A DNA stretch of 64,000 nucleotides from Schaalia canis (lineage in GTDB: Bacteria; Actinomycetota; Actinomycetes; Actinomycetales; Actinomycetaceae), in the NCBI RefSeq assembly GCF_003858455.1, contig NZ_RQZF01000001.1:62001-126000 (forward strand). The letters run 5' to 3'. Every line of letters starts with the position of its first letter. The first letter of the stretch is position 1. Positions 1-64,000 of this stretch are shown here, in pieces. The notes beneath the pieces are model-generated. The model was not told where the DNA came from. It saw nothing but the letters and a program-made list of their open reading frames with translations, and ran no database searches. Both the position numbers and the translations under genes were made by a program.

Positions 1-1
1 C

Positions 2-2362
<2,361 letters not shown>

Positions 2363-2366
<4 letters not shown>

Positions 2367-3934
2367 GCGTCGATAGGATCATCTCTACAGAAACCGAATA
2401 CGGTGTCTACCGACCTGGCGACGTCTACGCCAACCCCGTGGCGCTTTCTTCCCACGTCGTTGCAGCTTACGCTCAGGTGTCTCGCGACAATACTCCGGCA
2501 GCAGGGGCGCCGCCCGTGCGCTGGGATTACACCGCAGAAGATCCGCTCAATGACTTGCGCGGCTACCGCATGGACCGGGCAGCAGCCCACGCCTCTCAGC
2601 TCACTGACGATCCCTATCACCTGGCACCTTCAGGGGGCAGTGAAGAGATCGCGCGTCCAACCCCTGAAGAGCTGGCACTGCCCGCAGCAACCGCAACGGT
2701 TCTGACCAATGGTGCTCGCTTGTACGTCGATCACGCGCACCCTGAGTACTCCGCGCCGGAAACACGTGGCCCGCGAGACGCTGTTCTGTGGGATCGTGCG
2801 GGCGAGGTTATTGCGAGACGCATGATGGAACAGGCCCACGCTCAGGGCCACGAGAACATTGTGCTGGTGAAGAACAACACTGATGGTAAGGGAGCCGCCT
2901 ACGGTACCCATGAGAACTATCAGATGCAGCGTGATACGGATTTGGATGACATCATCCGCGGCCTTACTCCCTTCATGATTACCCGCCCGGTGACGTGTGG
3001 GGCGGGCCGCGTGGGTATCGGACAGCGTAGCGAAGTTGCCGGCTTCCAGATTTCCCAGCGTGCTGATTTCGTGGAGAACGAGGTTGGGCTCGAAACCACC
3101 TTTAATCGGCCGATTATCAACACCCGTGACGAACCCCACGCTGACCCGCGTCTTTACCGTAGGCTGCATGTTATCGGCGGGGACGGCAATATGTTTGATT
3201 GCTCAGCCTTCCTGCGTTTTGGCACCACGGCCCTTGTCCTGTGGGCGATCGAGGCAGGCATCGGGCTGGAATGGGAGGCCCTCGCTGTCTCCGACCCCGT
3301 CCAGGAAACCTGGGCGATTAGCCATCATCCCGACCTTGACTACCGAGTAAGTACGGCCGGAGGGCGTTCCTACACCGCCGTTGAGCTCCAGCTCCTCTAC
3401 CGTGATCTAGTGCTTGCCACCTACGAACGCATGGGAATCGCACCAGACCCGGCAGCGCAAGAAGTTCTTGATCTGTGGGGGAGCGTATGTGAGCGTATGC
3501 GCTCGGATCTCTTCTCTGTTGCCACCGAGGTTGAATGGGTCGCCAAGTATCAGTTATTTGGACGTCAACGCGAACGACTCGGTGTGGACTGGGACGACCC
3601 GCGCATTGTTGCCATGGACCTGCAGTGGGCAGATCTGCGGCCCGGTCGCTCCCTTGTTGCTCGCCTCGATGCTGCTGGACGAGTTCGCCGCCTCTTCACC
3701 CCTGAAGAGGTTGAGGCCGCCGCCGATACCGCCCCCACCAATACTCGCGCCCACCTGCGGGGCATGGCCGTCGCTCAGGTACCTGGCTTGGTGAAAGCAT
3801 CGTGGACCTCACTCGTTGTGGACGATCCTGCCCGTGCTGGTCTGGTCAGACGTCCACTACCTGACGCCCTCGATACCGATCCGGCGTTGGCCGATCTACT
3901 CCGTTCTGGCACCATAATTGAGGGAAACGCCTGA
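2363..3934 (+). CDS. dop: Depupylase/Pup deamidase Dop
   Basis: Carboxylate-amine-ligase-fold enzyme that deamidates the C-terminal Gln of Pup to Glu and removes Pup from substrates. The 523-residue protein starts with the ATP-site signature ISTETEYGVYRPGD. An insertion at about 35-90 matches the Dop-specific loop that separates Dop from PafA. YVDHAHPEYSAPE carries the expected nucleophilic Asp (D123). INTRDEPHADPRLYRRLHVI is shared with PafA. ATGA overlap with arc upstream; pup follows after 48 nt. Because the Pup gene here encodes a C-terminal Gln, the deamidase activity should be required for pupylation. Confidence 0.95.
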
Positions 3935-3982
3935 GGGCCTCTTCCCCCAGGCTTTCCACCATTTTTATCTGAAGGAATAAAC

Positions 3983-4162
3983 GTGGCTCAAGAACAGCTC
4001 TACGGCGGTCCCGCCGACTCCGACAACGACGACGAATTTACCGCCGGGCACGTCCAAACCCAGGCAACCTCCATTGATGATCTCCTTGACGAGATTGACA
4101 CCGTCCTCGAGACCAACGCCGAAGCCTTCGTTCAAGGCTTCGTGCAGAAGGGCGGTCAGTGA
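3983..4162 (+). CDS. pup: Prokaryotic ubiquitin-like protein Pup (GGQ form)
   Basis: A 59-residue acidic, disordered modifier attached by PafA to substrate lysines. It reads [14 protein letters not shown] at the N-terminus, has the conserved helix [21 protein letters not shown] that binds the ARC coiled coil, and ends FVQKGGQ. The terminal Gln means the primary product is inactive until Dop deamidates it. The GTG start is preceded by GAAGGA at a good distance. The stop lies 1 nt before the pafA ATG. In mycobacteria prcB and prcA sit between pup and pafA; here there is no room for them. Confidence 0.95.
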
Positions 4163-4163
4163 G

Positions 4164-5552
4164 ATGAGACGGCGAGTCTTCGGCATCGAAACGGAATATG
4201 GACTGACAGCGGCCTCCACCACAGGAGGGCCGCCCCCCATTGATGCTGAAGCAGCAGCTCGCTACCTCTTCTCGCCCCTGCTCAATGCAGGGCGCACCTC
4301 TAATCTATTCACCCGCAACGGTGGCCGCCTCTACCTTGACGTGGGCTCACATCCCGAGTACGCCACCGCCGAATGTGACCGCCTGGAGGACCTCCTTGCA
4401 CAGGTGCGAGCAGGCGGCCAAATGCTCGTTGACCTTTCCCTTGAAGCCGCGCCCCTCATGCGCGCTGACAATGTGGAAGCCTCCTTGCACCTCATTGCGA
4501 ATAATCTTGACTCTCAGGGCAACTCCTATGGATGCCACGAAAACTACCTCCTGCACCGCAGGCGCGACTTCCGTGAGGTAGCTGACGCCCTCGTCGCCTT
4601 CTTCATCACACGCCAGATCCTCGTGGGATCTGGGCATATTCGTACAGACTCGCCCACCGCCGCCTACTGCTTCTCGCAACGCGCGGACCAAATGTGGGAC
4701 GCTGTCTCATCGGCAACCACACGCTCGCGTCCGATTATTAACACCCGCGACGAACCCCTCGCTGATTCAGGCTCCTACCGAAGAATGCACGTGATCGTAG
4801 GGGACACGAATATTGCCGAGCCGACCACAGCACTGAAAGTGGGTGCCACAGAGCTTCTTCTCACCGCTGTCGAGGACGGCCTGCGTATTCACGACCTCGC
4901 CTTGGCCGACCCGATGCGCGCTATCCGCGAAATCAACAATGATCTCAGTGGAACCGTCACCCTTGAGCTCACTGACGGCCGCATGATGACAGCCGTACAC
5001 ATCCAGGATCAGATTCGCCAACGCGTCATCACTCGACTTGAGGGCACTGAGCTCAGTTCTATGCACCGCTACGTTCTTGATCTGTGGAACCGAGGTTTGC
5101 GTGCCATTGAAAGCGGTGATTGGAGCAGCATTAACACGGAACTCGATTTCGCCATTAAGAAGAGACTTCTTGATTCCTACTGCGCCCGCACCGGCGCAGC
5201 TTTGAACGATCCGCGGGTTGCTCGGCTGATGCTCATGTATCACGAAATCACGCCCGGGGGCATGGTGGAGAAAATGGAAAATAGCGGCATGATGAAGCGC
5301 CTCACCACCGCCCAGCAGGTGCGTACCGCCATGACAACTCCACCTGCGACTACCCGCGCTCACCTGCGTGGGCGCGCCATTGGGGCCGCACAGGACGCCC
5401 GAGCCGATTTGGCTGCGGACTGGATGCACCTACGCCTTGATGACGCTTCCGTGGTCCCAATCGCTTTACAGGACCCGTTGAGTAATGAAGATCCCCGCGT
5501 CGATGCTCTCATCGATAGGATCCATGCCCATACCCCTCTTTTGCCCGCATAA
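4164..5552 (+). CDS. pafA: Pup--protein ligase PafA
   Basis: Forms the isopeptide bond between the Pup C-terminal Glu and substrate lysines, using ATP. The 462-residue product begins MRRRVFGIETEYGL (ATP/Mg site). RLYLDVGSHPEYATAEC contains the catalytic-base Asp (D59), and INTRDEPLADSGSYRRMHVI is the second signature shared with Dop. It lacks the Dop-specific loop. I chose the ATG 1 nt after the pup stop; an upstream in-frame ATG at 4074 lies inside pup and would add 30 unconserved residues. The FKBP-like gene starts 2 nt after its stop. Confidence 0.95.
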   Translation: MRRRVFGIETEYGLTAASTTGGPPPIDAEAAARYLFSPLLNAGRTSNLFTRNGGRLYLDVGSHPEYATAECDRLEDLLAQVRAGGQMLVDLSLEAAPLMRADNVEASLHLIANNLDSQGNSYGCHENYLLHRRRDFREVADALVAFFITRQILVGSGHIRTDSPTAAYCFSQRADQMWDAVSSATTRSRPIINTRDEPLADSGSYRRMHVIVGDTNIAEPTTALKVGATELLLTAVEDGLRIHDLALADPMRAIREINNDLSGTVTLELTDGRMMTAVHIQDQIRQRVITRLEGTELSSMHRYVLDLWNRGLRAIESGDWSSINTELDFAIKKRLLDSYCARTGAALNDPRVARLMLMYHEITPGGMVEKMENSGMMKRLTTAQQVRTAMTTPPATTRAHLRGRAIGAAQDARADLAADWMHLRLDDASVVPIALQDPLSNEDPRVDALIDRIHAHTPLLPA

Positions 5553-5554
5553 CC

Positions 5555-6754
5555 ATGACCCCTGATCCTCAACACACGGAGCAGCCGACTGGGAGTAGGC
5601 GGCCTGAAATCCCTCATCTTCCCTCTCGAGCTGAATTACACCAACGGCCTCGGGCAGGAGGGCGGCTATCGACCCCGGATCGGCAGTCCCCAACCGGCGA
5701 TCCTCGCCCCTTGAGTGAGGGCCGCAAATACGCCATCACCCTGCCGCCGCCCTCACGGATGCTCAGCATCGTGGGACTCGTTGTGACACTGCTGGTGATT
5801 GCTCTTGTCGTGTGGGGTCTTCGTGGGACTTCTCCCCAGACGGAAGGGAACGAGGTTGCGAGCGGCGTCAGCCCTGTCCAGGGGGAACAGTCGACATCAA
5901 CAGTTTTCGACCTGATTAAAGTATCCGGCCGTGTGGGGGCTACCCCCGTGCTTAATCTGACTGCTCCCATTGAGATGAAGGGCTCAAAACGTCGGATCTA
6001 CGAACAGGGAAATGGGCGCTCTATTGCCCACAACACCCCTGTCCTTGTCGCTATCACAGCCTTCGATGGGCAAAGCGGCAGCGTTCTTAACCCTTCGGGA
6101 AGGGCACGTCTTCTTGTCGGACATGCGGATGCAGCAACACTTGGGGAAGACCTGCTGTCATCAGTCATTGGTCTATCCGAGGGCAGCAGAATCATCGTTG
6201 TCCGCTCGCTCAATCCCAATGCCACAGCACCGGGAGCCTCGTCAGCGGTAGAGATCGACGTCGTTGATATTTTGCCAGCCATTGCAACCGGTGTCGTTCA
6301 GGAGGGGGCCAATGGAGAGCCTCTCCATGTGGAGATGGGGGATGAAGGACCGGTTATCTCTCATGGCCCAAATGTTCCCTCTGGCCTCACCACGCAGCTT
6401 CTCTTGAAAGGTGAGGGCGCTCAGGTGAACGAGGAAGACAATGTCGTTGCTCAGTACATTGTCATGGGTTGGAGTGACGGCATCCAACGACAGAGCACAT
6501 GGTCAACCGGTGTTCCTGAACTCATTAATTTGAAGGACGCTATGCCTGGCATCAGCCAAGCACTCATTGACCAGCGCGTTGGCTCGCGAATCGCAGTTAC
6601 TATCCCACCGGATCTTGCAACGGGTGATGACAGCCTTGCTGTCGTCATTGACATTCTCGGTACTGAACCGGCTTCGCTCGCTGACACCATTCCGCAGTCA
6701 GACGGAGGAGTGGACAGCGACCAAAGCGGAAGTATTCACTCCGCACCACGCTGA
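5555..6754 (+). CDS. Membrane-anchored FKBP-type peptidyl-prolyl isomerase-like protein
   Basis: A 399-residue protein with a Pro/Arg-rich cytoplasmic N-terminus, one transmembrane segment at about 69-89 (MLSIVGLVVTLLVIALVVWG) and an extracytoplasmic region. The C-terminal part (about 260-385) has the FKBP pattern: GEGAQVNEEDNVVAQYIVMGW, then PGISQALIDQRVGSRIAVTIPP and a final beta strand VVIDILG. A more divergent FKBP-like unit seems to lie at about 110-230 (GLSEGSRIIVV). Adjacency to pafA is common in actinobacteria. Several aromatic active-site residues of FKBPs are not apparent, so isomerase activity is uncertain; chaperone-like folding of exported proteins is the likely role. Confidence 0.75.
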   Translation: MTPDPQHTEQPTGSRRPEIPHLPSRAELHQRPRAGGRLSTPDRQSPTGDPRPLSEGRKYAITLPPPSRMLSIVGLVVTLLVIALVVWGLRGTSPQTEGNEVASGVSPVQGEQSTSTVFDLIKVSGRVGATPVLNLTAPIEMKGSKRRIYEQGNGRSIAHNTPVLVAITAFDGQSGSVLNPSGRARLLVGHADAATLGEDLLSSVIGLSEGSRIIVVRSLNPNATAPGASSAVEIDVVDILPAIATGVVQEGANGEPLHVEMGDEGPVISHGPNVPSGLTTQLLLKGEGAQVNEEDNVVAQYIVMGWSDGIQRQSTWSTGVPELINLKDAMPGISQALIDQRVGSRIAVTIPPDLATGDDSLAVVIDILGTEPASLADTIPQSDGGVDSDQSGSIHSAPR

Positions 6755-6835
6755 TAGGTCCTATCGCTGGGTTGTCTTAGCTGGGCTGTCTCATTTACGG
6801 GTGGGCACGAGTGACGTATGTGGGAAACTAGAGGA

Positions 6836-8059
6836 ATGTTGCGATGGCTAACTGCAGGTGAATCCCACGGCCCGGCGCTGGTCGCCACAATTGAAGGCGT
6901 GCCCTCTGGGCTCACTATCACAACCCAAATGGTCCGTGACGCTCTTGCGCGCCGCCGTCTGGGGTATGGACGTGGCGCACGCCAGAAATGGGAACAGGAC
7001 GAGGCCACCATCCTTGGCGGCGTTCGTCATGGCGTGACCACAGGGGCTCCCATCGTTATCCAGATCGCGAACTCCGAATGGCCCAAGTGGCAGACGGTGA
7101 TGTCAGCCGATCCTGTTGATCCAGCCGATCTGTTGATTGATGCTGGCACTGGTGACGAACGAGAGGTCGCCCGCAATAAACCGCTCTCGCGTCCTCGCCC
7201 AGGCCACGCCGACATGGCGGGTATGCTCTCGTATGATCTGCCCGACGCCCGTCCGATTCTGGAACGCGCAAGTGCCCGCGAGACTGCTGCCCGCGTTGCC
7301 CTGGGAGCCATCGCGGAGGCGATGTGTGAACAGATTGCCGGTATTCGCCTAGTCAGCCACGTCGTGGCCGTCGCTGAGCAACAAGCACGGCACATGAGCT
7401 TGCCTCGCCCAGAAGATGAAGCTGCGCTCAACGAATCCCCTGTGCGCACCTGCGATGCGGAAGCTGAAGCCCGTTTCATCAGCCGCATTGATGAGGCAAA
7501 ATCGCAGGGAGACACCGTTGGAGGCGTCGTCGAGGTTGTCGCATGGGGGGTTCCCATTGGTTTGGGCACGCACGTCCAAGCTGATCGCCGTCTGGATACA
7601 CGAATTGCCGGGGCACTCATGTCCATCCAGTCGGTGAAGGGGGTGGAAATTGGAGATGGTTTCGCCCAAGCTGCCCTTCCTGGATCCCGTGCTCACGATG
7701 AGATTATCCGCGACACCTCCGGCAATCTCACCCGCGTTTCCAACCACGCCGGGGGGATTGAAGGCGGTATGTCCAACGGGCAGCCGATTGTTGCTCGCGC
7801 TGCTTTCAAACCGATCTCAACGGTGCCGCGCGCTCTTCGTTCAGTCGACATGCGTACCGGTGAAGAAGCCACGGCGCTTCACCAACGATCGGATACCTGT
7901 CAGGTGGTTCCTGGCGCGTTGATTGCCCAAGCAGAAGTAGCTCTGGTGCTGGCGGATTTACTGAGCACGCACGCTGGCGGCAATTCCGTCACCGAGGCGA
8001 AGCGCAATCTTGAGTCTTACCAAGCCCGAATCCACGAGAGGATCACCTGGGATGACTGA
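6836..8059 (+). CDS. aroC: Chorismate synthase AroC
   Basis: Converts 5-enolpyruvylshikimate-3-phosphate to chorismate with reduced FMN. The 407-residue protein begins MLRWLTAGESHGPAL, the standard family start, which is why I chose the ATG at 6836 over the in-frame one at 6818. Other signatures: YGRGARQKWEQD, SRPRPGHADMAGM, ASARETAARVALGAIA, GGIEGGMSNGQPIV and HQRSDTCQVVPG. Length is normal. The stop overlaps the start of the aroK-aroB fusion by 8 nt, so the genes are probably translationally coupled. Confidence 0.96.
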   Translation: MLRWLTAGESHGPALVATIEGVPSGLTITTQMVRDALARRRLGYGRGARQKWEQDEATILGGVRHGVTTGAPIVIQIANSEWPKWQTVMSADPVDPADLLIDAGTGDEREVARNKPLSRPRPGHADMAGMLSYDLPDARPILERASARETAARVALGAIAEAMCEQIAGIRLVSHVVAVAEQQARHMSLPRPEDEAALNESPVRTCDAEAEARFISRIDEAKSQGDTVGGVVEVVAWGVPIGLGTHVQADRRLDTRIAGALMSIQSVKGVEIGDGFAQAALPGSRAHDEIIRDTSGNLTRVSNHAGGIEGGMSNGQPIVARAAFKPISTVPRALRSVDMRTGEEATALHQRSDTCQVVPGALIAQAEVALVLADLLSTHAGGNSVTEAKRNLESYQARIHERITWDD

Positions 8060-9650
8060 TACTCTCCAGCCCGCCTCGATGCCAGTAGTCTTTATCGGCA
8101 TGCCGGGAAGCGGCAAATCAAAGGTGGGGCGGGGCGTTGCCGCTGAACTGGGCGTTGAATATGTCGACACGGACGCCCTCGTGGAGGAACGCCACGGCCA
8201 AACAATCGCTGATATCTTCGCCAACGAGGGCGAAGATGCGTTTCGCCGTTACGAGGCCGATGCCGTTGCCGCAGCTCTAGACACAGCTTCCGTTATCTCC
8301 TTGGGCGGGGGAGCGGTGACCACTCCTCGGGTGCGCGAGCTTTTGAGCGGCCATACGGTGATCCATATTGATGTCGCTTTGGAAGAACTGGTGCGTCGCA
8401 CAGCGGGTAAGGAACACCGCCCACTCCTGCGCGACGATCCTGCTCGGGTTCTTGCTGAGCTGTTGGAAGCTCGCGGGCCACTGTATGAGGAGGTGCGTAC
8501 CCACCGCATCACCTCGGATTCCTCGCCGGTAGGGGACGTTATTGCTCAGGTGTGCGACCTACTGGCCCCTATGACAGTCATTGAGGTTGGGGGAGAGTCC
8601 GCCTATCCAGTTTGCATTGGAGCTCGTCGACCGGCACACCAGATTTGTCGGGTGTTCTCGCCTGCCACCCAGCGTCTGTTGATTGTTCATCCTGATGGGT
8701 TATCCGACTATGTTGCGGATATTGTCAGTGATTGTGAAGCGGCAGGATACTTGTGTGCAACGATGACTCACCCCGATGGTGAGGCTGCGAAAACCGTTGA
8801 GGTGCTTGCCACTGGCTGGGACGCTGCGGCGCAGGCGCGACTTTCACGCCAGGATGCGATTATTGGTGTCGGCGGGGGAGCAACCACCGACCTTGCTGGG
8901 TTTATTGCCGCCACATGGCTGCGTGGTATTGATGTCATTCAGGTTCCTACGACGGTGCTCGGCATGGTTGACGCTGCTGTGGGGGGGAAGACAGGTATTA
9001 ATACGCTGGCTGGAAAGAATCTGGCCGGTGCGTTTCACCCGCCGCGGGCTGTCATTGAGGATTTGCGAGTCCTGACCACCTTGCCCGCCGAGGACGTTCG
9101 CGCAGGTTTTGGGGAGATTATTAAATGCGGATTTATTCGAGATCCGCAGATCCTTACCCTCTTGCGAGAGAATCCCGACGCTGCTCGTGATGTGACATCG
9201 TGGCACATGCGTGAATTGATCGCGCGCTCTGTGCAGGTCAAAGCTGATGTAGTCAGTGCTGATTTAAAGGAATCAGGTTTGCGTGAAATCCTCAACTACG
9301 GACACACTCTTGCCCACGCCATTGAGCGCTGTGAGAACTACCAGTGGCGCCACGGTGAGGCAGTCGCCGTTGGCTGCGTTTTTGCCGCTGAATTAGCCCA
9401 CTCTCTGGGCATGCTCACCGAGGCAGACGTTGACGCACACCGAGAAATGTTCGAACTGGCGGGTCTTCCCACAAGCTATAGCGGTGCTTCTTTGGAGGCA
9501 CTCCTTGGCATCATGATGTCGGACAAGAAGGTGCGTGGCGGAACTTTGCGTTTTGTTCTTCTGGAAGGGCTACACAACCCGCGTACTGTCGAGATCACTG
9601 CCGAGCAATTGCGTGTGCCCGCACGAAAGGTAGGAATCCATGTTGACTGA
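8052..9650 (+). CDS. aroKB: Bifunctional shikimate kinase / 3-dehydroquinate synthase (AroK-AroB fusion)
   Basis: A 532-residue fusion. Residues about 10-170 are a complete shikimate kinase: P-loop GMPGSGKS (16-23), shikimate-binding YVDTDALVEE, FRRYEADAV, LGGGAVTTP and the lid EHRPLL. From about 178 on it is 3-dehydroquinate synthase: the NAD-binding GVGGGATTDLAGFIAATWLR, QVPTTVLGMVDAAVGGKTGIN, the metal/substrate segment GEIIKCGF, LNYGHTLAHAIE and RHGEAVAVG. The two steps are not consecutive in the shikimate pathway. The start was set at the ATG overlapping aroC; the upstream extension in the same frame lies inside aroC. Separate aroK and aroB genes are the usual arrangement in mycobacteria. 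Confidence 0.93.
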   Translation: MTDTLQPASMPVVFIGMPGSGKSKVGRGVAAELGVEYVDTDALVEERHGQTIADIFANEGEDAFRRYEADAVAAALDTASVISLGGGAVTTPRVRELLSGHTVIHIDVALEELVRRTAGKEHRPLLRDDPARVLAELLEARGPLYEEVRTHRITSDSSPVGDVIAQVCDLLAPMTVIEVGGESAYPVCIGARRPAHQICRVFSPATQRLLIVHPDGLSDYVADIVSDCEAAGYLCATMTHPDGEAAKTVEVLATGWDAAAQARLSRQDAIIGVGGGATTDLAGFIAATWLRGIDVIQVPTTVLGMVDAAVGGKTGINTLAGKNLAGAFHPPRAVIEDLRVLTTLPAEDVRAGFGEIIKCGFIRDPQILTLLRENPDAARDVTSWHMRELIARSVQVKADVVSADLKESGLREILNYGHTLAHAIERCENYQWRHGEAVAVGCVFAAELAHSLGMLTEADVDAHREMFELAGLPTSYSGASLEALLGIMMSDKKVRGGTLRFVLLEGLHNPRTVEITAEQLRVPARKVGIHVD

Positions 9651-10203
9651 GGATTCATCGGCAGTACTCCCACAGCCAGCGCGTTCGGTCATTCTCATCG
9701 GTGCGAGTGCGACGGGGAAAACCAGCGTGGGCAGGGATCTTGCTGCCCAGCTCCTCGTAGATTTCTTGGACCTTGATGATCTTGTGGAAGAAGCATTGGG
9801 GGCGTCTATGGACGCACTCGTGATCGACGATCATCCTGAGCTCGTCCCCACTCAAGAGCGTCTTGCCTGTGAACTACTCCGTCAGGAGCGTCTGAGCGCC
9901 GATGGGGGAGCGGTGATCGCCTTAAGTCCGAGTGTGTCAATCATGCCGACGGTGCTGGGTGCCGTGCGTGAAGCGCGCGAGAACGGCCACCTTGTTGTTG
10001 AGCTGTATGCCTCAATGAGTGAGATCGCCCGTCGGACGGGCTTGAATGCGCCGCGTGCGGTCGCTCTGGGTGCTCCGCGAGCGATACTGGCTCGCCTCAT
10101 GGAGCAGATGCGCCAGATCCACGGCGATGTCGCGCAGGTGAGTGTGGACACTGTTGGCCGTAGCACTGACATCATTAGCCAGGAAGTACGCAATTCGTTG
10201 TAG
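9640..10203 (+). CDS. Degenerate shikimate kinase-like protein
   Basis: A 187-residue P-loop protein overlapping the aroKB stop, with the RBS AAGGTAGG before the ATG. It keeps a Walker A (GASATGKTS) and a YVDTD-like segment ([13 protein letters not shown]), and DGGAVIAL stands where GGGA is expected, so the fold is that of shikimate kinase. The FRxxE substrate-Arg motif becomes QERLACE, and the lid RPLL becomes [10 protein letters not shown]. The complete kinase domain is present next door, so this looks like a diverged duplicate. It may be a gluconate/shikimate kinase-like enzyme with altered specificity, a regulatory paralogue, or decaying. Confidence 0.7.
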
Positions 10204-10206
10204 AAT
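10201..10206 (+). promoter_or_regulatory. Possible -10 element upstream of efp
   Basis: TAGAAT overlaps the stop codon of the shikimate-kinase-like gene, 40 nt before the efp GTG. No convincing -35 box is visible at 16-18 nt. A separate promoter for efp-nusB would make sense because EF-P is needed at high levels, but this rests on the hexamer alone. Confidence 0.35.
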
Positions 10207-10246
10207 TGCGGCCGTTCCGTATTTTCCTCTAACAGAAGGTAGAACC

Positions 10247-10810
10247 GTGGCGACTACGAATGATCTCAAGAATGGCATGGTGATGGTGATTGAGGGCCAG
10301 CTGTGGCAGGTCGTCGAATTCCAGCATGTCAAGCCGGGTAAGGGTCCCGCATTCGTGCGTACCAAGATCAAGAACGTCCTCTCGGGCAAGATCGTTGACC
10401 GTACCTTCAACGCTGGTGTGAAGATCGAGACCGCCACCGTTGACCGCCGTGATTACACCTACCTGTACCAGGACGGCAACGATTACGTATTCATGGACAC
10501 CTCCACCTACGAGCAGATCAACATTCCCGGCGAGGTCGTTGGCGACGCACGTAACTTCATGATCGAAAACCAGGACGTTATCGTCTCCATGCATGACGGC
10601 AATGTCCTCTTCATTGAGCTGCCCGCTACCGTTGTCCTGACCATTGCTCACACCGAGCCTGGCCTGCAGGGCGACCGCTCCAACGCTGGTACCAAGCCTG
10701 CCACCCTGGAAACCGGCTACGAGATCCAGGTTCCTTTGTTCATGGAAGAGGGAACCCGCGTGAAGGTTGACACCCGCGACGGCTCCTACTCCGGCCGCGT
10801 CACCGACTGA
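10247..10810 (+). CDS. efp: Translation elongation factor EF-P
   Basis: Relieves ribosome stalling at polyproline stretches. The 187-residue protein starts at a GTG preceded by AGAAGGTAG; upstream in-frame codons belong to the preceding gene's region. Domain I begins [20 protein letters not shown]. The tip loop reads VKPGKGPAF with Lys32, the palindromic PGKGP loop described for actinobacterial EF-P that works without lysine modification. No EpmA/EpmB or rhamnosylation genes are nearby, which agrees. The EF-P signature near the C-terminus ([27 protein letters not shown], split here by domain) is intact. nusB follows after 2 nt. Confidence 0.97.
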
Positions 10811-10812
10811 TC

Positions 10813-11604
10813 GTGACAAAACATCAGTTCACATCCCGCACGAAGGCCCGCAAGCGTGCGGCGGATGTTGTCTTTGAGGCGGATCAGCGCGGTATGGGCT
10901 CCAATCCCGAGGTTCTGCGTGACCTTCTGCGTGAGCGTAAGGTCATTACCGCTGCGCTAACTCCGCTTCCTGACTACTCCATCCGCATTATTGAGGGTGT
11001 CGCTCAGGAGCTGCGTCGTATTGATACGCTCATTGACGATCATGCTGACGTCGCTGGGTTGGATCGTATTCCCGCCGTTGACCTTGCTGTCATGCGAGTT
11101 GCCGTGTGGGAAATGTTGGCCAACCAGGAAGATGTGCCTGCGGTGATCGCCATTGACGAAGCGATTTCTATCGTCAAGTCGATTTCGACGGATGCCTCTC
11201 CGAACTTTGTTAACGCCGTTTTGGACGCTGTCCGCAAGGAGATTCACTCTCCGGCGTGGACGCGCTCCCGCGTGCATGAGGATGGCATCTATGACGAGGA
11301 CTCTGCGGAGTCCGATATGTCTGCCATGAATGACGCAGAGGAACTCTCCTTTGAGGATTTCGCCGCCGATATTGCAGCGCCCGAGATGCCTGTCGAGTCT
11401 GCGGACGGCCTCGCTTCTGATGCTGACATGGAGGGTGATACTCGTTCTGACGAGGTTATTGCCGATGCCACGGGCGACGATCACAACGAGCCTGAAGACG
11501 TCGACATCGAATCCTCCGAGGGGGAGCAGAAACGCTACCCGACCTTGGCTGACATTACGGCTGCTGACCTGGCAGAGCTCGATGAGCTCCTCGATGAATA
11601 CTGA
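10813..11604 (+). CDS. nusB: Transcription antitermination factor NusB with acidic C-terminal extension
   Basis: NusB binds the boxA RNA with NusE (S10) and supports rRNA antitermination. Residues 1 to about 140 are the all-helical NusB domain: SRTKARKRAADVVFEAD at the start and AVWEMLANQEDVPAVIAIDEAISIVKSIS with SPNFVNAVLDAVRK at the end. The remaining roughly 115 residues are strongly acidic and low-complexity, with a final motif TLADITAADLAELDELLDEY. Typical NusB is 130-160 residues. The GTG start is only 2 nt after the efp stop and has no Shine-Dalgarno sequence, so coupling is likely. Confidence 0.92.
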   Translation: MTKHQFTSRTKARKRAADVVFEADQRGMGSNPEVLRDLLRERKVITAALTPLPDYSIRIIEGVAQELRRIDTLIDDHADVAGLDRIPAVDLAVMRVAVWEMLANQEDVPAVIAIDEAISIVKSISTDASPNFVNAVLDAVRKEIHSPAWTRSRVHEDGIYDEDSAESDMSAMNDAEELSFEDFAADIAAPEMPVESADGLASDADMEGDTRSDEVIADATGDDHNEPEDVDIESSEGEQKRYPTLADITAADLAELDELLDEY

Positions 11605-11638
11605 GGGCCCTCACAGGTAGTGATCCTCAACACCTCGC

Positions 11639-11691
11639 ATTCCCCCGCATGGCATGTTCCTTTTGGAAAACTGACTGCCATGCGGGGGAAT
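11639..11691 (+). repeat. 16-bp perfect inverted repeat with 21-nt loop, after nusB
   Basis: The arms 11639-11654 and 11676-11691 are exact reverse complements (ATTCCCCCGCATGGCA). The 21-nt loop holds a smaller TTCC/GGAA stem. There is no T-run on either side. It lies 34 nt after the nusB stop and 75 nt before the MFS gene. It could be a U-tract-less terminator of the aro-efp-nusB operon, or an RNA or protein-binding structure acting on the MFS gene. Confidence 0.75.
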
Positions 11692-11766
11692 ATCATAGGG
11701 TGCCAATTCGTGATGTTAAACGCTGTCATCCGTGTGGAGAGTCGAGAGTGAGCAGAAAGAGTCAGA

Positions 11767-12963
11767 ATGAAGGACATCCTTATTCACCGGTGGGAACCGG
11801 TCCACTCGTGGCTGTTGCTTTCTTTGTTCGTTGGGATTGCTGACCAGTTTCTTTTCGTGTGTTTGAGCTGGATCGTCTTATCTGAGTCCCCACTGGGAAC
11901 CGCAGTTTCTGTTCTGACGGTCATTTCTTTGGCTCGCCTTCTAGCATTTCTACTTGTCCCGTCACTGAGCACACGCCTGCCACAGCTTTCTATTGCTGCA
12001 CTGGGGATTAGCGGACGCCTGCTGGCAATGCTCCTTCTCCTGTCGCTTACTGTTGCTCAAACGAATCCTGTATTTCTTCTCGGGGCGCTGCTTCTTTTTG
12101 CCGTAAGCGACGGGCTGTTCATCCCTGTTTCATCCGTAATTTTAAGGGCCTTGTCTGCGCCAGATACGTACGTTGGTTCCCTTGCTCTCATGCAGATCGC
12201 CGTTAATATTGCGTTAGCCTTCGCAGCAATAATGGGCGGCCTTGCGCTTGAATGGACGACGCGCATAGGTCTGGTTACTTTGCTGGCACTCATGTCCATA
12301 CTCAACATGGCAACGTTCCTCTTTTTCTTCCGTCGGCATGCTCAAGTGCTCCGCCCAACTTCCTCCCCGGTTGCACTGTCATCAGGGATGCGAGCTGTGT
12401 TGGCTCTTCCTGGAAATAAGACAGCCTTCGGTCTCGTCTTCATCCTTGAGCTTATGGTTGCAGGCTCGCTCAACGTGCTATTTCCGCGGGCGTTAACCAG
12501 TGGAGGGTACAGCCCTTCTCACTTCGGATACGGCATTGCCTTGTTCGTTGTCACGAGTGTTCTCTGCTCATCAGTTCTAGTCAAGGCCCCGAGAATTGTC
12601 GCATTTAAATATTACCTTCCGCTGGTGCTTTTGCTGCCGTCAATTGCTTACAGCTTGGTGATCGCGCATATTCCGGCGGCTTACTTTTTTGCCTTTTCCC
12701 TCCTTGGCGCGAGTGCTGCATTTATTGCCCCTTTCCTTTCGAATCGTCTTGCGAATTCCGTCTCTACCGACATGCACCCGCTTCTCTTTACTTTATTCAG
12801 CATCACCTCCTATTCGGCGATTTTCATGTCCTACTCACTGTCAGGCCTCATGTTGTACATCTCTGATACAAATACGGTCCTGACCTTCAGTGCCCTTACT
12901 TTCTTCGTTCTTGCTGTGTTGTCACTCCAGAAGAACTCAAGCATGGGTGGAAAGGACCAGTAG
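11767..12963 (+). CDS. MFS-like multi-spanning membrane protein
   Basis: A 398-residue, almost entirely hydrophobic protein with about twelve predicted membrane segments (for example LLLSLFVGIADQFLFVCLSW near the N-terminus and VLTFSALTFFVLAVLSL at the end). The helix between about 185 and 205 leads into a basic cytoplasmic loop FFFRRHAQVLRP, typical of the MFS central loop. No substrate motif is recognisable. The codons look more AT-rich than those of nusB or pyrR on either side (ATT, TTA, TCT, AAT), and other actinobacteria have nusB close to pyrR without this gene, so it may be an insertion. Start choice is weak: the RBS is poor. Confidence 0.65.
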   Translation: MKDILIHRWEPVHSWLLLSLFVGIADQFLFVCLSWIVLSESPLGTAVSVLTVISLARLLAFLLVPSLSTRLPQLSIAALGISGRLLAMLLLLSLTVAQTNPVFLLGALLLFAVSDGLFIPVSSVILRALSAPDTYVGSLALMQIAVNIALAFAAIMGGLALEWTTRIGLVTLLALMSILNMATFLFFFRRHAQVLRPTSSPVALSSGMRAVLALPGNKTAFGLVFILELMVAGSLNVLFPRALTSGGYSPSHFGYGIALFVVTSVLCSSVLVKAPRIVAFKYYLPLVLLLPSIAYSLVIAHIPAAYFFAFSLLGASAAFIAPFLSNRLANSVSTDMHPLLFTLFSITSYSAIFMSYSLSGLMLYISDTNTVLTFSALTFFVLAVLSLQKNSSMGGKDQ

Positions 12964-13058
12964 ACCTCCGCTTCTAGTGCTCTCAGCCCCAATAAATTCT
13001 TCAGGAACTACGCTCAGCATGTGGGAGGTTCCTCTGTCTTCATTGGCAGTGTTGGTGC

Positions 13059-13064
13059 TAGAAT
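13059..13064 (+). promoter_or_regulatory. Extended -10 promoter of the pyr operon
   Basis: TGC followed by TAGAAT (TGN plus -10) 60 nt before the pyrR ATG. No good -35 at the right spacing, as expected for extended -10 promoters. The transcript would start about 13071 and include the PyrR-binding loop. Confidence 0.5.
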
Positions 13065-13091
13065 CTCCGACGGAAATTGAATCCTTTAAAG

Positions 13092-13109
13092 CCCGTCCTG
13101 TGAGGCGGG
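13092..13109 (+). promoter_or_regulatory. PyrR-binding RNA loop next to the pyrR ribosome binding site
   Basis: CCCG (13092-13095) can pair with CGGG (13106-13109), presenting the loop TCCTGTGAGG. This matches the UCCNGNGAGG anti-antiterminator loop bound by PyrR in Bacillus pyr leaders. Here the hairpin ends 1-2 nt before the Shine-Dalgarno AAGGAGG (13111-13117), and no terminator or antiterminator is seen. That points to translational repression: UMP-loaded PyrR would bind the loop and block initiation, as shown for Mycobacterium smegmatis. Confidence 0.8.
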
Positions 13110-13123
13110 GAAGGAGGTCCCGC

Positions 13124-13699
13124 ATGGGTCAGTCATATCCACTATCCGACGATCATCGTCACACACGAGGTAAAGACATCCTCGGCGGCGATGACATTGC
13201 GCGTTCGCTGACGCGCATCGCGTTTGAGATTATCGAACGCAATCAAGGCGCGGAAAACCTGGTGATTGCCGGTATTCCCACGCGCGGAGCAGTGCTTGCC
13301 CGCCGCCTCGTTCAGCGCATCCGTGAAGTTGGCGGTCTGAACACTGACCTGGCCATCATCGACACTACGATGTACCGAGATGATCTGGCTGATCACCCGT
13401 TGCGCACCCCGCATCCCACGGAGATTCCTCCCGCAGGTATTGATGGACGCACGGTTGTCCTCGTTGATGATGTGCTCTACACCGGACGCACCATTAAGGC
13501 CGCCCTCGACGCCCTCTCTGGCATTGGCCGTCCGGCTGCCGTTCAACTTGCCGTCCTCGTTGATCGAGGCCACCGCGAACTACCCATCCGCCCCGACTTC
13601 GTGGGCAAGAACCTGCCAACCTCTCGTCAGGAAACTGTCACGATCCTGCTCGAAGAAACCGATGGGCGCGACGGCGTGCTCCTGGGAAGGAATGACTGA
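13124..13699 (+). CDS. pyrR: Bifunctional pyr regulator / uracil phosphoribosyltransferase PyrR
   Basis: UMP/PRPP-responsive RNA-binding repressor of pyr mRNA with weak uracil phosphoribosyltransferase activity. The 191-residue protein has the PRPP-binding motif [20 protein letters not shown] and the family segments [18 protein letters not shown] and [13 protein letters not shown] set the start at the ATG preceded by AAGGAGGTCCCGC; the open frame upstream runs through the leader and the MFS gene end and is not coding. First gene of pyrR-pyrB-pyrC-carA-carB-pyrF; the PyrR-binding loop immediately upstream implies autoregulation. Confidence 0.96.
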
Positions 13700-13700
13700 T

Positions 13701-14693
13701 ATGAGCCTCAACCACCTCATCACCATCCGCGACCTCGAATACCGTGAGGCCGTCCAGATTCTTGACACTGCCGAGGCCATGGCCGCCACCCAGTCGCGCC
13801 GCGTGAAAAAACTTCCCACCCTCCACGGACGCACGGTCGTCAACCTCTTCTTTGAAGATTCCACCCGCACGCGCCTGTCCTTCGAGGCCGCCGCAAAACG
13901 CCTCTCTGCAGACGTCATCAACTTCTCTGCCAAAGGCTCATCCCTCTCCAAGGGCGAATCCCTCAAGGACACGGCGCTGACACTTCAAGCAATGGGCGCT
14001 GACGCTGTCATCGTCCGCCACTCCGCCTCCGGCGCAGCACACCGCCTCGCACACGCCGGATGGATGAACCTGCCGGTCCTCAACGCGGGGGATGGCACTC
14101 ACCAGCACCCCACCCAGGCTCTGCTGGACGCCATGACTCTTCGACGTCATTTCAACCGAGACGCCTCCAACCCCGCGGTTGAACCCGTCGCACCAGGCAC
14201 CGACCTGAAGGGCGCAAAAGTCGTGATCGTCGGTGACATCTTGCACTCGCGTGTGGCTCGCTCCAATGTTGACCTGCTGCACCTGCTCGGCGCTGATGTC
14301 ACCCTGGTTGCTCCACCAACGCTCTTGCCTGTCGGTATTGAAAACTGGAACTGCGCGGTCGACTACAACCTTGACCGTGCCCTTGCCCAGGGCCCCGACG
14401 CTGTCATGATGCTGCGTGTCCAGCGTGAACGCATGAGCGCCGCAGGCGGTGGCTTCTTCCCCTCGCCCGGTGAGTACCACACCCAATATGGGCTGGACCG
14501 GCAGCGTTTCAACCGTCTGCCCGATCACACCATCATCATGCACCCAGGCCCCATGAACCGCGGCCTTGAAATCTGCGCTGAAGCAGCCGATTCTCCTCGC
14601 TCAGTCATTGTTGAACAGGTCGCCAACGGCGTCTCTGTCCGCATGGCTGCCCTCTACCTCCTCCTCGCCCCGGAAGGCTCCACCAATGACTGA
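13701..14693 (+). CDS. pyrB: Aspartate carbamoyltransferase catalytic chain
   Basis: Joins carbamoyl phosphate and aspartate, the committed pyrimidine step. The 330-residue protein carries the carbamoyl-phosphate motif [13 protein letters not shown] (STRTR at 54-58), the loop SKGESLKDT, and the aspartate-side motifs [20 protein letters not shown] and [12 protein letters not shown]. The ATG at 13701 has GGAAGGA at 9 nt; an ATG at 13692 overlaps pyrR and is too close to that RBS. No pyrI regulatory-chain gene follows, as usual in Gram-positives. The end overlaps pyrC by 8 nt. Confidence 0.96.
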
Positions 14694-15999
14694 CATCCTC
14701 ATCCGCAACGCCAATATCCTGGGCGAACACGTCGCCGACATCTACCTCGCAAACGGCGTCATTGTTGCCATTGGTGAAGGTGCAGCCTCACACGCTACTG
14801 ACACCACCCGCGTTATTGACGCTGATGGTCTGATCGCCCTACCGGGCCTTGTTGACCTGCACACCCACCTTCGTGAACCCGGCCAGACCGACGCTGAGAC
14901 CATCTTCACCGGCACCCGTGCAGCGGCTGTTGGCGGCTACACCTGCGTTCACGCCATGGCCAATACCAGCCCCGTAGCCGACACAGCCTCCGTTGTGGAA
15001 CAAGTCTGGCGCAAGGGCAAGGAAGCGGGATTCGTTGACGTTCGTCCCGTCGGCGCCGTCACCGAAGGGTTGGAAGGAAAGCACCTTTCCCGTATCGGTG
15101 GCATGGCAAACTCTAAGGCCCAAGTGCGCGTCTTCTCCGATGATGGCAAGTGCGTCTCTGACCCGGTGCTCATGCGCCGCGCCCTGGAATACGTGAAGGC
15201 TTTCGACGGCGTTGTCGCTCAGCACGCCCAGGACCCTGAACTCACCGACGGCGCTCAGATGAACGAATCTGAGCTGTCCGGCGAGCTGGGTTTGGCCGGA
15301 TGGCCTGCCGTGGCTGAAGAAGCCATTATCGCCCGCGACATCCTATTGGCTAAGCACGTGGGTTCGCGCCTGCACGTTTGCCACCTCTCCACCGCAGGTT
15401 CAGTCGAACTCATTCGTTGGGGTAAGCGCATGGGTGTCAACGTGACTGCCGAGGTCACACCCCACCACCTCATGCTCACCGAAGAACTCGCCGCAACCTA
15501 CGACCCGCTCTACAAGGTCAACCCTCCGCTTCGCACTGCCGCAGACGTTGAGGCAGTTCGTGAAGGTCTCGCTGATGGCACCATTGACATTGTCGGTACC
15601 GATCACGCACCCCATCCACTTGAGTCGAAGGACGTGGAGTGGAACATCGGTGCCTTTGGTATGACCGGGCTGGAAACCGCACTGCCGATTGTCATCACCA
15701 CCATGGTGGAAACTGGCCGCATGACGTGGGCTGATGTTGCTCGCGTGTTATCCACTACTCCCGCTCAGATTGGCCGCGTCGCAGACCAAGGGCAGGGGAT
15801 TGCTGAGGGCTCGCCCGCTCACCTCGCTCTTGTGGATCCCACCGTGCGTCGAGTGGTGGATCCTGCCTCTCAGTGGACCCGTTCGACGAACACGCCCTTT
15901 GTGGGGATGGAACTGTCTGGTCAGGTGATGTTCACGATCTTTGCCGGCCAGATCACCGTTGATGGCGGCATGCCACTTGTGACGGAGGACCGCGCATGA
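14686..15999 (+). CDS. pyrC: Dihydroorotase (class I type)
   Basis: Cyclises carbamoyl aspartate to dihydroorotate. The 437-residue amidohydrolase has the metal motif [17 protein letters not shown], the later ligands in [14 protein letters not shown] and [13 protein letters not shown], and the catalytic Asp in [17 protein letters not shown]. Size and motifs fit the class I bacterial enzyme encoded in pyr operons. The ATG overlaps the pyrB stop by 8 nt, and its own end overlaps the carA start by 4 nt. Confidence 0.96.
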
Positions 16000-16493
16000 G
16001 CAACGATATTGCCTACCTTATCTGCGATGACGGTCGAATCTTCACAGGACGTGCGTGGGGGGCTAAAGGCGTTCGCGCCGGTATCCTCAGCTTTGATACG
16101 CGAATGACCGGGTATCAGGCGGTACTTTCTGCACCTGAGCATGCAGATCGACTTGTTGTTATGACCACCCCGCATATTGGCAATGTTGGGGTGAATGATG
16201 AGGCTCCACGCGAGGGTTTCACCATCGCAGGCCTCATTGCTCGTGAGCCCGCGCGGCGCGCCTCAAATTGGCGCTCCACTGGCGACTTTAATGAGCTTCT
16301 CGAAGCGAAGGGCGTTATCGGCATTGCCGGTATTGACACTCGCGCGCTCACCCTCCATATCCGTAATCACGAGGGAATCTGCGGAGCTATCATCTCGGGT
16401 GAGGCCCTGCCTGCTGGGGCGGCACAACTCACCGATGAGGTCCGCACTCAGCTTTCTCAGATTCTTACTGCAGCCATGGAGGAACAGCACTGA
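15996..16493 (+). CDS. carA: Truncated carbamoyl-phosphate synthase small subunit (N-terminal domain only)
   Basis: Normal CarA (about 360-400 residues) has an N-terminal domain that binds CarB and a C-terminal class I glutamine amidotransferase domain that supplies ammonia. This 165-residue protein contains the N-terminal domain alone: [62 protein letters not shown] and [15 protein letters not shown]. It then ends [10 protein letters not shown], and carB starts at the stop codon (TGATG). No Cys-His-Glu triad motif and no remnant DNA is present, so the glutaminase domain is cleanly absent. The frame is intact and coupled to both neighbours, which argues for a functional gene rather than a pseudogene. 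Confidence 0.9.
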
Positions 16494-19400
16494 TGCCTCG
16501 ACGTACCGATATCCGCTCCGTCCTCGTTATTGGTTCTGGTCCGATCGTCATTGGGCAGGCCTGCGAATTTGACTACTCGGGCACCCAGGCATGCCGTGTC
16601 CTCAAAGACGAGGGCGTGCGCGTCATCCTCGTCAATTCAAATCCGGCAACCATTATGACCGACCCGGAAATGGCTGATGCCACCTACGTCGAACCCATCA
16701 CACCTGACGTCGTGGCAAGCATTATTGAGAAAGAACGCCCTGATGCCCTGCTGCCAACGCTGGGTGGCCAGACCGCGTTGAATACCGCCATGGCCCTTGC
16801 CGAGCAGGGCGTATTGGAGCGTTTCAACGTTGAACTCATCGGCGCGAACGCTGAGGCAATCCGAGCCGGTGAAGACCGTGACGAGTTTAAGGCCATCGTC
16901 GAAAAGTGCGGTGCAGAGGTTGCACGCTCGGTGATTGCCCACACCATGGACGAATGTCACGCCGCTGCCGCCGAACTTGGCTACCCCCTGGTTGTGCGTC
17001 CCTCCTTCACGATGGGAGGCCTGGGCTCGGGTTTTGCCTACACCCCTGAAGATCTTGAGCGCATTGCGGGACAGGGCTTAGCTGCATCAATTACCACTGA
17101 GGTTCTGCTCGAAGAATCCATCCTCGGATGGAAAGAGATCGAACTTGAGCTCATGCGCGACACCGCTGACAACGTCATCTGCGTGTGCTCGATTGAAAAC
17201 GTTGACCCCGTGGGCGTCCACACGGGCGACTCCATCACGGTTGCTCCTGCATTGACCTTGACGGATAAAGAACTCAGCGATCTTATTGAGGTCGGCAAGT
17301 CTATTATCCGCACAGTTGGTCTGGACTCAGGTGGATGCAACATCCAATTTGCTGTTGATCCGACCAATGGCCGGGCTATCTGTATTGAGATGAATCCGCG
17401 TGTGTCGCGTTCTTCGGCTCTGGCCTCGAAAGCAACGGGCTTCCCCATTGCCAAAATGGCGGCGCGTCTGGCATTGGGCTACACGCTGGATGAGATTCCC
17501 AATGACATTACGGGCACTACACCGGCTTCATTCGAGCCAACGATTGACTACATTGTCGCGAAAGTTCCGCGGTTCACCTTCGAAAAGTTCCCTGAGGCCG
17601 ATCCGACCTTGACCACTGCCATGAAGGCCGTTGGCGAGGCTATGGCAATCGGCCATACCTACAGCGAAGCCCTGCAGAAAGCGCTGCGCTCAATTGACAA
17701 GAAGGGCGTTCAATTCCACTGGGAGGGACCCGTTCCCAACGCGGAAGAAACCGCCGATTTGCTCCGCGCTGCCGCCACGCCAACGGAGTTCCGCCTTGTT
17801 CAGGTCCAGCAGGCCATTCGTGGTGGGGCCACCGTTGAGGACCTCTTTGAAGCGACTGCGATTGACCCGTGGTTCCTTGACCAGATGGTGCTTTTGGATG
17901 AGATCGCGCAGGAGTTGATCAATGCTCCGGCTCTGACGCGTGACCTGCTTATCCAGGCGAAACGTCATGGCTTTTCTGATCGGCAGATCGCCTCTATGCG
18001 TCGGATTTCGGAAATGACCGTCCGTGAGATTCGCGCGGCATTTGACGTTCATCCTGTCTATAAGACGGTTGACACCTGCGCGGGGCAGTTCAGCACGAAT
18101 ACGCCCTACTTGTATTCCACCTATGAGGAGGAAACCGAGGTCTGCCCGCGCGAGCGTGAGGCTGTCATTATCTTGGGTGCTGGACCGAACCGTATTGGCC
18201 AGGGGATTGAGTTCGATTATTCCTGCGTGCATGCCACCATGGCTCTGCGTGACCGGTACGAGACGGTCATGGTCAATTGCAACCCAGAGACCGTGTCAAC
18301 GGATTATGACATTTCCGACCGACTGTACTTTGAACCATTGACTCTTGAGGATGTCCTCGAGGTCTATCGTGCGGAGTGTGCGGCTGGCCCGGTTGCCGGT
18401 ATGCTCGTTCAACTCGGTGGGCAAACCCCGTTATCCCTCGCTGCTGATCTGGCTGCTGCCGGGGTGCCGATTCTTGGTACGTCGCCTGCTGCTATTGATC
18501 TTGCTGAGGATCGGGAGGAGTTTGGAAAGGTCCTGGCTCAGGCGAATCTTCCTGCACCTGCGCACGACGTGGCTTACACGCCCTCTGTTGTTCACGCGGT
18601 CGCGGAAAAAATCGGGTACCCGATTCTTGTTCGCCCCAGTTTTGTTCTGGGCGGGCGCGGCATGGAAGTCATTAATGATCGTGCGGGCCTGGATCGCTAC
18701 CTTGATCGCCCTGACTTGGAGGCGCTTTTCGAGCGCGGTCCGCTACTGATCGACCGTTTCCTTGATGCTGCGGTTGAGATTGACGTCGATGCCCTCTTTG
18801 ACGGTGAGGAACTGTTTATGGGGGCCGTCATGGAACATATCGAAGAGGCCGGCGTTCATTCAGGCGACTCTGCCTGCGTGCTGCCGCCGATGACTCTTTC
18901 AGCTCGCGAGGTAGCCCGCATTGCTGAATCCACCGAAGCGATTGCGCGAGGCGTGGGCGTGAGAGGACTGATTAATATTCAGTTCGCCCTCGTGTCGAAT
19001 ACCCTTTACGTCATCGAAGCCAATCCTCGCGCTTCACGCACGGTTCCCTTTGCCTCGAAGGCAACAGGTGTGCCCTTAGCTAAAGCGGTTGCGTTGATTC
19101 AGGTGGGGGAGAGCATCGCTTCTTTGCGTGCGGCGGGAATCCTTCCCGCCGAGGACGCGCGCACTATTCCCGATCATTCGTCGATCGCAGTTAAGGCAGC
19201 AGTCTTGCCTTTTAAGCGTTTCCGCCATGCGGATGGATCCGTTGTTGATTCAATCCTTGGCCCGGAGATGCGTTCGACGGGCGAGGTGATGGGCATTGAT
19301 CGGGACTTTCCGACGGCCTTTGCTAAGTCTCAATCGGCTGCTTTCACCGATTTTCCGACGGAAGGTACCGTCTTTGTGTCGATTGCGGATTCGGATAAGC

Positions 19401-19792
19401 GCGCCATTGTCTTTCCTCTGATTCGCTTGCAAGAACTCGGCTTTGAGATTCTTGCGACAGAGGGAACTGCGTCAGTTCTTCATCGGAATGGTATTCGCGC
19501 TCAGGTGGTGCGTAAGAGTTCCGATGGGAGGGGTCCCAATGGGGAGCCCACTGTTGTTGACATGATTAATGACGGCCTGATCGACATTATTGTGAACACC
19601 CCGCAAAGCTCTGAGGATCGTCATGACGGCTATCAGATTCGTACGGCTGCAATGTCTCATGATCGGACGATCATTACGACTTTGCAGGCCTTCCATGCGG
19701 CTGTGCAAGCGATTGAGGTGCGTTTACGTGGCCAGTACCGCGTGAAGTCCCTGCAGGAGTGGGACGTGGCCCGTCAGGAGGGTGCGCGATGA
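16493..19792 (+). CDS. carB: Carbamoyl-phosphate synthase large subunit
   Basis: The synthetase subunit, which makes carbamoyl phosphate from bicarbonate, ammonia and two ATP. The 1099-residue protein is full length: two homologous ATP-grasp halves (first [20 protein letters not shown] and [15 protein letters not shown]; second [20 protein letters not shown] and [14 protein letters not shown]), separated by the oligomerisation domain at about 400-550, and a C-terminal MGS-like allosteric domain ([17 protein letters not shown]). Both halves keep [18 protein letters not shown]-type motifs. The question here is its ammonia source, because the paired CarA lacks the glutaminase domain. Overlaps pyrF by 4 nt. 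Confidence 0.97.
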
Positions 19793-20637
19793 GCATGGTG
19801 TCTTTTGGGGATCGGCTCTACGCCGCGATGCGTGCGCGTGGGCCGGTCTGTGTGGGGATTGACCCTCATCCGGGTTTGCTGTCGGCGTGGGGCCTACCGA
19901 TGACGGTCGACGGCTTACGGAGCTTTAGTCTGACGGTGGTGGAGGCTTTGGGTGGCCGTGCCGCAGCTTTCAAACCGCAGGCTGCATTCTTTGAGCGTTT
20001 CGGCTCGCGGGGCGTTGCTGTCCTCGAAGAGGTGATTGCGGCCTCCCGCTCAACAGGTACCTTGTGCATCGTTGATGCTAAACGCGGGGATATTGGCTCC
20101 ACGATGGAGGGCTATGCTGATGCCTTCCTTGATGACGCTTCTGCCTTAGCTGGCGACGCTGTGACTCTGTCGCCTTACCTTGGTGTAGGGGCGCTTGCTC
20201 CAGCACTTGACCGTGCCGCAGCCCAAGGGCGAGGTGTTTTCGTGCTTGCTTTGACGTCTAATCCGCAGGGGAAAACGGTGCAACATGCCCGTAATGCGGA
20301 TGGAGTAAGTGTTGCAGCACGCGTCATTGAGGAGTTAGCAACATTCAACGGGACATGTGATTTTGAACACGCTGGCCCTGTTGGTGCAGTTATCGGAGCA
20401 ACCGTCGGAACGGCTGTTCAGGATCTCCAGATTGATTGTGGGCATATGCGCGGGATAATTTTGGCACCCGGAATTGGTGCCCAGGGTGCAGGGGCTGAGC
20501 AGGTAAAACAAGTTTTCGGCGGCGTCGAAGATCGAGTACTTGCTTCAACTTCTCGAGCAGTTCTTGCGGCAGGGCCAAATATCTCCCAACTACGAAAAGC
20601 TCACGACAAGGCTGTTCAAGAACTGGCCGAAATGTGA
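19789..20637 (+). CDS. pyrF: Orotidine-5'-phosphate decarboxylase (type 2)
   Basis: Last step to UMP. The 282-residue protein has [16 protein letters not shown] near the start, the [11 protein letters not shown] segment and the active-site motif [20 protein letters not shown]. These mark the longer type 2 family found in mycobacteria and myxobacteria, rather than the 230-residue E. coli type. The ATG overlaps the carB stop (ATGA); an upstream in-frame codon lies inside carB. It ends the operon and is followed by a strong hairpin. pyrD is not in this cluster. Confidence 0.95.
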
Positions 20638-20641
20638 GATA

Positions 20642-20679
20642 ACTACACCCCCGGTTCTCCCCAAAACCGGGGGTGTAGT
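20642..20679 (+). terminator. Strong hairpin ending the pyr operon
   Basis: A 15-bp perfect stem (20642-20656 with 20665-20679, ACTACACCCCCGGTT) and an 8-nt loop, 4 nt after the pyrF stop. No T-run follows. Such U-less GC-rich hairpins are common at actinobacterial gene ends and probably terminate or stabilise the mRNA. Confidence 0.75.
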
Positions 20680-20729
20680 GGCATCCTATAAGCGTCATAT
20701 AACTCTTCATATGGTGAGGGAGAGAGCTC

Positions 20730-21041
20730 ATGGCTCTACCGGATTTGACCCCGCAGCAGCGTGCGGAAGCACTTGAGAAGGCTACGCGCGCGCGTCGTCG
20801 TCGCGCCGAGGTCAAGGCAGCACTTAAGACTAGGGAAATGAAGCTGTCTGAGGTTCTTGATCTTGCAGCAAGCGATGAGGCTATTGCCAAGATGAAGGTT
20901 GTCTCCCTGCTTGAGTCCCTTCCTCGAGTCGGCGTCAATACGGCCTCCCTGTTGATGGATGAATACAAGATCGCCCAGTCGCGACGTATTCGCGGACTCG
21001 GTCCCGTCCAGCGCGAGGCTTTGGTTAAGCGCTTCGGTTAA
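20730..21041 (+). CDS. mihF: Integration host factor mIHF
   Basis: Actinobacterial nucleoid-associated DNA-binding protein, unrelated to E. coli IHF. The 103-residue sequence [20 protein letters not shown], then a basic helix [13 protein letters not shown] and the helix-two-turns-helix [28 protein letters not shown], matches the family along its whole length. The gene sits between pyrF and gmk as in mycobacteria (Rv1388). It should be independently transcribed, because the strong pyr-operon hairpin lies just upstream. An AT-rich stretch at 20688-20713 (CTATAAG, CATATAAC) probably holds the promoter. Confidence 0.96.
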
Positions 21042-21060
21042 ACATGGCAAGATAGTGTGC

Positions 21061-21618
21061 ATGACTCATGCGCGTCTCACTGTTCTTGTCGGACCAAGCG
21101 GTGTCGGTAAAGGAACTGTCGTCTCTGCCCTGAAGGAACGCCATCCTGAATTGGTCGTTTCTGTGTCTGCCACCACGCGAGACCCCCGCCCTGGTGAAGA
21201 ACATGGAGTGAACTACCTCTTCATAACAGAAGAAGAATTCGATGAACTCCTCAGAAATGATGGCCTTCTCGAATGGGCGCAAGTCTTTGGAGGAAACCGA
21301 TACGGCACGCCTCGTGGGCCTGTTGAGGAACATCTTGCTGCGGGACGGCCAGTCCTTCTCGAGATTGACCTCGAAGGTGCACGCCAGGTTCGTCTGGCAA
21401 TGCCAGAGGCGCAGCTCGTCTTTCTTGCGCCCCCCTCGTGGGAAGAACTCGAGCGTCGCCTAATCGGCCGAGGGACAGAAACGCCCGAGCAGCAGCAGCG
21501 ACGCCTCACTACTGCCCGCACAGAACTGGCCGCACAAGCCGAGTTCGACACCACAGTGGTAAATGATGACGTTGAGCGTGCTGCCATGGAGCTAGCCGCC
21601 TTGATGGGCCTAAAATAG
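21061..21618 (+). CDS. gmk: Guanylate kinase
   Basis: Phosphorylates GMP to GDP. The 185-residue protein has the P-loop [11 protein letters not shown] at about 10-20, the GMP-binding [19 protein letters not shown], and [12 protein letters not shown], followed by the lid segment [17 protein letters not shown]. The start was set at the ATG giving [14 protein letters not shown]; in-frame codons further upstream overlap mihF. No Shine-Dalgarno is visible before it, so initiation may be leaderless or coupled. rpoZ follows after 91 nt. Confidence 0.95.
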
Positions 21619-21709
21619 TTCGGTTAGACTCGAAGGCTGGGTCAGAGCATCGGATGCGATGCGCGCCTGTGCCGTCATATCAGGGTCCAGTACTGAGGAG
21701 AACCAACAC

Positions 21710-21976
21710 ATGTCCGGAATTGTCGCTCAGCCCGAAGGCATCACCTACCCGCCGATTGATGATCTGCTTGAGCATGTCGACTCGAAGTATGCCCTGGTGA
21801 TCTTCGCTGCAAAGCGTGCCCGACAGATCAACTCCTACAACCGTCAGCTCGAACAGAACGTCATTCAGTTCGTTGGCCCCGTTGTCGATGTTGAACCTGA
21901 CGAGAAGCCGCTGGCGATTGCCCTGCGCGAAATCGATGAGGGCTTGCTGAGCCTCGAGGCTGACCCCGAAGCCTGA
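21710..21976 (+). CDS. rpoZ: RNA polymerase omega subunit
   Basis: Small subunit that helps fold beta' and assemble RNA polymerase. The 88-residue protein shows the omega signature [29 protein letters not shown] near the N-terminus, followed by EDN-like [23 protein letters not shown]. The ATG at 21710 has TGAGGAGA at a suitable distance; an in-frame codon at 21659 is rejected because it would add 17 unconserved residues. The gmk-rpoZ-coaBC-metK order is the standard actinobacterial one. Confidence 0.95.
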
Positions 21977-21983
21977 GCCTGTC

Positions 21984-23234
21984 ATGTCCGCCACGGTTGT
22001 TGTCGGAGTCGGTGGGGGAGTCGCAGCCTTTAAAGCGGCAACCCTCGTTCGTGAGATCGCCCGAGCCGGGCATGAGGTGAGGGTCATCCCTACCCCCTCC
22101 GCGCTTGAGTTTGTCGGCACTGCCACATGGGAGGCCCTCAGTGGAGCCCCCGTTCACGTTGGCGTATTCGATGCTGGCGGGGCGGACCATGTGGAGATCG
22201 CGCGCGAAGCTGACCTCATTGTCATTGCTCCAGCCACAGCCGATCTGATGGCGCGCATGCGTTCAGGAATGGCGAATGATCTTCTGACAACCACCCTTCT
22301 TGCATCACGCTGCCCAGTGGTGATCGCCCCGGCTATGCACACCGCCATGTGGGAGCATCCCGCTACTCAAGAGAATCGGCAGGTTCTCCTTGCGCGCGGT
22401 ATTCACGTTCTTGACCCCCGTGAAGGAGCCCTCTCATCGGGCGACAGCGGCAAGGGGCGAATGCAAGAACCAGAGGAAATTGCTCGCATCGCCCTCAATA
22501 TTCTTGCCCAGAACAATAGTGCCTCTGAACATGCACGTTCCTCTGCAGGGCCTGTGGATCTAGAGGGGCGGCAGATTCTCATTACCGCCGGTGGAACCCA
22601 TGAAGCGATCGATCCCGTTCGCTTCATTGGAAACCACTCGTCTGGACGCCAAGGCATTGCTCTCGCGCGCCGTGCGCGTGAGCGTGGTGCGGAGGTAACA
22701 CTGATTGCTGCCAATGTTGAAGCCGCGCTCTTGCCGACAGGCGTCAACATTGTTCCGGTTGTGAGCGCTGCTGACATGGAAGAGGCAGTTAACAGTCGTC
22801 TTCACCAATCGGATGCAGTCATTATGGCGGCAGCAGTCGCTGACTATCGCCCCAGTGCGCCCGCACACATGAAGCTCAAAAAGAGTGAGGAAGTAGACGT
22901 TCCTCAAATTGTGCTCGAACGAACCCCCGATATTTTGGCCGGAATCGCCACCTCACCTCATCGCCCAGCCTGTGTTGTTGGCTTTGCAGCTGAGACGGGC
23001 AGCGTCGAGCAAGTGTTGGCCTATGGTCAAGAAAAGGCACGTCGAAAGGGGGCAGACCTCTTGGTCGTTAACCCCGTTGGTGAGGGACGTGGATTTGGCG
23101 ACGTCCCCAACGACGTTCACTTTGTGGGAAGTGACGGGTCAATACTTGGTAAGGCTTCTGGCACGAAAGATGATGTTGCCTGTGCCATTCTTGATCGCGT
23201 GAGCGCCATTTTGGCGAGTACGATGGAGCAGTGA
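21984..23234 (+). CDS. coaBC: Phosphopantothenoylcysteine decarboxylase / phosphopantothenate--cysteine ligase
   Basis: Bifunctional flavoprotein of coenzyme A synthesis. Of 416 residues, the first 180 or so are the CoaC flavin domain ([48 protein letters not shown], with His in place of the Asn of the E. coli PAMN motif, which I recall as usual in actinobacteria). The rest is CoaB ([20 protein letters not shown], then [10 protein letters not shown] and the Lys-rich loop KLKKSEE). The ATG is 7 nt after the rpoZ stop; the stop overlaps the metK GTG. Confidence 0.95.
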
Positions 23235-24427
23235 CTTCTCAACTGCGCTTATTTACCTCGGAATCTGTCACCGAGGGACATCCCGATAAAGTCTGTGACC
23301 GCATTTCTGACGCAATCCTTGATGCTCTGCTGACGGCTGACCCTCATGCCCGCGTCGCCGTTGAGACAATGGTGACGACGGGTCTTGTCCATGTCGCTGG
23401 TGAGGTTACCACCGACACCTATGTTGAGATTCCTCAGATCATTCGTGAAGAAATCTCGTCAATCGGTTATACCTCCTCTGAGGTTGGCTTCGATGGTGCG
23501 TCCTGTGGTGTATCCATCTCTATTGGCCAGCAAAGTCCCGATATTGCAGGCGGCGTCGATACTGCTCTTGAGGTGCGAACTCACGCTGACCGTGATGATC
23601 GCGATCGTCAGGGGGCTGGTGATCAAGGCCTCATGTTCGGCTATGCGTCGGACGAAACTCCTGATCTTATGCCTGCGCCTATTTGGTTGGCACACCGTTT
23701 GGCGGAGCGTCTCGCTCATGTCCGTCACGCTGGTCTCATGGACGGCCTGCGTCCAGACGGTAAAACTCAGGTGACTCTCGGTTACGAGGGCGACCGTCCG
23801 GTGAGCGTCAGCACGATCGTTGTGTCAACGCAGCATGATCCCGACCGTACCCTGGCTGAGCTTGATGAGGGTATTCGTTCCCTCGTTATCGAACCAGTGC
23901 TCAATGAGAGCGGACTTGACCTCGATACTTCTTCTGCTCAGATCCTCGTCAATCCCTCGGGTCGCTTTGTTATCGGTGGACCGACAGGCGATGCTGGCCT
24001 GACCGGCCGCAAGATTATTGTCGACACCTACGGCGGTATGGCTCGACATGGAGGTGGAGCGTTCTCAGGTAAGGATCCCTCAAAGGTCGATCGTTCTGCA
24101 GCCTACGCCGCTCGATGGGCAGCTAAGAATGTTGTTGCTGCGGGACTTGCTCAGCGTTGTGAAATCCAGGTCGCGTACGCAATCGGCCGTGCTCATCCTG
24201 TGGGCCTGTATGTTGATACCTTCGGCACCGGTGTCGCCCCTGATCATGACATTGCGCGAGCCGTCGAGGAAGTCTTTGATCTACGGCCTGCCGGAATGAT
24301 TGCGGATCTTGATCTTCTGCGTCCCATCTACACTCCTACCACCGCATACGGTCATTTTGGCCGCGATATATTCCCGTGGGAATCGCTGACGAAGACGGAA
24401 GATCTTCGTGCAGCGTTGAACAAGTAG
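23231..24427 (+). CDS. metK: S-adenosylmethionine synthetase
   Basis: Makes SAM from methionine and ATP. The 398-residue protein starts at a GTG overlapping coaBC and reads [20 protein letters not shown]. The phosphate-binding [19 protein letters not shown] and the [15 protein letters not shown] motif are intact, and length is normal. No SAM riboswitch is present; expression is presumably driven from further upstream. A long hairpin lies between its stop and the VKOR gene. Confidence 0.97.
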
Positions 24428-24437
24428 CTACGAGAAA

Positions 24438-24482
24438 GCTGATAGCGTGTGTGTATCTCGTTGATACATGCGCGCTATCAGC
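24438..24482 (+). terminator. 20-bp hairpin between metK and the VKOR gene
   Basis: 24438-24457 can pair with 24463-24482 around a TCGTT loop: ten perfect pairs at the base (GCTGATAGCG with CGCTATCAGC) and ten more with G-U wobbles. It ends 25 nt before the VKOR ATG. It probably terminates metK transcription or attenuates readthrough. Confidence 0.65.
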
Positions 24483-24507
24483 ATGTCATCCCGTCCAAGG
24501 AGAATTA

Positions 24508-25107
24508 ATGTCAGCTGAGCTTCAGGAGTCCACCGCCTGGCGCACCCGCACCGCTGTGGAAATGATCATTTCCGGTCTCATTGGCCTCTATGCTTCCTTT
24601 GTCCTCTCAATTGAGGCGTGGGTGCTTGCTTCGAACGCTAATGCCTCCTTCGGATGCGACGTTAATAGTGTGATTTCCTGTTCAGCCGTTGCTCAGACTC
24701 CGCAGGCACAGGTGTTAGGCTTCCCCAACGCCTTCCTAGGAATCTTCTTTGAAACAGTCGTTCTTGCTGTTTCTGTGGCGATCTTTGCAGGCGTGCGTTT
24801 CCCACGTTGGTACATGCTCTGCGTCGAACTGCTTTACACCATCGGTCTGGGTTTCGCTCTATGGCTCTTCTTCCAGTCCTACTTTGTTATTCGTGTCCTA
24901 TGCCCCTGGTGTCTTCTCATCACCGCAACCACCACTTTGGTCTGGGCGGGCTTAACGCGCATCAATATTCGTGAAGGAAACCTTCCAGCCCCGACCTGGC
25001 TTCGTCGCATCGTTGAGCAGGGACTGGACTGGGCCTTTACCGGCTTGTTCCTGTTTATTCTGCTGGCGATGCTCGTTGCACGCTACGGGGTGACACTGCT
25101 GAGCTGA
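24508..25107 (+). CDS. VKOR-family membrane oxidoreductase
   Basis: Bacterial vitamin K epoxide reductase homologue that reoxidises an extracytoplasmic DsbA-like thiol oxidase and passes electrons to menaquinone. The 199 residues contain five predicted membrane segments, the loop cysteines C50 and C58 (FGCDVNSVISCS) and the quinone-side CPWC motif (132-135). All four functional cysteines are there. In Actinomyces oris a VKOR supports MdbA and pilus folding, a reasonable model here. No DsbA/MdbA gene is adjacent. RBS AAGGAG is 8 nt before the ATG. Confidence 0.9.
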   Translation: MSAELQESTAWRTRTAVEMIISGLIGLYASFVLSIEAWVLASNANASFGCDVNSVISCSAVAQTPQAQVLGFPNAFLGIFFETVVLAVSVAIFAGVRFPRWYMLCVELLYTIGLGFALWLFFQSYFVIRVLCPWCLLITATTTLVWAGLTRINIREGNLPAPTWLRRIVEQGLDWAFTGLFLFILLAMLVARYGVTLLS

Positions 25108-25110
25108 GCG

Positions 25111-25134
25111 CTCACCACGCAGATGCGGGGTGAG
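25111..25134 (+). terminator. Hairpin after the VKOR gene
   Basis: CTCACC (25111-25116) pairs with GGTGAG (25129-25134), with an inner CGC/GCG extension, just after the VKOR stop and 17 nt before priA. It has no T-run, so it is only a probable terminator. Confidence 0.45.
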
Positions 25135-25151
25135 TGTGAGTTACTAGAGGT

Positions 25152-27251
25152 ATGAGTGTTCAAGGCGCGTTTCCTGGGCTAGAGGAGGATCTTCCTCCTA
25201 TCGAGGTCGCGCGCGTCCTCGTTGACACTGAGCTACCACACCTCGACAAACTGCTTGACTACAGGGTGCCCGACGAGCTCCTGAATGAGGCGCAAGTGGG
25301 GCATACAGTGAAGGTCACTCTCGCTGGACGCTCCCACACGGGATGGATTATTGAGCGAGAGCTCATTGTGCCTGAACAACGTTCTTTACGACCGATTGAA
25401 GCGGTGATTTCACACCTCCCTGTTATTACTCCGGAACTGCTTGAATATGGTGCTCACGTCGCTAAACGTTCCCTGGCTACGCTTCCTCAAGTTCTGTCAG
25501 TTGCAGTCCCTCCCCGACATGCCGGCGCAGAAGCCAGTATTGCCGAAAGCAGCTCCACCCCAACACACCCGCAGGACGCCGTTATTGACGTAGCGGGGGA
25601 GGGCTGGCTGGAGCGCCCTCAGGACCTGGCATGGTCGACTCACGAGTTCGGCGTCGCCTTCATCCATGCGCTCGCAGCAGGCAAGAACCCTCGTGGAGTC
25701 TGGGCGGCTCTGCCCGGTAATCGTGATGAGCAGAGTTATGAAGCCATTGCGGCCTGCCTGTACTCTGGGCGGCGGGTTCTCATCATTGAGGCTACCCATC
25801 AGCGGGTGGAGGCAGTAGCCGCCCAACTCACTCGTGCATTTCCTCGCGCTCACGTGGGGACGCTCCATGCAGATCTTTCAGCACAACGGCGCTACAGCGC
25901 CTATCTGACTGCAATCCGTGGGCAGAGCGACATTCTCGTCGGCACTCGTTCAGCAGTGTGGACGCCACTGCCAGACGTTGGCCTTATCCTCTTATGGGAC
26001 GACGGAGATGATCGGCTCCGAGAACAGCGTTCACCGCGAGTCGACGCCCTTGACGTGTCTGTGGCAAGAGCCCATCTTCAGGGATGCGCACTGCTGGTAG
26101 GGGCGTGGGCGCGCTCTGTTAAAGCTCAATCTCTGGTGGCGTCACGGTGGGCGCAATCCCTCCACGCCGGGTGGGAGGAGCGACGGAAGCTCGCACCGCA
26201 CGTGAGCGTCCCCGATGAGTTTGATCGCGAGCGAGAAGGTATTTCTGCGCAGGCGCAGATTCCTTCAAGCGCTCAGCGTATGCTTCGTCAAGCTCTGCAG
26301 GAAGGGCCGGTGCTTGTTCAGGTACCGCTGAGTGGGTATGCGCCCGCGATCGCCTGTCAGCGCTGTCGAAAACCGGCACGCTGCGCGCACTGCCACGGCG
26401 TACTGAGTGTGACATCAGAACGTTCCATTGTCTGCTCATGGTGTAGCCGCGACACTGAGCGATGGAGGTGCCCACAGTGTTCACACGCTCAGCTCAGGGC
26501 ATTTCGAGTGGGCTCGGATCGCACGGCAGAAGATCTTGGCCGTGCATTTCCCGGTATTCCCCTCACAGTATCCTCATCCCAACGTGGCGTCGTTGACCGT
26601 GTCAGCGATCAACCTCGTGTGGTAGTTGCGACGCCGGGCGCTGAACCAGCGGCTGATGGCGGGTATGCAGCGGTACTCATCGTCGATGCTCCTGCGATTG
26701 CCGGAAGGTCTGAATTATGGGCTCCTCAAGAAGCTCTCCGCCGATGGATGAATGCCTGCGCACTTACTCGGTGCCGCAGTGACCACAGCGCTGGAGACAA
26801 TGCCGGCCACGGCGCTAATCGCCATGCAGTGCGCTCGGCAGGTCAGGCGATGGTCGTAGGGGGTGTCGAGCCCATACTGGCGCAATCACTGATCCGGTGG
26901 GATCCGACCCACTTTGCTGAACGGGCATTAGAAGAACGCGTTGACTTGGCATTCTTCCCGGCCGCTACCATTGTGGCAATTGACGGACCACTGGGTGAAG
27001 TGGAAGAACTCATCCGTGAGTTAAGTGCCGTCACAGAGTGCGACCACGTTGGCACAGTTCCACGGAAAAGCGTTTTCATGCCAGACGAGGGAGACGCCGA
27101 TCCTCTATCTGCAGAGGTCAGAGCCCTCGTGCGAGCAACTCGCGCGCGTAGCGGTGACCTTTTAGACGCTCTACGAGGAATGCAGCAGATTCGTTCCGCC
27201 CATAAACGTCCAATGCTGCGGATGAGCGTCAACCCGCCAGAGCTTTTCTGA
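25152..27251 (+). CDS. priA: PriA-like primosomal protein N', helicase motifs degenerate
   Basis: PriA restarts stalled replication forks. The 699-residue protein has the 3'-DNA-binding domain (ARVLVDTELPHLDKLLDYRVPDE) and the two-zinc cysteine cluster at about 400-445 (CQRCRKPARCAHCHG through CSWCSRDTERWRCPQC). The Walker A position reads AALPGNRDEQSYEA with no GKT, and the DEAH box is replaced by LLWDDGDD. Lack of ATPase motifs is usual in actinobacterial PriA, so it should bind DNA without unwinding it. The ATG at 25152 lacks a good RBS. fmt follows. Confidence 0.88.
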   Translation: MSVQGAFPGLEEDLPPIEVARVLVDTELPHLDKLLDYRVPDELLNEAQVGHTVKVTLAGRSHTGWIIERELIVPEQRSLRPIEAVISHLPVITPELLEYGAHVAKRSLATLPQVLSVAVPPRHAGAEASIAESSSTPTHPQDAVIDVAGEGWLERPQDLAWSTHEFGVAFIHALAAGKNPRGVWAALPGNRDEQSYEAIAACLYSGRRVLIIEATHQRVEAVAAQLTRAFPRAHVGTLHADLSAQRRYSAYLTAIRGQSDILVGTRSAVWTPLPDVGLILLWDDGDDRLREQRSPRVDALDVSVARAHLQGCALLVGAWARSVKAQSLVASRWAQSLHAGWEERRKLAPHVSVPDEFDREREGISAQAQIPSSAQRMLRQALQEGPVLVQVPLSGYAPAIACQRCRKPARCAHCHGVLSVTSERSIVCSWCSRDTERWRCPQCSHAQLRAFRVGSDRTAEDLGRAFPGIPLTVSSSQRGVVDRVSDQPRVVVATPGAEPAADGGYAAVLIVDAPAIAGRSELWAPQEALRRWMNACALTRCRSDHSAGDNAGHGANRHAVRSAGQAMVVGGVEPILAQSLIRWDPTHFAERALEERVDLAFFPAATIVAIDGPLGEVEELIRELSAVTECDHVGTVPRKSVFMPDEGDADPLSAEVRALVRATRARSGDLLDALRGMQQIRSAHKRPMLRMSVNPPELF

Positions 27252-27287
27252 ATCTCTCCTCCTTGAGCACACCTGTAAACTTGGGGC

Positions 27288-28277
27288 GTGCGCATTATTT
27301 TTGCTGGTACTCCTACCACTGCTGTCCCCGTTTTGGCTACCTTGCTTGACTCTTCCCATGAGGTAGCCGCCGTGATTACCCGTCCACCTGCCCGAGTGGG
27401 ACGAGGACGCAAACTGGTGCCTTCTCCGGTGGCACAGCTTGCTCAGATGCATGATATTCCGATTATCGAGGCCTCCCACATGCGAGATGCCGAAACAGTG
27501 GAGGCTATCGCAGCAATCAATGCTGAACTTGGAGTCGTTGTCGCTTATGGGGCCCTGATCCCTCAGCACGTTCTTGACATGCTTCCCCGAGGGTGGGTCA
27601 ACCTTCACTTTTCTGATCTACCTCGATGGCGGGGTGCGGCTCCTGCTCAACGGGCGATTATGGCGGGGGACCATGAGACTGCCGCGTGCATCTTCCAACT
27701 TGAAGCTGGCTTGGATACCGGCCCGGTCTTCTCGCGTGAACCCTACGTTATTGGTGACGATACTTCCGACGAATTGCTTGAGCGCATGTCTATCGCTGGA
27801 GGCCGCCAGATGGTTGAGCTTCTTGACGCAATGGATGCTGGTACTGCTGTTGCTATCCCTCAAGATGAGGGTGAGAATGCTGAGAACGTGACCCTTGCTC
27901 CGCGTCTGACCCCCGCAGAAGGCTTCATTGGCTTTGATCGGACTGCAGCGCAGACGGTGCAGCATATTCGCGCATTCACTTCCAACCCAGGAGCGTGGAC
28001 ACTACTTCCAGACGGGCGTCGGATGAAGCTCGTTCACGCGCGCTGTCTTGAAACGGAAGAGGAACCTGCAGATCTTCCTCAGGCTGCTGAGCCCGGCACA
28101 GTTCACGTCGGTCGAAAAGATGTCTACGTTGCCTGCTCGGATACGTGGCTGCGACTGGGGCAGGTGGCTCCAGCCGGCAAGGGGTGGATGTTTGCAGATG
28201 CGTGGGCGCGCGGCGCACGCCTTGAACCTGGCACCCGATTGGGAGCATCCAACCAGCACGTAGGAGAGGGCGAGTAA
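27288..28277 (+). CDS. fmt: Methionyl-tRNA formyltransferase
   Basis: Formylates initiator Met-tRNA. The 329-residue protein begins MRIIFAGTPTTAVPVLATLL and carries the formyl-THF site HFSDLPRWRGAAPAQRAI and the DTGPVFSREPY segment; the C-terminal anticodon-side domain runs from about 205. It starts with GTG at 27288, 6 nt after a TAAACT hexamer, so the mRNA may be leaderless. Its TAA overlaps the rsmB ATG by one base. Confidence 0.95.
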   Translation: MRIIFAGTPTTAVPVLATLLDSSHEVAAVITRPPARVGRGRKLVPSPVAQLAQMHDIPIIEASHMRDAETVEAIAAINAELGVVVAYGALIPQHVLDMLPRGWVNLHFSDLPRWRGAAPAQRAIMAGDHETAACIFQLEAGLDTGPVFSREPYVIGDDTSDELLERMSIAGGRQMVELLDAMDAGTAVAIPQDEGENAENVTLAPRLTPAEGFIGFDRTAAQTVQHIRAFTSNPGAWTLLPDGRRMKLVHARCLETEEEPADLPQAAEPGTVHVGRKDVYVACSDTWLRLGQVAPAGKGWMFADAWARGARLEPGTRLGASNQHVGEGE

Positions 28278-29752
28278 TGGCAACACATCGTTACGCCGAC
28301 GGTTACCGCTCCCTTAGGGACATTGACCCGGCTCGCATGGTTGCCTACACGGTCCTTGAACAGGTCAATGAAGAAGGCGCCTACGCTAACCTCGTTCTGC
28401 CGAAGTCTTTGCGCCAAGCACGTGAAGATTACCGAGGATTCGACGCACGCGATGCCGCTTTCGCCTCTGAAATCGTCTATGGCACCCTCCGCCACCAGGG
28501 CACATGGGATTGGGTGATTGCCCGCCATCTTTCGCGCCCACTGGCAGATATTGACGCTCCAGTTCGGAATCTTTTGCGCATGGGTGTCCACCAAATGCTT
28601 GCCATGCGCGTGCCCGACCACGCTGCGATTGCCTCTACCGTTGATCTTGCCCGCCATCTCGTCACCGAGGGCCCCTCGAAAATGGTCAACGCGGTGCTGC
28701 GTTCCATCCAACGAACCGGCGAGGATGCCTTGCGCGATGCCATGGCCGAACTACCCCACGATGAGCGCCTTGCCATTGAGTACGCCCACCCGGAGTGGAT
28801 GGTGCGTGCCTTCCGCGACGCCCTTGACGGACATGGCTACGACGCTGCTGAGCTTGAAGAACTCCTTGCCGCCGACAATGTGGCACCAATCGTTACTCTT
28901 GTTGCCCGCCCCGGCCTTATTCACCCCGCCGATTTAGCTGACGAGGCTGAAGAGATTCTTCGTACCCGCGTCGCACCTGGAGATGTCTCTGAAGCGGCAG
29001 TCCTCATTGAGTCGGGTGATCCGGCGCAACTTCCCTCAGTCCGTCAGGGTTTAGCCGGTGCGCAGGATGAGGGATCTCAACTGGCTGCTTTCATTGCTGC
29101 TGGGGCTCCGATTGAGGGCACCGACGAACGCTGGCTTGATCTGTGCGCGGGCCCGGGAGGTAAGGCCACGCTTTTGGCCGCCATTGGTGCTGAAAGGGGC
29201 GCGCACTTACTGGCCAATGAAATGCACTCGCATCGTGCACGCCTTGTTGAACGTGCCAGCAGGGCTTTGAGCAATGTCAGCGTGATCTCGGGGGATGGTC
29301 GGACTCTGGGAGGAGCCAACACCTCCTACCCCTTGGCATCCTTCGATCGTGTGATTGTTGATGTGCCATGTACGGGTATGGGCTCAATGCGTCGCCGTCC
29401 AGAATCACGTTGGCGTAAAGACACGGAGAATCTGGCAGAACTGCTGCCTTTGCAGCGTGACCTGTTAGAACGCGCCTGTGCCTTGACCCGGCCTGGTGGA
29501 ATCATTACCTATGTGACCTGTTCCCCGCATCTTGCTGAAACCCGCGAACAGGTGGAGGCTCGCCTAGCGGCAGGCGATGTTGAACTCCTTGACACCGTAG
29601 AGATTGCTCAGGATTGTGTACCCGTCCCTCTTGATATCCCCGAGCAAGCCGGTCAGGTAACCGGTGGGGGACAGGGGCGCACTCTTCAACTGTGGCAGCA
29701 CCGGCACGGCACCGACCTGATGTTCATAGCGGTGCTGCGTAAGAAGGCATAG
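28277..29752 (+). CDS. rsmB: 16S rRNA (cytosine-967-C5)-methyltransferase RsmB
   Basis: A 491-residue protein with an N-terminal NusB-like RNA-binding domain (about 15-160; ARMVAYTVLEQVNEEGAYAN) and a C-terminal SAM domain. Motif I is LDLCAGPGGKATLLAA. The two cysteines of the m5C mechanism are in VDVPCTGMGSM and TYVTCSPHLAETREQ. It is coupled to fmt, the common fmt-rsmB pairing. Slightly longer than the E. coli enzyme (429), the extra length being spread over loops. Confidence 0.94.
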   Translation: MATHRYADGYRSLRDIDPARMVAYTVLEQVNEEGAYANLVLPKSLRQAREDYRGFDARDAAFASEIVYGTLRHQGTWDWVIARHLSRPLADIDAPVRNLLRMGVHQMLAMRVPDHAAIASTVDLARHLVTEGPSKMVNAVLRSIQRTGEDALRDAMAELPHDERLAIEYAHPEWMVRAFRDALDGHGYDAAELEELLAADNVAPIVTLVARPGLIHPADLADEAEEILRTRVAPGDVSEAAVLIESGDPAQLPSVRQGLAGAQDEGSQLAAFIAAGAPIEGTDERWLDLCAGPGGKATLLAAIGAERGAHLLANEMHSHRARLVERASRALSNVSVISGDGRTLGGANTSYPLASFDRVIVDVPCTGMGSMRRRPESRWRKDTENLAELLPLQRDLLERACALTRPGGIITYVTCSPHLAETREQVEARLAAGDVELLDTVEIAQDCVPVPLDIPEQAGQVTGGGQGRTLQLWQHRHGTDLMFIAVLRKKA

Positions 29753-29838
29753 GCGCTAAAAGGCCCAGGAAACCCTGATCGGCAGTGACGTAGAATTGCA
29801 ACATACGTCAATGTTGATACTCACCAAGGATTCGATCG

Positions 29839-30501
29839 ATGAAGCCCACTATTTCCCCCTCCATCCTCAACTGCGATATCGGTGACTTGCGCGGTCAGCT
29901 TCGGCTCATTGAGAGCGCGGATCTGGCGCATGTGGACGTGATGGATAACCATTTCGTGCCCAACCTGTCGTGGGGGCTACCAGTTGTTGAATCCGTCGTT
30001 CAGTCGGGGATTCTTCCTGTTGACGCCCACCTTATGATCGAAGATCCCGACCGTTGGGCTCCCGCCTACGCTGAAGCAGGGTGTGCATCGGTGACTTTCC
30101 ACGCTGAAGCGGCCACCGCACCCCTCAGACTTGCCCGCGAGTTGCACGCAAAAGGTGCGCGCGCTGGCCTCGCCCTGCGTCCCGCCACCGACATTGCCCC
30201 CTTCGTTGACATTCTTTCCGAGTTCGACATGATCCTGGTCATGACTGTCGAGCCCGGCTTTGGCGGACAATCCTTTATCGACTCGATGATCCCAAAAATT
30301 CGTCGTACCCGTGAAGCCATCAATGCCTCCGGCCTGGAGGTATCCATCCAGGTCGATGGTGGTATTTCGCGCGCGACAATTGAGCTCGCTGCTGAGGCTG
30401 GCGCAGATAACTTCGTTGCCGGCTCTGCTGTTTTCAAGGCCGAGGATGCCTATGCCGAGGTCGAAGCTCTCCGCGAGCTTGCCCTCAAGCACTGCCACTA
30501 A
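29839..30501 (+). CDS. rpe: Ribulose-phosphate 3-epimerase
   Basis: Interconverts ribulose-5-phosphate and xylulose-5-phosphate. The 220-residue TIM barrel reads [52 protein letters not shown] and IQVDGGIS, which hold the metal-binding His/Asp residues. A TAGAAT hexamer at 29791-29796 is a candidate -10, and CAAGGA precedes the ATG. Its neighbours are rsmB and the FMN-riboswitch transporter; in other actinobacteria rpe is often next to riboflavin genes. Confidence 0.96.
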
Positions 30502-30603
30502 ACAAGGGCATCCGCTCTTACAGGGAAAACGGGGATGAACGTCACGATGCGTTGATCCTCGCTTTTCTGTCTCAATGTCCCTTTTCGTGGCACAATAGAG
30601 GAA

Positions 30604-30720
30604 CGTTCCGGGGTCGGTGAAAGTCCGAACCGGCGGTGATAGTCCGCGACCCGTGCAACATTGTGCGGTTGAGCTGGTGAAATTCCAGCACCGACGGTTA
30701 AAGTCCGGATGGGAGGAACG
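30604..30720 (+). promoter_or_regulatory. FMN riboswitch (RFN element)
   Basis: Complete aptamer. P1 is CGTTCC (30604-30609) with GGAACG (30715-30720). Inside are the invariant blocks GGGGTCGGTGAAAGTCCGAA, CCGGCGGTGATAGTCCGCGA, the GAGCTGGTGAAATTCCAGCA arm and CCGACGGTTAAAGTCCGGAT. A hairpin at 30726-30749 (GGTAGCAGTG, TTGT loop, CACTGTTACC) follows, 38 nt before the ribX GTG, and is probably part of the expression platform. FMN binding should shut off the transporter. Confidence 0.97.
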
Positions 30721-30787
30721 CGAGTGGTAGCAGTGTTGTCACTGTTACCCGTCGTTTGTGCACGCCCCGGGGCCAAGGAAGGTTACC

Positions 30788-31552
30788 GTGGCGACTCGAG
30801 TGGCTCAACGATCCTGGATGACCGTTGCAGCACCCCTCATTCTCTTGACGTCCCTGCTGGCTGCTTGGACGGTCTCGGCAGCGCGCACCGTTGAAGAATG
30901 GCGCTTGCCCTCGCCGTGGATAGTGAGTGAACGTTTCCTCACGATGCTCACAACACCGGGAGTATGGAGGCATCTTGCTGTCACGGCGGCAGAAGCGGCA
31001 CTTGGATCTTTCATTGGAGCGGCGATCGCTTTCCCAACCGCTTACCTGATCTACCGTAACTGTCTGGTGCGTGCAGCGGTCGAGCCTTTCCTTGGAGCAA
31101 CACAGTCCCTCCCGGCTATTGCTCTGGCTCCACTGCTTGTTCTGTGGGTTGGATACGGTACTTTTGCTATCGCCTTGCTGTGTGCCCTCATTGTGTTCTT
31201 CCCCATTCTTATTTCGACCGTGGTGGGGTTGCGAACCCTTGATCGTGAGGTTCTTGAAGCAGCCTCTCTTGATGGCGCATCAGGATGGGTGATGCTTGCG
31301 CGTATGGAACTTCCTCTTGCGGCTCCGTCCATTCTGGCAGGCATGCGTAATGGCTTCACCCTCTCGATCACGGGTGCCATTGTTGGAGAGATGGTGATGG
31401 GCGGAGACGGACTGGGCCAGCTTCTTGTTCAAAGTCGCAATAATTTGGATACTGCTGGCATGTTTGCCACGATCGCTCTGTTGTGTGTGCTTTCGGTCAG
31501 TATTTACCAGAGTATTCGCTACATCGAGTCCCGCTACCTTGAGGAAGGATAA
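30788..31552 (+). CDS. ribX: ABC transporter permease, RibX-like (riboflavin or precursor uptake)
   Basis: A 254-residue inner-membrane permease of the SsuC/TauC/ThiX type with about six membrane segments. The EAA loop EAASLDGASGWVMLARMELP, which docks the ATPase, is intact. The GTG start follows AAGGAAGG by 5 nt; an earlier in-frame GTG (30758) lacks an RBS. The FMN riboswitch directly upstream and the Thi5-like lipoprotein downstream make this a RibXY-type importer. No ATP-binding subunit is encoded here, so it must use one from elsewhere. Confidence 0.85.
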   Translation: MATRVAQRSWMTVAAPLILLTSLLAAWTVSAARTVEEWRLPSPWIVSERFLTMLTTPGVWRHLAVTAAEAALGSFIGAAIAFPTAYLIYRNCLVRAAVEPFLGATQSLPAIALAPLLVLWVGYGTFAIALLCALIVFFPILISTVVGLRTLDREVLEAASLDGASGWVMLARMELPLAAPSILAGMRNGFTLSITGAIVGEMVMGGDGLGQLLVQSRNNLDTAGMFATIALLCVLSVSIYQSIRYIESRYLEEG

Positions 31553-31556
31553 AACT

Positions 31557-32615
31557 ATGGCACGTACAATCGGACGCTTGACCGTTGCCGGGCTTGCTTG
31601 CAGCATTGCCCTCGTCATCGCCGCATGCACCAATACGACGAACGTAGATGCAACGCCGTCAGGGACTGACACGACTGCGCATGCCAGCGCACCGACATCG
31701 CGCGACGGCAACGGTGTGACCCTGGGGCTAACGTATATCCCCAATGTGCAATTTTCTCCCGTGTACGTTGCCGAAGATGAAGGGATTTACAGGGCCGCAG
31801 GCCTGAATATGACGGTGCGCCATCATGGCGGAGACGAAGGTCTTTTTACCGCCCTTATGGCCGGAGAAGAGGACATGGTTCTCGCATCGGGTGATGAGCT
31901 TTACCAAGCACGCGAGCAGGGCATGGATCTTGTCTCCGTTGGAACCTACTACCAGCGATATCCGGTGACGATCGTTGTCCCTGAAGAATCACCGATTTCG
32001 ACCGTCAAAGATCTGAAAGGCAAGAAAGTTGGAGTCCCGGGCGAGTACGGCTCGTCATGGTTTGGATTGCTCGCTATCTTGCGTAACGCCAGCATGAGCA
32101 TCGATGACATCGATGTGGTCTCAATCGGCTACACGCAACAGGCTGCATTAGCTGGCAAACAGGTTGACGCCATTGTTGCCTTCACCAACAACGAGCCAGT
32201 GCGTTTTTCAGCAGCTGGTATGAAGGTGCGGACCCTTCCCGTGGATGGCGATCTTCCCCTTGTCTCTGCTTCCTTGGTGACACGTCGCGAATGGTTCGAC
32301 GAACATCAGGAGATTGCCTGCCAGGTTGTGGAAGGAACCGCTGCAGGTATTCGTCGGGCCGTTGAACAGCCACAGTTGGCGATTGAGGCCACTCAACGTC
32401 GCGACACGGGCCTAACCGAGGCTGCGCAGGTTGAGGGAGCCCGCGCGGTCCTTAAGGCCACAACGACACTTTTTGCCCGAGAGGACGGCAGCTACGGCGG
32501 GCCGCAGGATCTGGCCCTGTGGGAACAAATGGCCGATTTCTACCAGACAATTCCAGGACTGCTTGCACAAGAACCCGACGTTAAAGCCGCAGTGACGAAC
32601 GCCTGCTACGAGTGA
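31557..32615 (+). CDS. ribY: NMT1/THI5-like substrate-binding lipoprotein, RibY-like
   Basis: A 352-residue binding protein. It has a signal peptide ending in the lipobox VIAAC with lipidated Cys24, a Thr/Ser-rich linker, and the THI5-like fold starting LGLTYIPNVQFSPVYVAEDE, with GDEGLFTALMAGEEDMV and VPGEYGSSWFGLLAIL. The start at 31557 follows GAGGAAGG; the frame upstream lies inside ribX. The family includes thiamine-precursor and riboflavin binders; the FMN riboswitch decides for a flavin here. The ligand itself is inferred. Confidence 0.85.
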   Translation: MARTIGRLTVAGLACSIALVIAACTNTTNVDATPSGTDTTAHASAPTSRDGNGVTLGLTYIPNVQFSPVYVAEDEGIYRAAGLNMTVRHHGGDEGLFTALMAGEEDMVLASGDELYQAREQGMDLVSVGTYYQRYPVTIVVPEESPISTVKDLKGKKVGVPGEYGSSWFGLLAILRNASMSIDDIDVVSIGYTQQAALAGKQVDAIVAFTNNEPVRFSAAGMKVRTLPVDGDLPLVSASLVTRREWFDEHQEIACQVVEGTAAGIRRAVEQPQLAIEATQRRDTGLTEAAQVEGARAVLKATTTLFAREDGSYGGPQDLALWEQMADFYQTIPGLLAQEPDVKAAVTNACYE

Positions 32616-32708
32616 TTGTCCTGAGAAAGAAAAGGACTGTGGTTCTCTCCTGAGCTTGGCCGCCGTTTCGTAGCACTGAAAGAGAATTACTCTTCTACAG
32701 TTGTCTTC

Positions 32709-33716
32709 ATGGCACGAAACGGCGGCGCGTCGACATCAACGAATATTCGGGCTCTTGAACTCTTCTTCGCCCTCTATGAATCGCGCAAGGGTATGACCCG
32801 GGCCGAATTGGCTCGTGAGATCCCAGGATATGCAGGCCTTGACGATAAGGCCCTACAAGAGACCCAAAAGCGTGACTTTGATGCTCTCAGCGCTATTGGC
32901 GTTCGTTTCGACGAAGAGCCGGACCCCGATCAGCGTGGCCGCATTCGTATCGCACCAGATAGCGTCGCTCCTGGGACGGCCATAGAGTTCACCGGCCAAC
33001 AAATGACTCTTATTCGTATGGCCTTTGACGCGTGGGAAGGTAATGCGGTTGCTGACCCAGCGGTTGCTGAAACTAAATTACGTGCCAGCAGCGAGGCCGA
33101 GGCGCCTGCGTCCTCATCGTCGACCGTGATCGGTGGTATTGAAGGATCACCGGAACTGTCAACAATTCTTGCCGCCATTACACGTCGTCAGCCCATTACC
33201 TTCACCTACACCTCATCGAGTGGTCGGATGGAACGCGGAATGGACCCGTGGAACCTCATTATTCGTGGACGCAGTATCTACCTGTGGGGTTGGGACCATG
33301 ACCGTCAAGACGATCGCCTCTTTAAACTCAGTCGAATCGAACCACCGGTTGAACTTGTTGGTGAAGCAGGTGACGCTGACCCTGCCCCTCCCTCGTTGAC
33401 AAACCCTTTCGATGACTTTGCCTGCGAGCCGCTTCTATGGCAGCGCGTCGGCTCGACTATTCCTTTCCTAAGAGAGTGTGAAGTAGTCGCTGATGGACAT
33501 GCTCCGGATGGCTGGAAGGCGGTGCGAGGGCGTCGGGAAGAGTGGGGTGTATGGGCGCAACGTCTGATTTCGCATGGCGAAGATCTAATCCCACGTGAAC
33601 CTGTTGCTTTCGTCAGGGCTCTTCGCGAGCAACTGTCTATCGCCACGAAAGCGACGATGACACAGGACGGGCAAAACTTCGCTGTCGTGGCAAAGGAGGA
33701 ACACGCCCATGCCTGA
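32709..33716 (+). CDS. pafB: WYL-domain transcriptional regulator PafB
   Basis: One half of the PafBC activator of the LexA/RecA-independent DNA damage response. The 335-residue protein has an N-terminal winged helix (NIRALELFFALYESRKGMTRAELAREI) and a WYL domain from about 155 (RQPITFTYTSSSGRMERGMDPWNLIIRGRSIYLWGWDHDR, whose core is the ligand-sensing pocket). TACAGT at 32696-32701 lies 7 nt before the ATG, so translation is probably leaderless. It overlaps pafC by 8 nt. Here the pair is 27 kb from pafA, unlike in mycobacteria. Confidence 0.93.
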   Translation: MARNGGASTSTNIRALELFFALYESRKGMTRAELAREIPGYAGLDDKALQETQKRDFDALSAIGVRFDEEPDPDQRGRIRIAPDSVAPGTAIEFTGQQMTLIRMAFDAWEGNAVADPAVAETKLRASSEAEAPASSSSTVIGGIEGSPELSTILAAITRRQPITFTYTSSSGRMERGMDPWNLIIRGRSIYLWGWDHDRQDDRLFKLSRIEPPVELVGEAGDADPAPPSLTNPFDDFACEPLLWQRVGSTIPFLRECEVVADGHAPDGWKAVRGRREEWGVWAQRLISHGEDLIPREPVAFVRALREQLSIATKATMTQDGQNFAVVAKEEHAHA

Positions 33717-34698
33717 ACATGCTTCCCATGCGATTGCCCGCTATCTGTCAATGGTTGCCTGGATTGGGCGCCAACCGCAGCGTCGCACTACGGTTGGTGA
33801 ACTCGCTGACCACTTTGGGCGAAACCTGAGGCAGATTGAGAATGATCTTCGGCAGCTCACTGTTTTTCGTGATTCTTTGCCGGGAGAATCTTTTGAACTC
33901 AGTTGGTTTGAACCTGAGAAGGGAACCAGTAGCGCTGAAAGGCTTGCTACCCCTATTTCTGTGCGTTCAACCCGTGGTCTTGACTTACCCCCTTCCTTCA
34001 CCGACGAGGAAGTAGCGACCATTGTGGTCGGCTTGCGTGCGGTTGCCCCTCTTTTGACTGAAGAAGACCAGCAGGCTATTCCTCCCACTGTTCTTGCCCT
34101 TGATGCGTTGAGCGCCAACCGCGCTCACCTTCACGAAAACATCGTTGACATCCCCCGTGTCGACGCGCGAGAAACGCTGCGTACTCTACGGCAGGCAATG
34201 AGCAGTCACCATGTCGTGTCTTTCACCTACACCGCCCACAATCACATGCGTTCTGAACGCAGTGTTGAGCCCCTTGCCCTCGAACAGGGGCCCTCGGGCT
34301 GGCAGCTTCATGCATGGTGCCACAGCGCCAACGCTCAACGTCTTTTCATTCTTGATCGCATGGAGAATCTCAAGATCACGGGGGAGACTTTCAATCCGTC
34401 TCTGCGCTCTCTTCAACGCGAGGAATCCTCGACTGTGCGGGTTATGCTCATGAAGGACGCCCAGTGGGTGGGGGAGGCATACGCCAGCCGTATTCTGGCG
34501 GTCACACATGAGACGGTCACTATTGAGCTACCCATCTGGGACAGACAGTGGGTGCGTGACCTATTGACGCGGGTGGCCTCGTCAATCGTTTCCTTGAGCG
34601 ATCAAGAATTGGCAGAGGAAATAACCGAACATGCTCAAGCGGTTCTGCGCACTTGGGACTCTGTCGCGGGCCCCGCAGACGGTACCCTGGAGATATGA
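33709..34698 (+). CDS. pafC: WYL-domain transcriptional regulator PafC
   Basis: Partner of PafB. The 329-residue protein has the winged helix TTVGELADHFGRNLRQIENDLRQL at about 25-50 and a WYL domain at about 150-245 (HHVVSFTYTAHNHMRSERSVEPLALEQGPSGWQLHAWCHS) followed by the WCX C-terminal region. The start overlaps pafB (RBS AAAGGAGG) and the stop overlaps helY by 4 nt. In mycobacteria tatA and tatC lie between pafC and helY; here they are absent. Confidence 0.93.
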   Translation: MPEHASHAIARYLSMVAWIGRQPQRRTTVGELADHFGRNLRQIENDLRQLTVFRDSLPGESFELSWFEPEKGTSSAERLATPISVRSTRGLDLPPSFTDEEVATIVVGLRAVAPLLTEEDQQAIPPTVLALDALSANRAHLHENIVDIPRVDARETLRTLRQAMSSHHVVSFTYTAHNHMRSERSVEPLALEQGPSGWQLHAWCHSANAQRLFILDRMENLKITGETFNPSLRSLQREESSTVRVMLMKDAQWVGEAYASRILAVTHETVTIELPIWDRQWVRDLLTRVASSIVSLSDQELAEEITEHAQAVLRTWDSVAGPADGTLEI

Positions 34699-37496
34699 GT
34701 CCAGCACGCAAACGTCACCGGAAGAAGGACGCCCAGGAGGCACCATCCGCTGACCTTCCTTTAAGCGCCGCCGAACGTTTCCAAGCCTTCCGAGACCAGC
34801 GGCGTTTTGATGCCTCTGAGCGTGCGACCTTCATCGACTCCCTGGGTTTTCGACCCGACTCTTTCCAAGTTGAGGCGATGGAGGCCCTTGAGGAAGGGGA
34901 GTCTGTCCTTGTTGCCGCACCCACGGGCGCGGGCAAGACCGTGGTGGGAGAGTTCGTCACGCATTTGGCGGTGGCCCACGGGCGCCGCGCCTTTTACACC
35001 ACCCCCATCAAGGCCCTGTCGAATCAGAAGTTTGCTGACCTTAAAGAGCGCTTTGGTGAAGGGGCGGTTGGCCTCTTAACGGGAGACACCTCGATCAATC
35101 CCGGAGCTCCGATTGTTGTGATGACCACCGAGGTCTTGCGCAACATGATCTATGCAGGCACAGATCTTTCCGCCCTTGCTTACGTTGTCCTCGACGAAGT
35201 GCATTACCTGGCCGATAAGTTCCGTGGTCCCGTCTGGGAGGAAGTCATTATCCACCTACCGGCGCATGTTGCCATTGTCGGTCTGTCGGCAACCGTGTCC
35301 AATGCGGAAGAGTTTGGCGCGTGGATGAGGGAAGTGCGCGGCTCGTGTCGGATTATCGTCTCAGAAAAACGCCCTGTTCCCCTGTATCAGCACATGATCG
35401 CTGGTGGTGAGCTTTACGATTTGTATTCGCCAACGAAGGACGGGAAGGCATCACCTGGTCGCCTCAACCCTGAGCTTCTTAGCGCCGTTTTCAACGGACG
35501 AGGCTCGCGTGCTGTGGGGGGAGGGCGGATGCGCGGCCGTTCAACCTTTGCGCGAAAGGGGCGCGACGAGGCCAACGCCCAGGTTGCGCGGCGCTTTGAG
35601 TCCCGTCCGTCGGTGGCCATCACGCTTGAACGCGCAGGGCTTTTACCTGCCATTGTCTTCATTTTCTCGCGTGCAGGTTGTGAAGATGCAGTCCGAGCCA
35701 TGCTTGCCTCTGGCATTGTTTTGACCTCATCTACTCAGGCACGAACAATCCGTCAGGAGGTTGAGGCTGCGAGTGCCCTGATTCCCGTAGAGGATCATGG
35801 GGTTCTGGGCGTTGACCGATGGGCTCGGGCTCTTGAACGGGGGATTGCTGCACACCATGCGGGCATGTTGCCTGTCATGAAAGAAACGGTGGAAAAGCTC
35901 TTCACCCAGGGGCTTGTGAAAATCGTGTATGCCACGGAGACTCTGGCTTTGGGGATTAATATGCCCGCACGCACAGTGGTCATTGAGTCCTTGCAGAAAT
36001 GGGACGGTTCAGCTCATGTGCCCCTGTCTGCTGGCGAATACACCCAGCTCTCGGGGCGCGCGGGTCGGCGTGGCATTGACACCGAAGGGCATGCCGTGGT
36101 TCTTCACAAAGGCAAGGTGGCGCCCGAGGAAGTGTCGGCTTTGGCCTCGAAACGTACCTATCCGTTGATCTCAGCCTTCCACCCGACATACAACATGGTG
36201 GTGAATCTGCTGAGTCATTCGACGCGAGCAGTGACTCGTGAGGTTCTTGAGACCTCTTTTGCTCAGTATCAGGCTGACGGAGCGGTGGTGCAGCTTGCTC
36301 AGAGCGCGAAGCACGTTAAACGCACCATGGATGAACTGGCAGGCACCCTTGAGTGCGACCGAGGCGACGCGGGTGAGTATTTTGCTCTTCGGGATGAGAT
36401 TTCCCGAAAGCAGAAGGAAGCCAAACGGGAGGCTGCATTGGCCAGGAGGAACGAGGCCGCCCGTATTCTGCATGATGCTCGTCGTGGCGATGTTGTGTCC
36501 TATCGAAAGGGCCGTAAGATTCAGCACGCTGTGGTGATTGATCCTATCGGTGCGAATACGCGTCAGTATGGGGTGCAGGTGATTGGGACCGATGGGCGTT
36601 GGCATCATATGGGTGTCGAGGACGTTGCTGGTGGCCTGACGATTAGTGGCAATATTCCGGTTAACCCCGTGCAGCTTCGCAAGGCAAAGGAACGCGCTCT
36701 TATTGGGGCGACACTGCGTGATTTGGTGAGTGCGGGATCTTTGGCAGTGCCGGGGAAACAGAGTGACGTCGCAGATGAGCTCAGTCATCTTGAACGTGCT
36801 TTGCGTCAACACCCTGTTCATCAGTGTCCTCAGCGAGAATCTCACGCTGCTGCAGGGCACGCGTGGGCGCGCCAGAAACGCGAGTATGAGCGTTTGATGC
36901 GTTCAATTGATGGTCGGACCAATTCAGTGGCGAAATCTTTTGACAAGGTGTGCCAGGTCCTTGAGACCCTCGGTTTTCTTAGCGGAGATACCGTCACCAC
37001 TGAGGGGGAGAAGCTACGCCGCATCTTTGGAGAACGTGATCTTGTCATTGCGCAAGCGATTCGGAAGGGGGCGTGGGCTGAGTGCGCTCCTGCTGAGCTT
37101 GCTGCGATTGCTTCAGCTTTTGTGTATGAGGCCCGTACGGATGATGGTACGCAGATCGTTCCCACTAGCCCGGATCAAAGGCTCCTTCGAGCGTGGGATG
37201 CCTCCCTTGCAGCCCAAATGGAGGTCAATGATGCAGAGAAAAAGGCAGGGGCACAGCCAACAGCGCCTTTAGAGGCTGGCTTGATGGCGCCAATTTACGC
37301 GTGGGCCTCAGGCGCATCGCTTTCGACGGCGCTGGAAGGCAGCGATCTTCAGGGTGGTGATTTTGTCCGCTGGGTGCGTCAGGTGTGTGATCTTCTTGAT
37401 CAACTGCGCTTTATTGGGGATGCGGAACTTGAAGAGCGCGCACACAAAGCCCGCGACCTTATTATGCGCGGAGTCGTGGCATGGTCGGGCGTATGA
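34695..37496 (+). CDS. helY: HelY-type superfamily 2 RNA/DNA helicase
   Basis: A 933-residue Ski2/Mtr4-like helicase. Motif I is AAPTGAGKTVVGEF, motif II is DEVHYL, motif III is LSATVSN, and the C-terminal RecA domain has ETLALGINMPARTVV and QLSGRAGRRGID. A DSHCT-like C-terminal domain runs from about 760 to the end. The product is probably involved in RNA processing or recombination; its substrate is unknown. I used the ATG overlapping pafC; the 14-residue extension upstream in frame has no support. lnt overlaps its end by 4 nt. Confidence 0.92.
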   Translation: MSPARKRHRKKDAQEAPSADLPLSAAERFQAFRDQRRFDASERATFIDSLGFRPDSFQVEAMEALEEGESVLVAAPTGAGKTVVGEFVTHLAVAHGRRAFYTTPIKALSNQKFADLKERFGEGAVGLLTGDTSINPGAPIVVMTTEVLRNMIYAGTDLSALAYVVLDEVHYLADKFRGPVWEEVIIHLPAHVAIVGLSATVSNAEEFGAWMREVRGSCRIIVSEKRPVPLYQHMIAGGELYDLYSPTKDGKASPGRLNPELLSAVFNGRGSRAVGGGRMRGRSTFARKGRDEANAQVARRFESRPSVAITLERAGLLPAIVFIFSRAGCEDAVRAMLASGIVLTSSTQARTIRQEVEAASALIPVEDHGVLGVDRWARALERGIAAHHAGMLPVMKETVEKLFTQGLVKIVYATETLALGINMPARTVVIESLQKWDGSAHVPLSAGEYTQLSGRAGRRGIDTEGHAVVLHKGKVAPEEVSALASKRTYPLISAFHPTYNMVVNLLSHSTRAVTREVLETSFAQYQADGAVVQLAQSAKHVKRTMDELAGTLECDRGDAGEYFALRDEISRKQKEAKREAALARRNEAARILHDARRGDVVSYRKGRKIQHAVVIDPIGANTRQYGVQVIGTDGRWHHMGVEDVAGGLTISGNIPVNPVQLRKAKERALIGATLRDLVSAGSLAVPGKQSDVADELSHLERALRQHPVHQCPQRESHAAAGHAWARQKREYERLMRSIDGRTNSVAKSFDKVCQVLETLGFLSGDTVTTEGEKLRRIFGERDLVIAQAIRKGAWAECAPAELAAIASAFVYEARTDDGTQIVPTSPDQRLLRAWDASLAAQMEVNDAEKKAGAQPTAPLEAGLMAPIYAWASGASLSTALEGSDLQGGDFVRWVRQVCDLLDQLRFIGDAELEERAHKARDLIMRGVVAWSGV

Positions 37497-39127
37497 GCCG
37501 TCAACCACGAGCTTCCGAGCAGCGGTCCCAAGTGAAGAACAATAAGCGAGGCGCTCGCACGGGTATTTCCTCTTTTTTGTGGAATAGTGTGCGTTCCATT
37601 GTGGCTGGCGGATTAATGTGGGCAGCTTTTCCTGATGTTGGTGCCTGGTACGCAGCAATCGTCTCTCTAGCGCTCATTATCGCTGTTGTTGACCACAGTC
37701 GTGCCTGGGGAGCGGTGTTCTATGCGGGCCTTTTTGGTGCGGCTTTTTGGCTACCTCACGTCCATTGGGCGACGATTGCCTCGGGCGGATGGCTGCCGTG
37801 GGTCATGCTGGCGTTGACGCAGATCCTGTGGTGGATGCTGTGGGGGCTGAGTTTACGCATTTTCCAGATGTGGCGATGGGCGCGGCAACTTAGGGGCGCA
37901 ATTGCGGTGAATGTCATTGCGTGGATAGGGGTTGAGAGCCTGCGGAGTATGACGCCTTTTACGGGCTTTCCCTGGGGAAAGGTAGCCTATCCACAGGTGG
38001 ATTCTCCCCTTGGACATTTGGCTCCGTGGGGTGGGGAAGTGCTTGTCGGGGCCGCGGTCGTGGCGCTCGCTGTCCTTTTGCGATGGGCGTTTGCTTTGGT
38101 GCCTGATTGTGAGGGGATGCGCTGGTATTCACGCCCAGCAATGCTGGGAAGCATGGTCGTTATTCTTGTTGTTCCCGTGTTTCTTCCGCTTTATTCCGAT
38201 CAACAGGCTGGAGCCGTCAGCGTGGGAATTGTGCAGGGCAATGTGGAGATCCCTGGTGCAAAGACCTATGCGATTGAGGGGAAGGTGACGAGTAACCACG
38301 TTGCAGTCACCCGTGATTTGTTGGCATCTGCCCCAGATGTTGAGTTGATTATCTGGGGCGAGGGCGCTTTAGATCGTGATCCACGGGTGAATGAGGTGAA
38401 TGGGCGCCTTGTCAGAGGTATCGTTGAGGAGGCTCAGAGGCCAATCCTCGTCGGATTTAATGAATATGATCCTCAGAAAGAGGTTATTCGCAATCTCTAC
38501 GGCCCGTGGTATCCCAGTAGTGCTGAGACTCCTGGCCTTGGCCCCCTGTATGGCAAACAACTGCCGGTGCCTTTTGGTGAGTACATTCCTTTCCGTGAGT
38601 TCATCTCAGCTCTTGCTACTGAGGCTGCGCAGGTGCGCGTCGACATGGAAGCTGTTGAAAATTCTTCACGTTTGGATGTTGTGGTGGGGGAGGGGAGGAC
38701 CCTTCCTATGGCGACCGGCATATGTTTTGAGGTTGCCTATGAGGGATTGATTGCCGAAGGTGTTCGTTCAGGCGGGCAAATCGTTGTCATCCCGTCAAAT
38801 AATTATCATTTCCGTACCTCGCCTGAAGCTGGGCAGCAGGCTCAAATGGCGCGTTTCCGAGCAATGGAGTTTTCGCGCTCAGCAATGCAGGTGTCAACTA
38901 CTGGTGAATCTGTGCTGATTCGCCCAGATGGTGGGGTAATAGCTCGAACAGAGCGTCAAACTGGGGACTTTGCTGTGGCCACCTTGCCGCTGCGCACCTC
39001 GCTCACGCCCTCTGCATGGATGGGGTACTGGCCGGCCTACGTTACGGCGGTTCTCTTCATCGGCGGAATTATTATGTCAGGAATTATTGCTCTATTCCGC
39101 GCTGCTTCGCGACGGGGAAGTCGTTGA
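37493..39127 (+). CDS. lnt: Apolipoprotein N-acyltransferase
   Basis: Adds the third acyl chain to lipoproteins. The 544 residues hold several N-terminal membrane helices, a nitrilase-like periplasmic domain (about 245-505) and a final membrane helix (YVTAVLFIGGIIMSGIIALF). The catalytic triad residues are visible: Glu in IIWGEGALD, Lys in YGKQLPVPFGEYIPF and Cys in MATGICFEVAYEG. The start chosen is the ATGA overlap with helY; an in-frame ATG 12 nt upstream is possible. RibY and other lipoproteins of this cell are likely clients. Confidence 0.92.
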   Translation: MSRQPRASEQRSQVKNNKRGARTGISSFLWNSVRSIVAGGLMWAAFPDVGAWYAAIVSLALIIAVVDHSRAWGAVFYAGLFGAAFWLPHVHWATIASGGWLPWVMLALTQILWWMLWGLSLRIFQMWRWARQLRGAIAVNVIAWIGVESLRSMTPFTGFPWGKVAYPQVDSPLGHLAPWGGEVLVGAAVVALAVLLRWAFALVPDCEGMRWYSRPAMLGSMVVILVVPVFLPLYSDQQAGAVSVGIVQGNVEIPGAKTYAIEGKVTSNHVAVTRDLLASAPDVELIIWGEGALDRDPRVNEVNGRLVRGIVEEAQRPILVGFNEYDPQKEVIRNLYGPWYPSSAETPGLGPLYGKQLPVPFGEYIPFREFISALATEAAQVRVDMEAVENSSRLDVVVGEGRTLPMATGICFEVAYEGLIAEGVRSGGQIVVIPSNNYHFRTSPEAGQQAQMARFRAMEFSRSAMQVSTTGESVLIRPDGGVIARTERQTGDFAVATLPLRTSLTPSAWMGYWPAYVTAVLFIGGIIMSGIIALFRAASRRGSR

Positions 39128-39145
39128 GAAGAGTAAGGAATGAGA

Positions 39146-39173
39146 ATGGGCTCCGTCATATGACGGAGTCCAT
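39146..39173. terminator. Palindromic terminator between lnt and rbpA
   Basis: An 18-bp perfect palindrome (CTCCGTCATATGACGGAG, 39151-39168) extended to 28 nt with one G-U pair. It lies between the convergent ends of lnt and rbpA, 18 nt and 28 nt away, so it can serve both directions. No long T-run. Confidence 0.65.
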
Positions 39174-39201
39174 TGGCAGTCTTTCAAGGCGCGCGGAGGC
39201 C

Positions 39202-39567
39202 TTAGCCCTTACGGTAGGCACCCTCAGGGCGTAGACGGCCTTCGCGCAGAAGCGTGAGCTGCTCGTTGAGAACCTGCTCAAGCTCTTCCATGGAGCGACG
39301 TTCGCAGAGCATGTCCCAGTGTGTGCGGACGGGCTTAACGGTCTTGGGCTCTTCGTCTTCAGGTGCGTCACCAACGATGTCGGCCATCTTGCCGCACTTG
39401 CATTCCCATGTAGCAGGCGGAGTGGCCTCTGTGGCGAACGGCATTTCGAAGCTGTGGCCAGAGGGGCACATGTACTTCACGGTGAAGCGCTCGGCGAATA
39501 CGACACCATCCTCGGATTCCATCGACTTCGAGCCGATTTGCATACCACGGAGTGCGCGATCTGCCAT
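39202..39567 (-). CDS. rbpA: RNA polymerase-binding protein RbpA
   Basis: Actinobacterial factor that binds RNA polymerase and the primary sigma factor and stimulates open complex formation. The 121-residue protein has the N-terminal tail ADRALRGMQIGSKSMESE, a zinc core with C34, H38, C56 and C58, the basic linker and the sigma-interacting helices (MLCERRSMEELEQVLNEQLT). The ATG is preceded by AAGGAGG; the 14 extra residues upstream in frame are not conserved. It diverges from the Hsp70-like gene across a 202-bp AT-rich control region. Confidence 0.96.
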   Translation of the reverse strand: MADRALRGMQIGSKSMESEDGVVFAERFTVKYMCPSGHSFEMPFATEATPPATWECKCGKMADIVGDAPEDEEPKTVKPVRTHWDMLCERRSMEELEQVLNEQLTLLREGRLRPEGAYRKG

Positions 39568-39702
39568 TATGTCCTCCTTGTAAAGGCGTCTCAGTAAAGG
39601 GTGTGCCACGGGGTAAGCCTGGTCAACTCGCCAAGTTTAGCGAATTTCTGCCCGTTGGGCATGTTCATGCAGGATAAGCGGATCTATCTAACAGCCCACG
39701 CT

Positions 39703-39733
39703 ATTATCCGATAATGCACATTATGTCAGATAA
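39703..39733. promoter_or_regulatory. GATAA/TTATC repeats in the rbpA/Hsp70-like control region
   Basis: ATTATCCGATAAT (39703-39715) is a perfect 13-bp palindrome. TTATGTCAGATAA (39721-39733) repeats the TTAT...GATAA pattern 18 bp downstream, and GGATAAG occurs again at 39672-39678. These lie 36-100 bp before the Hsp70-like ATG and over 100 bp from rbpA, so they look like operator sites. They are not HspR (HAIR) inverted repeats, and I do not know the regulator. Confidence 0.5.
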
Positions 39734-39769
39734 GCTGAAGGATTCCTCCCCACCCGATATGGTTGCACC

Positions 39770-41320
39770 ATGAGACTTGGTATTGACTTTGGGACCACCC
39801 GCACGGCCATCAGCATTGTCGACCGCGGAAACTTTCCCACGGTCTCATTTCACGACTCCGACGGAGACTTGCGCGATCACATTCCCTCTCTCGTTGCTCT
39901 GTCTAATGATGAACTCGTCTACGGCTTCGACGCTGAAACAGCAGCCGCTCAGGGCGCGCCTGTCCTACGCTCAATGAAGCGCATGCTCTCCTCCGCTGAA
40001 CTCAGTGGATCCACCGCCGTTGAACTTGGCGGACATTCCTTCCTTCTGCTCGATATTCTCCGCGGATTCTTTTCTTACGTCGCTGATCGTCTCCGACACG
40101 CATCGACAGCCGCCCCGCTTGCCGCATCTGAGCTGCTCGAGGCCGTTGTTGGCGTTCCTGCGCACGCCCATTCCGCCCAGAGATTCTTTACTCTTGAAGC
40201 AGCTAGGCTGGGGGGCTTCACCCCCCTTTTCATGCTGAACGAGCCATCTGCAGCCGGCCTTGAGTACACCCACCGACACGGGGGTACCGTCAATTCCAAA
40301 CGTACACGCGTCATTGTCTATGACCTTGGTGGAGGTACCTTCGACGCCTCCCTCGTGGCCGTTGACGGCACTTCTCATGAGGTACTCGCCTCCTACGGTG
40401 ACAATCTTCTTGGCGGCGATGACTTCGACGAAGTTCTTGCACTCCTCGCCCTTGATCACGCACGCGAGACATACGAAGACGCACCTACTCGTGAGAGCAT
40501 CGTGAACGCAGACTGGGCTGAACTCTTGATGGAGTGTCGCCTCGCCAAAGAATGCCTCGTCCCCCAAACACGGTGGATCACCGTCCCGCTGCCCAAATCC
40601 TGGAAACTCACTCCTGTCACCATCGCGGCCGCAGACTTCTACGAACGCTGCATCCCCCTCATTGAATCAACACTCGCCACGATGGAACCCCTCCTTGCCC
40701 GTGATGGAGACGACGCCATGCACATCGGAGAGGACGTTGCAGGCCTCTACGTCGTCGGTGGTGCCTCACAACTCCCAATTGTCAGTCGGGTTCTTCGCAG
40801 CACCTACGGGCGACGTGTACACCGCTCCCCCTACTCGGGCGCTTCGACTGCTATTGGCCTGGCAATCGCCTGCGATCCTGATTCACCCTACGCCCTCGTT
40901 GATCGCCTATCACGAGGCCTCGGCGTATTCCGTGAACGGCATTCTGGCGCTGAAGTCTCCTTTGACCCGCTCCTTCCCCGTGACCTGCGGATTGAAGGTT
41001 CACATGGGGCTACAGTGACCCGCACCTACAAAGCGATTCACAACATCGGGTGCTTCAGGTTTATTGAATACTCATCGCTTGATGCGGACGGGACCCCACG
41101 AGGAGAGGTTCTCCCACTCGAGGAAGTGCTCTTCCCCTTCGACGCCACGCTGCAGGGCATGAGCCCCGATGAGCTCTCGACAATTCCTGTCCGTCATATG
41201 GATGTTGGAGTGATGTGCCAAGAGCGATACAGCGTTGATGCAAACGGTATCGTGACGGTCACCCTCACCGATCTCTCCACTGGGTATTCACTCACCCGAT
41301 CCCTGGCATCACGCGTCTAA
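39770..41320 (+). CDS. Hsp70-family ATPase (DnaK-like)
   Basis: A 516-residue protein with the actin-fold ATPase of Hsp70: phosphate 1 LGIDFGTTRTAISI, the connect region NEPSAAGLEYT, phosphate 2 VYDLGGGTFDASLVAV and the adenosine motif LYVVGGASQLPIVSRVL. The remaining 130 residues (about 385-516) look beta-rich but do not resemble the DnaK lid, and there is no EEVD-like tail. It is therefore a shortened paralogue and not the cell's DnaK. TATGGT lies 6 nt before the ATG, suggesting a leaderless mRNA. Function unknown. Confidence 0.85.
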   Translation: MRLGIDFGTTRTAISIVDRGNFPTVSFHDSDGDLRDHIPSLVALSNDELVYGFDAETAAAQGAPVLRSMKRMLSSAELSGSTAVELGGHSFLLLDILRGFFSYVADRLRHASTAAPLAASELLEAVVGVPAHAHSAQRFFTLEAARLGGFTPLFMLNEPSAAGLEYTHRHGGTVNSKRTRVIVYDLGGGTFDASLVAVDGTSHEVLASYGDNLLGGDDFDEVLALLALDHARETYEDAPTRESIVNADWAELLMECRLAKECLVPQTRWITVPLPKSWKLTPVTIAAADFYERCIPLIESTLATMEPLLARDGDDAMHIGEDVAGLYVVGGASQLPIVSRVLRSTYGRRVHRSPYSGASTAIGLAIACDPDSPYALVDRLSRGLGVFRERHSGAEVSFDPLLPRDLRIEGSHGATVTRTYKAIHNIGCFRFIEYSSLDADGTPRGEVLPLEEVLFPFDATLQGMSPDELSTIPVRHMDVGVMCQERYSVDANGIVTVTLTDLSTGYSLTRSLASRV

Positions 41321-41338
41321 GAGGTCCACAATGGAAGG

Positions 41339-43126
41339 ATGACTCAATGGCTGAGTGATCTGGGCAGGCTCTGTGCTCACAGAGCCAGAACTGTCCTGCT
41401 CGGCTGGCTGGCCACCCTTCTCGCGCTGGCTGCTCTCATTGTGTGGACTGGCCCCCATCTTTCCAATAATTTCACCATCCCGGGAACCCAAGCCCAAGAG
41501 GGGCTTGATGTGCTGGCGCAGCGTTTCCCCGAGATGAACGGCACCTCAGGTCACATACTCCTGACAGCCCCTCATGGCGCAGCCATCGAAACATACCGCA
41601 GCGACATCAGGCTCTACCTTCAGAGCATTGCCCCAACCCTCCCTGCGGGCACAGAACTCACCGACCCGTGGTCGGAATATTTGCGCACCCCAAGCATTTC
41701 GCCTGATGGACGCCACGCACTCATCAATATTCAATTCCCCTTCACTATTGACAGCATCGACCAAACCGCAAAAACCCTTCTCGAAGAAGCCGCTACCCGC
41801 GCCCCGTCAGGTCTGACCGCACAACCTGGAGGGCAGATCTACCAGACAACAACTGTGCCTCTCAGCGTGATGGAGCTTATCGGTGTCGGAATAGCTTTTA
41901 TCGCACTCATGGTGACACTGCGGCGTTTCCTGGCAGCACTCACACCACTCGTGAGCGCACTCCTCGGTACTGCCGGCATCGTGACGCTCATCGTCCTCGC
42001 TGCGCTCTGGTTGGATATCTCCACAACAACACCCACCCTGGCGGTGATGATTACTCTCGCTGTCGGCATCGACTACGCCTTGTTCATCGTCACGCGACAC
42101 CAACGACAGATGCGCGCAGGCATGGACTGTTACCTCTCCATTTCGTTAGCAACAGCCACGGCGGGTTCGGCAGTCATCTACGCGGCAATGACCGTCATCA
42201 TTGCCTTATGCGCGCTTGCTGTGACAGGCATACCCTTCCTCACCATAATGGGGCTGAGCGCAGCAGGGGGCGTCACTATCGCCGCCATAAGCTCCACTAC
42301 CGCTTTACCCGCGCTTTTGGCACTCCTTCAACATCGCGTTCTCCCCACTCAAAAACGCAAGAAAACCTCTGCAGAAGAAAACACTGAAGAAAGTGCCACC
42401 CCAGATGACGGAATAGCGCTCAATCCAGGCCACAACACGGTTAATGAGCCCGCTCAGCGCACCCTCCCCGAACGTTGGGCCGAAGGCGTGACTGCACACC
42501 CAATGCTGGCACTCATCGGTGTTCTCACCATCGTCCTCGGCCTCGCATCACCCGCACCGCTGCTGGCCCTCAGCCTGCCTGACAACGGCGTAGAACCCCC
42601 TGGAACCTACGCTCGCGACACCTATGACGCTGTCAACGAAGCATTCGGCCCAGGAGCGAACGCACCCCTCCTTATCGTTGGTGACATTATTCATTCAACC
42701 GACCCCTTGGGATTAATGGATGACTGGGCTCGCAGCGTCGAAAAACTCCCCGGCGTTGCCTCTATTCAACTCGCCACTCCCAATAGGAACGCTGACCTCG
42801 GAGTTCTCGTCATCATTCCGACAACATCATCAACGGATCCGGCCACCGCGCACACGGTTAAAGAGCTACGCGCACTAGCTCCCCAGTGGCAGACAAGATT
42901 TGGCATCGACAACATCCGTGTCACCGGCCTGACAGCAGCCAAAATTGACATCACCGACAGGCTCACCGATGCCCTCATCCCCTTCGGCATTGTTGTCGTC
43001 ACCTTAGCGCTGGTCATCCTCACCCTGGTCTTTCATTCGATCTGGGTGCCACTGAGCGCAGCACTTGGTTGTCGGCGCAGCCTTTGGCGTTACAACCGCC
43101 GTATTCACCTGGCAGCCCCTGAATAA
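41339..43126 (+). CDS. MMPL/RND-type exporter, N-terminal part (frameshifted)
   Basis: The first 575 or so residues are a normal MMPL transporter: a membrane helix at 18-38, extracytoplasmic domain 1, helices with the signature AVGIDYALFIVTRHQRQM, a cytoplasmic loop rich in Lys/Glu, then the second periplasmic domain and SIWVPLSAALG. At about 43062 the frame slips and the last 20 residues (CRRSLWRYNRRIHLAAPE) are out of frame. The transporter continues in the next frame (next entry). RBS GGAAGG precedes the ATG. Confidence 0.85.
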   Translation: MTQWLSDLGRLCAHRARTVLLGWLATLLALAALIVWTGPHLSNNFTIPGTQAQEGLDVLAQRFPEMNGTSGHILLTAPHGAAIETYRSDIRLYLQSIAPTLPAGTELTDPWSEYLRTPSISPDGRHALINIQFPFTIDSIDQTAKTLLEEAATRAPSGLTAQPGGQIYQTTTVPLSVMELIGVGIAFIALMVTLRRFLAALTPLVSALLGTAGIVTLIVLAALWLDISTTTPTLAVMITLAVGIDYALFIVTRHQRQMRAGMDCYLSISLATATAGSAVIYAAMTVIIALCALAVTGIPFLTIMGLSAAGGVTIAAISSTTALPALLALLQHRVLPTQKRKKTSAEENTEESATPDDGIALNPGHNTVNEPAQRTLPERWAEGVTAHPMLALIGVLTIVLGLASPAPLLALSLPDNGVEPPGTYARDTYDAVNEAFGPGANAPLLIVGDIIHSTDPLGLMDDWARSVEKLPGVASIQLATPNRNADLGVLVIIPTTSSTDPATAHTVKELRALAPQWQTRFGIDNIRVTGLTAAKIDITDRLTDALIPFGIVVVTLALVILTLVFHSIWVPLSAALGCRRSLWRYNRRIHLAAPE

Positions 43127-44087
43127 CGCGCTACTCATCGGACAAACAGGGGCAGTCATCTGCTTCATGCCGATCATCGTCGTTGGCGTACTCTTCGGTC
43201 TGGCCATGGACTACCAAGTCTTCGTCGTCACCGCGATCCAAGAAGAAACGCATAAGGGGGTCGACACGCGACAATCCATTATTCGTGGCATGAGGAACTC
43301 TGGAAGCGTTGTCACCGCGGCCGCACTCATTATGGTTGCAGTCTTTGCCGGTTTCATCCCCCACGGTTCCTACTACGTCCAACCCATTGCTGTAGGTCTA
43401 GCCGCGGGCGTCGCAGTCGATGCATTCCTTATTCGCATGACTGCAATCCCTGCCTTCCTTATGCTTATCGGAAAGTACGCCTGGTGGTGTCCCACTTTCC
43501 TCGCCAATCGGCTCCCTCACCTTGCGCACACTGAAGACGCGCTCACGAGCGAGCTTTCCACCCCACGTCATGCAGGTGCCCCCACTCCCCTGCTGATTTC
43601 CCGCAGTCTGACCGTTGACGGTCGTGGCCACACAACATCCCGCCTTGCAGATTTCGACATCCATGCCGGAGAGTGCGTACGTTTTGATGCCCCTCCTTTA
43701 GTAGCGCGGCAGGTCATGAGAATTCTTGCTGGAGTGAGTAGACCTCGCCGCGGCTATCTTTTAATGAATCTTGCAAACCCGCGTGTGCAGAGCCACTCCC
43801 CTAAACGGGCCCGCGCTGGCTTTATCTACGACAGTGTCAGCGCCGATCTTGTTGTTAAAGACATCCAAAAAAGCAATGCTCTGCCCTGTCTGGCTGTTGA
43901 CATTCCCCTCAACGACGAGGAACTGCGCGCCCTCTATGCAGCAAGCGCAGGGGCAGGAGGGTGTCTTCTCCTTGGACCATTAGTAGACATCCCACCAGAC
44001 CTTAGCGTTCGCATACTCCACCTTGATAGGCACAAGAACACTCACTCCCCCACCCTTGCTGCGTCAGCTACGGAGGTGTCAGTATGA
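43065..44087 (+). CDS. MMPL exporter, C-terminal part, fused to an ABC-ATPase-like degenerate domain
   Basis: Continues the previous entry. Residues about 1-145 are the last MMPL membrane segments, with the signature GLAMDYQVFVVTAIQEE. The next 195 residues resemble an ABC ATPase by order of motifs: a beta-strand lead-in LTVDGRGHTTSRLADFDIHAGECVRFDAP in place of the Walker A strand, then VMRILAGVSRPRRGYLLM. Walker A is lost (no GxxGxGKS/T), and there is no LSGGQ or DEAD box. The 43065 codon is the first possible one in this frame; it is probably not a natural start. Overlaps the YhgE gene by 4 nt. Confidence 0.75.
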   Translation: MVVGAAFGVTTAVFTWQPLNNALLIGQTGAVICFMPIIVVGVLFGLAMDYQVFVVTAIQEETHKGVDTRQSIIRGMRNSGSVVTAAALIMVAVFAGFIPHGSYYVQPIAVGLAAGVAVDAFLIRMTAIPAFLMLIGKYAWWCPTFLANRLPHLAHTEDALTSELSTPRHAGAPTPLLISRSLTVDGRGHTTSRLADFDIHAGECVRFDAPPLVARQVMRILAGVSRPRRGYLLMNLANPRVQSHSPKRARAGFIYDSVSADLVVKDIQKSNALPCLAVDIPLNDEELRALYAASAGAGGCLLLGPLVDIPPDLSVRILHLDRHKNTHSPTLAASATEVSV

Positions 44088-46639
44088 GCCCCTCACCCGT
44101 CGCATGGCGACTCGGGCGCGCCGCCCGACTCCTCATCCCTCTCCTCATTGTCTGCCTACTGCCGCTCTTGATTCTCAACAGTGTGGGGCCAACCCTGCGC
44201 GTCGGCATCGTCAACGTAGACAAGGGCGCAACCGTCACCCTTCCCACAGGCCAAAGCCAATTTGTTCCCTTCGGACGACAACTCAGCGCAGCTTTGCTTG
44301 ATACACAAGAACGTTCCGGCGCCACGGTTGAACTCCTCGCCATTGACACAGCTACCCACCGCTTTGATGAAGGAGCCCTTGATGCCCTGGTGATTATCCC
44401 CGAAGATTTCTCTGATCACCTCGCAACCTTTGGCACCACCCGCGCCCGCCACGCGCATATTGAACTCCACATCCGAAGTAGCCTCAACCGCAGCACTCAA
44501 GCCTTGGCCTCCTATATTGAGGAGACTGCCCGCCACAATCTCAGGACAACGTTGACAGAGAACCTGCTCGGTGGCATCTACGACGGCTTGGACACCTTGA
44601 AAGACGGAATGCAACAGGCTATCAAAGGGTCAGAAGATCTTGCATCCGGTACTGCTCAAGCTGCGCGTGGCATCAGCCAGCTCCATGCAGGAGCTCAACA
44701 ACTCACTGACGGACTTGAGCAATTCAGCGCCGGTGTCGCAGACCTCAACGCCGGTGCAGGTGCACTGGCGGAGGGGAGCAGCGAACTCAACGGAGGCATC
44801 GGGCAGCTCCGCGACGGTGCACAGCAGTTATCGGCTGGCATTAGCGACCTTGCTGATGGACTGACTGGAACCGCCACGCAACCGGGCCTCATGCCAGGGG
44901 TTAATGCTCTTACTGATGGGGTTCTTGGAACTGAGAAATCCCCTGGCCTCGTACAAGGTACGCGCCAACTTGCGGAAGGAAACCGTCGACTTGCCAACGG
45001 TGTCGAAGCGATATTCAGCGTCATGGATCCCTTGCGTCACCTTATCCCGCCACCCGATGCGCATGAGGGGTCACGGATTGACCTTGTTGAGATGATCGCA
45101 CATAGCCGTGCACTGGCCCAGGCCGCTCTTGACGCCCTTGATGCCGGTGCAGGAATTGTTGATAGTCCAGAGTCAATTGCTTCTCTTAAAGAAGCGTTGC
45201 GGCAGCTCGTTGATCAATGTCCAGCCGATGAGCAGGAGTTTTGCACGCAACTCAAAGCCCTTGTTGGGCAAATGAATGACTATCTCGACACTCTGCCTGA
45301 TGTGCATCAGCAGTCTCGGCAGGCTCTTGAAAACTTCTTAACGCAGACTGGAACACCCGAGTTTAGTGAACGTCTACGTGCGGCGCAGGAAATTCTTGAT
45401 GCCCATGGCGGTATCTATGGCCTTATCTACGGTCCGCAGGGGGCGTTTTCTCAGCTTGATGCACTCCGCTCGGGCACGCGCCAGCTTGCCGAAGGAGCTG
45501 AACTCATAGCCGATCGAGTTGGTGGCACTGATAAAGAACCGGGGCTCGCTCAAGGGATTACGCAGTTACGCGACGGTGTCGAGCAACTGCAACAGGGCGT
45601 CACCGGGCGTAACCGCTATGGGGAAATCGTACACAGTACCCATCTGCTCGGTGGAGCCACCCAACTTGCTGATGGACTCAGCCGCGCATCTGCGGGGGCA
45701 GCAGCATTTGATGATGGCATGCAGCGCTTTCGTAATGGCACCAATGAGGCAGCGAACGGAGCGCACTCATTAACCGAGGGCGCGCGACAATTACGTGGGG
45801 GAAGCGCAGACGCCGCCGACGGCCTTGGGCGCCTTCATGAAGGGGCGCAGCAACTCTCGCGTGGGCTCAAAGAGGGGGAAGAATCAATCCCGTATTACTC
45901 CCCCAGTGAGCGCAAACGTATCATCACAGTCGCCCTCTCCCCTGTTTCGCTTGCGCATGAGAATGAAGCTGCAGGTGTTTCTACTCCCTCCGGCGAGGTC
46001 ATACGCGGGGCGCAGATTTCGATTTTAGTGATCGTGATGTGGGTCGTAGGTGCGGTGGTACTCCTGCGAACCAATCCCTTTAGCGCCACCCAGTTGACTC
46101 GACCGATTACTGCCGCGCAGGTTGCTCTTCATTCCTTGCGGGGACCTTTAATCATTGGTGCCGCTTTGGCGATAGTTTCACTCCTAGCGCTGTGGGGTAT
46201 TCAGCCGGTACGGCCCCCTCACGTTGCTGGTTCGGCACCCTTGTGGACGGGAGTTACATCAATCCTGACAGTTCTGATCGGCGTCATTTCCATCATGGTG
46301 ATCCATCAGGGGATCATGGCCGTGAGCGGTCGGCGGAACGGGCCGGGGGTCGTCATAGTGACACTGACGATCCAGCTTATTCCTCTTGTGACAAGCTCAC
46401 TCTTTCAGGGAAACGCCAGCGAAGAAAGTTGGGTGGGGTGGAGTCCTCTGGGTGCACTTGTCCGTGCCTTACAGGCGGCCTACTATCACGACGGTGCAGG
46501 GCAGTGGGCAGGCGCTCTGTTCATTCTGATTGTGTGGGCACTGGGAACATTCATTGTTTCGATCCTGAGCGTGAACCACTATCGGAGCGAGAATGAGCGG
46601 GCTGCTTTGCTTGAAACACTGCAGCATCATGCGGTTTAG
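44084..46639 (+). CDS. YhgE/Pip-family membrane protein
   Basis: An 851-residue protein. A membrane helix sits at 17-35 (LLIPLLIVCLLPLLILNSVG), followed by a domain opening with VGIVNVDKGATVTLP. A long extracytoplasmic region (about 160-600) carries many repeats of the type QLxDGAxQLxxGL (AQQLTDGLEQFSAG, GAQQLSAGISDLADGL), typical of YhgE. Five membrane helices follow in an ABC-2-like C-terminus. The start overlaps the MMPL gene (ATGA), so they form one operon. Family members include phage-infection proteins and secretion-linked proteins; the role here is unknown. Confidence 0.85.
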   Translation: MSPSPVAWRLGRAARLLIPLLIVCLLPLLILNSVGPTLRVGIVNVDKGATVTLPTGQSQFVPFGRQLSAALLDTQERSGATVELLAIDTATHRFDEGALDALVIIPEDFSDHLATFGTTRARHAHIELHIRSSLNRSTQALASYIEETARHNLRTTLTENLLGGIYDGLDTLKDGMQQAIKGSEDLASGTAQAARGISQLHAGAQQLTDGLEQFSAGVADLNAGAGALAEGSSELNGGIGQLRDGAQQLSAGISDLADGLTGTATQPGLMPGVNALTDGVLGTEKSPGLVQGTRQLAEGNRRLANGVEAIFSVMDPLRHLIPPPDAHEGSRIDLVEMIAHSRALAQAALDALDAGAGIVDSPESIASLKEALRQLVDQCPADEQEFCTQLKALVGQMNDYLDTLPDVHQQSRQALENFLTQTGTPEFSERLRAAQEILDAHGGIYGLIYGPQGAFSQLDALRSGTRQLAEGAELIADRVGGTDKEPGLAQGITQLRDGVEQLQQGVTGRNRYGEIVHSTHLLGGATQLADGLSRASAGAAAFDDGMQRFRNGTNEAANGAHSLTEGARQLRGGSADAADGLGRLHEGAQQLSRGLKEGEESIPYYSPSERKRIITVALSPVSLAHENEAAGVSTPSGEVIRGAQISILVIVMWVVGAVVLLRTNPFSATQLTRPITAAQVALHSLRGPLIIGAALAIVSLLALWGIQPVRPPHVAGSAPLWTGVTSILTVLIGVISIMVIHQGIMAVSGRRNGPGVVIVTLTIQLIPLVTSSLFQGNASEESWVGWSPLGALVRALQAAYYHDGAGQWAGALFILIVWALGTFIVSILSVNHYRSENERAALLETLQHHAV

Positions 46640-46662
46640 GAGCGCTAAGGCTCCGATGGGAT

Positions 46663-47223
46663 TCAGGAAACCGAGCGGCGAAGCCTGCGACGTTCAGCGA
46701 GCTCATCGATCATGACAGGCTCGTCGGCGTGTTCAATCGGAAGCTCAGCCAGGGAGCCTTCAATTTCTCGCCACACGCGACCAACTGCAATGCCAAAGAC
46801 ACCCTGCCCACCCTGAAGGAGGTCAATAACCTCGTCAGTGGAAGTGCACTCATACACCGAGGCGCCATCGCTCATGAGGGTGATGGAGGCAAGATCGTCA
46901 ACACCGCGGTCGTGAAGCTGACTGACTGCTGAGCGTACTTGCTGCAAAGAGACACCTGCGTCAAGCAGTTTCTTCACAATCTTGAGTACGAGAATGTCTT
47001 TGAAGGAGTACAGACGCTGTGAGCCAGAACCGCGTGCGGCGCGAATAGAGGGTTGGAGAAGACCTGTGCGCGCCCAGTAATCGAGCTGACGGTAGGTGAT
47101 GCCAGCGGCAGAGCAAGCAACGGGGCCTCGGTACCCCATTGCTTCGTCATCAATACCTTCGAGCGGGTCGCCAAAAAGCATGGCTTGACGCTCAGCAGCA
47201 GGATGCTCGAGCTGTGCACTCAT
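46663..47223 (-). CDS. MerR-family transcriptional regulator (Rv1830-like)
   Basis: A 186-residue protein with a MerR-type winged helix near 42-80 (SAAGITYRQLDYWARTGLL, then a wing GSGSQRLYSFKDI), a helical linker and a C-terminal region without an obvious metal-binding Cys pattern. The start at MSAQLEH follows AAGGAG; ten residues upstream in frame are not supported. It matches in order the MerR gene that closes the garA cluster in mycobacteria. Target promoters cannot be read from the sequence. Confidence 0.85.
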   Translation of the reverse strand: MSAQLEHPAAERQAMLFGDPLEGIDDEAMGYRGPVACSAAGITYRQLDYWARTGLLQPSIRAARGSGSQRLYSFKDILVLKIVKKLLDAGVSLQQVRSAVSQLHDRGVDDLASITLMSDGASVYECTSTDEVIDLLQGGQGVFGIAVGRVWREIEGSLAELPIEHADEPVMIDELAERRRLRRSVS

Positions 47224-47344
47224 GGCGACTCCTTGCGGATAACGTGTGGGCAAGAACTACTTGTATAACGCTAGGCTTGAAATGGCCTCTGGTCAACGAC
47301 TAAGACGGCGTGCCTCAACCTCAAGTTGAGAGTGAAGGTTGGTG

Positions 47345-48121
47345 TTAATGCTGAAGCCCTGAAAGCGCTGTGCGCAACATCTCACGATGCAGGTGTGCAA
47401 AGAGCTCGCCTAAATCAGTTGCCCGTGCGGCGGCTTTTTCTTTATCTCCGCTTCTCCCTCGCGCACGCTGAGAATCAACGAGCTGATCCACCATATCGGC
47501 GGCACGCTCGGCTGAGTGGCGAACGCTGCGTAGCAAACGTAGGTCAACGCCCTCAGCCTCAAGCTGGCGGATCAGAGCAACAACATGCACGCTACGGGTT
47601 GGGAAATACCCTGCCATGTCGGGGGTAATGAGGCCCAGGCGAGTGTATTCCTCAAGGGATTCGTGATCCGCTCCAGTCAAGTCGGACAGATCACGAGCGG
47701 GAATATAGGCGCGGTTTTGAGGCGTGACGACTTTTCCATCAGAGGTGACAACTCTCGCGACAGGAGCCACCTCAATATCATGGCCAGCATCCAACGCTGC
47801 AAGTTCATCACCGATCACACGCAATGGAAGGTAGGAATCCCTCTGGCGGCTTAGGATGAAACGCAGTCTCTCGATATCCGCCAGAGAATACTTCCGGTAG
47901 CCGGAGCCGGTACGAGCAGGTATCACCAACCCCTCGGTCTCAAGAAAACGGATCTTTGAGACCGTTAAGGTTGGGAACTCTTTCTTCAGTTCCTCAGCAA
48001 CGAAGCCGATCGCTAAAGAAGGATCACGGCTGACTCCACGAGGCCAAGGGCCTGTTTCACTACTTCCGCCGGCCTCAACAATCACCCGAGAACGGGTATT
48101 GACATCCTGCGCGGCACTCAT
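47345..48121 (-). CDS. ftsR: MerR-family regulator FtsR
   Basis: A 258-residue MerR-like protein, homologous to Rv1828/FtsR, which activates ftsZ in Corynebacterium. The DNA-binding helix-turn-helix is in LKKEFPTLTVSKIRFLETEGLVIPARTGSGYRKYS, and the second half (YIPARDLSDLTGADHESLEEY) is the paired N-domain-like repeat. It starts in an ATGA overlap with garA, keeping the garA-ftsR pairing. It ends in a low-complexity helix. The sequence supports the family well; the ftsZ target is inferred. Confidence 0.87.
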   Translation of the reverse strand: MSAAQDVNTRSRVIVEAGGSSETGPWPRGVSRDPSLAIGFVAEELKKEFPTLTVSKIRFLETEGLVIPARTGSGYRKYSLADIERLRFILSRQRDSYLPLRVIGDELAALDAGHDIEVAPVARVVTSDGKVVTPQNRAYIPARDLSDLTGADHESLEEYTRLGLITPDMAGYFPTRSVHVVALIRQLEAEGVDLRLLRSVRHSAERAADMVDQLVDSQRARGRSGDKEKAAARATDLGELFAHLHREMLRTALSGLQH

Positions 48122-48549
48122 GCGTTGTGAGGAGAGGGTTGATAGGTGAGACGGTACTTTCCGATCTGTACTTCGTCACCAGCCTGCAACTTGATCTGGT
48201 CAACACGTTCACGATTGACGTAGGTGCCATTGAGGGAACCAGAATCGCGCACAATGTGTCCCCCCTCGTGTGCGAGGAACTGGCAGTGCTTTCGAGAGAC
48301 GGTCACGTCGTCAAGGAAGATGTCTGACTTAGGCGAACGACCCGCGTTGGTGACATCAGGAGCAAGAAGGAACCGCGCGCCCGTGTTTGGTCCACGCTGG
48401 ACGATCAATAAAGCAGAGCCTTCAGGAAGGGCATTAACTGCTTCTTGGTCTCGAACCGATAGAGGTAGCGGGCCTGTGACGTCTTCTTCTGGACTTGATA
48501 GTGAGAAGACTGAAGTGGCCGTTGGGTCAAACTCCTGCTGCGCATCCAT
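48118..48549 (-). CDS. garA: FHA-domain protein GarA/OdhI
   Basis: A 143-residue forkhead-associated protein, phosphorylated by Ser/Thr kinases and, in mycobacteria, controlling 2-oxoglutarate metabolism. The N-terminal phosphorylation motif survives as ATSVF with Thr12 (ETTSVF in mycobacteria), so one of the two neighbouring threonines is kept. The FHA core is GRSPKSDIFLDDVTVSRKHCQF with SGSLNGTYVNRERV, all pThr-binding residues being in place. The CAT at 48547-48549 is the start, with GGGAGGAAC upstream as RBS. Confidence 0.93.
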   Translation of the reverse strand: MDAQQEFDPTATSVFSLSSPEEDVTGPLPLSVRDQEAVNALPEGSALLIVQRGPNTGARFLLAPDVTNAGRSPKSDIFLDDVTVSRKHCQFLAHEGGHIVRDSGSLNGTYVNRERVDQIKLQAGDEVQIGKYRLTYQPSPHNA

Positions 48550-48644
48550 GTCACGTTCCTCCCTCTATGGTGACCTTCGACATCAGGTTCAAGCTTACGG
48601 TTTTTTATTCTGCGCGTCAGTGCGAACGAGATAGAAATACTAGG

Positions 48645-49448
48645 CTACTGCACTTTCGCCCAGCGTGGCTCGATAGGCTGTGCAACTGGACGAATTGTCA
48701 CTGCTTCCTCACGGCGAATCGTCACATCAGCGCCTTTCGCGCGCATCTGAGCCGCTGAACCAGCCTGGATCTCCAAAGCCGTAGCGATAGTGTCTGGCTC
48801 GCCAATAACCTCCCACCGGAAGGGAGACGCTAAAGGCTTACCATCAAGGTAGACCCCATTGGCGTCGGAGGTAAAAGAAGACCGCATGGTGAGTCGTACG
48901 CCGTTCAAAGCGACAGCTTCGGCACCAGCATTGCGCAATTCACCAAGAGCCATGACGAAGTTTGTTGTACTCAGCGCTTTTTGGGAATCAACGACGGTCA
49001 TAATCACACCCGGCCCTTCAACGGGAACGAGGGCAGCATTAATTTCGGCAAGTTCGCGAGCTTTAATGGCCTCGTCAAGAGCGGCTTGGCGTTGAGTAGC
49101 TGCATTCTCAAGCTCAGACAGCTTTGATAGCAGTTGTGCGCGCTCTGCGCGCAGGGACTCTTCTTTCGAGGTGAGTTCTTCAAGGAGCACAACAAGATCT
49201 TCTTGGGTGAGGGACTCTAGAGGGTCAGAGCGTTGCGAAATCACCTGGCTAGCGAGTGCGAAACCCAGGGAAAAGAAGATGATGAGGAGAACTACGTGAA
49301 TCCCGCGAGGGGCTGAGATAAACGCTTTCCACAGTTTGCGCGTGATGGACGGCGTTGTCTTTTTCTTCTCGTCAGCCTGTGAAGAGGACTGGCTGTGTTC
49401 AGCGTTGGCTACTTTGGGATCTGGAGCTGTGCCCTGTGAACTTTGCAT
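48645..49448 (-). CDS. DUF881 family protein
   Basis: A 267-residue protein with a membrane helix at about 40-62 (APRGIHVVLLIIFFSLGFAL), a coiled coil (SLTQEDLVVLLEELTSKEESLRAERAQLLSKLSELENA, which runs from about 75 to 125), and the DUF881 domain GPGVIMTVVDSQ. The start at MQSSQG is 1 nt from the DUF1290 stop. Second of a DUF881-DUF1290-DUF881 trio, linked to garA and ftsR as in Mycobacterium tuberculosis (Rv1823-1825). Function unknown. Confidence 0.87.
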   Translation of the reverse strand: MQSSQGTAPDPKVANAEHSQSSSQADEKKKTTPSITRKLWKAFISAPRGIHVVLLIIFFSLGFALASQVISQRSDPLESLTQEDLVVLLEELTSKEESLRAERAQLLSKLSELENAATQRQAALDEAIKARELAEINAALVPVEGPGVIMTVVDSQKALSTTNFVMALGELRNAGAEAVALNGVRLTMRSSFTSDANGVYLDGKPLASPFRWEVIGEPDTIATALEIQAGSAAQMRAKGADVTIRREEAVTIRPVAQPIEPRWAKVQ

Positions 49449-49449
49449 G

Positions 49450-49782
49450 TCACGCCTTGAAGATGAGACGGCGAATAGAGGCCGTGTTTGAGAAGATACG
49501 AATACCCAAGACAACCACAACTGCTGTTGTCATTGCAGAGCCGACTCCGAGCTGCGTTCCCAGGAATACTAAAAGACATGCGATAACGACATTCCAGAAA
49601 AAGGACATAATGAAGACTCTGTCGGAGAAGACATCCTCAAGCCAAGCACGAGCTGCGCCAAAGAGAGCATCGAGTCCTGCCACCACTGCGACGGGTAAGA
49701 AAGGCTGCATCCACACGGGGATAGTGGGGTCAAGCAGGATGCCTGCGACAATGCCGGCGATGAGGCCAAGAACTGCGATCAT
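49450..49782 (-). CDS. sbp: Small basic protein (DUF1290 family, Sbp)
   Basis: A 110-residue membrane protein with three predicted helices and the family sequence MIAVLGLIAGIVAGILLDPT at the start and VAVVAGLDALFGAARAWLED in the middle. In Bacillus the sbp gene neighbours ftsA-ftsZ; here it sits between two DUF881 genes. It overlaps the upstream DUF881 gene by 1 nt. The conserved trio suggests a shared cell-envelope or division role, which is inference. Confidence 0.88.
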   Translation of the reverse strand: MIAVLGLIAGIVAGILLDPTIPVWMQPFLPVAVVAGLDALFGAARAWLEDVFSDRVFIMSFFWNVVIACLLVFLGTQLGVGSAMTTAVVVVLGIRIFSNTASIRRLIFKA

Positions 49783-50630
49783 CAGTGACTCCTCAACTCG
49801 TTGACAGGGGTGGTGTGGCGAAGTGGGCGGGCATCGCGCCCTTCCATAGTGAGTTCTTCAACCGACTGAGTAACAATCTGAATGCCTTGCAAGGACTCGA
49901 CACTCGATAGGTAGTCTCCGCTTGCGCCGCGAACAAGTGATACTGAAAGCTCGGTTGGATCTCCAATAGCCTCAACAATATACGGCGCATGCACAGGTTT
50001 GACATTGACAAGGACTGATGAGCCCGCAGTACGGATAAAAGAGCCCGGTCCAAGGCGAATGCCATTAATGCTCATTGCCTCAGCTCCCGCTGACCACAGG
50101 GCATTGACGACCATTCGCAGGTCATGGTCACGCACTTTGCCTGTACTTCGCGGGCTTGAGGTTTCAATGGCGGTTTGGGGCGCGTCATTGAGAGTGACGC
50201 GTAGGCCTTTACCGTGCACCGTTTTCTGCGCGGTTGCAAGGGCGGTGCCATCTGGCAGTTCATCACTGCCCGGCGTTAAGCTTTGGGTTTCGGCAGAGAT
50301 CTTGGCGTTGATCTGCTCGTTTTCTTTATCAAGTGTATTGACAATTTCTGTGCGTTCGTGCACCTGAGTCAACAGACTCGCCTCGATGTCGAATCGTGTG
50401 GGGGCGCGCAGATTCTTTACCGCCGTCATGGAGACGAACCCTAAGGCAACAGCAAGAATAACGACGAGCACTTTTTGAGCAGCGGTCATTGAACTCTTAG
50501 CAGCACCGTAGGAGTGGTAGCCCGCATCAAGAGGGTTGAAAAGAATCTGCGTGAGCAACGACATTGAGGCGGCCGGATCACGCTGAGGCCTCATCGGCTC
50601 TTGCTGGCCATCAGGGATCGTTGCGTTCAT
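49782..50630 (-). CDS. DUF881 family protein
   Basis: A 282-residue paralogue of the DUF881 gene downstream: N-terminal cytoplasmic part, one membrane helix at about 50-68 (KVLVVILAVALGFVSMTAV), a coiled coil and the DUF881 domain GKGLRVTLNDAP through SINGIRLGPGSFIRTAG. First gene of the DUF881-DUF1290-DUF881 set. The start overlaps the pepN stop in an ATGA, so the set is transcribed with pepN. Role unknown. Confidence 0.86.
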   Translation of the reverse strand: MNATIPDGQQEPMRPQRDPAASMSLLTQILFNPLDAGYHSYGAAKSSMTAAQKVLVVILAVALGFVSMTAVKNLRAPTRFDIEASLLTQVHERTEIVNTLDKENEQINAKISAETQSLTPGSDELPDGTALATAQKTVHGKGLRVTLNDAPQTAIETSSPRSTGKVRDHDLRMVVNALWSAGAEAMSINGIRLGPGSFIRTAGSSVLVNVKPVHAPYIVEAIGDPTELSVSLVRGASGDYLSSVESLQGIQIVTQSVEELTMEGRDARPLRHTTPVNELRSH

Positions 50631-53254
50631 AACGTCGTCTCTTGGACTCTCAGTGCGCGCTTGACGTCATCAATGTGTTCAACGATAAGACGCTTCAGGG
50701 CATCGGGGGCGTTGGTGTGCTGGTTAAGCCATTGCTTAGCTGCTGCGAGGAGGTCATGTGAACGTGCACTGTTCTCGCAGTCAATGGCGCGCGGGAAAGC
50801 TCCATGAACGAAACGTATTCCCATACCGATGGAGTGGGAGTCCCAGAAAGTATCGAGGACGGAGAAGAAAGCATCGGTGAGTTCATCGCCTTCCCATTGC
50901 GATGCGGCGAGCCCGTCAAGGCTGGCACTGAGATGCTCGTTTGAAAGGTTTCCTTCCACGACGTGATGCCATGTTGCACGCCTGTTTTCTGCGTCAGGAA
51001 GGGCACTGACGGCACGGCGATGGTGCACTTCTGCTTCACCGGTGTGCTGGGCGTCAAGCCAGGAGTCAAGGGCGTCACGTGAGGTGAGGCCCCTGGTTGC
51101 GAGTGCGAGTCGCGCCGCCCATTCAAGATCGCTGCTCGCTGGGACAAGAGTCGACTGTCCTTCGGCGATGGCCTGAACCTCATCGAGAATGTCGTTTTTC
51201 TCGGCTGGTAATCCCTGGAAAGCCGTAAGGAGTGTATGAGCCCAGGGGCGGGCTTTGTCCTGGCTGATTGAGCCCTTAAGTACCTCAAGGCAACGTGAGG
51301 CCACGGAGTATCGAAGATCAGCTCGTTGGGAGGCCGGGAGGAATGATGAGATGGCGGTTGACACGGTGTGAAGGAGTCGAACGAGGACGGCCTCTTCGCT
51401 TTCGTGCGGGGCATGGGCGAGAACAGCTTCTACATAGCGTCTCGGATGGAGGAGTCCATCTCGCACCGCCATCCACAGGGAGGACCAGACGACGGCGCGG
51501 GTGAGCGGCTGGGAGCATGTGCCAAGAGCGTTCAGCGCAGTGGTGGTTGAGTGTTCGTCGAGACGTGCCACCGCGTAGGTCAAATCATCGTCGTTGACAA
51601 CGACAAGATCGCATTCTGCGATTGCTCCTGGGCGGTCTAAGATGCCCTCAACGTCGATGGGGGCGACTCGTCCCTCGATACGCACGGGGAAACGGTGGGT
51701 GCAGACCAGTGTGTTTTCTCCTGAGGGCTGTTCGCGGAGAGCCCAGGTCGACACGATGAGTTCGTGTGGACGGAGCACGCACTCTGCACCCGGTGTGGAA
51801 CCTTGAGTTAATGCGAAGGAGCGAACTTCACCATTGGGGCCTTCTTCCCAGGTTGCAGCCAACGCTGATGGTCCGGTGGTATGCAACCACAGGCGTTCCC
51901 AATCACTCAGATCTTCGCCGGATTCAGCGCCGAGCGCTTCAAGGAGGTCATGCAGGGTGGTTGCGCCGAAGGCATGTGTGCGAAAGTAACGTGTTGCGGC
52001 TGAGAAAAAGACATCTCGTCCGACCCAAGCGACGAGCTGTTTAAGAACGGAGGCCCCCTTGGCGTAGGTAATGCCATCAAAGTTGTTCTTCGCAGCATCG
52101 ACGTCGGGTATATCGGCGGCGATGGGGTGGGTTGTTGGGTAGAGGTCTTGTTGGTACGCCCAGGCTTTTCGTGCGATCGCGAAGGCTGCCCACTCCCCCA
52201 CATAGGGCGTTGCTTCGGCGGCAGCCATTGTGCCTTGATTGTCAGCGAAGGATTCTTTCAGCCATAAGTCGTCCCACCAACGAGGAGTGACAAGATCACC
52301 GAACCACATGTGGCACATTTCGTGCAAGATAACGTTCGCGCGTTTCTGGCGGTCAGCGAATGTGGGGGTGTCGCGCGAGAGAAAACTTTCCGTAAAGGTT
52401 ACGCAGCCCGGATTCTCCATAGCACCGAGGTTGTACTCCGGTACGAAAATCTGATCGTAGGTTCCCCACGGATAGGCCACCGCGTAGTTCTGATGGAAGT
52501 AGTCCAATCCGTTGCGAGTTACGGAGAGGATGTCTTTAGCGTCCATGTACTGCGCGAGTGCTTGTCGGCACAGGAGACGTAGAGGGATGGCTAAGCCCGC
52601 AGCATCGGGGCACCGTGAGACAAGCTCCGTCGAGGGAGTCCATGTTCCACCGTCAACGACGCTCCATTGCCCGGCGACGATGGCCGTGATGTAGCTTGAC
52701 AGCGGCGGAGTTGAAGAGAAGGTGTGGTAGTCGCCTCCAGAGGAGGACGGTAAAGACTCAAGGAGCGCACCGTTCGAGGTGACAACCCATCCTGAGGGGG
52801 CGGTGATGTGGAAGGTCCACACTGCCTTCATATCGGGCTGGTCAAAGCAGGGCCAGGCGCGGTGAGCATCGTTGGGCTCAAACTGGGTGTAGAGGTAGAC
52901 GCGCCCATCCTCAGGATCGTGGTAGCGGTGCAAGCCCTCGCCCGAGCGAGAAAAGAGGCAGCGTGCGTTCACCTCAACGGACAGTTCCTCATTTTGGGGA
53001 AGGTCCGTGAGGTCAAGACGTGCACCATCATGACGGAAGGCGTGAGGCTCACCATTGACGGTGACGCCAAGGACGTGTCCCTTCACGTCGATGAAGGTAG
53101 TGCCAGAAGAGCTGGAGAAAACACATGTGGAGGTAACGGCGTAGTCATTGACCTGTGGATCTGCTGCTGCAGAAAGATCGACGTGAACATCCATTGTTGT
53201 CAACGTGATATCGGCAGAACGGATCAGTGCGTCATGGCGTGTCAATGAGTACAT
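50627..53254 (-). CDS. pepN: Aminopeptidase N (M1 family)
   Basis: Zinc metallopeptidase that removes N-terminal residues from peptides. The 875-residue protein has the M1 exopeptidase motif GAMENPGCVTF and the zinc motif HEMCHMWFGD followed 18 residues on by the Glu ligand in LKESFADN. The catalytic Tyr region is ITYAKGASVLKQL. The C-terminal ERAP1-like helical domain spans about 520-860. ATG is 6 nt downstream of TAGAAT (minus strand), suggesting a leaderless transcript. It heads the operon that runs to ftsR or beyond. Confidence 0.95.
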   Translation of the reverse strand: MYSLTRHDALIRSADITLTTMDVHVDLSAAADPQVNDYAVTSTCVFSSSSGTTFIDVKGHVLGVTVNGEPHAFRHDGARLDLTDLPQNEELSVEVNARCLFSRSGEGLHRYHDPEDGRVYLYTQFEPNDAHRAWPCFDQPDMKAVWTFHITAPSGWVVTSNGALLESLPSSSGGDYHTFSSTPPLSSYITAIVAGQWSVVDGGTWTPSTELVSRCPDAAGLAIPLRLLCRQALAQYMDAKDILSVTRNGLDYFHQNYAVAYPWGTYDQIFVPEYNLGAMENPGCVTFTESFLSRDTPTFADRQKRANVILHEMCHMWFGDLVTPRWWDDLWLKESFADNQGTMAAAEATPYVGEWAAFAIARKAWAYQQDLYPTTHPIAADIPDVDAAKNNFDGITYAKGASVLKQLVAWVGRDVFFSAATRYFRTHAFGATTLHDLLEALGAESGEDLSDWERLWLHTTGPSALAATWEEGPNGEVRSFALTQGSTPGAECVLRPHELIVSTWALREQPSGENTLVCTHRFPVRIEGRVAPIDVEGILDRPGAIAECDLVVVNDDDLTYAVARLDEHSTTTALNALGTCSQPLTRAVVWSSLWMAVRDGLLHPRRYVEAVLAHAPHESEEAVLVRLLHTVSTAISSFLPASQRADLRYSVASRCLEVLKGSISQDKARPWAHTLLTAFQGLPAEKNDILDEVQAIAEGQSTLVPASSDLEWAARLALATRGLTSRDALDSWLDAQHTGEAEVHHRRAVSALPDAENRRATWHHVVEGNLSNEHLSASLDGLAASQWEGDELTDAFFSVLDTFWDSHSIGMGIRFVHGAFPRAIDCENSARSHDLLAAAKQWLNQHTNAPDALKRLIVEHIDDVKRALRVQETTL

Positions 53255-53270
53255 GTCTTAATTCTAAGAC
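53255..53270 (-). promoter_or_regulatory. pepN -10 region within an inverted repeat
   Basis: GTCTTA (53255-53260) and TAAGAC (53265-53270) flank ATTC. On the minus strand this gives TAGAAT, 6 nt before the pepN ATG. A regulator binding the palindrome would cover the -10 box. The palindrome is exact but short. Confidence 0.45.
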
Positions 53271-53428
53271 CCCTTTGAGGAGCTGCCCGGGGGAAAGCGC
53301 TGAAGAGTGTCGGAGCGTTTCAGTGCTCTCTGCGTGAGTGACGGTGCCACTGTGAAAACGAGGGGAAGGGATGATTCCACACTCCGTTATTCTTCATGCG
53401 TGGCCTGCGCGCACTACAGTAGAGGCTC

Positions 53429-55006
53429 ATGAGTTCTGTTTTGGATATTCGTCCCACGGTTGACACTCTCTCCTTCGCTGAATCTATGGAGGGTATCGAC
53501 GTCCTACGGTGGATTGACGCTACAGGAGCGCCCGAATTTTCAGCCTCGCAGACGCAGGTCAGGGGTGTGACGGTATCCAGCAATGACCTTGAAGAGGGAT
53601 GGATTTTTATTGCGATCCCTGGCCTGGTGAAGCACGGTGTCCGTTTTGCCGCTGCCGCAGAACGCAAGGGCGCTGCCGCTATCGTCACTGACGAGGCAGG
53701 TGCCGCTGAACTTCAGCAAATGGGCGTGACACTGCCGGTGGCGGTTATTGCCAATCCGCGCGAGGCTGCCGCGCAAATCTCAGCCCGTGTCTATAACTTC
53801 CCTGCCAGCAGGCTGTCTACGATGGCCATTATCGGAACGAATGGTAAGACGACGACCTCGTATCTGATGCGTGCAGCACTTCAATGCCGCTACCCCGATC
53901 CTGCCCTCTGCGGTACCGTCGAGAGCCGCATCGGTGACCTGAGATTTGTGTCAGACCAGACCACCGCTGAAGCCCCCGTCGTTGAGCGTTTGCTTGCTCT
54001 GGCCGAGCAGAAAGGTTTGGGAGCAGCCGTCGTCGAAACCTCAGCTCATGCACTGAGCCTCAACCGCGTCGATGGCATCATTTTTGACGTCGTCGGTTTC
54101 ACCAACCTACAGCACGATCACCTTGACTACTACGGCACAATGGAGAACTACTTCGAGGCAAAGAAACTCCTGTTTACGCCCGAACATGCCGCGCGTGGTG
54201 TTGTATGCGTTGATGACGAGTGGGGCCAGCGCCTGGCCAGCGAAGCCACTATCCCTGTTGCCACAGTTTCAGCGTTGACTGATACGCCGGCCGAATGGAC
54301 CGTCCGTGACATTCACCCTGATAAAGAGACTTCGCGCACGGTCTTTACCCTTGTTGATCCTGAAGGCAAGGGTCACCGCGTAGCGATGCCGATTCTTGGC
54401 GAGGTCAACGTTCAAAATACGGCGTTGGCGATTGTCTGCGGTGTTCAGGCCGGATTTGGTCTTGACGAGGTCATCGCAGCCATCGAAGCTGCCGAGCAGA
54501 TCCCCGGTCGCATGGAGAAGGTGAATCCCGAGCCCGGTAATCAACCTCTTGTTGTTGTTGATTATGCTCATACGCCAGAGGGGCTGGAATGGACCCTCAA
54601 GTCCACTCGTGAACTCACCAAGGGGCGTTTAGTTCTTGTCTTTGGTACTGACGGTGACCGCGACGCTACTAAACGTGAATATCTTGCCGAACTGGCGGCC
54701 CAGCACGCAGACATCCTATGGGTCACTGATGAGAATCCTCGCACGGAGGATCCTCAGTCCATTCGTGATTACCTCTTGCGGGGTATTGCTCGCGTTCGCC
54801 CTGACATGCATGATGTGATTGAGATCAAGACAAGCCGTCGCGACGCTGTTCGCAAGGCTATCCTCGCAGCAGAAGCCGGTGACACAATCCTCATCACTGG
54901 TAAGGGGTCGGAGTGGTATCAAGACATTGACGGTATCAAGCATGAATACAACGATGTGCCCGTCAGCCGTGAGGTGCTTGCCCAAGACATCCGAGCCTCC
55001 CTCTAG
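53429..55006 (+). CDS. murE: Mur ligase, MurE-type (UDP-MurNAc-tripeptide synthetase)
   Basis: Adds the third amino acid to UDP-MurNAc-Ala-Glu. The 525-residue protein has the N-terminal UDP-binding domain, GTNGKTTTSYL ATP motif at about 136-146, FTNLQHDHLDYYGTMENY and DYAHTPEGLEW. The substrate-defining segment is TDENPRTEDP (E435 N P R), where DAP enzymes usually have DNPR. It stands alone, outside the dcw cluster, so a second copy may exist elsewhere. TACAGT is 8 nt before the ATG. The amino acid added (Lys, Orn or DAP) is not settled. Confidence 0.88.
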   Translation: MSSVLDIRPTVDTLSFAESMEGIDVLRWIDATGAPEFSASQTQVRGVTVSSNDLEEGWIFIAIPGLVKHGVRFAAAAERKGAAAIVTDEAGAAELQQMGVTLPVAVIANPREAAAQISARVYNFPASRLSTMAIIGTNGKTTTSYLMRAALQCRYPDPALCGTVESRIGDLRFVSDQTTAEAPVVERLLALAEQKGLGAAVVETSAHALSLNRVDGIIFDVVGFTNLQHDHLDYYGTMENYFEAKKLLFTPEHAARGVVCVDDEWGQRLASEATIPVATVSALTDTPAEWTVRDIHPDKETSRTVFTLVDPEGKGHRVAMPILGEVNVQNTALAIVCGVQAGFGLDEVIAAIEAAEQIPGRMEKVNPEPGNQPLVVVDYAHTPEGLEWTLKSTRELTKGRLVLVFGTDGDRDATKREYLAELAAQHADILWVTDENPRTEDPQSIRDYLLRGIARVRPDMHDVIEIKTSRRDAVRKAILAAEAGDTILITGKGSEWYQDIDGIKHEYNDVPVSREVLAQDIRASL

Positions 55007-55151
55007 AGCCCTTCTGAAGAATTCAATTATCCTCACTCCCCCACACGATCGACCCCACTGACCCCACAGGGCTGGTGTCGTGTTGCCATAAGGGCGTTGC
55101 CGTGGATCTTCGTAGTAACACCCTCAATCGGGGCTGGCACCTGCTTTCCCG

Positions 55152-55157
55152 TAGAAT
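55152..55157 (+). promoter_or_regulatory. -10 element of a leaderless der transcript
   Basis: TAGAAT ends 7 nt before the GTG at 55165. Transcription would start at or next to that GTG. No clear -35. It also fixes the der start, as no Shine-Dalgarno precedes it. Confidence 0.55.
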
Positions 55158-55164
55158 AAAGGGC

Positions 55165-56643
55165 GTGAATGACAACTTTTATGCTGATGGCCTCTCTGAG
55201 GACGAGATTGAACTTCAGATGCGCTCCATGCGCGCGAGCCTGGATCAGTTCGAGCTTGATGATGAAGATCTTGCCCTTCTTGACGAGGAATACGAGTTTG
55301 ATGAAGTAGAGGAGGTCCGCCCGGGCCTACCCGTACTCGCCGTCGTGGGGCGACCCAACGTCGGAAAGTCAACTCTGGTGAACCGTATTTTGGGCCGTCG
55401 CGAAGCAGTTGTCCAAGACACACCTGGGGTGACTCGTGACCGCGTCTCCTACCAAGCAGAATGGGCAGGCCGTGACTTTACCCTTGTCGATACCGGCGGT
55501 TGGGAAGTTGATGTCGAAGGACTGGACCGCTCCGTTGCAGAACAGGCAGAGGTTGCCGTTGACCTCGCCGACGCTGTCGTCCTCGTCGTTGATGCCAATG
55601 TTGGCGTGACCGCCACGGACGAGCGTGTCGTGGAAATGCTGCGCCGCAAGGGCAAGCCCATTGTCCTCGCCGCCAATAAGGTCGATTCAGCGATGCAAGA
55701 ATCCGATGCCGCCTACCTGTGGTCCCTCGGCATCGGCGAACCTTTCCCCATCTCTGCACTTCATGGACGCGGCACCGGTGATCTGCTTGATGCCATTATG
55801 GAGGTGCTCCCTGAAGAATCGGCTGTCGCCACGGCAATGCCTGTTGGTGGCCCCCGTAGGGTCGCTCTTGTTGGTCGGCCGAATGTTGGCAAGTCCTCCC
55901 TTCTTAACGCTCTGGCTGGCTCCTCCCGAGTTGTCGTTAATGAGCTGGCGGGCACCACACGCGATCCCGTTGATGAACTTATCGAACTGGATGATCGTGA
56001 ATGGTGGTTTGTCGACACCGCTGGTATCCGTCGCAAGATGCACCGCACCACGGGTGCCGACTACTACGCCTCGATTCGTACACAGGCAGCCATTGAGAAG
56101 GCAGAGGTTGCCCTCGTCCTCTTTGATGCCTCAGAGCCTTTGACTGAGCAGGATATTCGCGTCGTCCAGCAGGTCGTGGATGCGGGGCGTGCCCTTGTGA
56201 TCGTCAATAACAAGTGGGACCTTGTTGATGAGGAACGCCAGCAATTCCTGCGCGCTGAACTTGAACGTGAACTCGTCCAGATCCCCTGGGCACAACGCAT
56301 CAATCTTTCAGCTAAGACCACCTGGCACACCAACCGCATTGCGCGTGCACTGGATGCCGCTCTGGAGGGGTGGGAAACCCGCATCCCCACGGGCAAACTT
56401 AATGCTTTCCTCGGTCAGCTTGTCGCCGCACACCCCCACCCGGTCCGCGGCGGTAAACAGCCGCGTATTCTCTTTGCTACGCAGGTTGGTTCCAAGCCAC
56501 CGCGTTTTGTCCTCTTCACCACCGGATTCCTTGATCCGGCTTACCGCCGTTTTATTGAGCGACGACTACGTGAGGACTTCGGTTTCGTTGGGACGCCAAT
56601 TCAGTTGTCGGTTCGAGTCCGCGAAAAGCGTAAGAAGCGCTGA
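55165..56643 (+). CDS. der: Ribosome assembly GTPase Der (EngA)
   Basis: Tandem-GTPase needed for 50S maturation. From the chosen GTG the protein has 492 residues: an acidic N-terminal extension of about 55, G domain 1 ([27 protein letters not shown]), G domain 2 ([27 protein letters not shown]) and the C-terminal KH-like domain ending KRKKR. The 30 residues that could be read upstream (from 55075) lie before the TAGAAT box and look non-coding. In mycobacteria der follows cmk; here it is 3 kb away on the other strand. Confidence 0.95.
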
Positions 56644-57116
56644 GGCGCCCTGTCGTCCTCAACGTCACTGGCGAGGTGTGCCGCTCCCGCTGGCAATGCC
56701 ATCACCGGCGAGCCCTGCCTACGCCGACTGCGCTGCGAACTGCGGGGCTCTGCCCCTAGGCTTTGACCGGCGAGGCTCCGTCTGCGTCGAGTGCGCTGCG
56801 ACTGGCGAGGTGAGCCGCTTGTGCGCCGACTGGCTACACCGCGACCGGCGAGGTGAGCCGCTCCTACACCGCGACCGGCGAGGTGAGCCGCTCCTACACC
56901 GCGACCGGCGAGGCGAGCCGCTTGTGCCCATGAGCCTGCGCTTCGCTTCGGCTCATATGCCCAACCGCGCCGCAAGCGGCTCACCTCACCAGCCTCTTCT
57001 GTTGCTGGTTCTTCTGTCTCAGCGCTTGACGACTTGCTGCACTCGTTTTCTACCTGAGAGGGGTCAGCCCAGCGCACTTGGCAGGGAGCTTCGAGGGGAC
57101 TGGTGCAGCCGAGCTG
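56644..57116. other. Repeat-rich intergenic region after der, no convincing gene
   Basis: A stretch of about 470 bp without a plausible gene. It is built from diverged copies of a GACCGGCGAGG/GGTGAGCCGCT unit, three of them exact tandem repeats (separate entry). There is an inverted partner AAGCGGCTCACCTC at 56974-56987 and a hairpin ATGAGCC...GGCTCAT at 56930-56957. Long open frames over it on both strands are arginine- or alanine/glycine-rich repeats caused by the DNA repeats, and one also runs out of der. I see no rRNA, tRNA or IS structure. Confidence 0.7.
56835..56924 (+). repeat. Three 30-bp tandem repeats
   Basis: Units at 56835-56864, 56865-56894 and 56895-56924, each reading TACACCGCGACCGGCGAGGT followed by GAGCCGCTCC; the third differs at three positions. 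A more diverged unit lies at 56792-56821. The unit is a multiple of three but carries no convincing coding signal. The region may be an intergenic repeat family or a protein-binding array. Confidence 0.85.
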
Positions 57117-57145
57117 TTGAATGCTGACACAGTGCGGTATAGGGT
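57117..57145 (+). promoter_or_regulatory. Promoter of the TfoX-like gene
   Basis: TTGAAT (57117-57122), a 17-bp spacer and TAGGGT (57140-57145), 6 nt before the ATG at 57152. The short distance suggests a leaderless mRNA. It is the best -35/-10 pair I saw. Confidence 0.6.
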
Positions 57146-57151
57146 GCCGAT

Positions 57152-57478
57152 ATGGCTTCTTCGGTCGAATTCATTGAGTTTGTGTGTGAACAGCTTGAGG
57201 GGACTGGTGCTGTCCGATATCGCAAGATGTTCGGGGAGTATATGGTCTACGTCAATGATCGCCCCGTCGTTCTTGTCTGCGATGATGTTGCCTACGTTGC
57301 CATACATGACGAGCTTAAGGAATTGCTCTCAGAGGCACCTACTGGCGTCGCCTACCCCGGTGCGAAGGAACGTTACATTCTTGATGTTGATAACCGTGAA
57401 CTCGCCCATGAGGTGATCACTATTCTGTTGCCGCTAACGCCTCTTCCTCAGAAGAAAGCAAAGAAGAAGACCAGCTAA
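57152..57478 (+). CDS. TfoX N-terminal domain protein
   Basis: A 108-residue protein matching the TfoX_N fold: SSVEFIEFVCEQLEGTGAV, RKMFGEYMVYVNDRPVVLVCDDVAYV and the closing segment AYPGAKERYILDVD. It has only this domain and a Lys-rich tail (QKKAKKKTS); the second TfoX domain of the proteobacterial competence regulator is absent. Single-domain forms are widespread in Gram-positive genomes and of unknown function, so no link to competence should be assumed. It converges with the methyltransferase gene. Confidence 0.85.
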   Translation: MASSVEFIEFVCEQLEGTGAVRYRKMFGEYMVYVNDRPVVLVCDDVAYVAIHDELKELLSEAPTGVAYPGAKERYILDVDNRELAHEVITILLPLTPLPQKKAKKKTS

Positions 57479-57494
57479 CGAGCAAGTGATTCTG

Positions 57495-58352
57495 TCAGTG
57501 GAGCGGCTTGTGCGCACTCAGAGTGAAGGTCAAAGGGATCTTGGGTGAGCCCTCAGGCGGAGCGTATTGCGCATTGCTGATCTTCACGCTAGCCTGACCA
57601 AAACGCGGCCACATCGCGTATTCATGCTCCTCGAAAGAATCGATGACTAAACCGGCATTGATGAGAGCCATCATGATGTCCTGCAGCGGGTGATTCCACC
57701 AATGACTTCGTTGATGAACGATTTCCGGTGCCCCATCAGGCGTATCCGTGTAGCTGGCCGCCTCATCCTCTGACAGAACTCCTGTGTTGAAATAGTCGTA
57801 TCCGACGCGTAGGCCATCGGCGGGCTCATCGGCCAACATGAGGGAGGTGGGGTGATCCTCTCGGATAAAGAAACGCGCACCAGGGCGCATGAGCCCAGCG
57901 ACGACTTGGCCCCACTGCGCAAGGTCAGGGAGCCATCCGAGGGCGCCAATGCCGGTATACACCAAATCGAAACGGTCCCCGTCACTATGCGCCCCAAGAG
58001 CATCAACAGCGTCGTAGACGTTTGCCTTCACGAACTCCACCTGCGCTCCGGCGCGATGCGCAATGTCTGCTCCTAGACGCAGCGACTCGCCTGAAAGGTC
58101 AAGGCCGACAACACGCCGAGCGCCTAAACGATCAAAACAGAGAGTATCCGTCCCGAGATGGCACTGTAGGTGAACAATATCTTTCCCCGTCAAGTCACCT
58201 AAACGTTCTCGATCAATCGCGACACAGGCCTCAATGTGTGTGCGCTCTGAAATAAGCGTTTCAACATCGTACATCTCAGAGAGAACATGCACCTTCGCAC
58301 GATCATCCCAATTTGCCTCATTGTCAAGGAAATAATGCTCGTATTGTGTCAT
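57495..58352 (-). CDS. Class I SAM-dependent methyltransferase, substrate unknown
   Basis: A 285-residue protein with motif I HLQCHLGTDTLCFDRLGARRVVGLDLSGESL, motif II DLVYTGIGALGWLPDLAQW and the post-motif helix GLMRPGARFFIRED. Motif I has HLQCHLGTD where DLGCGxG is usual, a variant known in the Methyltransf_25/UbiE-like group. The start is ambiguous: ATG at 58352, or GTG at 58355, 7 nt after TATGGT on the minus strand (possible leaderless start). Function not assigned. Confidence 0.8.
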   Translation of the reverse strand: MTQYEHYFLDNEANWDDRAKVHVLSEMYDVETLISERTHIEACVAIDRERLGDLTGKDIVHLQCHLGTDTLCFDRLGARRVVGLDLSGESLRLGADIAHRAGAQVEFVKANVYDAVDALGAHSDGDRFDLVYTGIGALGWLPDLAQWGQVVAGLMRPGARFFIREDHPTSLMLADEPADGLRVGYDYFNTGVLSEDEAASYTDTPDGAPEIVHQRSHWWNHPLQDIMMALINAGLVIDSFEEHEYAMWPRFGQASVKISNAQYAPPEGSPKIPLTFTLSAHKPLH

Positions 58353-58471
58353 CACGGTAAAAACCATAACACACGGAATAATGCGGAATTCTCACCAATG
58401 AAGGTGGGTGACGCTGTCTCAATGGTGCACCATCGTGAACTGAGAATGACTTCCTGTGCTGGCAATAACAA

Positions 58472-58509
58472 AAGGTCGGGCGCTCACCATACGGTGAGCG
58501 CCCGACCTT
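58472..58509 (-). terminator. Rho-independent terminator after the FMN reductase gene
   Basis: A 17-bp perfect stem (58472-58488 with 58493-58509, AAGGTCGGGCGCTCACC) and an ATAC loop. On the minus strand it is followed by TTTTGTTATT, so it terminates the minus-strand gene that ends at 58548. The arm is unusually long. Confidence 0.88.
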
Positions 58510-58547
58510 AAGCTCAGACTCTATGGTGCCGTCTTAACGGCGATGCG

Positions 58548-59129
58548 TCACTTGCCGATGAAGGCGAGGAAGGCGTCAACCTGAGCTCCGAGAACCTTGG
58601 CGTCCTCATCGCTGACAGTCCAGGAGCCTTCGGCCCATGCTTCGCCGGGAAGAACGAAGCCAGCCTGGCCGTCGGTCATGACGTTCATGCCGATGAAAGC
58701 GGTGAGATCGTTGACAGCAGCGCGTGCTTCAGCGGTGGCGGCGGGGCCGGAAGCGCCAGAAGCGGTCACAGGCATGCCGCGCACAACGGTCTCCTGCATG
58801 GAGCCGTTGGGGGTGGTGGGACGGGAGAGCCAGTCGAAGAAGTTCTTCACCTGAGCGGGCATCTGGGCGTTGTACTGAGGGGTGAAAACCCACAGAGCGT
58901 CAACGGCGCCAACCTGCTCGCGAACGTTCGCAACAACGGCGGGGGTGGGGAACTCTTCGTCCTGGTTGACGAAGGGGAGGCCATCGAACTCGATGTAGGT
59001 GACGTTAGCGCGGCCTTCGAGCAGTTCCTGGGCCTTCTCAGCGAGGCTGCGGTTGAAGGAGTTCTTGCGGAGGGAGCCAACGACAAAGCCAATGGTTGGG
59101 AGCGACAAGATAGTACCTTTCTCAATCAT
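58548..59129 (-). CDS. NAD(P)H-dependent FMN reductase family oxidoreductase
   Basis: A 193-residue flavodoxin-fold protein. The phosphate loop is FVVGSLRKNSFNRSLAEKAQ, followed by the family segment PTPAVVANVREQVGAVDALWVFTPQYNAQMPAQVKNFFDW, whose YN...P matches the FMN-binding loop. Length and motifs fit the azoreductase/chromate reductase-like FMN_red group. The ATG has AAAGGA 11 nt upstream; an earlier in-frame codon (59156) has no RBS. A TATAAT box on the minus strand (59217-59222) is a likely -10. Transcript ends at the hairpin above. Confidence 0.87.
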   Translation of the reverse strand: MIEKGTILSLPTIGFVVGSLRKNSFNRSLAEKAQELLEGRANVTYIEFDGLPFVNQDEEFPTPAVVANVREQVGAVDALWVFTPQYNAQMPAQVKNFFDWLSRPTTPNGSMQETVVRGMPVTASGASGPAATAEARAAVNDLTAFIGMNVMTDGQAGFVLPGEAWAEGSWTVSDEDAKVLGAQVDAFLAFIGK

Positions 59130-59216
59130 TTGGTGATGATCCTTTAGTATAAGCACCGCCTATTTACTGCTGTCCTCTTGGGAGGCTGTGATCTACACCC
59201 CTTCTAGAGCAATAAT

Positions 59217-59222
59217 ATTATA
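59217..59222 (-). promoter_or_regulatory. -10 element upstream of the FMN reductase gene
   Basis: TATAAT on the minus strand in an AT-rich block (59211-59230), about 88 nt before the start codon. No good -35 at 16-18 nt. The AT-rich block differs clearly from the surroundings. Confidence 0.45.
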
Positions 59223-59387
59223 AATATCAATAGCGAAAATGGCCTAACAATGCGCTCGCACGAAGATTGCTGACCAAAGCTAGCTGAAAACTATGACGGA
59301 TGACACTACTGATGCAGGGGGCAGGCTTCCAGATTCAGTGTAAGCCACTTTTAAAAGTTTGCTGTCTTGATGGCATATAGAGAAAGA

Positions 59388-59421
59388 GGAAGGCCGCAAC
59401 GCATTCGCGTTGCGGCCTTCC
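59388..59421 (-). terminator. Terminator after tRNA-Pro
   Basis: A 15-bp perfect stem (59388-59402 with 59407-59421, GGAAGGCCGCAACGC) and an ATTC loop, 6 nt from the tRNA 3' end. On the minus strand it is followed by TCTTTCTCT, a T-rich tail. Confidence 0.8.
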
Positions 59422-59427
59422 AAACCG

Positions 59428-59501
<74 letters not shown>

Positions 59502-59665
59502 ATTCTTTTGTTGTCCCGCTCTCGCGGCGACCTGATAACTATAGATCATGTGGGGGGTGGGATACCAAATCCGTCGAGCGCGAGGCGGGTCACATTTATG
59601 CTTGTCATCGGCGGTAAAAAGATCTTACCCACGAAAAAACGTCGAAAATGCTTGCAGCCTGGCCT

Positions 59666-60397
59666 CTACCCGCCAGCTCTTTGCTGAAGATCATCCTCCA
59701 CAAGGGCAACAACAGCAGCTAAGACCCCCGGAATATCCAAACCCGATGAATCTACCTCGCGTACACCTTCTGCGGCCGTCATGAACTCCGAAACCGTCGA
59801 ATCGGCCGCATCGCGTTCATCGATCTGTTTGCGGGTTGCTTCGAGAAGTTCAGGGGTGACCTGACCGTAGAGCTCGCGAGTACGGCGTTCCAAGCGAGCC
59901 TGTGGATTGGCGAGCAACAGTACGCGAACGTCGGCGTCCGGGCAGACAACGGTCGTGATGTCGCGTCCTTCAGCCACCATACCCGAACCAGAATTGCGGG
60001 CCTCCAACATGCGACGTCGCTGTTCGATAGCCATCCATCGGCGCACGGCCAGATTCGTCGACACGTGCATGACGTTCTCTGACACGCGTGGCTCACGAAT
60101 TGCGGCCGTAATCTCCGTATCCCCTACCCAGTAATGAGGATCCTCAGGATCGGAGAACATGCGTAATGGCATCTCGTCAGCAATTGCCGCTACTGCTTCG
60201 TGATCTCGCAAATCAATACCACGATCCAGCGCATACCAGGTCAGTGCCCGATACATCGCCCCAGTGTCGAGATATCCAATGCCGAGTTCCTTTGCGAGGA
60301 GGCGCGAAACTGTGGATTTACCCGAGCCGGCCGGGCCATCAATAGCGATTGTTGTGCCAACACGGGTAATTAAATCTTGGCGTTGTGCGCGATCCAT
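59666..60397 (-). CDS. cmk: Cytidylate kinase
   Basis: Phosphorylates CMP and dCMP. The 243-residue protein has the P-loop IAIDGPAGSGKSTVSRLLAKEL, LDTGAMYRALTW, and the CMP-specific segments RVSENVMHVS and AEGRDITTVVCPDA. The ATG at 60397 (MDRAQ) has AAAGGAG at 8 nt; longer in-frame starts would overlap the intergenic space without an RBS. The gene is downstream of tyrA. The mycobacterial order (scpA-scpB-rluB-cmk-der) is kept except for the inserted tyrA and the displaced der. Confidence 0.95.
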   Translation of the reverse strand: MDRAQRQDLITRVGTTIAIDGPAGSGKSTVSRLLAKELGIGYLDTGAMYRALTWYALDRGIDLRDHEAVAAIADEMPLRMFSDPEDPHYWVGDTEITAAIREPRVSENVMHVSTNLAVRRWMAIEQRRRMLEARNSGSGMVAEGRDITTVVCPDADVRVLLLANPQARLERRTRELYGQVTPELLEATRKQIDERDAADSTVSEFMTAAEGVREVDSSGLDIPGVLAAVVALVEDDLQQRAGG

Positions 60398-60460
60398 CCA
60401 GACTCTCCTTTGCATCTCTTCAACGGCGCCAGCGCCGATCATTATTCATCATTCACACCT

Positions 60461-61651
60461 TCACGCCCCGTGATGAGCAATAATCCGCCACCCGCGGCCC
60501 TCCAGATCTCGTTCTGCTTGACGGGCCACACCAGGATCCACCATTAGTCGTGCGAGGCCAACCCGCTGCCCAGCAGAGTGCTCAAGCACGAGATCTTCGA
60601 TATTGACCCCCAGCTCACCCAATTCGCTAAAGAGGCGTCCCAACTCCCCCGGTTCGTCAGGGACCAACACCTCAACCTCGGCATAACGCCGAGGGGCACC
60701 ACCATGCTTACCAGGAATACGTGCCACTCCCCTATTGCCTGCTGTCATCACACGATTCACCGCACCAACGCTCCCGCCCTCTAAGGGGCCCTGAGCTGCC
60801 GCTGCGTCCAGGTGAGAGAGCAGATCGTCAACATCATCGCGCAGTGCGTGAAGCACATCGGCAACAGGTCCAGCGTTACCGGCAAGAATTGCTGTCCACA
60901 GGCGCGGATCGGAAGCAGCGATACGCGTCGTATCCCTCAAGCCCTGTCCTGCCAACCCCAGCGCCTCAGCAGGAGCTTCCTCCAAGCGGGCCGCCAACAT
61001 GGAGGCCACCAGTTGGGGAACGTGAGATACCAGCGCAACCGACTGATCATGGGTAGCGGCATCCATCTCCACGGGGACGCTCCCCACATCCATCGCCAGA
61101 GTACGCACCATGAGCACAGCCCGCGCATCGCAGTCAGACCCAGCTACCAACACCCAAGGGCGGCCAACAAAAAGATCAGCGTCAGCAGCTCCCGCTCCCG
61201 AACGCTCACGACCCGCCATCGGGTGAGAACCAACATAGCGAGCAGCCAATGAAGGGTCACCAGCGGCCTTAGCCTCGTCAAGAACATCTTGAAGGACGGC
61301 TGACTTCACCGAGGCCACATCGGTGACCACCGCCTGCGGAAAACGCCGTAGAGCCTTAACCGCCGTTGTACCAGCAACATCGGGGGGCGTTGCGATAACG
61401 ACAAGCGAGGGCGCCTCGACCGTGCCACCGGGAATAAAGAAAGTGTCCTCTATAGACAGCACCTCCGCCCCGGCAGGCAACCCAGCACCCATGTCGGCAC
61501 CGAGACGTTCAGAGGTCGGGGAAATATCAGAGAGGTAGACAGGGACTCCCCCGGCCTGCAGACACAAGCCCAAGGAGGCACCCAAAAGGCCAGTCCCCAC
61601 AATAAGAACTGGCCCTTCAGTAGCCATGACGCGGCCAGGAGAAAGACTCAC
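60461..61651 (-). CDS. tyrA: Prephenate dehydrogenase with ACT domain
   Basis: Converts prephenate to 4-hydroxyphenylpyruvate for tyrosine synthesis. The 396-residue protein has the NAD-binding motif VLIVGTGLLGASLGLCL, catalytic-site motifs VGSHPMAGRERSGAGAA and DQSVALVSHVPQLVAS, and a C-terminal ACT domain from about 315 (VEVLVPDEPGELGRLFSELGELGVNIED). A regulatory tyrosine site is therefore plausible. Start at GTG 61651; an ATG at 61627 is the alternative, and neither has a clear RBS. Confidence 0.93.
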   Translation of the reverse strand: MSLSPGRVMATEGPVLIVGTGLLGASLGLCLQAGGVPVYLSDISPTSERLGADMGAGLPAGAEVLSIEDTFFIPGGTVEAPSLVVIATPPDVAGTTAVKALRRFPQAVVTDVASVKSAVLQDVLDEAKAAGDPSLAARYVGSHPMAGRERSGAGAADADLFVGRPWVLVAGSDCDARAVLMVRTLAMDVGSVPVEMDAATHDQSVALVSHVPQLVASMLAARLEEAPAEALGLAGQGLRDTTRIAASDPRLWTAILAGNAGPVADVLHALRDDVDDLLSHLDAAAAQGPLEGGSVGAVNRVMTAGNRGVARIPGKHGGAPRRYAEVEVLVPDEPGELGRLFSELGELGVNIEDLVLEHSAGQRVGLARLMVDPGVARQAERDLEGRGWRIIAHHGA

Positions 61652-61695
61652 TGCGTTATGCTCCCATCGTCATCGCACGAGGCCCAACTGGTGCT

Positions 61696-62445
61696 TTACA
61701 GGCCCACAGAAGAGTAGAGCGCAACAAGGGCATTGCCCTTCACGCGCCGGGTCGTCCCAGGCTGAAGGCGTTCAAGCTTGACCGGGCCAAACTTTGTACG
61801 GACGAGTTCACGGACCGGGTAGCCAACAGCGTCCATCATGCGTCGCACAATGCGGTTACGGCCTTCATGAACCACGATCTCAACGGTGGTGATATCGCCG
61901 TAAGTTTCCATGACGCGGAAGGAATCCGCCCGAATCGGACCATCCTCCAATTCGATGCCTTCAAGCAGGCGACGGCGTGCACCAGGCTTGACCTCACCGT
62001 GGACGCGAGCAATATAAGTCTTGGGCACCTCGTACTTGGGGTGCATGAGACGATTAGCTAGCTCGCCATCATTGGTCAACAGAATCAGGCCCGAGGTGTC
62101 AATATCCAAGCGCCCCACATGGTAAAGACGGTCGTGACGGTCGACAATCAAATCAGACAGGGTGGGGCGGCCTTCGGGATCGCTCATTGTCGATACAACG
62201 CCGACCGGCTTATTGACAGCCAAGACAATGTGGCGTTGCTCGTCAAGGATAAGACGCTCACCATCAACATGGATCACCTGACGCTGCGGATCAACACGCA
62301 GCCCCAGGGTGCGCACCACCTTGCCATCGACCTGGACGCGGCCGTCTTCAATGAGCTCTTCGGAGGCGCGACGTGATGCCACACCTGCTTGGGCCAGCAC
62401 CTTCTGCAGGCGGATACCGTCGGGTACGTGGGGATCATTCCTCAC
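61696..62445 (-). CDS. rluB: 23S rRNA pseudouridine synthase RluB family
   Basis: A 249-residue enzyme with an N-terminal S4 RNA-binding domain (IRLQKVLAQAGVASRRASEELIEDGRVQVDG; about 10-70) and an RsuA-type catalytic domain whose catalytic Asp lies in VGRLDIDTSGLILLTNDG. EGRNRIVRRMMDAVG is the C-terminal motif. The start overlaps the scpB stop (ATGA). It is part of the conserved parA-scpA-scpB-rluB block. Confidence 0.94.
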   Translation of the reverse strand: MRNDPHVPDGIRLQKVLAQAGVASRRASEELIEDGRVQVDGKVVRTLGLRVDPQRQVIHVDGERLILDEQRHIVLAVNKPVGVVSTMSDPEGRPTLSDLIVDRHDRLYHVGRLDIDTSGLILLTNDGELANRLMHPKYEVPKTYIARVHGEVKPGARRRLLEGIELEDGPIRADSFRVMETYGDITTVEIVVHEGRNRIVRRMMDAVGYPVRELVRTKFGPVKLERLQPGTTRRVKGNALVALYSSVGL

Positions 62446-63083
62446 AGTGTTTCCTCCAAGTCGTCAAGCTCTTCTGCAGAGGGCAGATAGGGAGCCAGGG
62501 GAACAAGATCATTTAGGGATTCAAAACCCATTCTCTCAAGGAATGTGTCGGTGGTGCCATAGAGCCTCGCTCCAGAGTCCGTCCACCCCACTTCTTCAAT
62601 GAGACCTCTAGCAACAAGCGTACGCACCACAGCGTCAACATTCACCCCACGAATGTGCGAGATACGCGACCTTGAAACAGGTTGGCGGTAGGCAACAACA
62701 GCTAAAGTCTCCAACGCTGCTTGAGAAAGTTTGGCCTGCGCAGTACCAACAATGAAGCGGCCAACAACATCTGCCCACGCTGGTGCTGAGTAAATACGCC
62801 ATCCGCCCGCCGCGCGACGTAGCTCAAATCCACGAGGGCGAAGCTCGTGTTCTCCCCGATATTCGGCACTAAGGTACTCCAGAGCTTCATCAATAAGCTC
62901 GCCCGAGACATCGAAAGTCGCGCCAAGTTCTCCGGCTGTGACAGGCCGGTCGACAACCATCAGGATCGCTTCGAGCGCAGGAAGAAGCGCCCGCACCTCG
63001 TCAGAGAGTCCGCCCACGCCAGTGCCATCCAAAAAAGAGACGTCAACCTGCTCTGAGAGTGGATAGGACATGGAGTCTGTCAT
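62442..63083 (-). CDS. scpB: Segregation and condensation protein ScpB
   Basis: Winged-helix kleisin-binding subunit of the bacterial SMC condensin. Of 213 residues, about 20-190 form two winged helices: LPALEAILMVVDRPVTAGEL at the start, and QAALETLAVVAYRQPVSRSRISHIRGVNVDAVVRTLVARGLIEE in the second. Length is normal. It overlaps scpA by 4 nt and rluB by 4 nt. The SMC partner is not in this window. Confidence 0.95.
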   Translation of the reverse strand: MTDSMSYPLSEQVDVSFLDGTGVGGLSDEVRALLPALEAILMVVDRPVTAGELGATFDVSGELIDEALEYLSAEYRGEHELRPRGFELRRAAGGWRIYSAPAWADVVGRFIVGTAQAKLSQAALETLAVVAYRQPVSRSRISHIRGVNVDAVVRTLVARGLIEEVGWTDSGARLYGTTDTFLERMGFESLNDLVPLAPYLPSAEELDDLEETL

Positions 63084-63913
63084 TGTGGAGGATCCTCTCC
63101 GTTATATTCCTCAACGATGTAGTCTGACGCAACGGTATTTTGCCCAATCCACACAATGACGAGGTCATCCCGCGGCTGTTCCTGCTCGAATTCGATAGCA
63201 CGCTGTCGGTAGAGTTCGAGCAGGGCAAGGAAACGAGAGACAACAACAGCCCGCGTGCCCGCATCCTCCACAAGTTCACGAAAATGGGCGCTCCCAAGAC
63301 GCTCCAGTTTTCGGACCAGCACTTGAAGTTGTTCAGCCACAGGCACCACAGGATCGTGAAGATGCGTGACGGTGACCTCGGTTGGCGTCGCTGACAAAGC
63401 ATCAGCCGCAGCGCGAGCCAGATCCTCAGGAGTTGCTAACCACAAAAGCTCGGGCAGAAGCGCGGCAAAATGCGCCTCCATTGGCACCTCGCGGGCATAC
63501 AGGCCCGCGTGTGCCTCCAGACGTTCTTCGATGACGGTGGAGGCCTCTTTAAAGGCACGATATTGCAAGAGCCGAGAAAAAAGTAGGTCACGAGCCTCAA
63601 GGTCTTCTCGCGAACGTTCGTCCTCGCCGAGTTCGCGCGGCAGTAAATGCGCCGCTTTCATATCGAGCAAGGTTGCAGCAACAACGAGAAACTCGGTTGT
63701 ACGTGACAGATCAGGGAAAGCTCGCATATGAGCGATAAACTCATCCGTGACCTGCGCTAACGCGACCTGCGTAATATCCAGACGTTGACGGCTGATGAGT
63801 TGGAGAAGCAAATCGAAGGGCCCCTGGAATACCTCCAGGCTCACCTGAAACTCGTCAATGGCGGCCTGCGTAGGCGCAGCCATATCACGGAGGGTTTCAG
63901 GCGGCGTCACCAC
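63080..63913 (-). CDS. scpA: Segregation and condensation protein ScpA
   Basis: Kleisin that closes the SMC ring. The 277-residue protein has the N-terminal SMC-neck helix region FQVSLEVFQGPFDLLLQLISRQRLDITQVALAQVTDEF and a C-terminal winged helix (SRFLALLELYRQRAIEFEQEQPRDDLVI). The GTG at 63913 overlaps the ParA-like gene; GAGG is 9 nt upstream. The ATG at 63883 is the alternative start. It is coupled to scpB. Confidence 0.94.
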   Translation of the reverse strand: MVTPPETLRDMAAPTQAAIDEFQVSLEVFQGPFDLLLQLISRQRLDITQVALAQVTDEFIAHMRAFPDLSRTTEFLVVAATLLDMKAAHLLPRELGEDERSREDLEARDLLFSRLLQYRAFKEASTVIEERLEAHAGLYAREVPMEAHFAALLPELLWLATPEDLARAAADALSATPTEVTVTHLHDPVVPVAEQLQVLVRKLERLGSAHFRELVEDAGTRAVVVSRFLALLELYRQRAIEFEQEQPRDDLVIVWIGQNTVASDYIVEEYNGEDPPQ

Positions 63914-64000
63914 GAGCGATTACCTCACGCGCCAGGCGCCGGTAGGCCTTAGCACCTGCGTGGTTGGGAGCGTAGGACGTGATCGGTTCTGTTGCGACAG
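63897..64000 (-). CDS. ParA/Soj-family ATPase, C-terminal end only
   Basis: Only 34 codons are visible: TEPITSYAPNHAGAKAYRRL followed by AREVIARGDAA and a stop. This is the usual C-terminus of the ParA-family protein encoded before scpA in actinobacteria (the Rv1708 position). It overlaps the scpA start by 17 nt. The catalytic part lies beyond the right edge. Confidence 0.8.
   Translation of the reverse strand, partial: VATEPITSYAPNHAGAKAYRRLAREVIARGDAA

Follow-up and report, generated by a model that had tools for sequence, protein, structure and literature searches.

The closest described relative of the locus analysed here is the E. coli-type CPSase (CarAB, CPS II, EC 6.3.5.5). Excerpts of PMC6245113 name glutamine as its physiological nitrogen donor, by extension that of all bacterial CPSases, and state that the E. 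coli enzyme requires very high ammonia, a level that is likely not physiological. Vertebrate CPS I (CPS1, EC 6.3.4.16) has no working glutaminase, being one chain with a dead glutaminase-like domain, and the human enzyme possesses a conserved gate formed by Cys648, Ala667 and Ala729, as given in the relevant part of PMC4655335. Single-domain NadE offers a further parallel, as it is an amidotransferase-kind synthetase without a glutaminase that has been shown to use free ammonia, although it has another fold and belongs with another glutaminase class; its ammonia form is thought to be ancestral, whereas the form described below is derived by loss. Table 1 of the survey PMC3376133, which also describes the ammonia-using NadE and covers ∼600 genomes, has no carAB without glutaminase in its 'No Glnse' column. 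A literature search limited to open-licence papers found no earlier report of a truncated bacterial CarA, though one may exist.

The window, a stretch of 64,000 nucleotides from a contig of Schaalia canis (NZ_RQZF01000001.1), contains a pyr operon in which carA encodes the N-terminal domain of the small subunit followed by a short tail (Table 1). Like E. coli CarAB, the locus has overlapping carA and carB genes, the usual CarB domains and an N-domain that aligns to E. coli CarA residues 5–141. Unlike E. coli CarAB, it is wholly devoid of the class I glutaminase, Glu29 and Ser47 of the N-domain are replaced, and CarB is altered at positions that are conserved beside full-length CarA. With CPS1 the locus has in common that there is no working glutaminase, that an N-terminal S1-type domain is present (matching residues 34–172 of 5dot), and that the inner gate residues are kept (the gate as described in PMC4655335). 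CPS1, however, is one chain in which the glutaminase-like domain is dead, while this locus has lost the domain altogether and splits the enzyme over two genes.

Table 1. Features of the pyr operon around the short carA gene, in window coordinates.
Feature	Position	Strand	Description	Basis
pyrB (by reading)	13701..14693	+	aspartate carbamoyltransferase	ORF and sequence
pyrC	14683..15999	+	dihydroorotase; overlaps carA	Pfam DHOase/amidohydrolase; ORF with longer alternative start
carA	15996..16493	+	165 aa, N-domain and short tail, without glutaminase domain	ORF; PF00988 only
CPSase small-chain domain PF00988	16017..16385	+	CarA residues 8–130	Pfam
Tail of short CarA	16386..16490	+	CarA residues 131–165; inter-domain linker likeness	shuffle test
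TGATG	16491..16495	+	carA stop/carB start overlap of one base	
carB	16493..19792	+	complete CPSase large subunit, 1099 aa	Pfam domains; TIGR01369
CarB residues 212–281	17126..17335	+	contain 12 of the 18 positions altered beside short CarA	
CarB residues 340–349	17510..17539	+	four of the 18 positions (E. coli 345, 347–349), none altered in own genome	
pyrF (by reading)	19759..20637	+	orotidine phosphate decarboxylase; downstream of carB	ORF

A preliminary description of this DNA had taken CarA to be an N-terminal domain only, lacking the glutaminase, and the profile searches bear this out. PF00988 (117.5 bits against a cut-off of 27) is the sole Pfam match in the protein, the class I glutaminase domain with its Cys-His-Glu triad is absent (no PF00117 in CarA), and the whole-CarA model TIGR01368 (NCBIfam) aligns over model positions 1–134 of 361 only, with a score of 117.3 that stays below the family cut-off of 307.35. 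CarB scores 1363 bits with TIGR01369 against a cut-off of 1027 and has the full Pfam domain set, which places it within its family. The product of the putative pyrB is the expected consumer of carbamoyl phosphate. The tight coupling to pyrC and carB noted earlier was likewise found, as carA shares four bases at its 5′ end with the end of pyrC (15999) and one base at its 3′ end with the start of carB (16493). The companion statement that no remnant DNA is left holds for the glutaminase domain itself and has to be narrowed for the tail, which resembles the inter-domain linker of full-length CarAs (2 of 300 shuffles reach its score) and does not match the CarA C-terminus (250 of 300 shuffles are as good). 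It also fails in two relatives, G008 and G003, where the tail retains a piece like the C-terminus of the lost domain (matched by 0 and 3 of 300 shuffles, respectively). This points to an internal in-frame deletion in these two genomes, the scar being clear in G008 and likely in G003. None of the other tails tested against the CarA C-terminus exceeded its shuffles, with the weak exceptions of G234 (21 of 300) and G235 (47 of 300).

The assembly of this genome (G000; 2.58 Mb in 76 contigs, 99.88% complete) gives no support to a second CarA or to a separately encoded CarA-type glutaminase, both of which had been raised as possibilities together with a search of the genome. PF00988 matches once in a profile search of the contigs, and the three PF00117 matches are GuaA, PurQ and a 231-aa class I amidotransferase, with no free-standing CarA-type glutaminase among them. 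As PurQ was picked up at 27.5 bits in the PF00117 search, compared with 141–183 bits for the glutaminase domain in the full-length CarAs of relatives, a CarA glutaminase in the contigs would have shown. The 231-aa protein (L042:2094-2786, contig C3) is free-standing and lies below every NCBIfam cut-off; its nearest models are PRK07053 and PRK09065, with best scores of 75.5 and 73.4 against cut-offs of 250 and 205.

Across the 213 genomes of the same family that were searched, PF00988 was found in 167 and CarB in 179. A comparison of the two match lists gives 13 genomes with CarB and without CarA, 33 with neither, and a single one (G251) with PF00988 and without CarB, its match being at a contig end. 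Loci were read where the frame was short or the score low, together with a set of full-length ones; the other family CarAs were assigned from their frame length and score only. CarAs consisting of the N-domain only number 28, of which 27 belong to this family (129–200 aa) and one to another family of the same order (G107, 159 aa, with carB ∼19 kb away). The one-base overlap of carA stop and carB start recurs in 22 of the 28, with starts chosen by script. The genes overlap by ten bases in G213 and G216 and are separated by gaps of 3, 5 and 21 bases in G248, G217 and G169. The near relative G001 has the same carA–carB junction as the window, with a carA 81% and a carB 95% identical, and G059, G142, G236, G242 and G245 are single-contig genomes with the short-CarA architecture. 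G150, in which Glu29 and Ser47 are replaced, is counted as short with less certainty because its carB lies in two frames. Through an identical CarB, G030 could be linked to Schaalia suimastitidis and G014 to an Actinomycetaceae bin. Three genomes (G246, G187 and G251) were left out of the CarA counts, the CarB of G187 being retained as 'full'. In G187 (L190) a full-length carA is spread over two frames and in G246 (L181) carA and carB are both fragmented, in each case through decay or sequencing trouble.

In a sample of 396 genomes from the phylum, 347 exceeded the TIGR01368 cut-off and 49 fell below it; one of the 49 is G000, 47 were re-searched with PF00988, and the remaining one is probably G552, judging by E-value. 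N-domain matches appeared in nine of these 47, all of them at a contig end or within ∼75 bases of one, and therefore no further short CarA is shown in the phylum sample. The earlier remark that such a gene would be unusual for a bacterial pyr operon accordingly stands for the phylum sample and not for the family, in which the state is common. The comparison of carA length in relatives that had been proposed, with 27 family genomes read as short, agrees with the suggestion of a settled architecture, as does the purifying selection on the gene.

Short carA evolves faster than carB, yet under clear constraint. Its dN/dS (Nei-Gojobori) is 0.06–0.27 over 11 pairs, compared with 0.02–0.09 for carB over the nine pairs with computable dS, the ratios being rough because dS is high in many pairs and the carB pair G234/G235 covers 210 codons. 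Glu29 and Ser47 (E. coli numbering), the latter of which we take to contact glutamine, are both present in 105 of 105 full-length CarAs (26 from the family and order, G065 included and G187 excluded, and 79 named ones) versus none of the 28 short CarAs, which also have nothing in the Cys269 and His353 columns. Ten other residues (Gly12, Gly17, Gly24, His59, Gly61, Gly79, Arg83, Asp114, Thr115 and Arg116) are conserved in all 28. This is what would be expected if the side of the N-domain that serves the glutaminase had been freed and the core that serves CarB retained; we infer which side serves which partner.

On the CarB tree (69 rows: 28 short, 27 full, 13 without CarA and 1 with a dead CarA), a quick tree that serves as a proxy for the species tree, the label 'short' needs nine changes, which is also the number forced by the well-supported branches. 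The same number results from a 57-row tree, likewise a quick one, from which the distant CarBs and the patch columns were omitted. Nine changes fit eight losses and a later loss of the whole carA in G244. The short clades are G000 with G001; G003 with G008; ten species of genus code g23, the eleventh member read (G219) being full; G059, G169, G241–243, G245, G247 and G248; G234 with G235; G236; G142 with G150; and G107. Loss of the glutaminase domain thus seems, from the trees, to have happened several separate times. A single origin, with all short rows forced into one clade, was rejected with p-AU 2e-48, a value obtained on the quick tree by a test that presumes a group defined in advance of the tree, a condition that does not apply here.

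Two further loci have neither an ordinary full-length CarA nor a separate short one. In G194 (L191; INTERMEDIATE) a full-length CarA with a dead glutaminase triad stands beside CarB, the equivalents of Cys269, Glu355, Lys202, Ser47 and Glu29 being Gly, Gly, Ala, Ala and Lys, respectively; all five residues are intact in its sister G043. In a Micrococcales bin (L087:3955-7815, WRET01000015.1) one frame of 1286 aa contains PF00988 at residues 15–140 and then the CarB domains, with no PF00117 in the frame at E up to 0.001 in this single bin. This protein, in which Ser47 is missing but Glu29 present, is one chain as is CPS1, and it constitutes a ninth case besides the eight clades, with the N-domain fused to CarB.

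CarB itself differs where CarA is short. The reference set comprises the 550 CarB positions with a conservation of 95% or more among 26 full-CarA genomes (G187 included, the distant G065 excluded). Of these, 18 are altered in four or more of the eight short clades, namely 221, 227–230, 250, 259, 262, 265, 269, 278, 279, 345, 347–349, 536 and 548. The carboxyphosphate domain contains sixteen of these and the oligomerisation domain two, with none in the other half of CarB; lowering the limit to three clades gives 27 positions, one of them in the other half (1062). According to excerpts of PMC6245113, the carboxyphosphate and oligomerisation domains are the two CarB domains contacted by the small subunit. 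Pseudo-groups drawn from full-CarA lineages had a mean of 0.84 such sites and a maximum of 8 in 300 draws, compared with 17.5 (minimum 13) for the real short clades against the same reduced references. Independent pairs all point the same way (10 of 10, sign test p 0.002), the sites having been chosen on these same rows.

Outside that sample, the CarA-less genomes G039 and G244 are altered at 14 and 15 of the 18 positions; both are more divergent elsewhere too (45 and 37 altered among the 532 remaining conserved sites, against a median of 20 for the named loci). The fused L087 is altered at 10 (one a gap) and the dead G194 at 7. The 79 named full-CarA loci show no alteration in 55 cases, one in 17, two in 5 and three in 2. 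Among other genomes with full CarA, G037 has one altered position, G043, with its intact triad, has four (three of them common with G194), and the distant G065 has six, each identical to the E. coli residue. The genome of the window is altered at only 8 of the 18, and within residues 212–281 these are 229, 230, 259, 262, 265, 269 and 279, to which position 216 can be added. At position 216, 25 of the 26 full genomes carry Tyr or Phe, the exception being G043 with Ile, and all 28 short ones carry Ile or Leu. In these alignments, the CarB changes are linked with a short or missing CarA and recur across clades. The inner ammonia gate is mostly retained in the short set, with Ala251 and Ala314 in 28 of 28 and Cys232 in 23, Thr taking its place in five. 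The gate residues of CPS1 presumably correspond to these E. coli CarB positions 232, 251 and 314. The catalytic ATP-grasp positions that were checked in CarB of the short set are conserved.

The reading that these sequences make very probable is that of a working CPSase without glutamine use, in which CarA would be a structural subunit and free ammonia the nitrogen donor. The reduced N-domain most likely would remain bound to CarB, much as the S1 domain of CPS1; CarB would draw free ammonia from solution, the ammonia would reach the carboxyphosphate site through the conserved inner gate, and the carbamoyl phosphate produced would supply the pyrimidine pathway of the same operon. We infer the use of ammonia in the cell, its path and the binding of short CarA to CarB. 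The retained gate, the lost glutaminase and the altered surface in the contacting domains together fit direct ammonia use. Retention of the N-domain as a support, or as part of an ammonia inlet, would fit as well. Free ammonia was among the meanings offered in the preliminary description, and the recurrence of the architecture with matching CarB changes favours it as the best reading. Its weak point is the very high ammonia need of the E. coli CPSase reported in the excerpts of PMC6245113. Set against the ammonia-dependent CPS I kind (EC 6.3.4.16), the enzyme by its sequence contains no working glutaminase, but its two moieties are not on a single chain, there being two genes here and one chain in L087 only; an N-acetylglutamate requirement is not expected. 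We propose more tentatively, as a possibility that we do not yet favour over its negation, that an ammonia-run bacterial CPSase arose about nine times in Actinomycetota through no more than the loss of the glutaminase domain, eight times within one order and, of these, mostly within a single family. The N-domain would have been retained because it walls one side of an inlet through which ammonia enters from outside; such a role has been proposed for the N-terminal moiety in human CPS1. In CarB, the inlet would have been reshaped each time in the same region.

If a glutaminase acting in trans were to feed CarB, glutamine would still be needed, and the 231-aa class I amidotransferase, which has no assigned partner and only the low NCBIfam scores given above, would be a candidate for that role. 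The models nearest to it, however, are GuaA-like stand-alone amidotransferases and not CarA; in G057, a genome with CarB only, PF00117 matches once (E up to 0.1), in a frame that at 589 aa has the size of GuaA; and the altered CarB positions suggest that the former docking surface is no longer maintained. We regard such an arrangement as very improbable.

That carAB is decaying, with the enzyme out of use and short CarA a stage on the way to losing the pathway, is a view to which the 33 family genomes with neither gene lend some weight, along with the loss of carA within a short clade in G244 and the broken carA and carB of G246. It sits badly with the low dN/dS of both genes (for carB where computable), with the conservation of the catalytic CarB positions checked, and with a short state common to ten species of one genus code as well as to other clades, and we consider it very improbable. 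The possibility that a sequencing or assembly error fused carA to carB, which the 76 contigs of the assembly might bring to mind, is hardly credible. Because the near relative G001 has the identical junction, an assembly error confined to this locus is very unlikely; the architecture is found in the five single-contig genomes, and the replacement of Glu29 and Ser47 in 28 of 28 short CarAs speaks against it as well.

In these bacteria a classic channelling enzyme has had one domain removed by nature several times with the rest left in place. Sister genomes that differ in having the domain, the dead intermediate in G194, the L087 fusion, the CarB-only relatives and the co-changing residues are direct test material, which can show the role of each half of the small subunit and the route by which ammonia enters. 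The short CarA also bears on nitrogen handling in these bacteria.

Some other observations were made in the course of the searches. A search with PF06418 (CTP synthase) finds nothing in G000 or in 34 of the 118 relatives covered, 14 of these 34 being taken as negative by their absence among the matches listed. The PF06418-negative genomes include the single-contig G002, G004, G057 and G059, and all six short-CarA family genomes in this search besides G000; the domain is also missing from many full-CarA genomes. In genus code g24 (L045, which is G057, and L216–L224), eight of nine genomes have CarB and no CarA. The CarB of this group is 44–47% identical to that of the window, and the gene order in G057 by reading is pyrC-carB-pyrK-pyrD-pyrF-pyrE-pyrB. 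Three genomes of genus code g15 (G240, G239 and G238; L213–L215) have a distant CarB, 46–50% identical, and no CarA match, other members of that genus code having a full or a short CarA. Finally, carB is present in two copies in G176.
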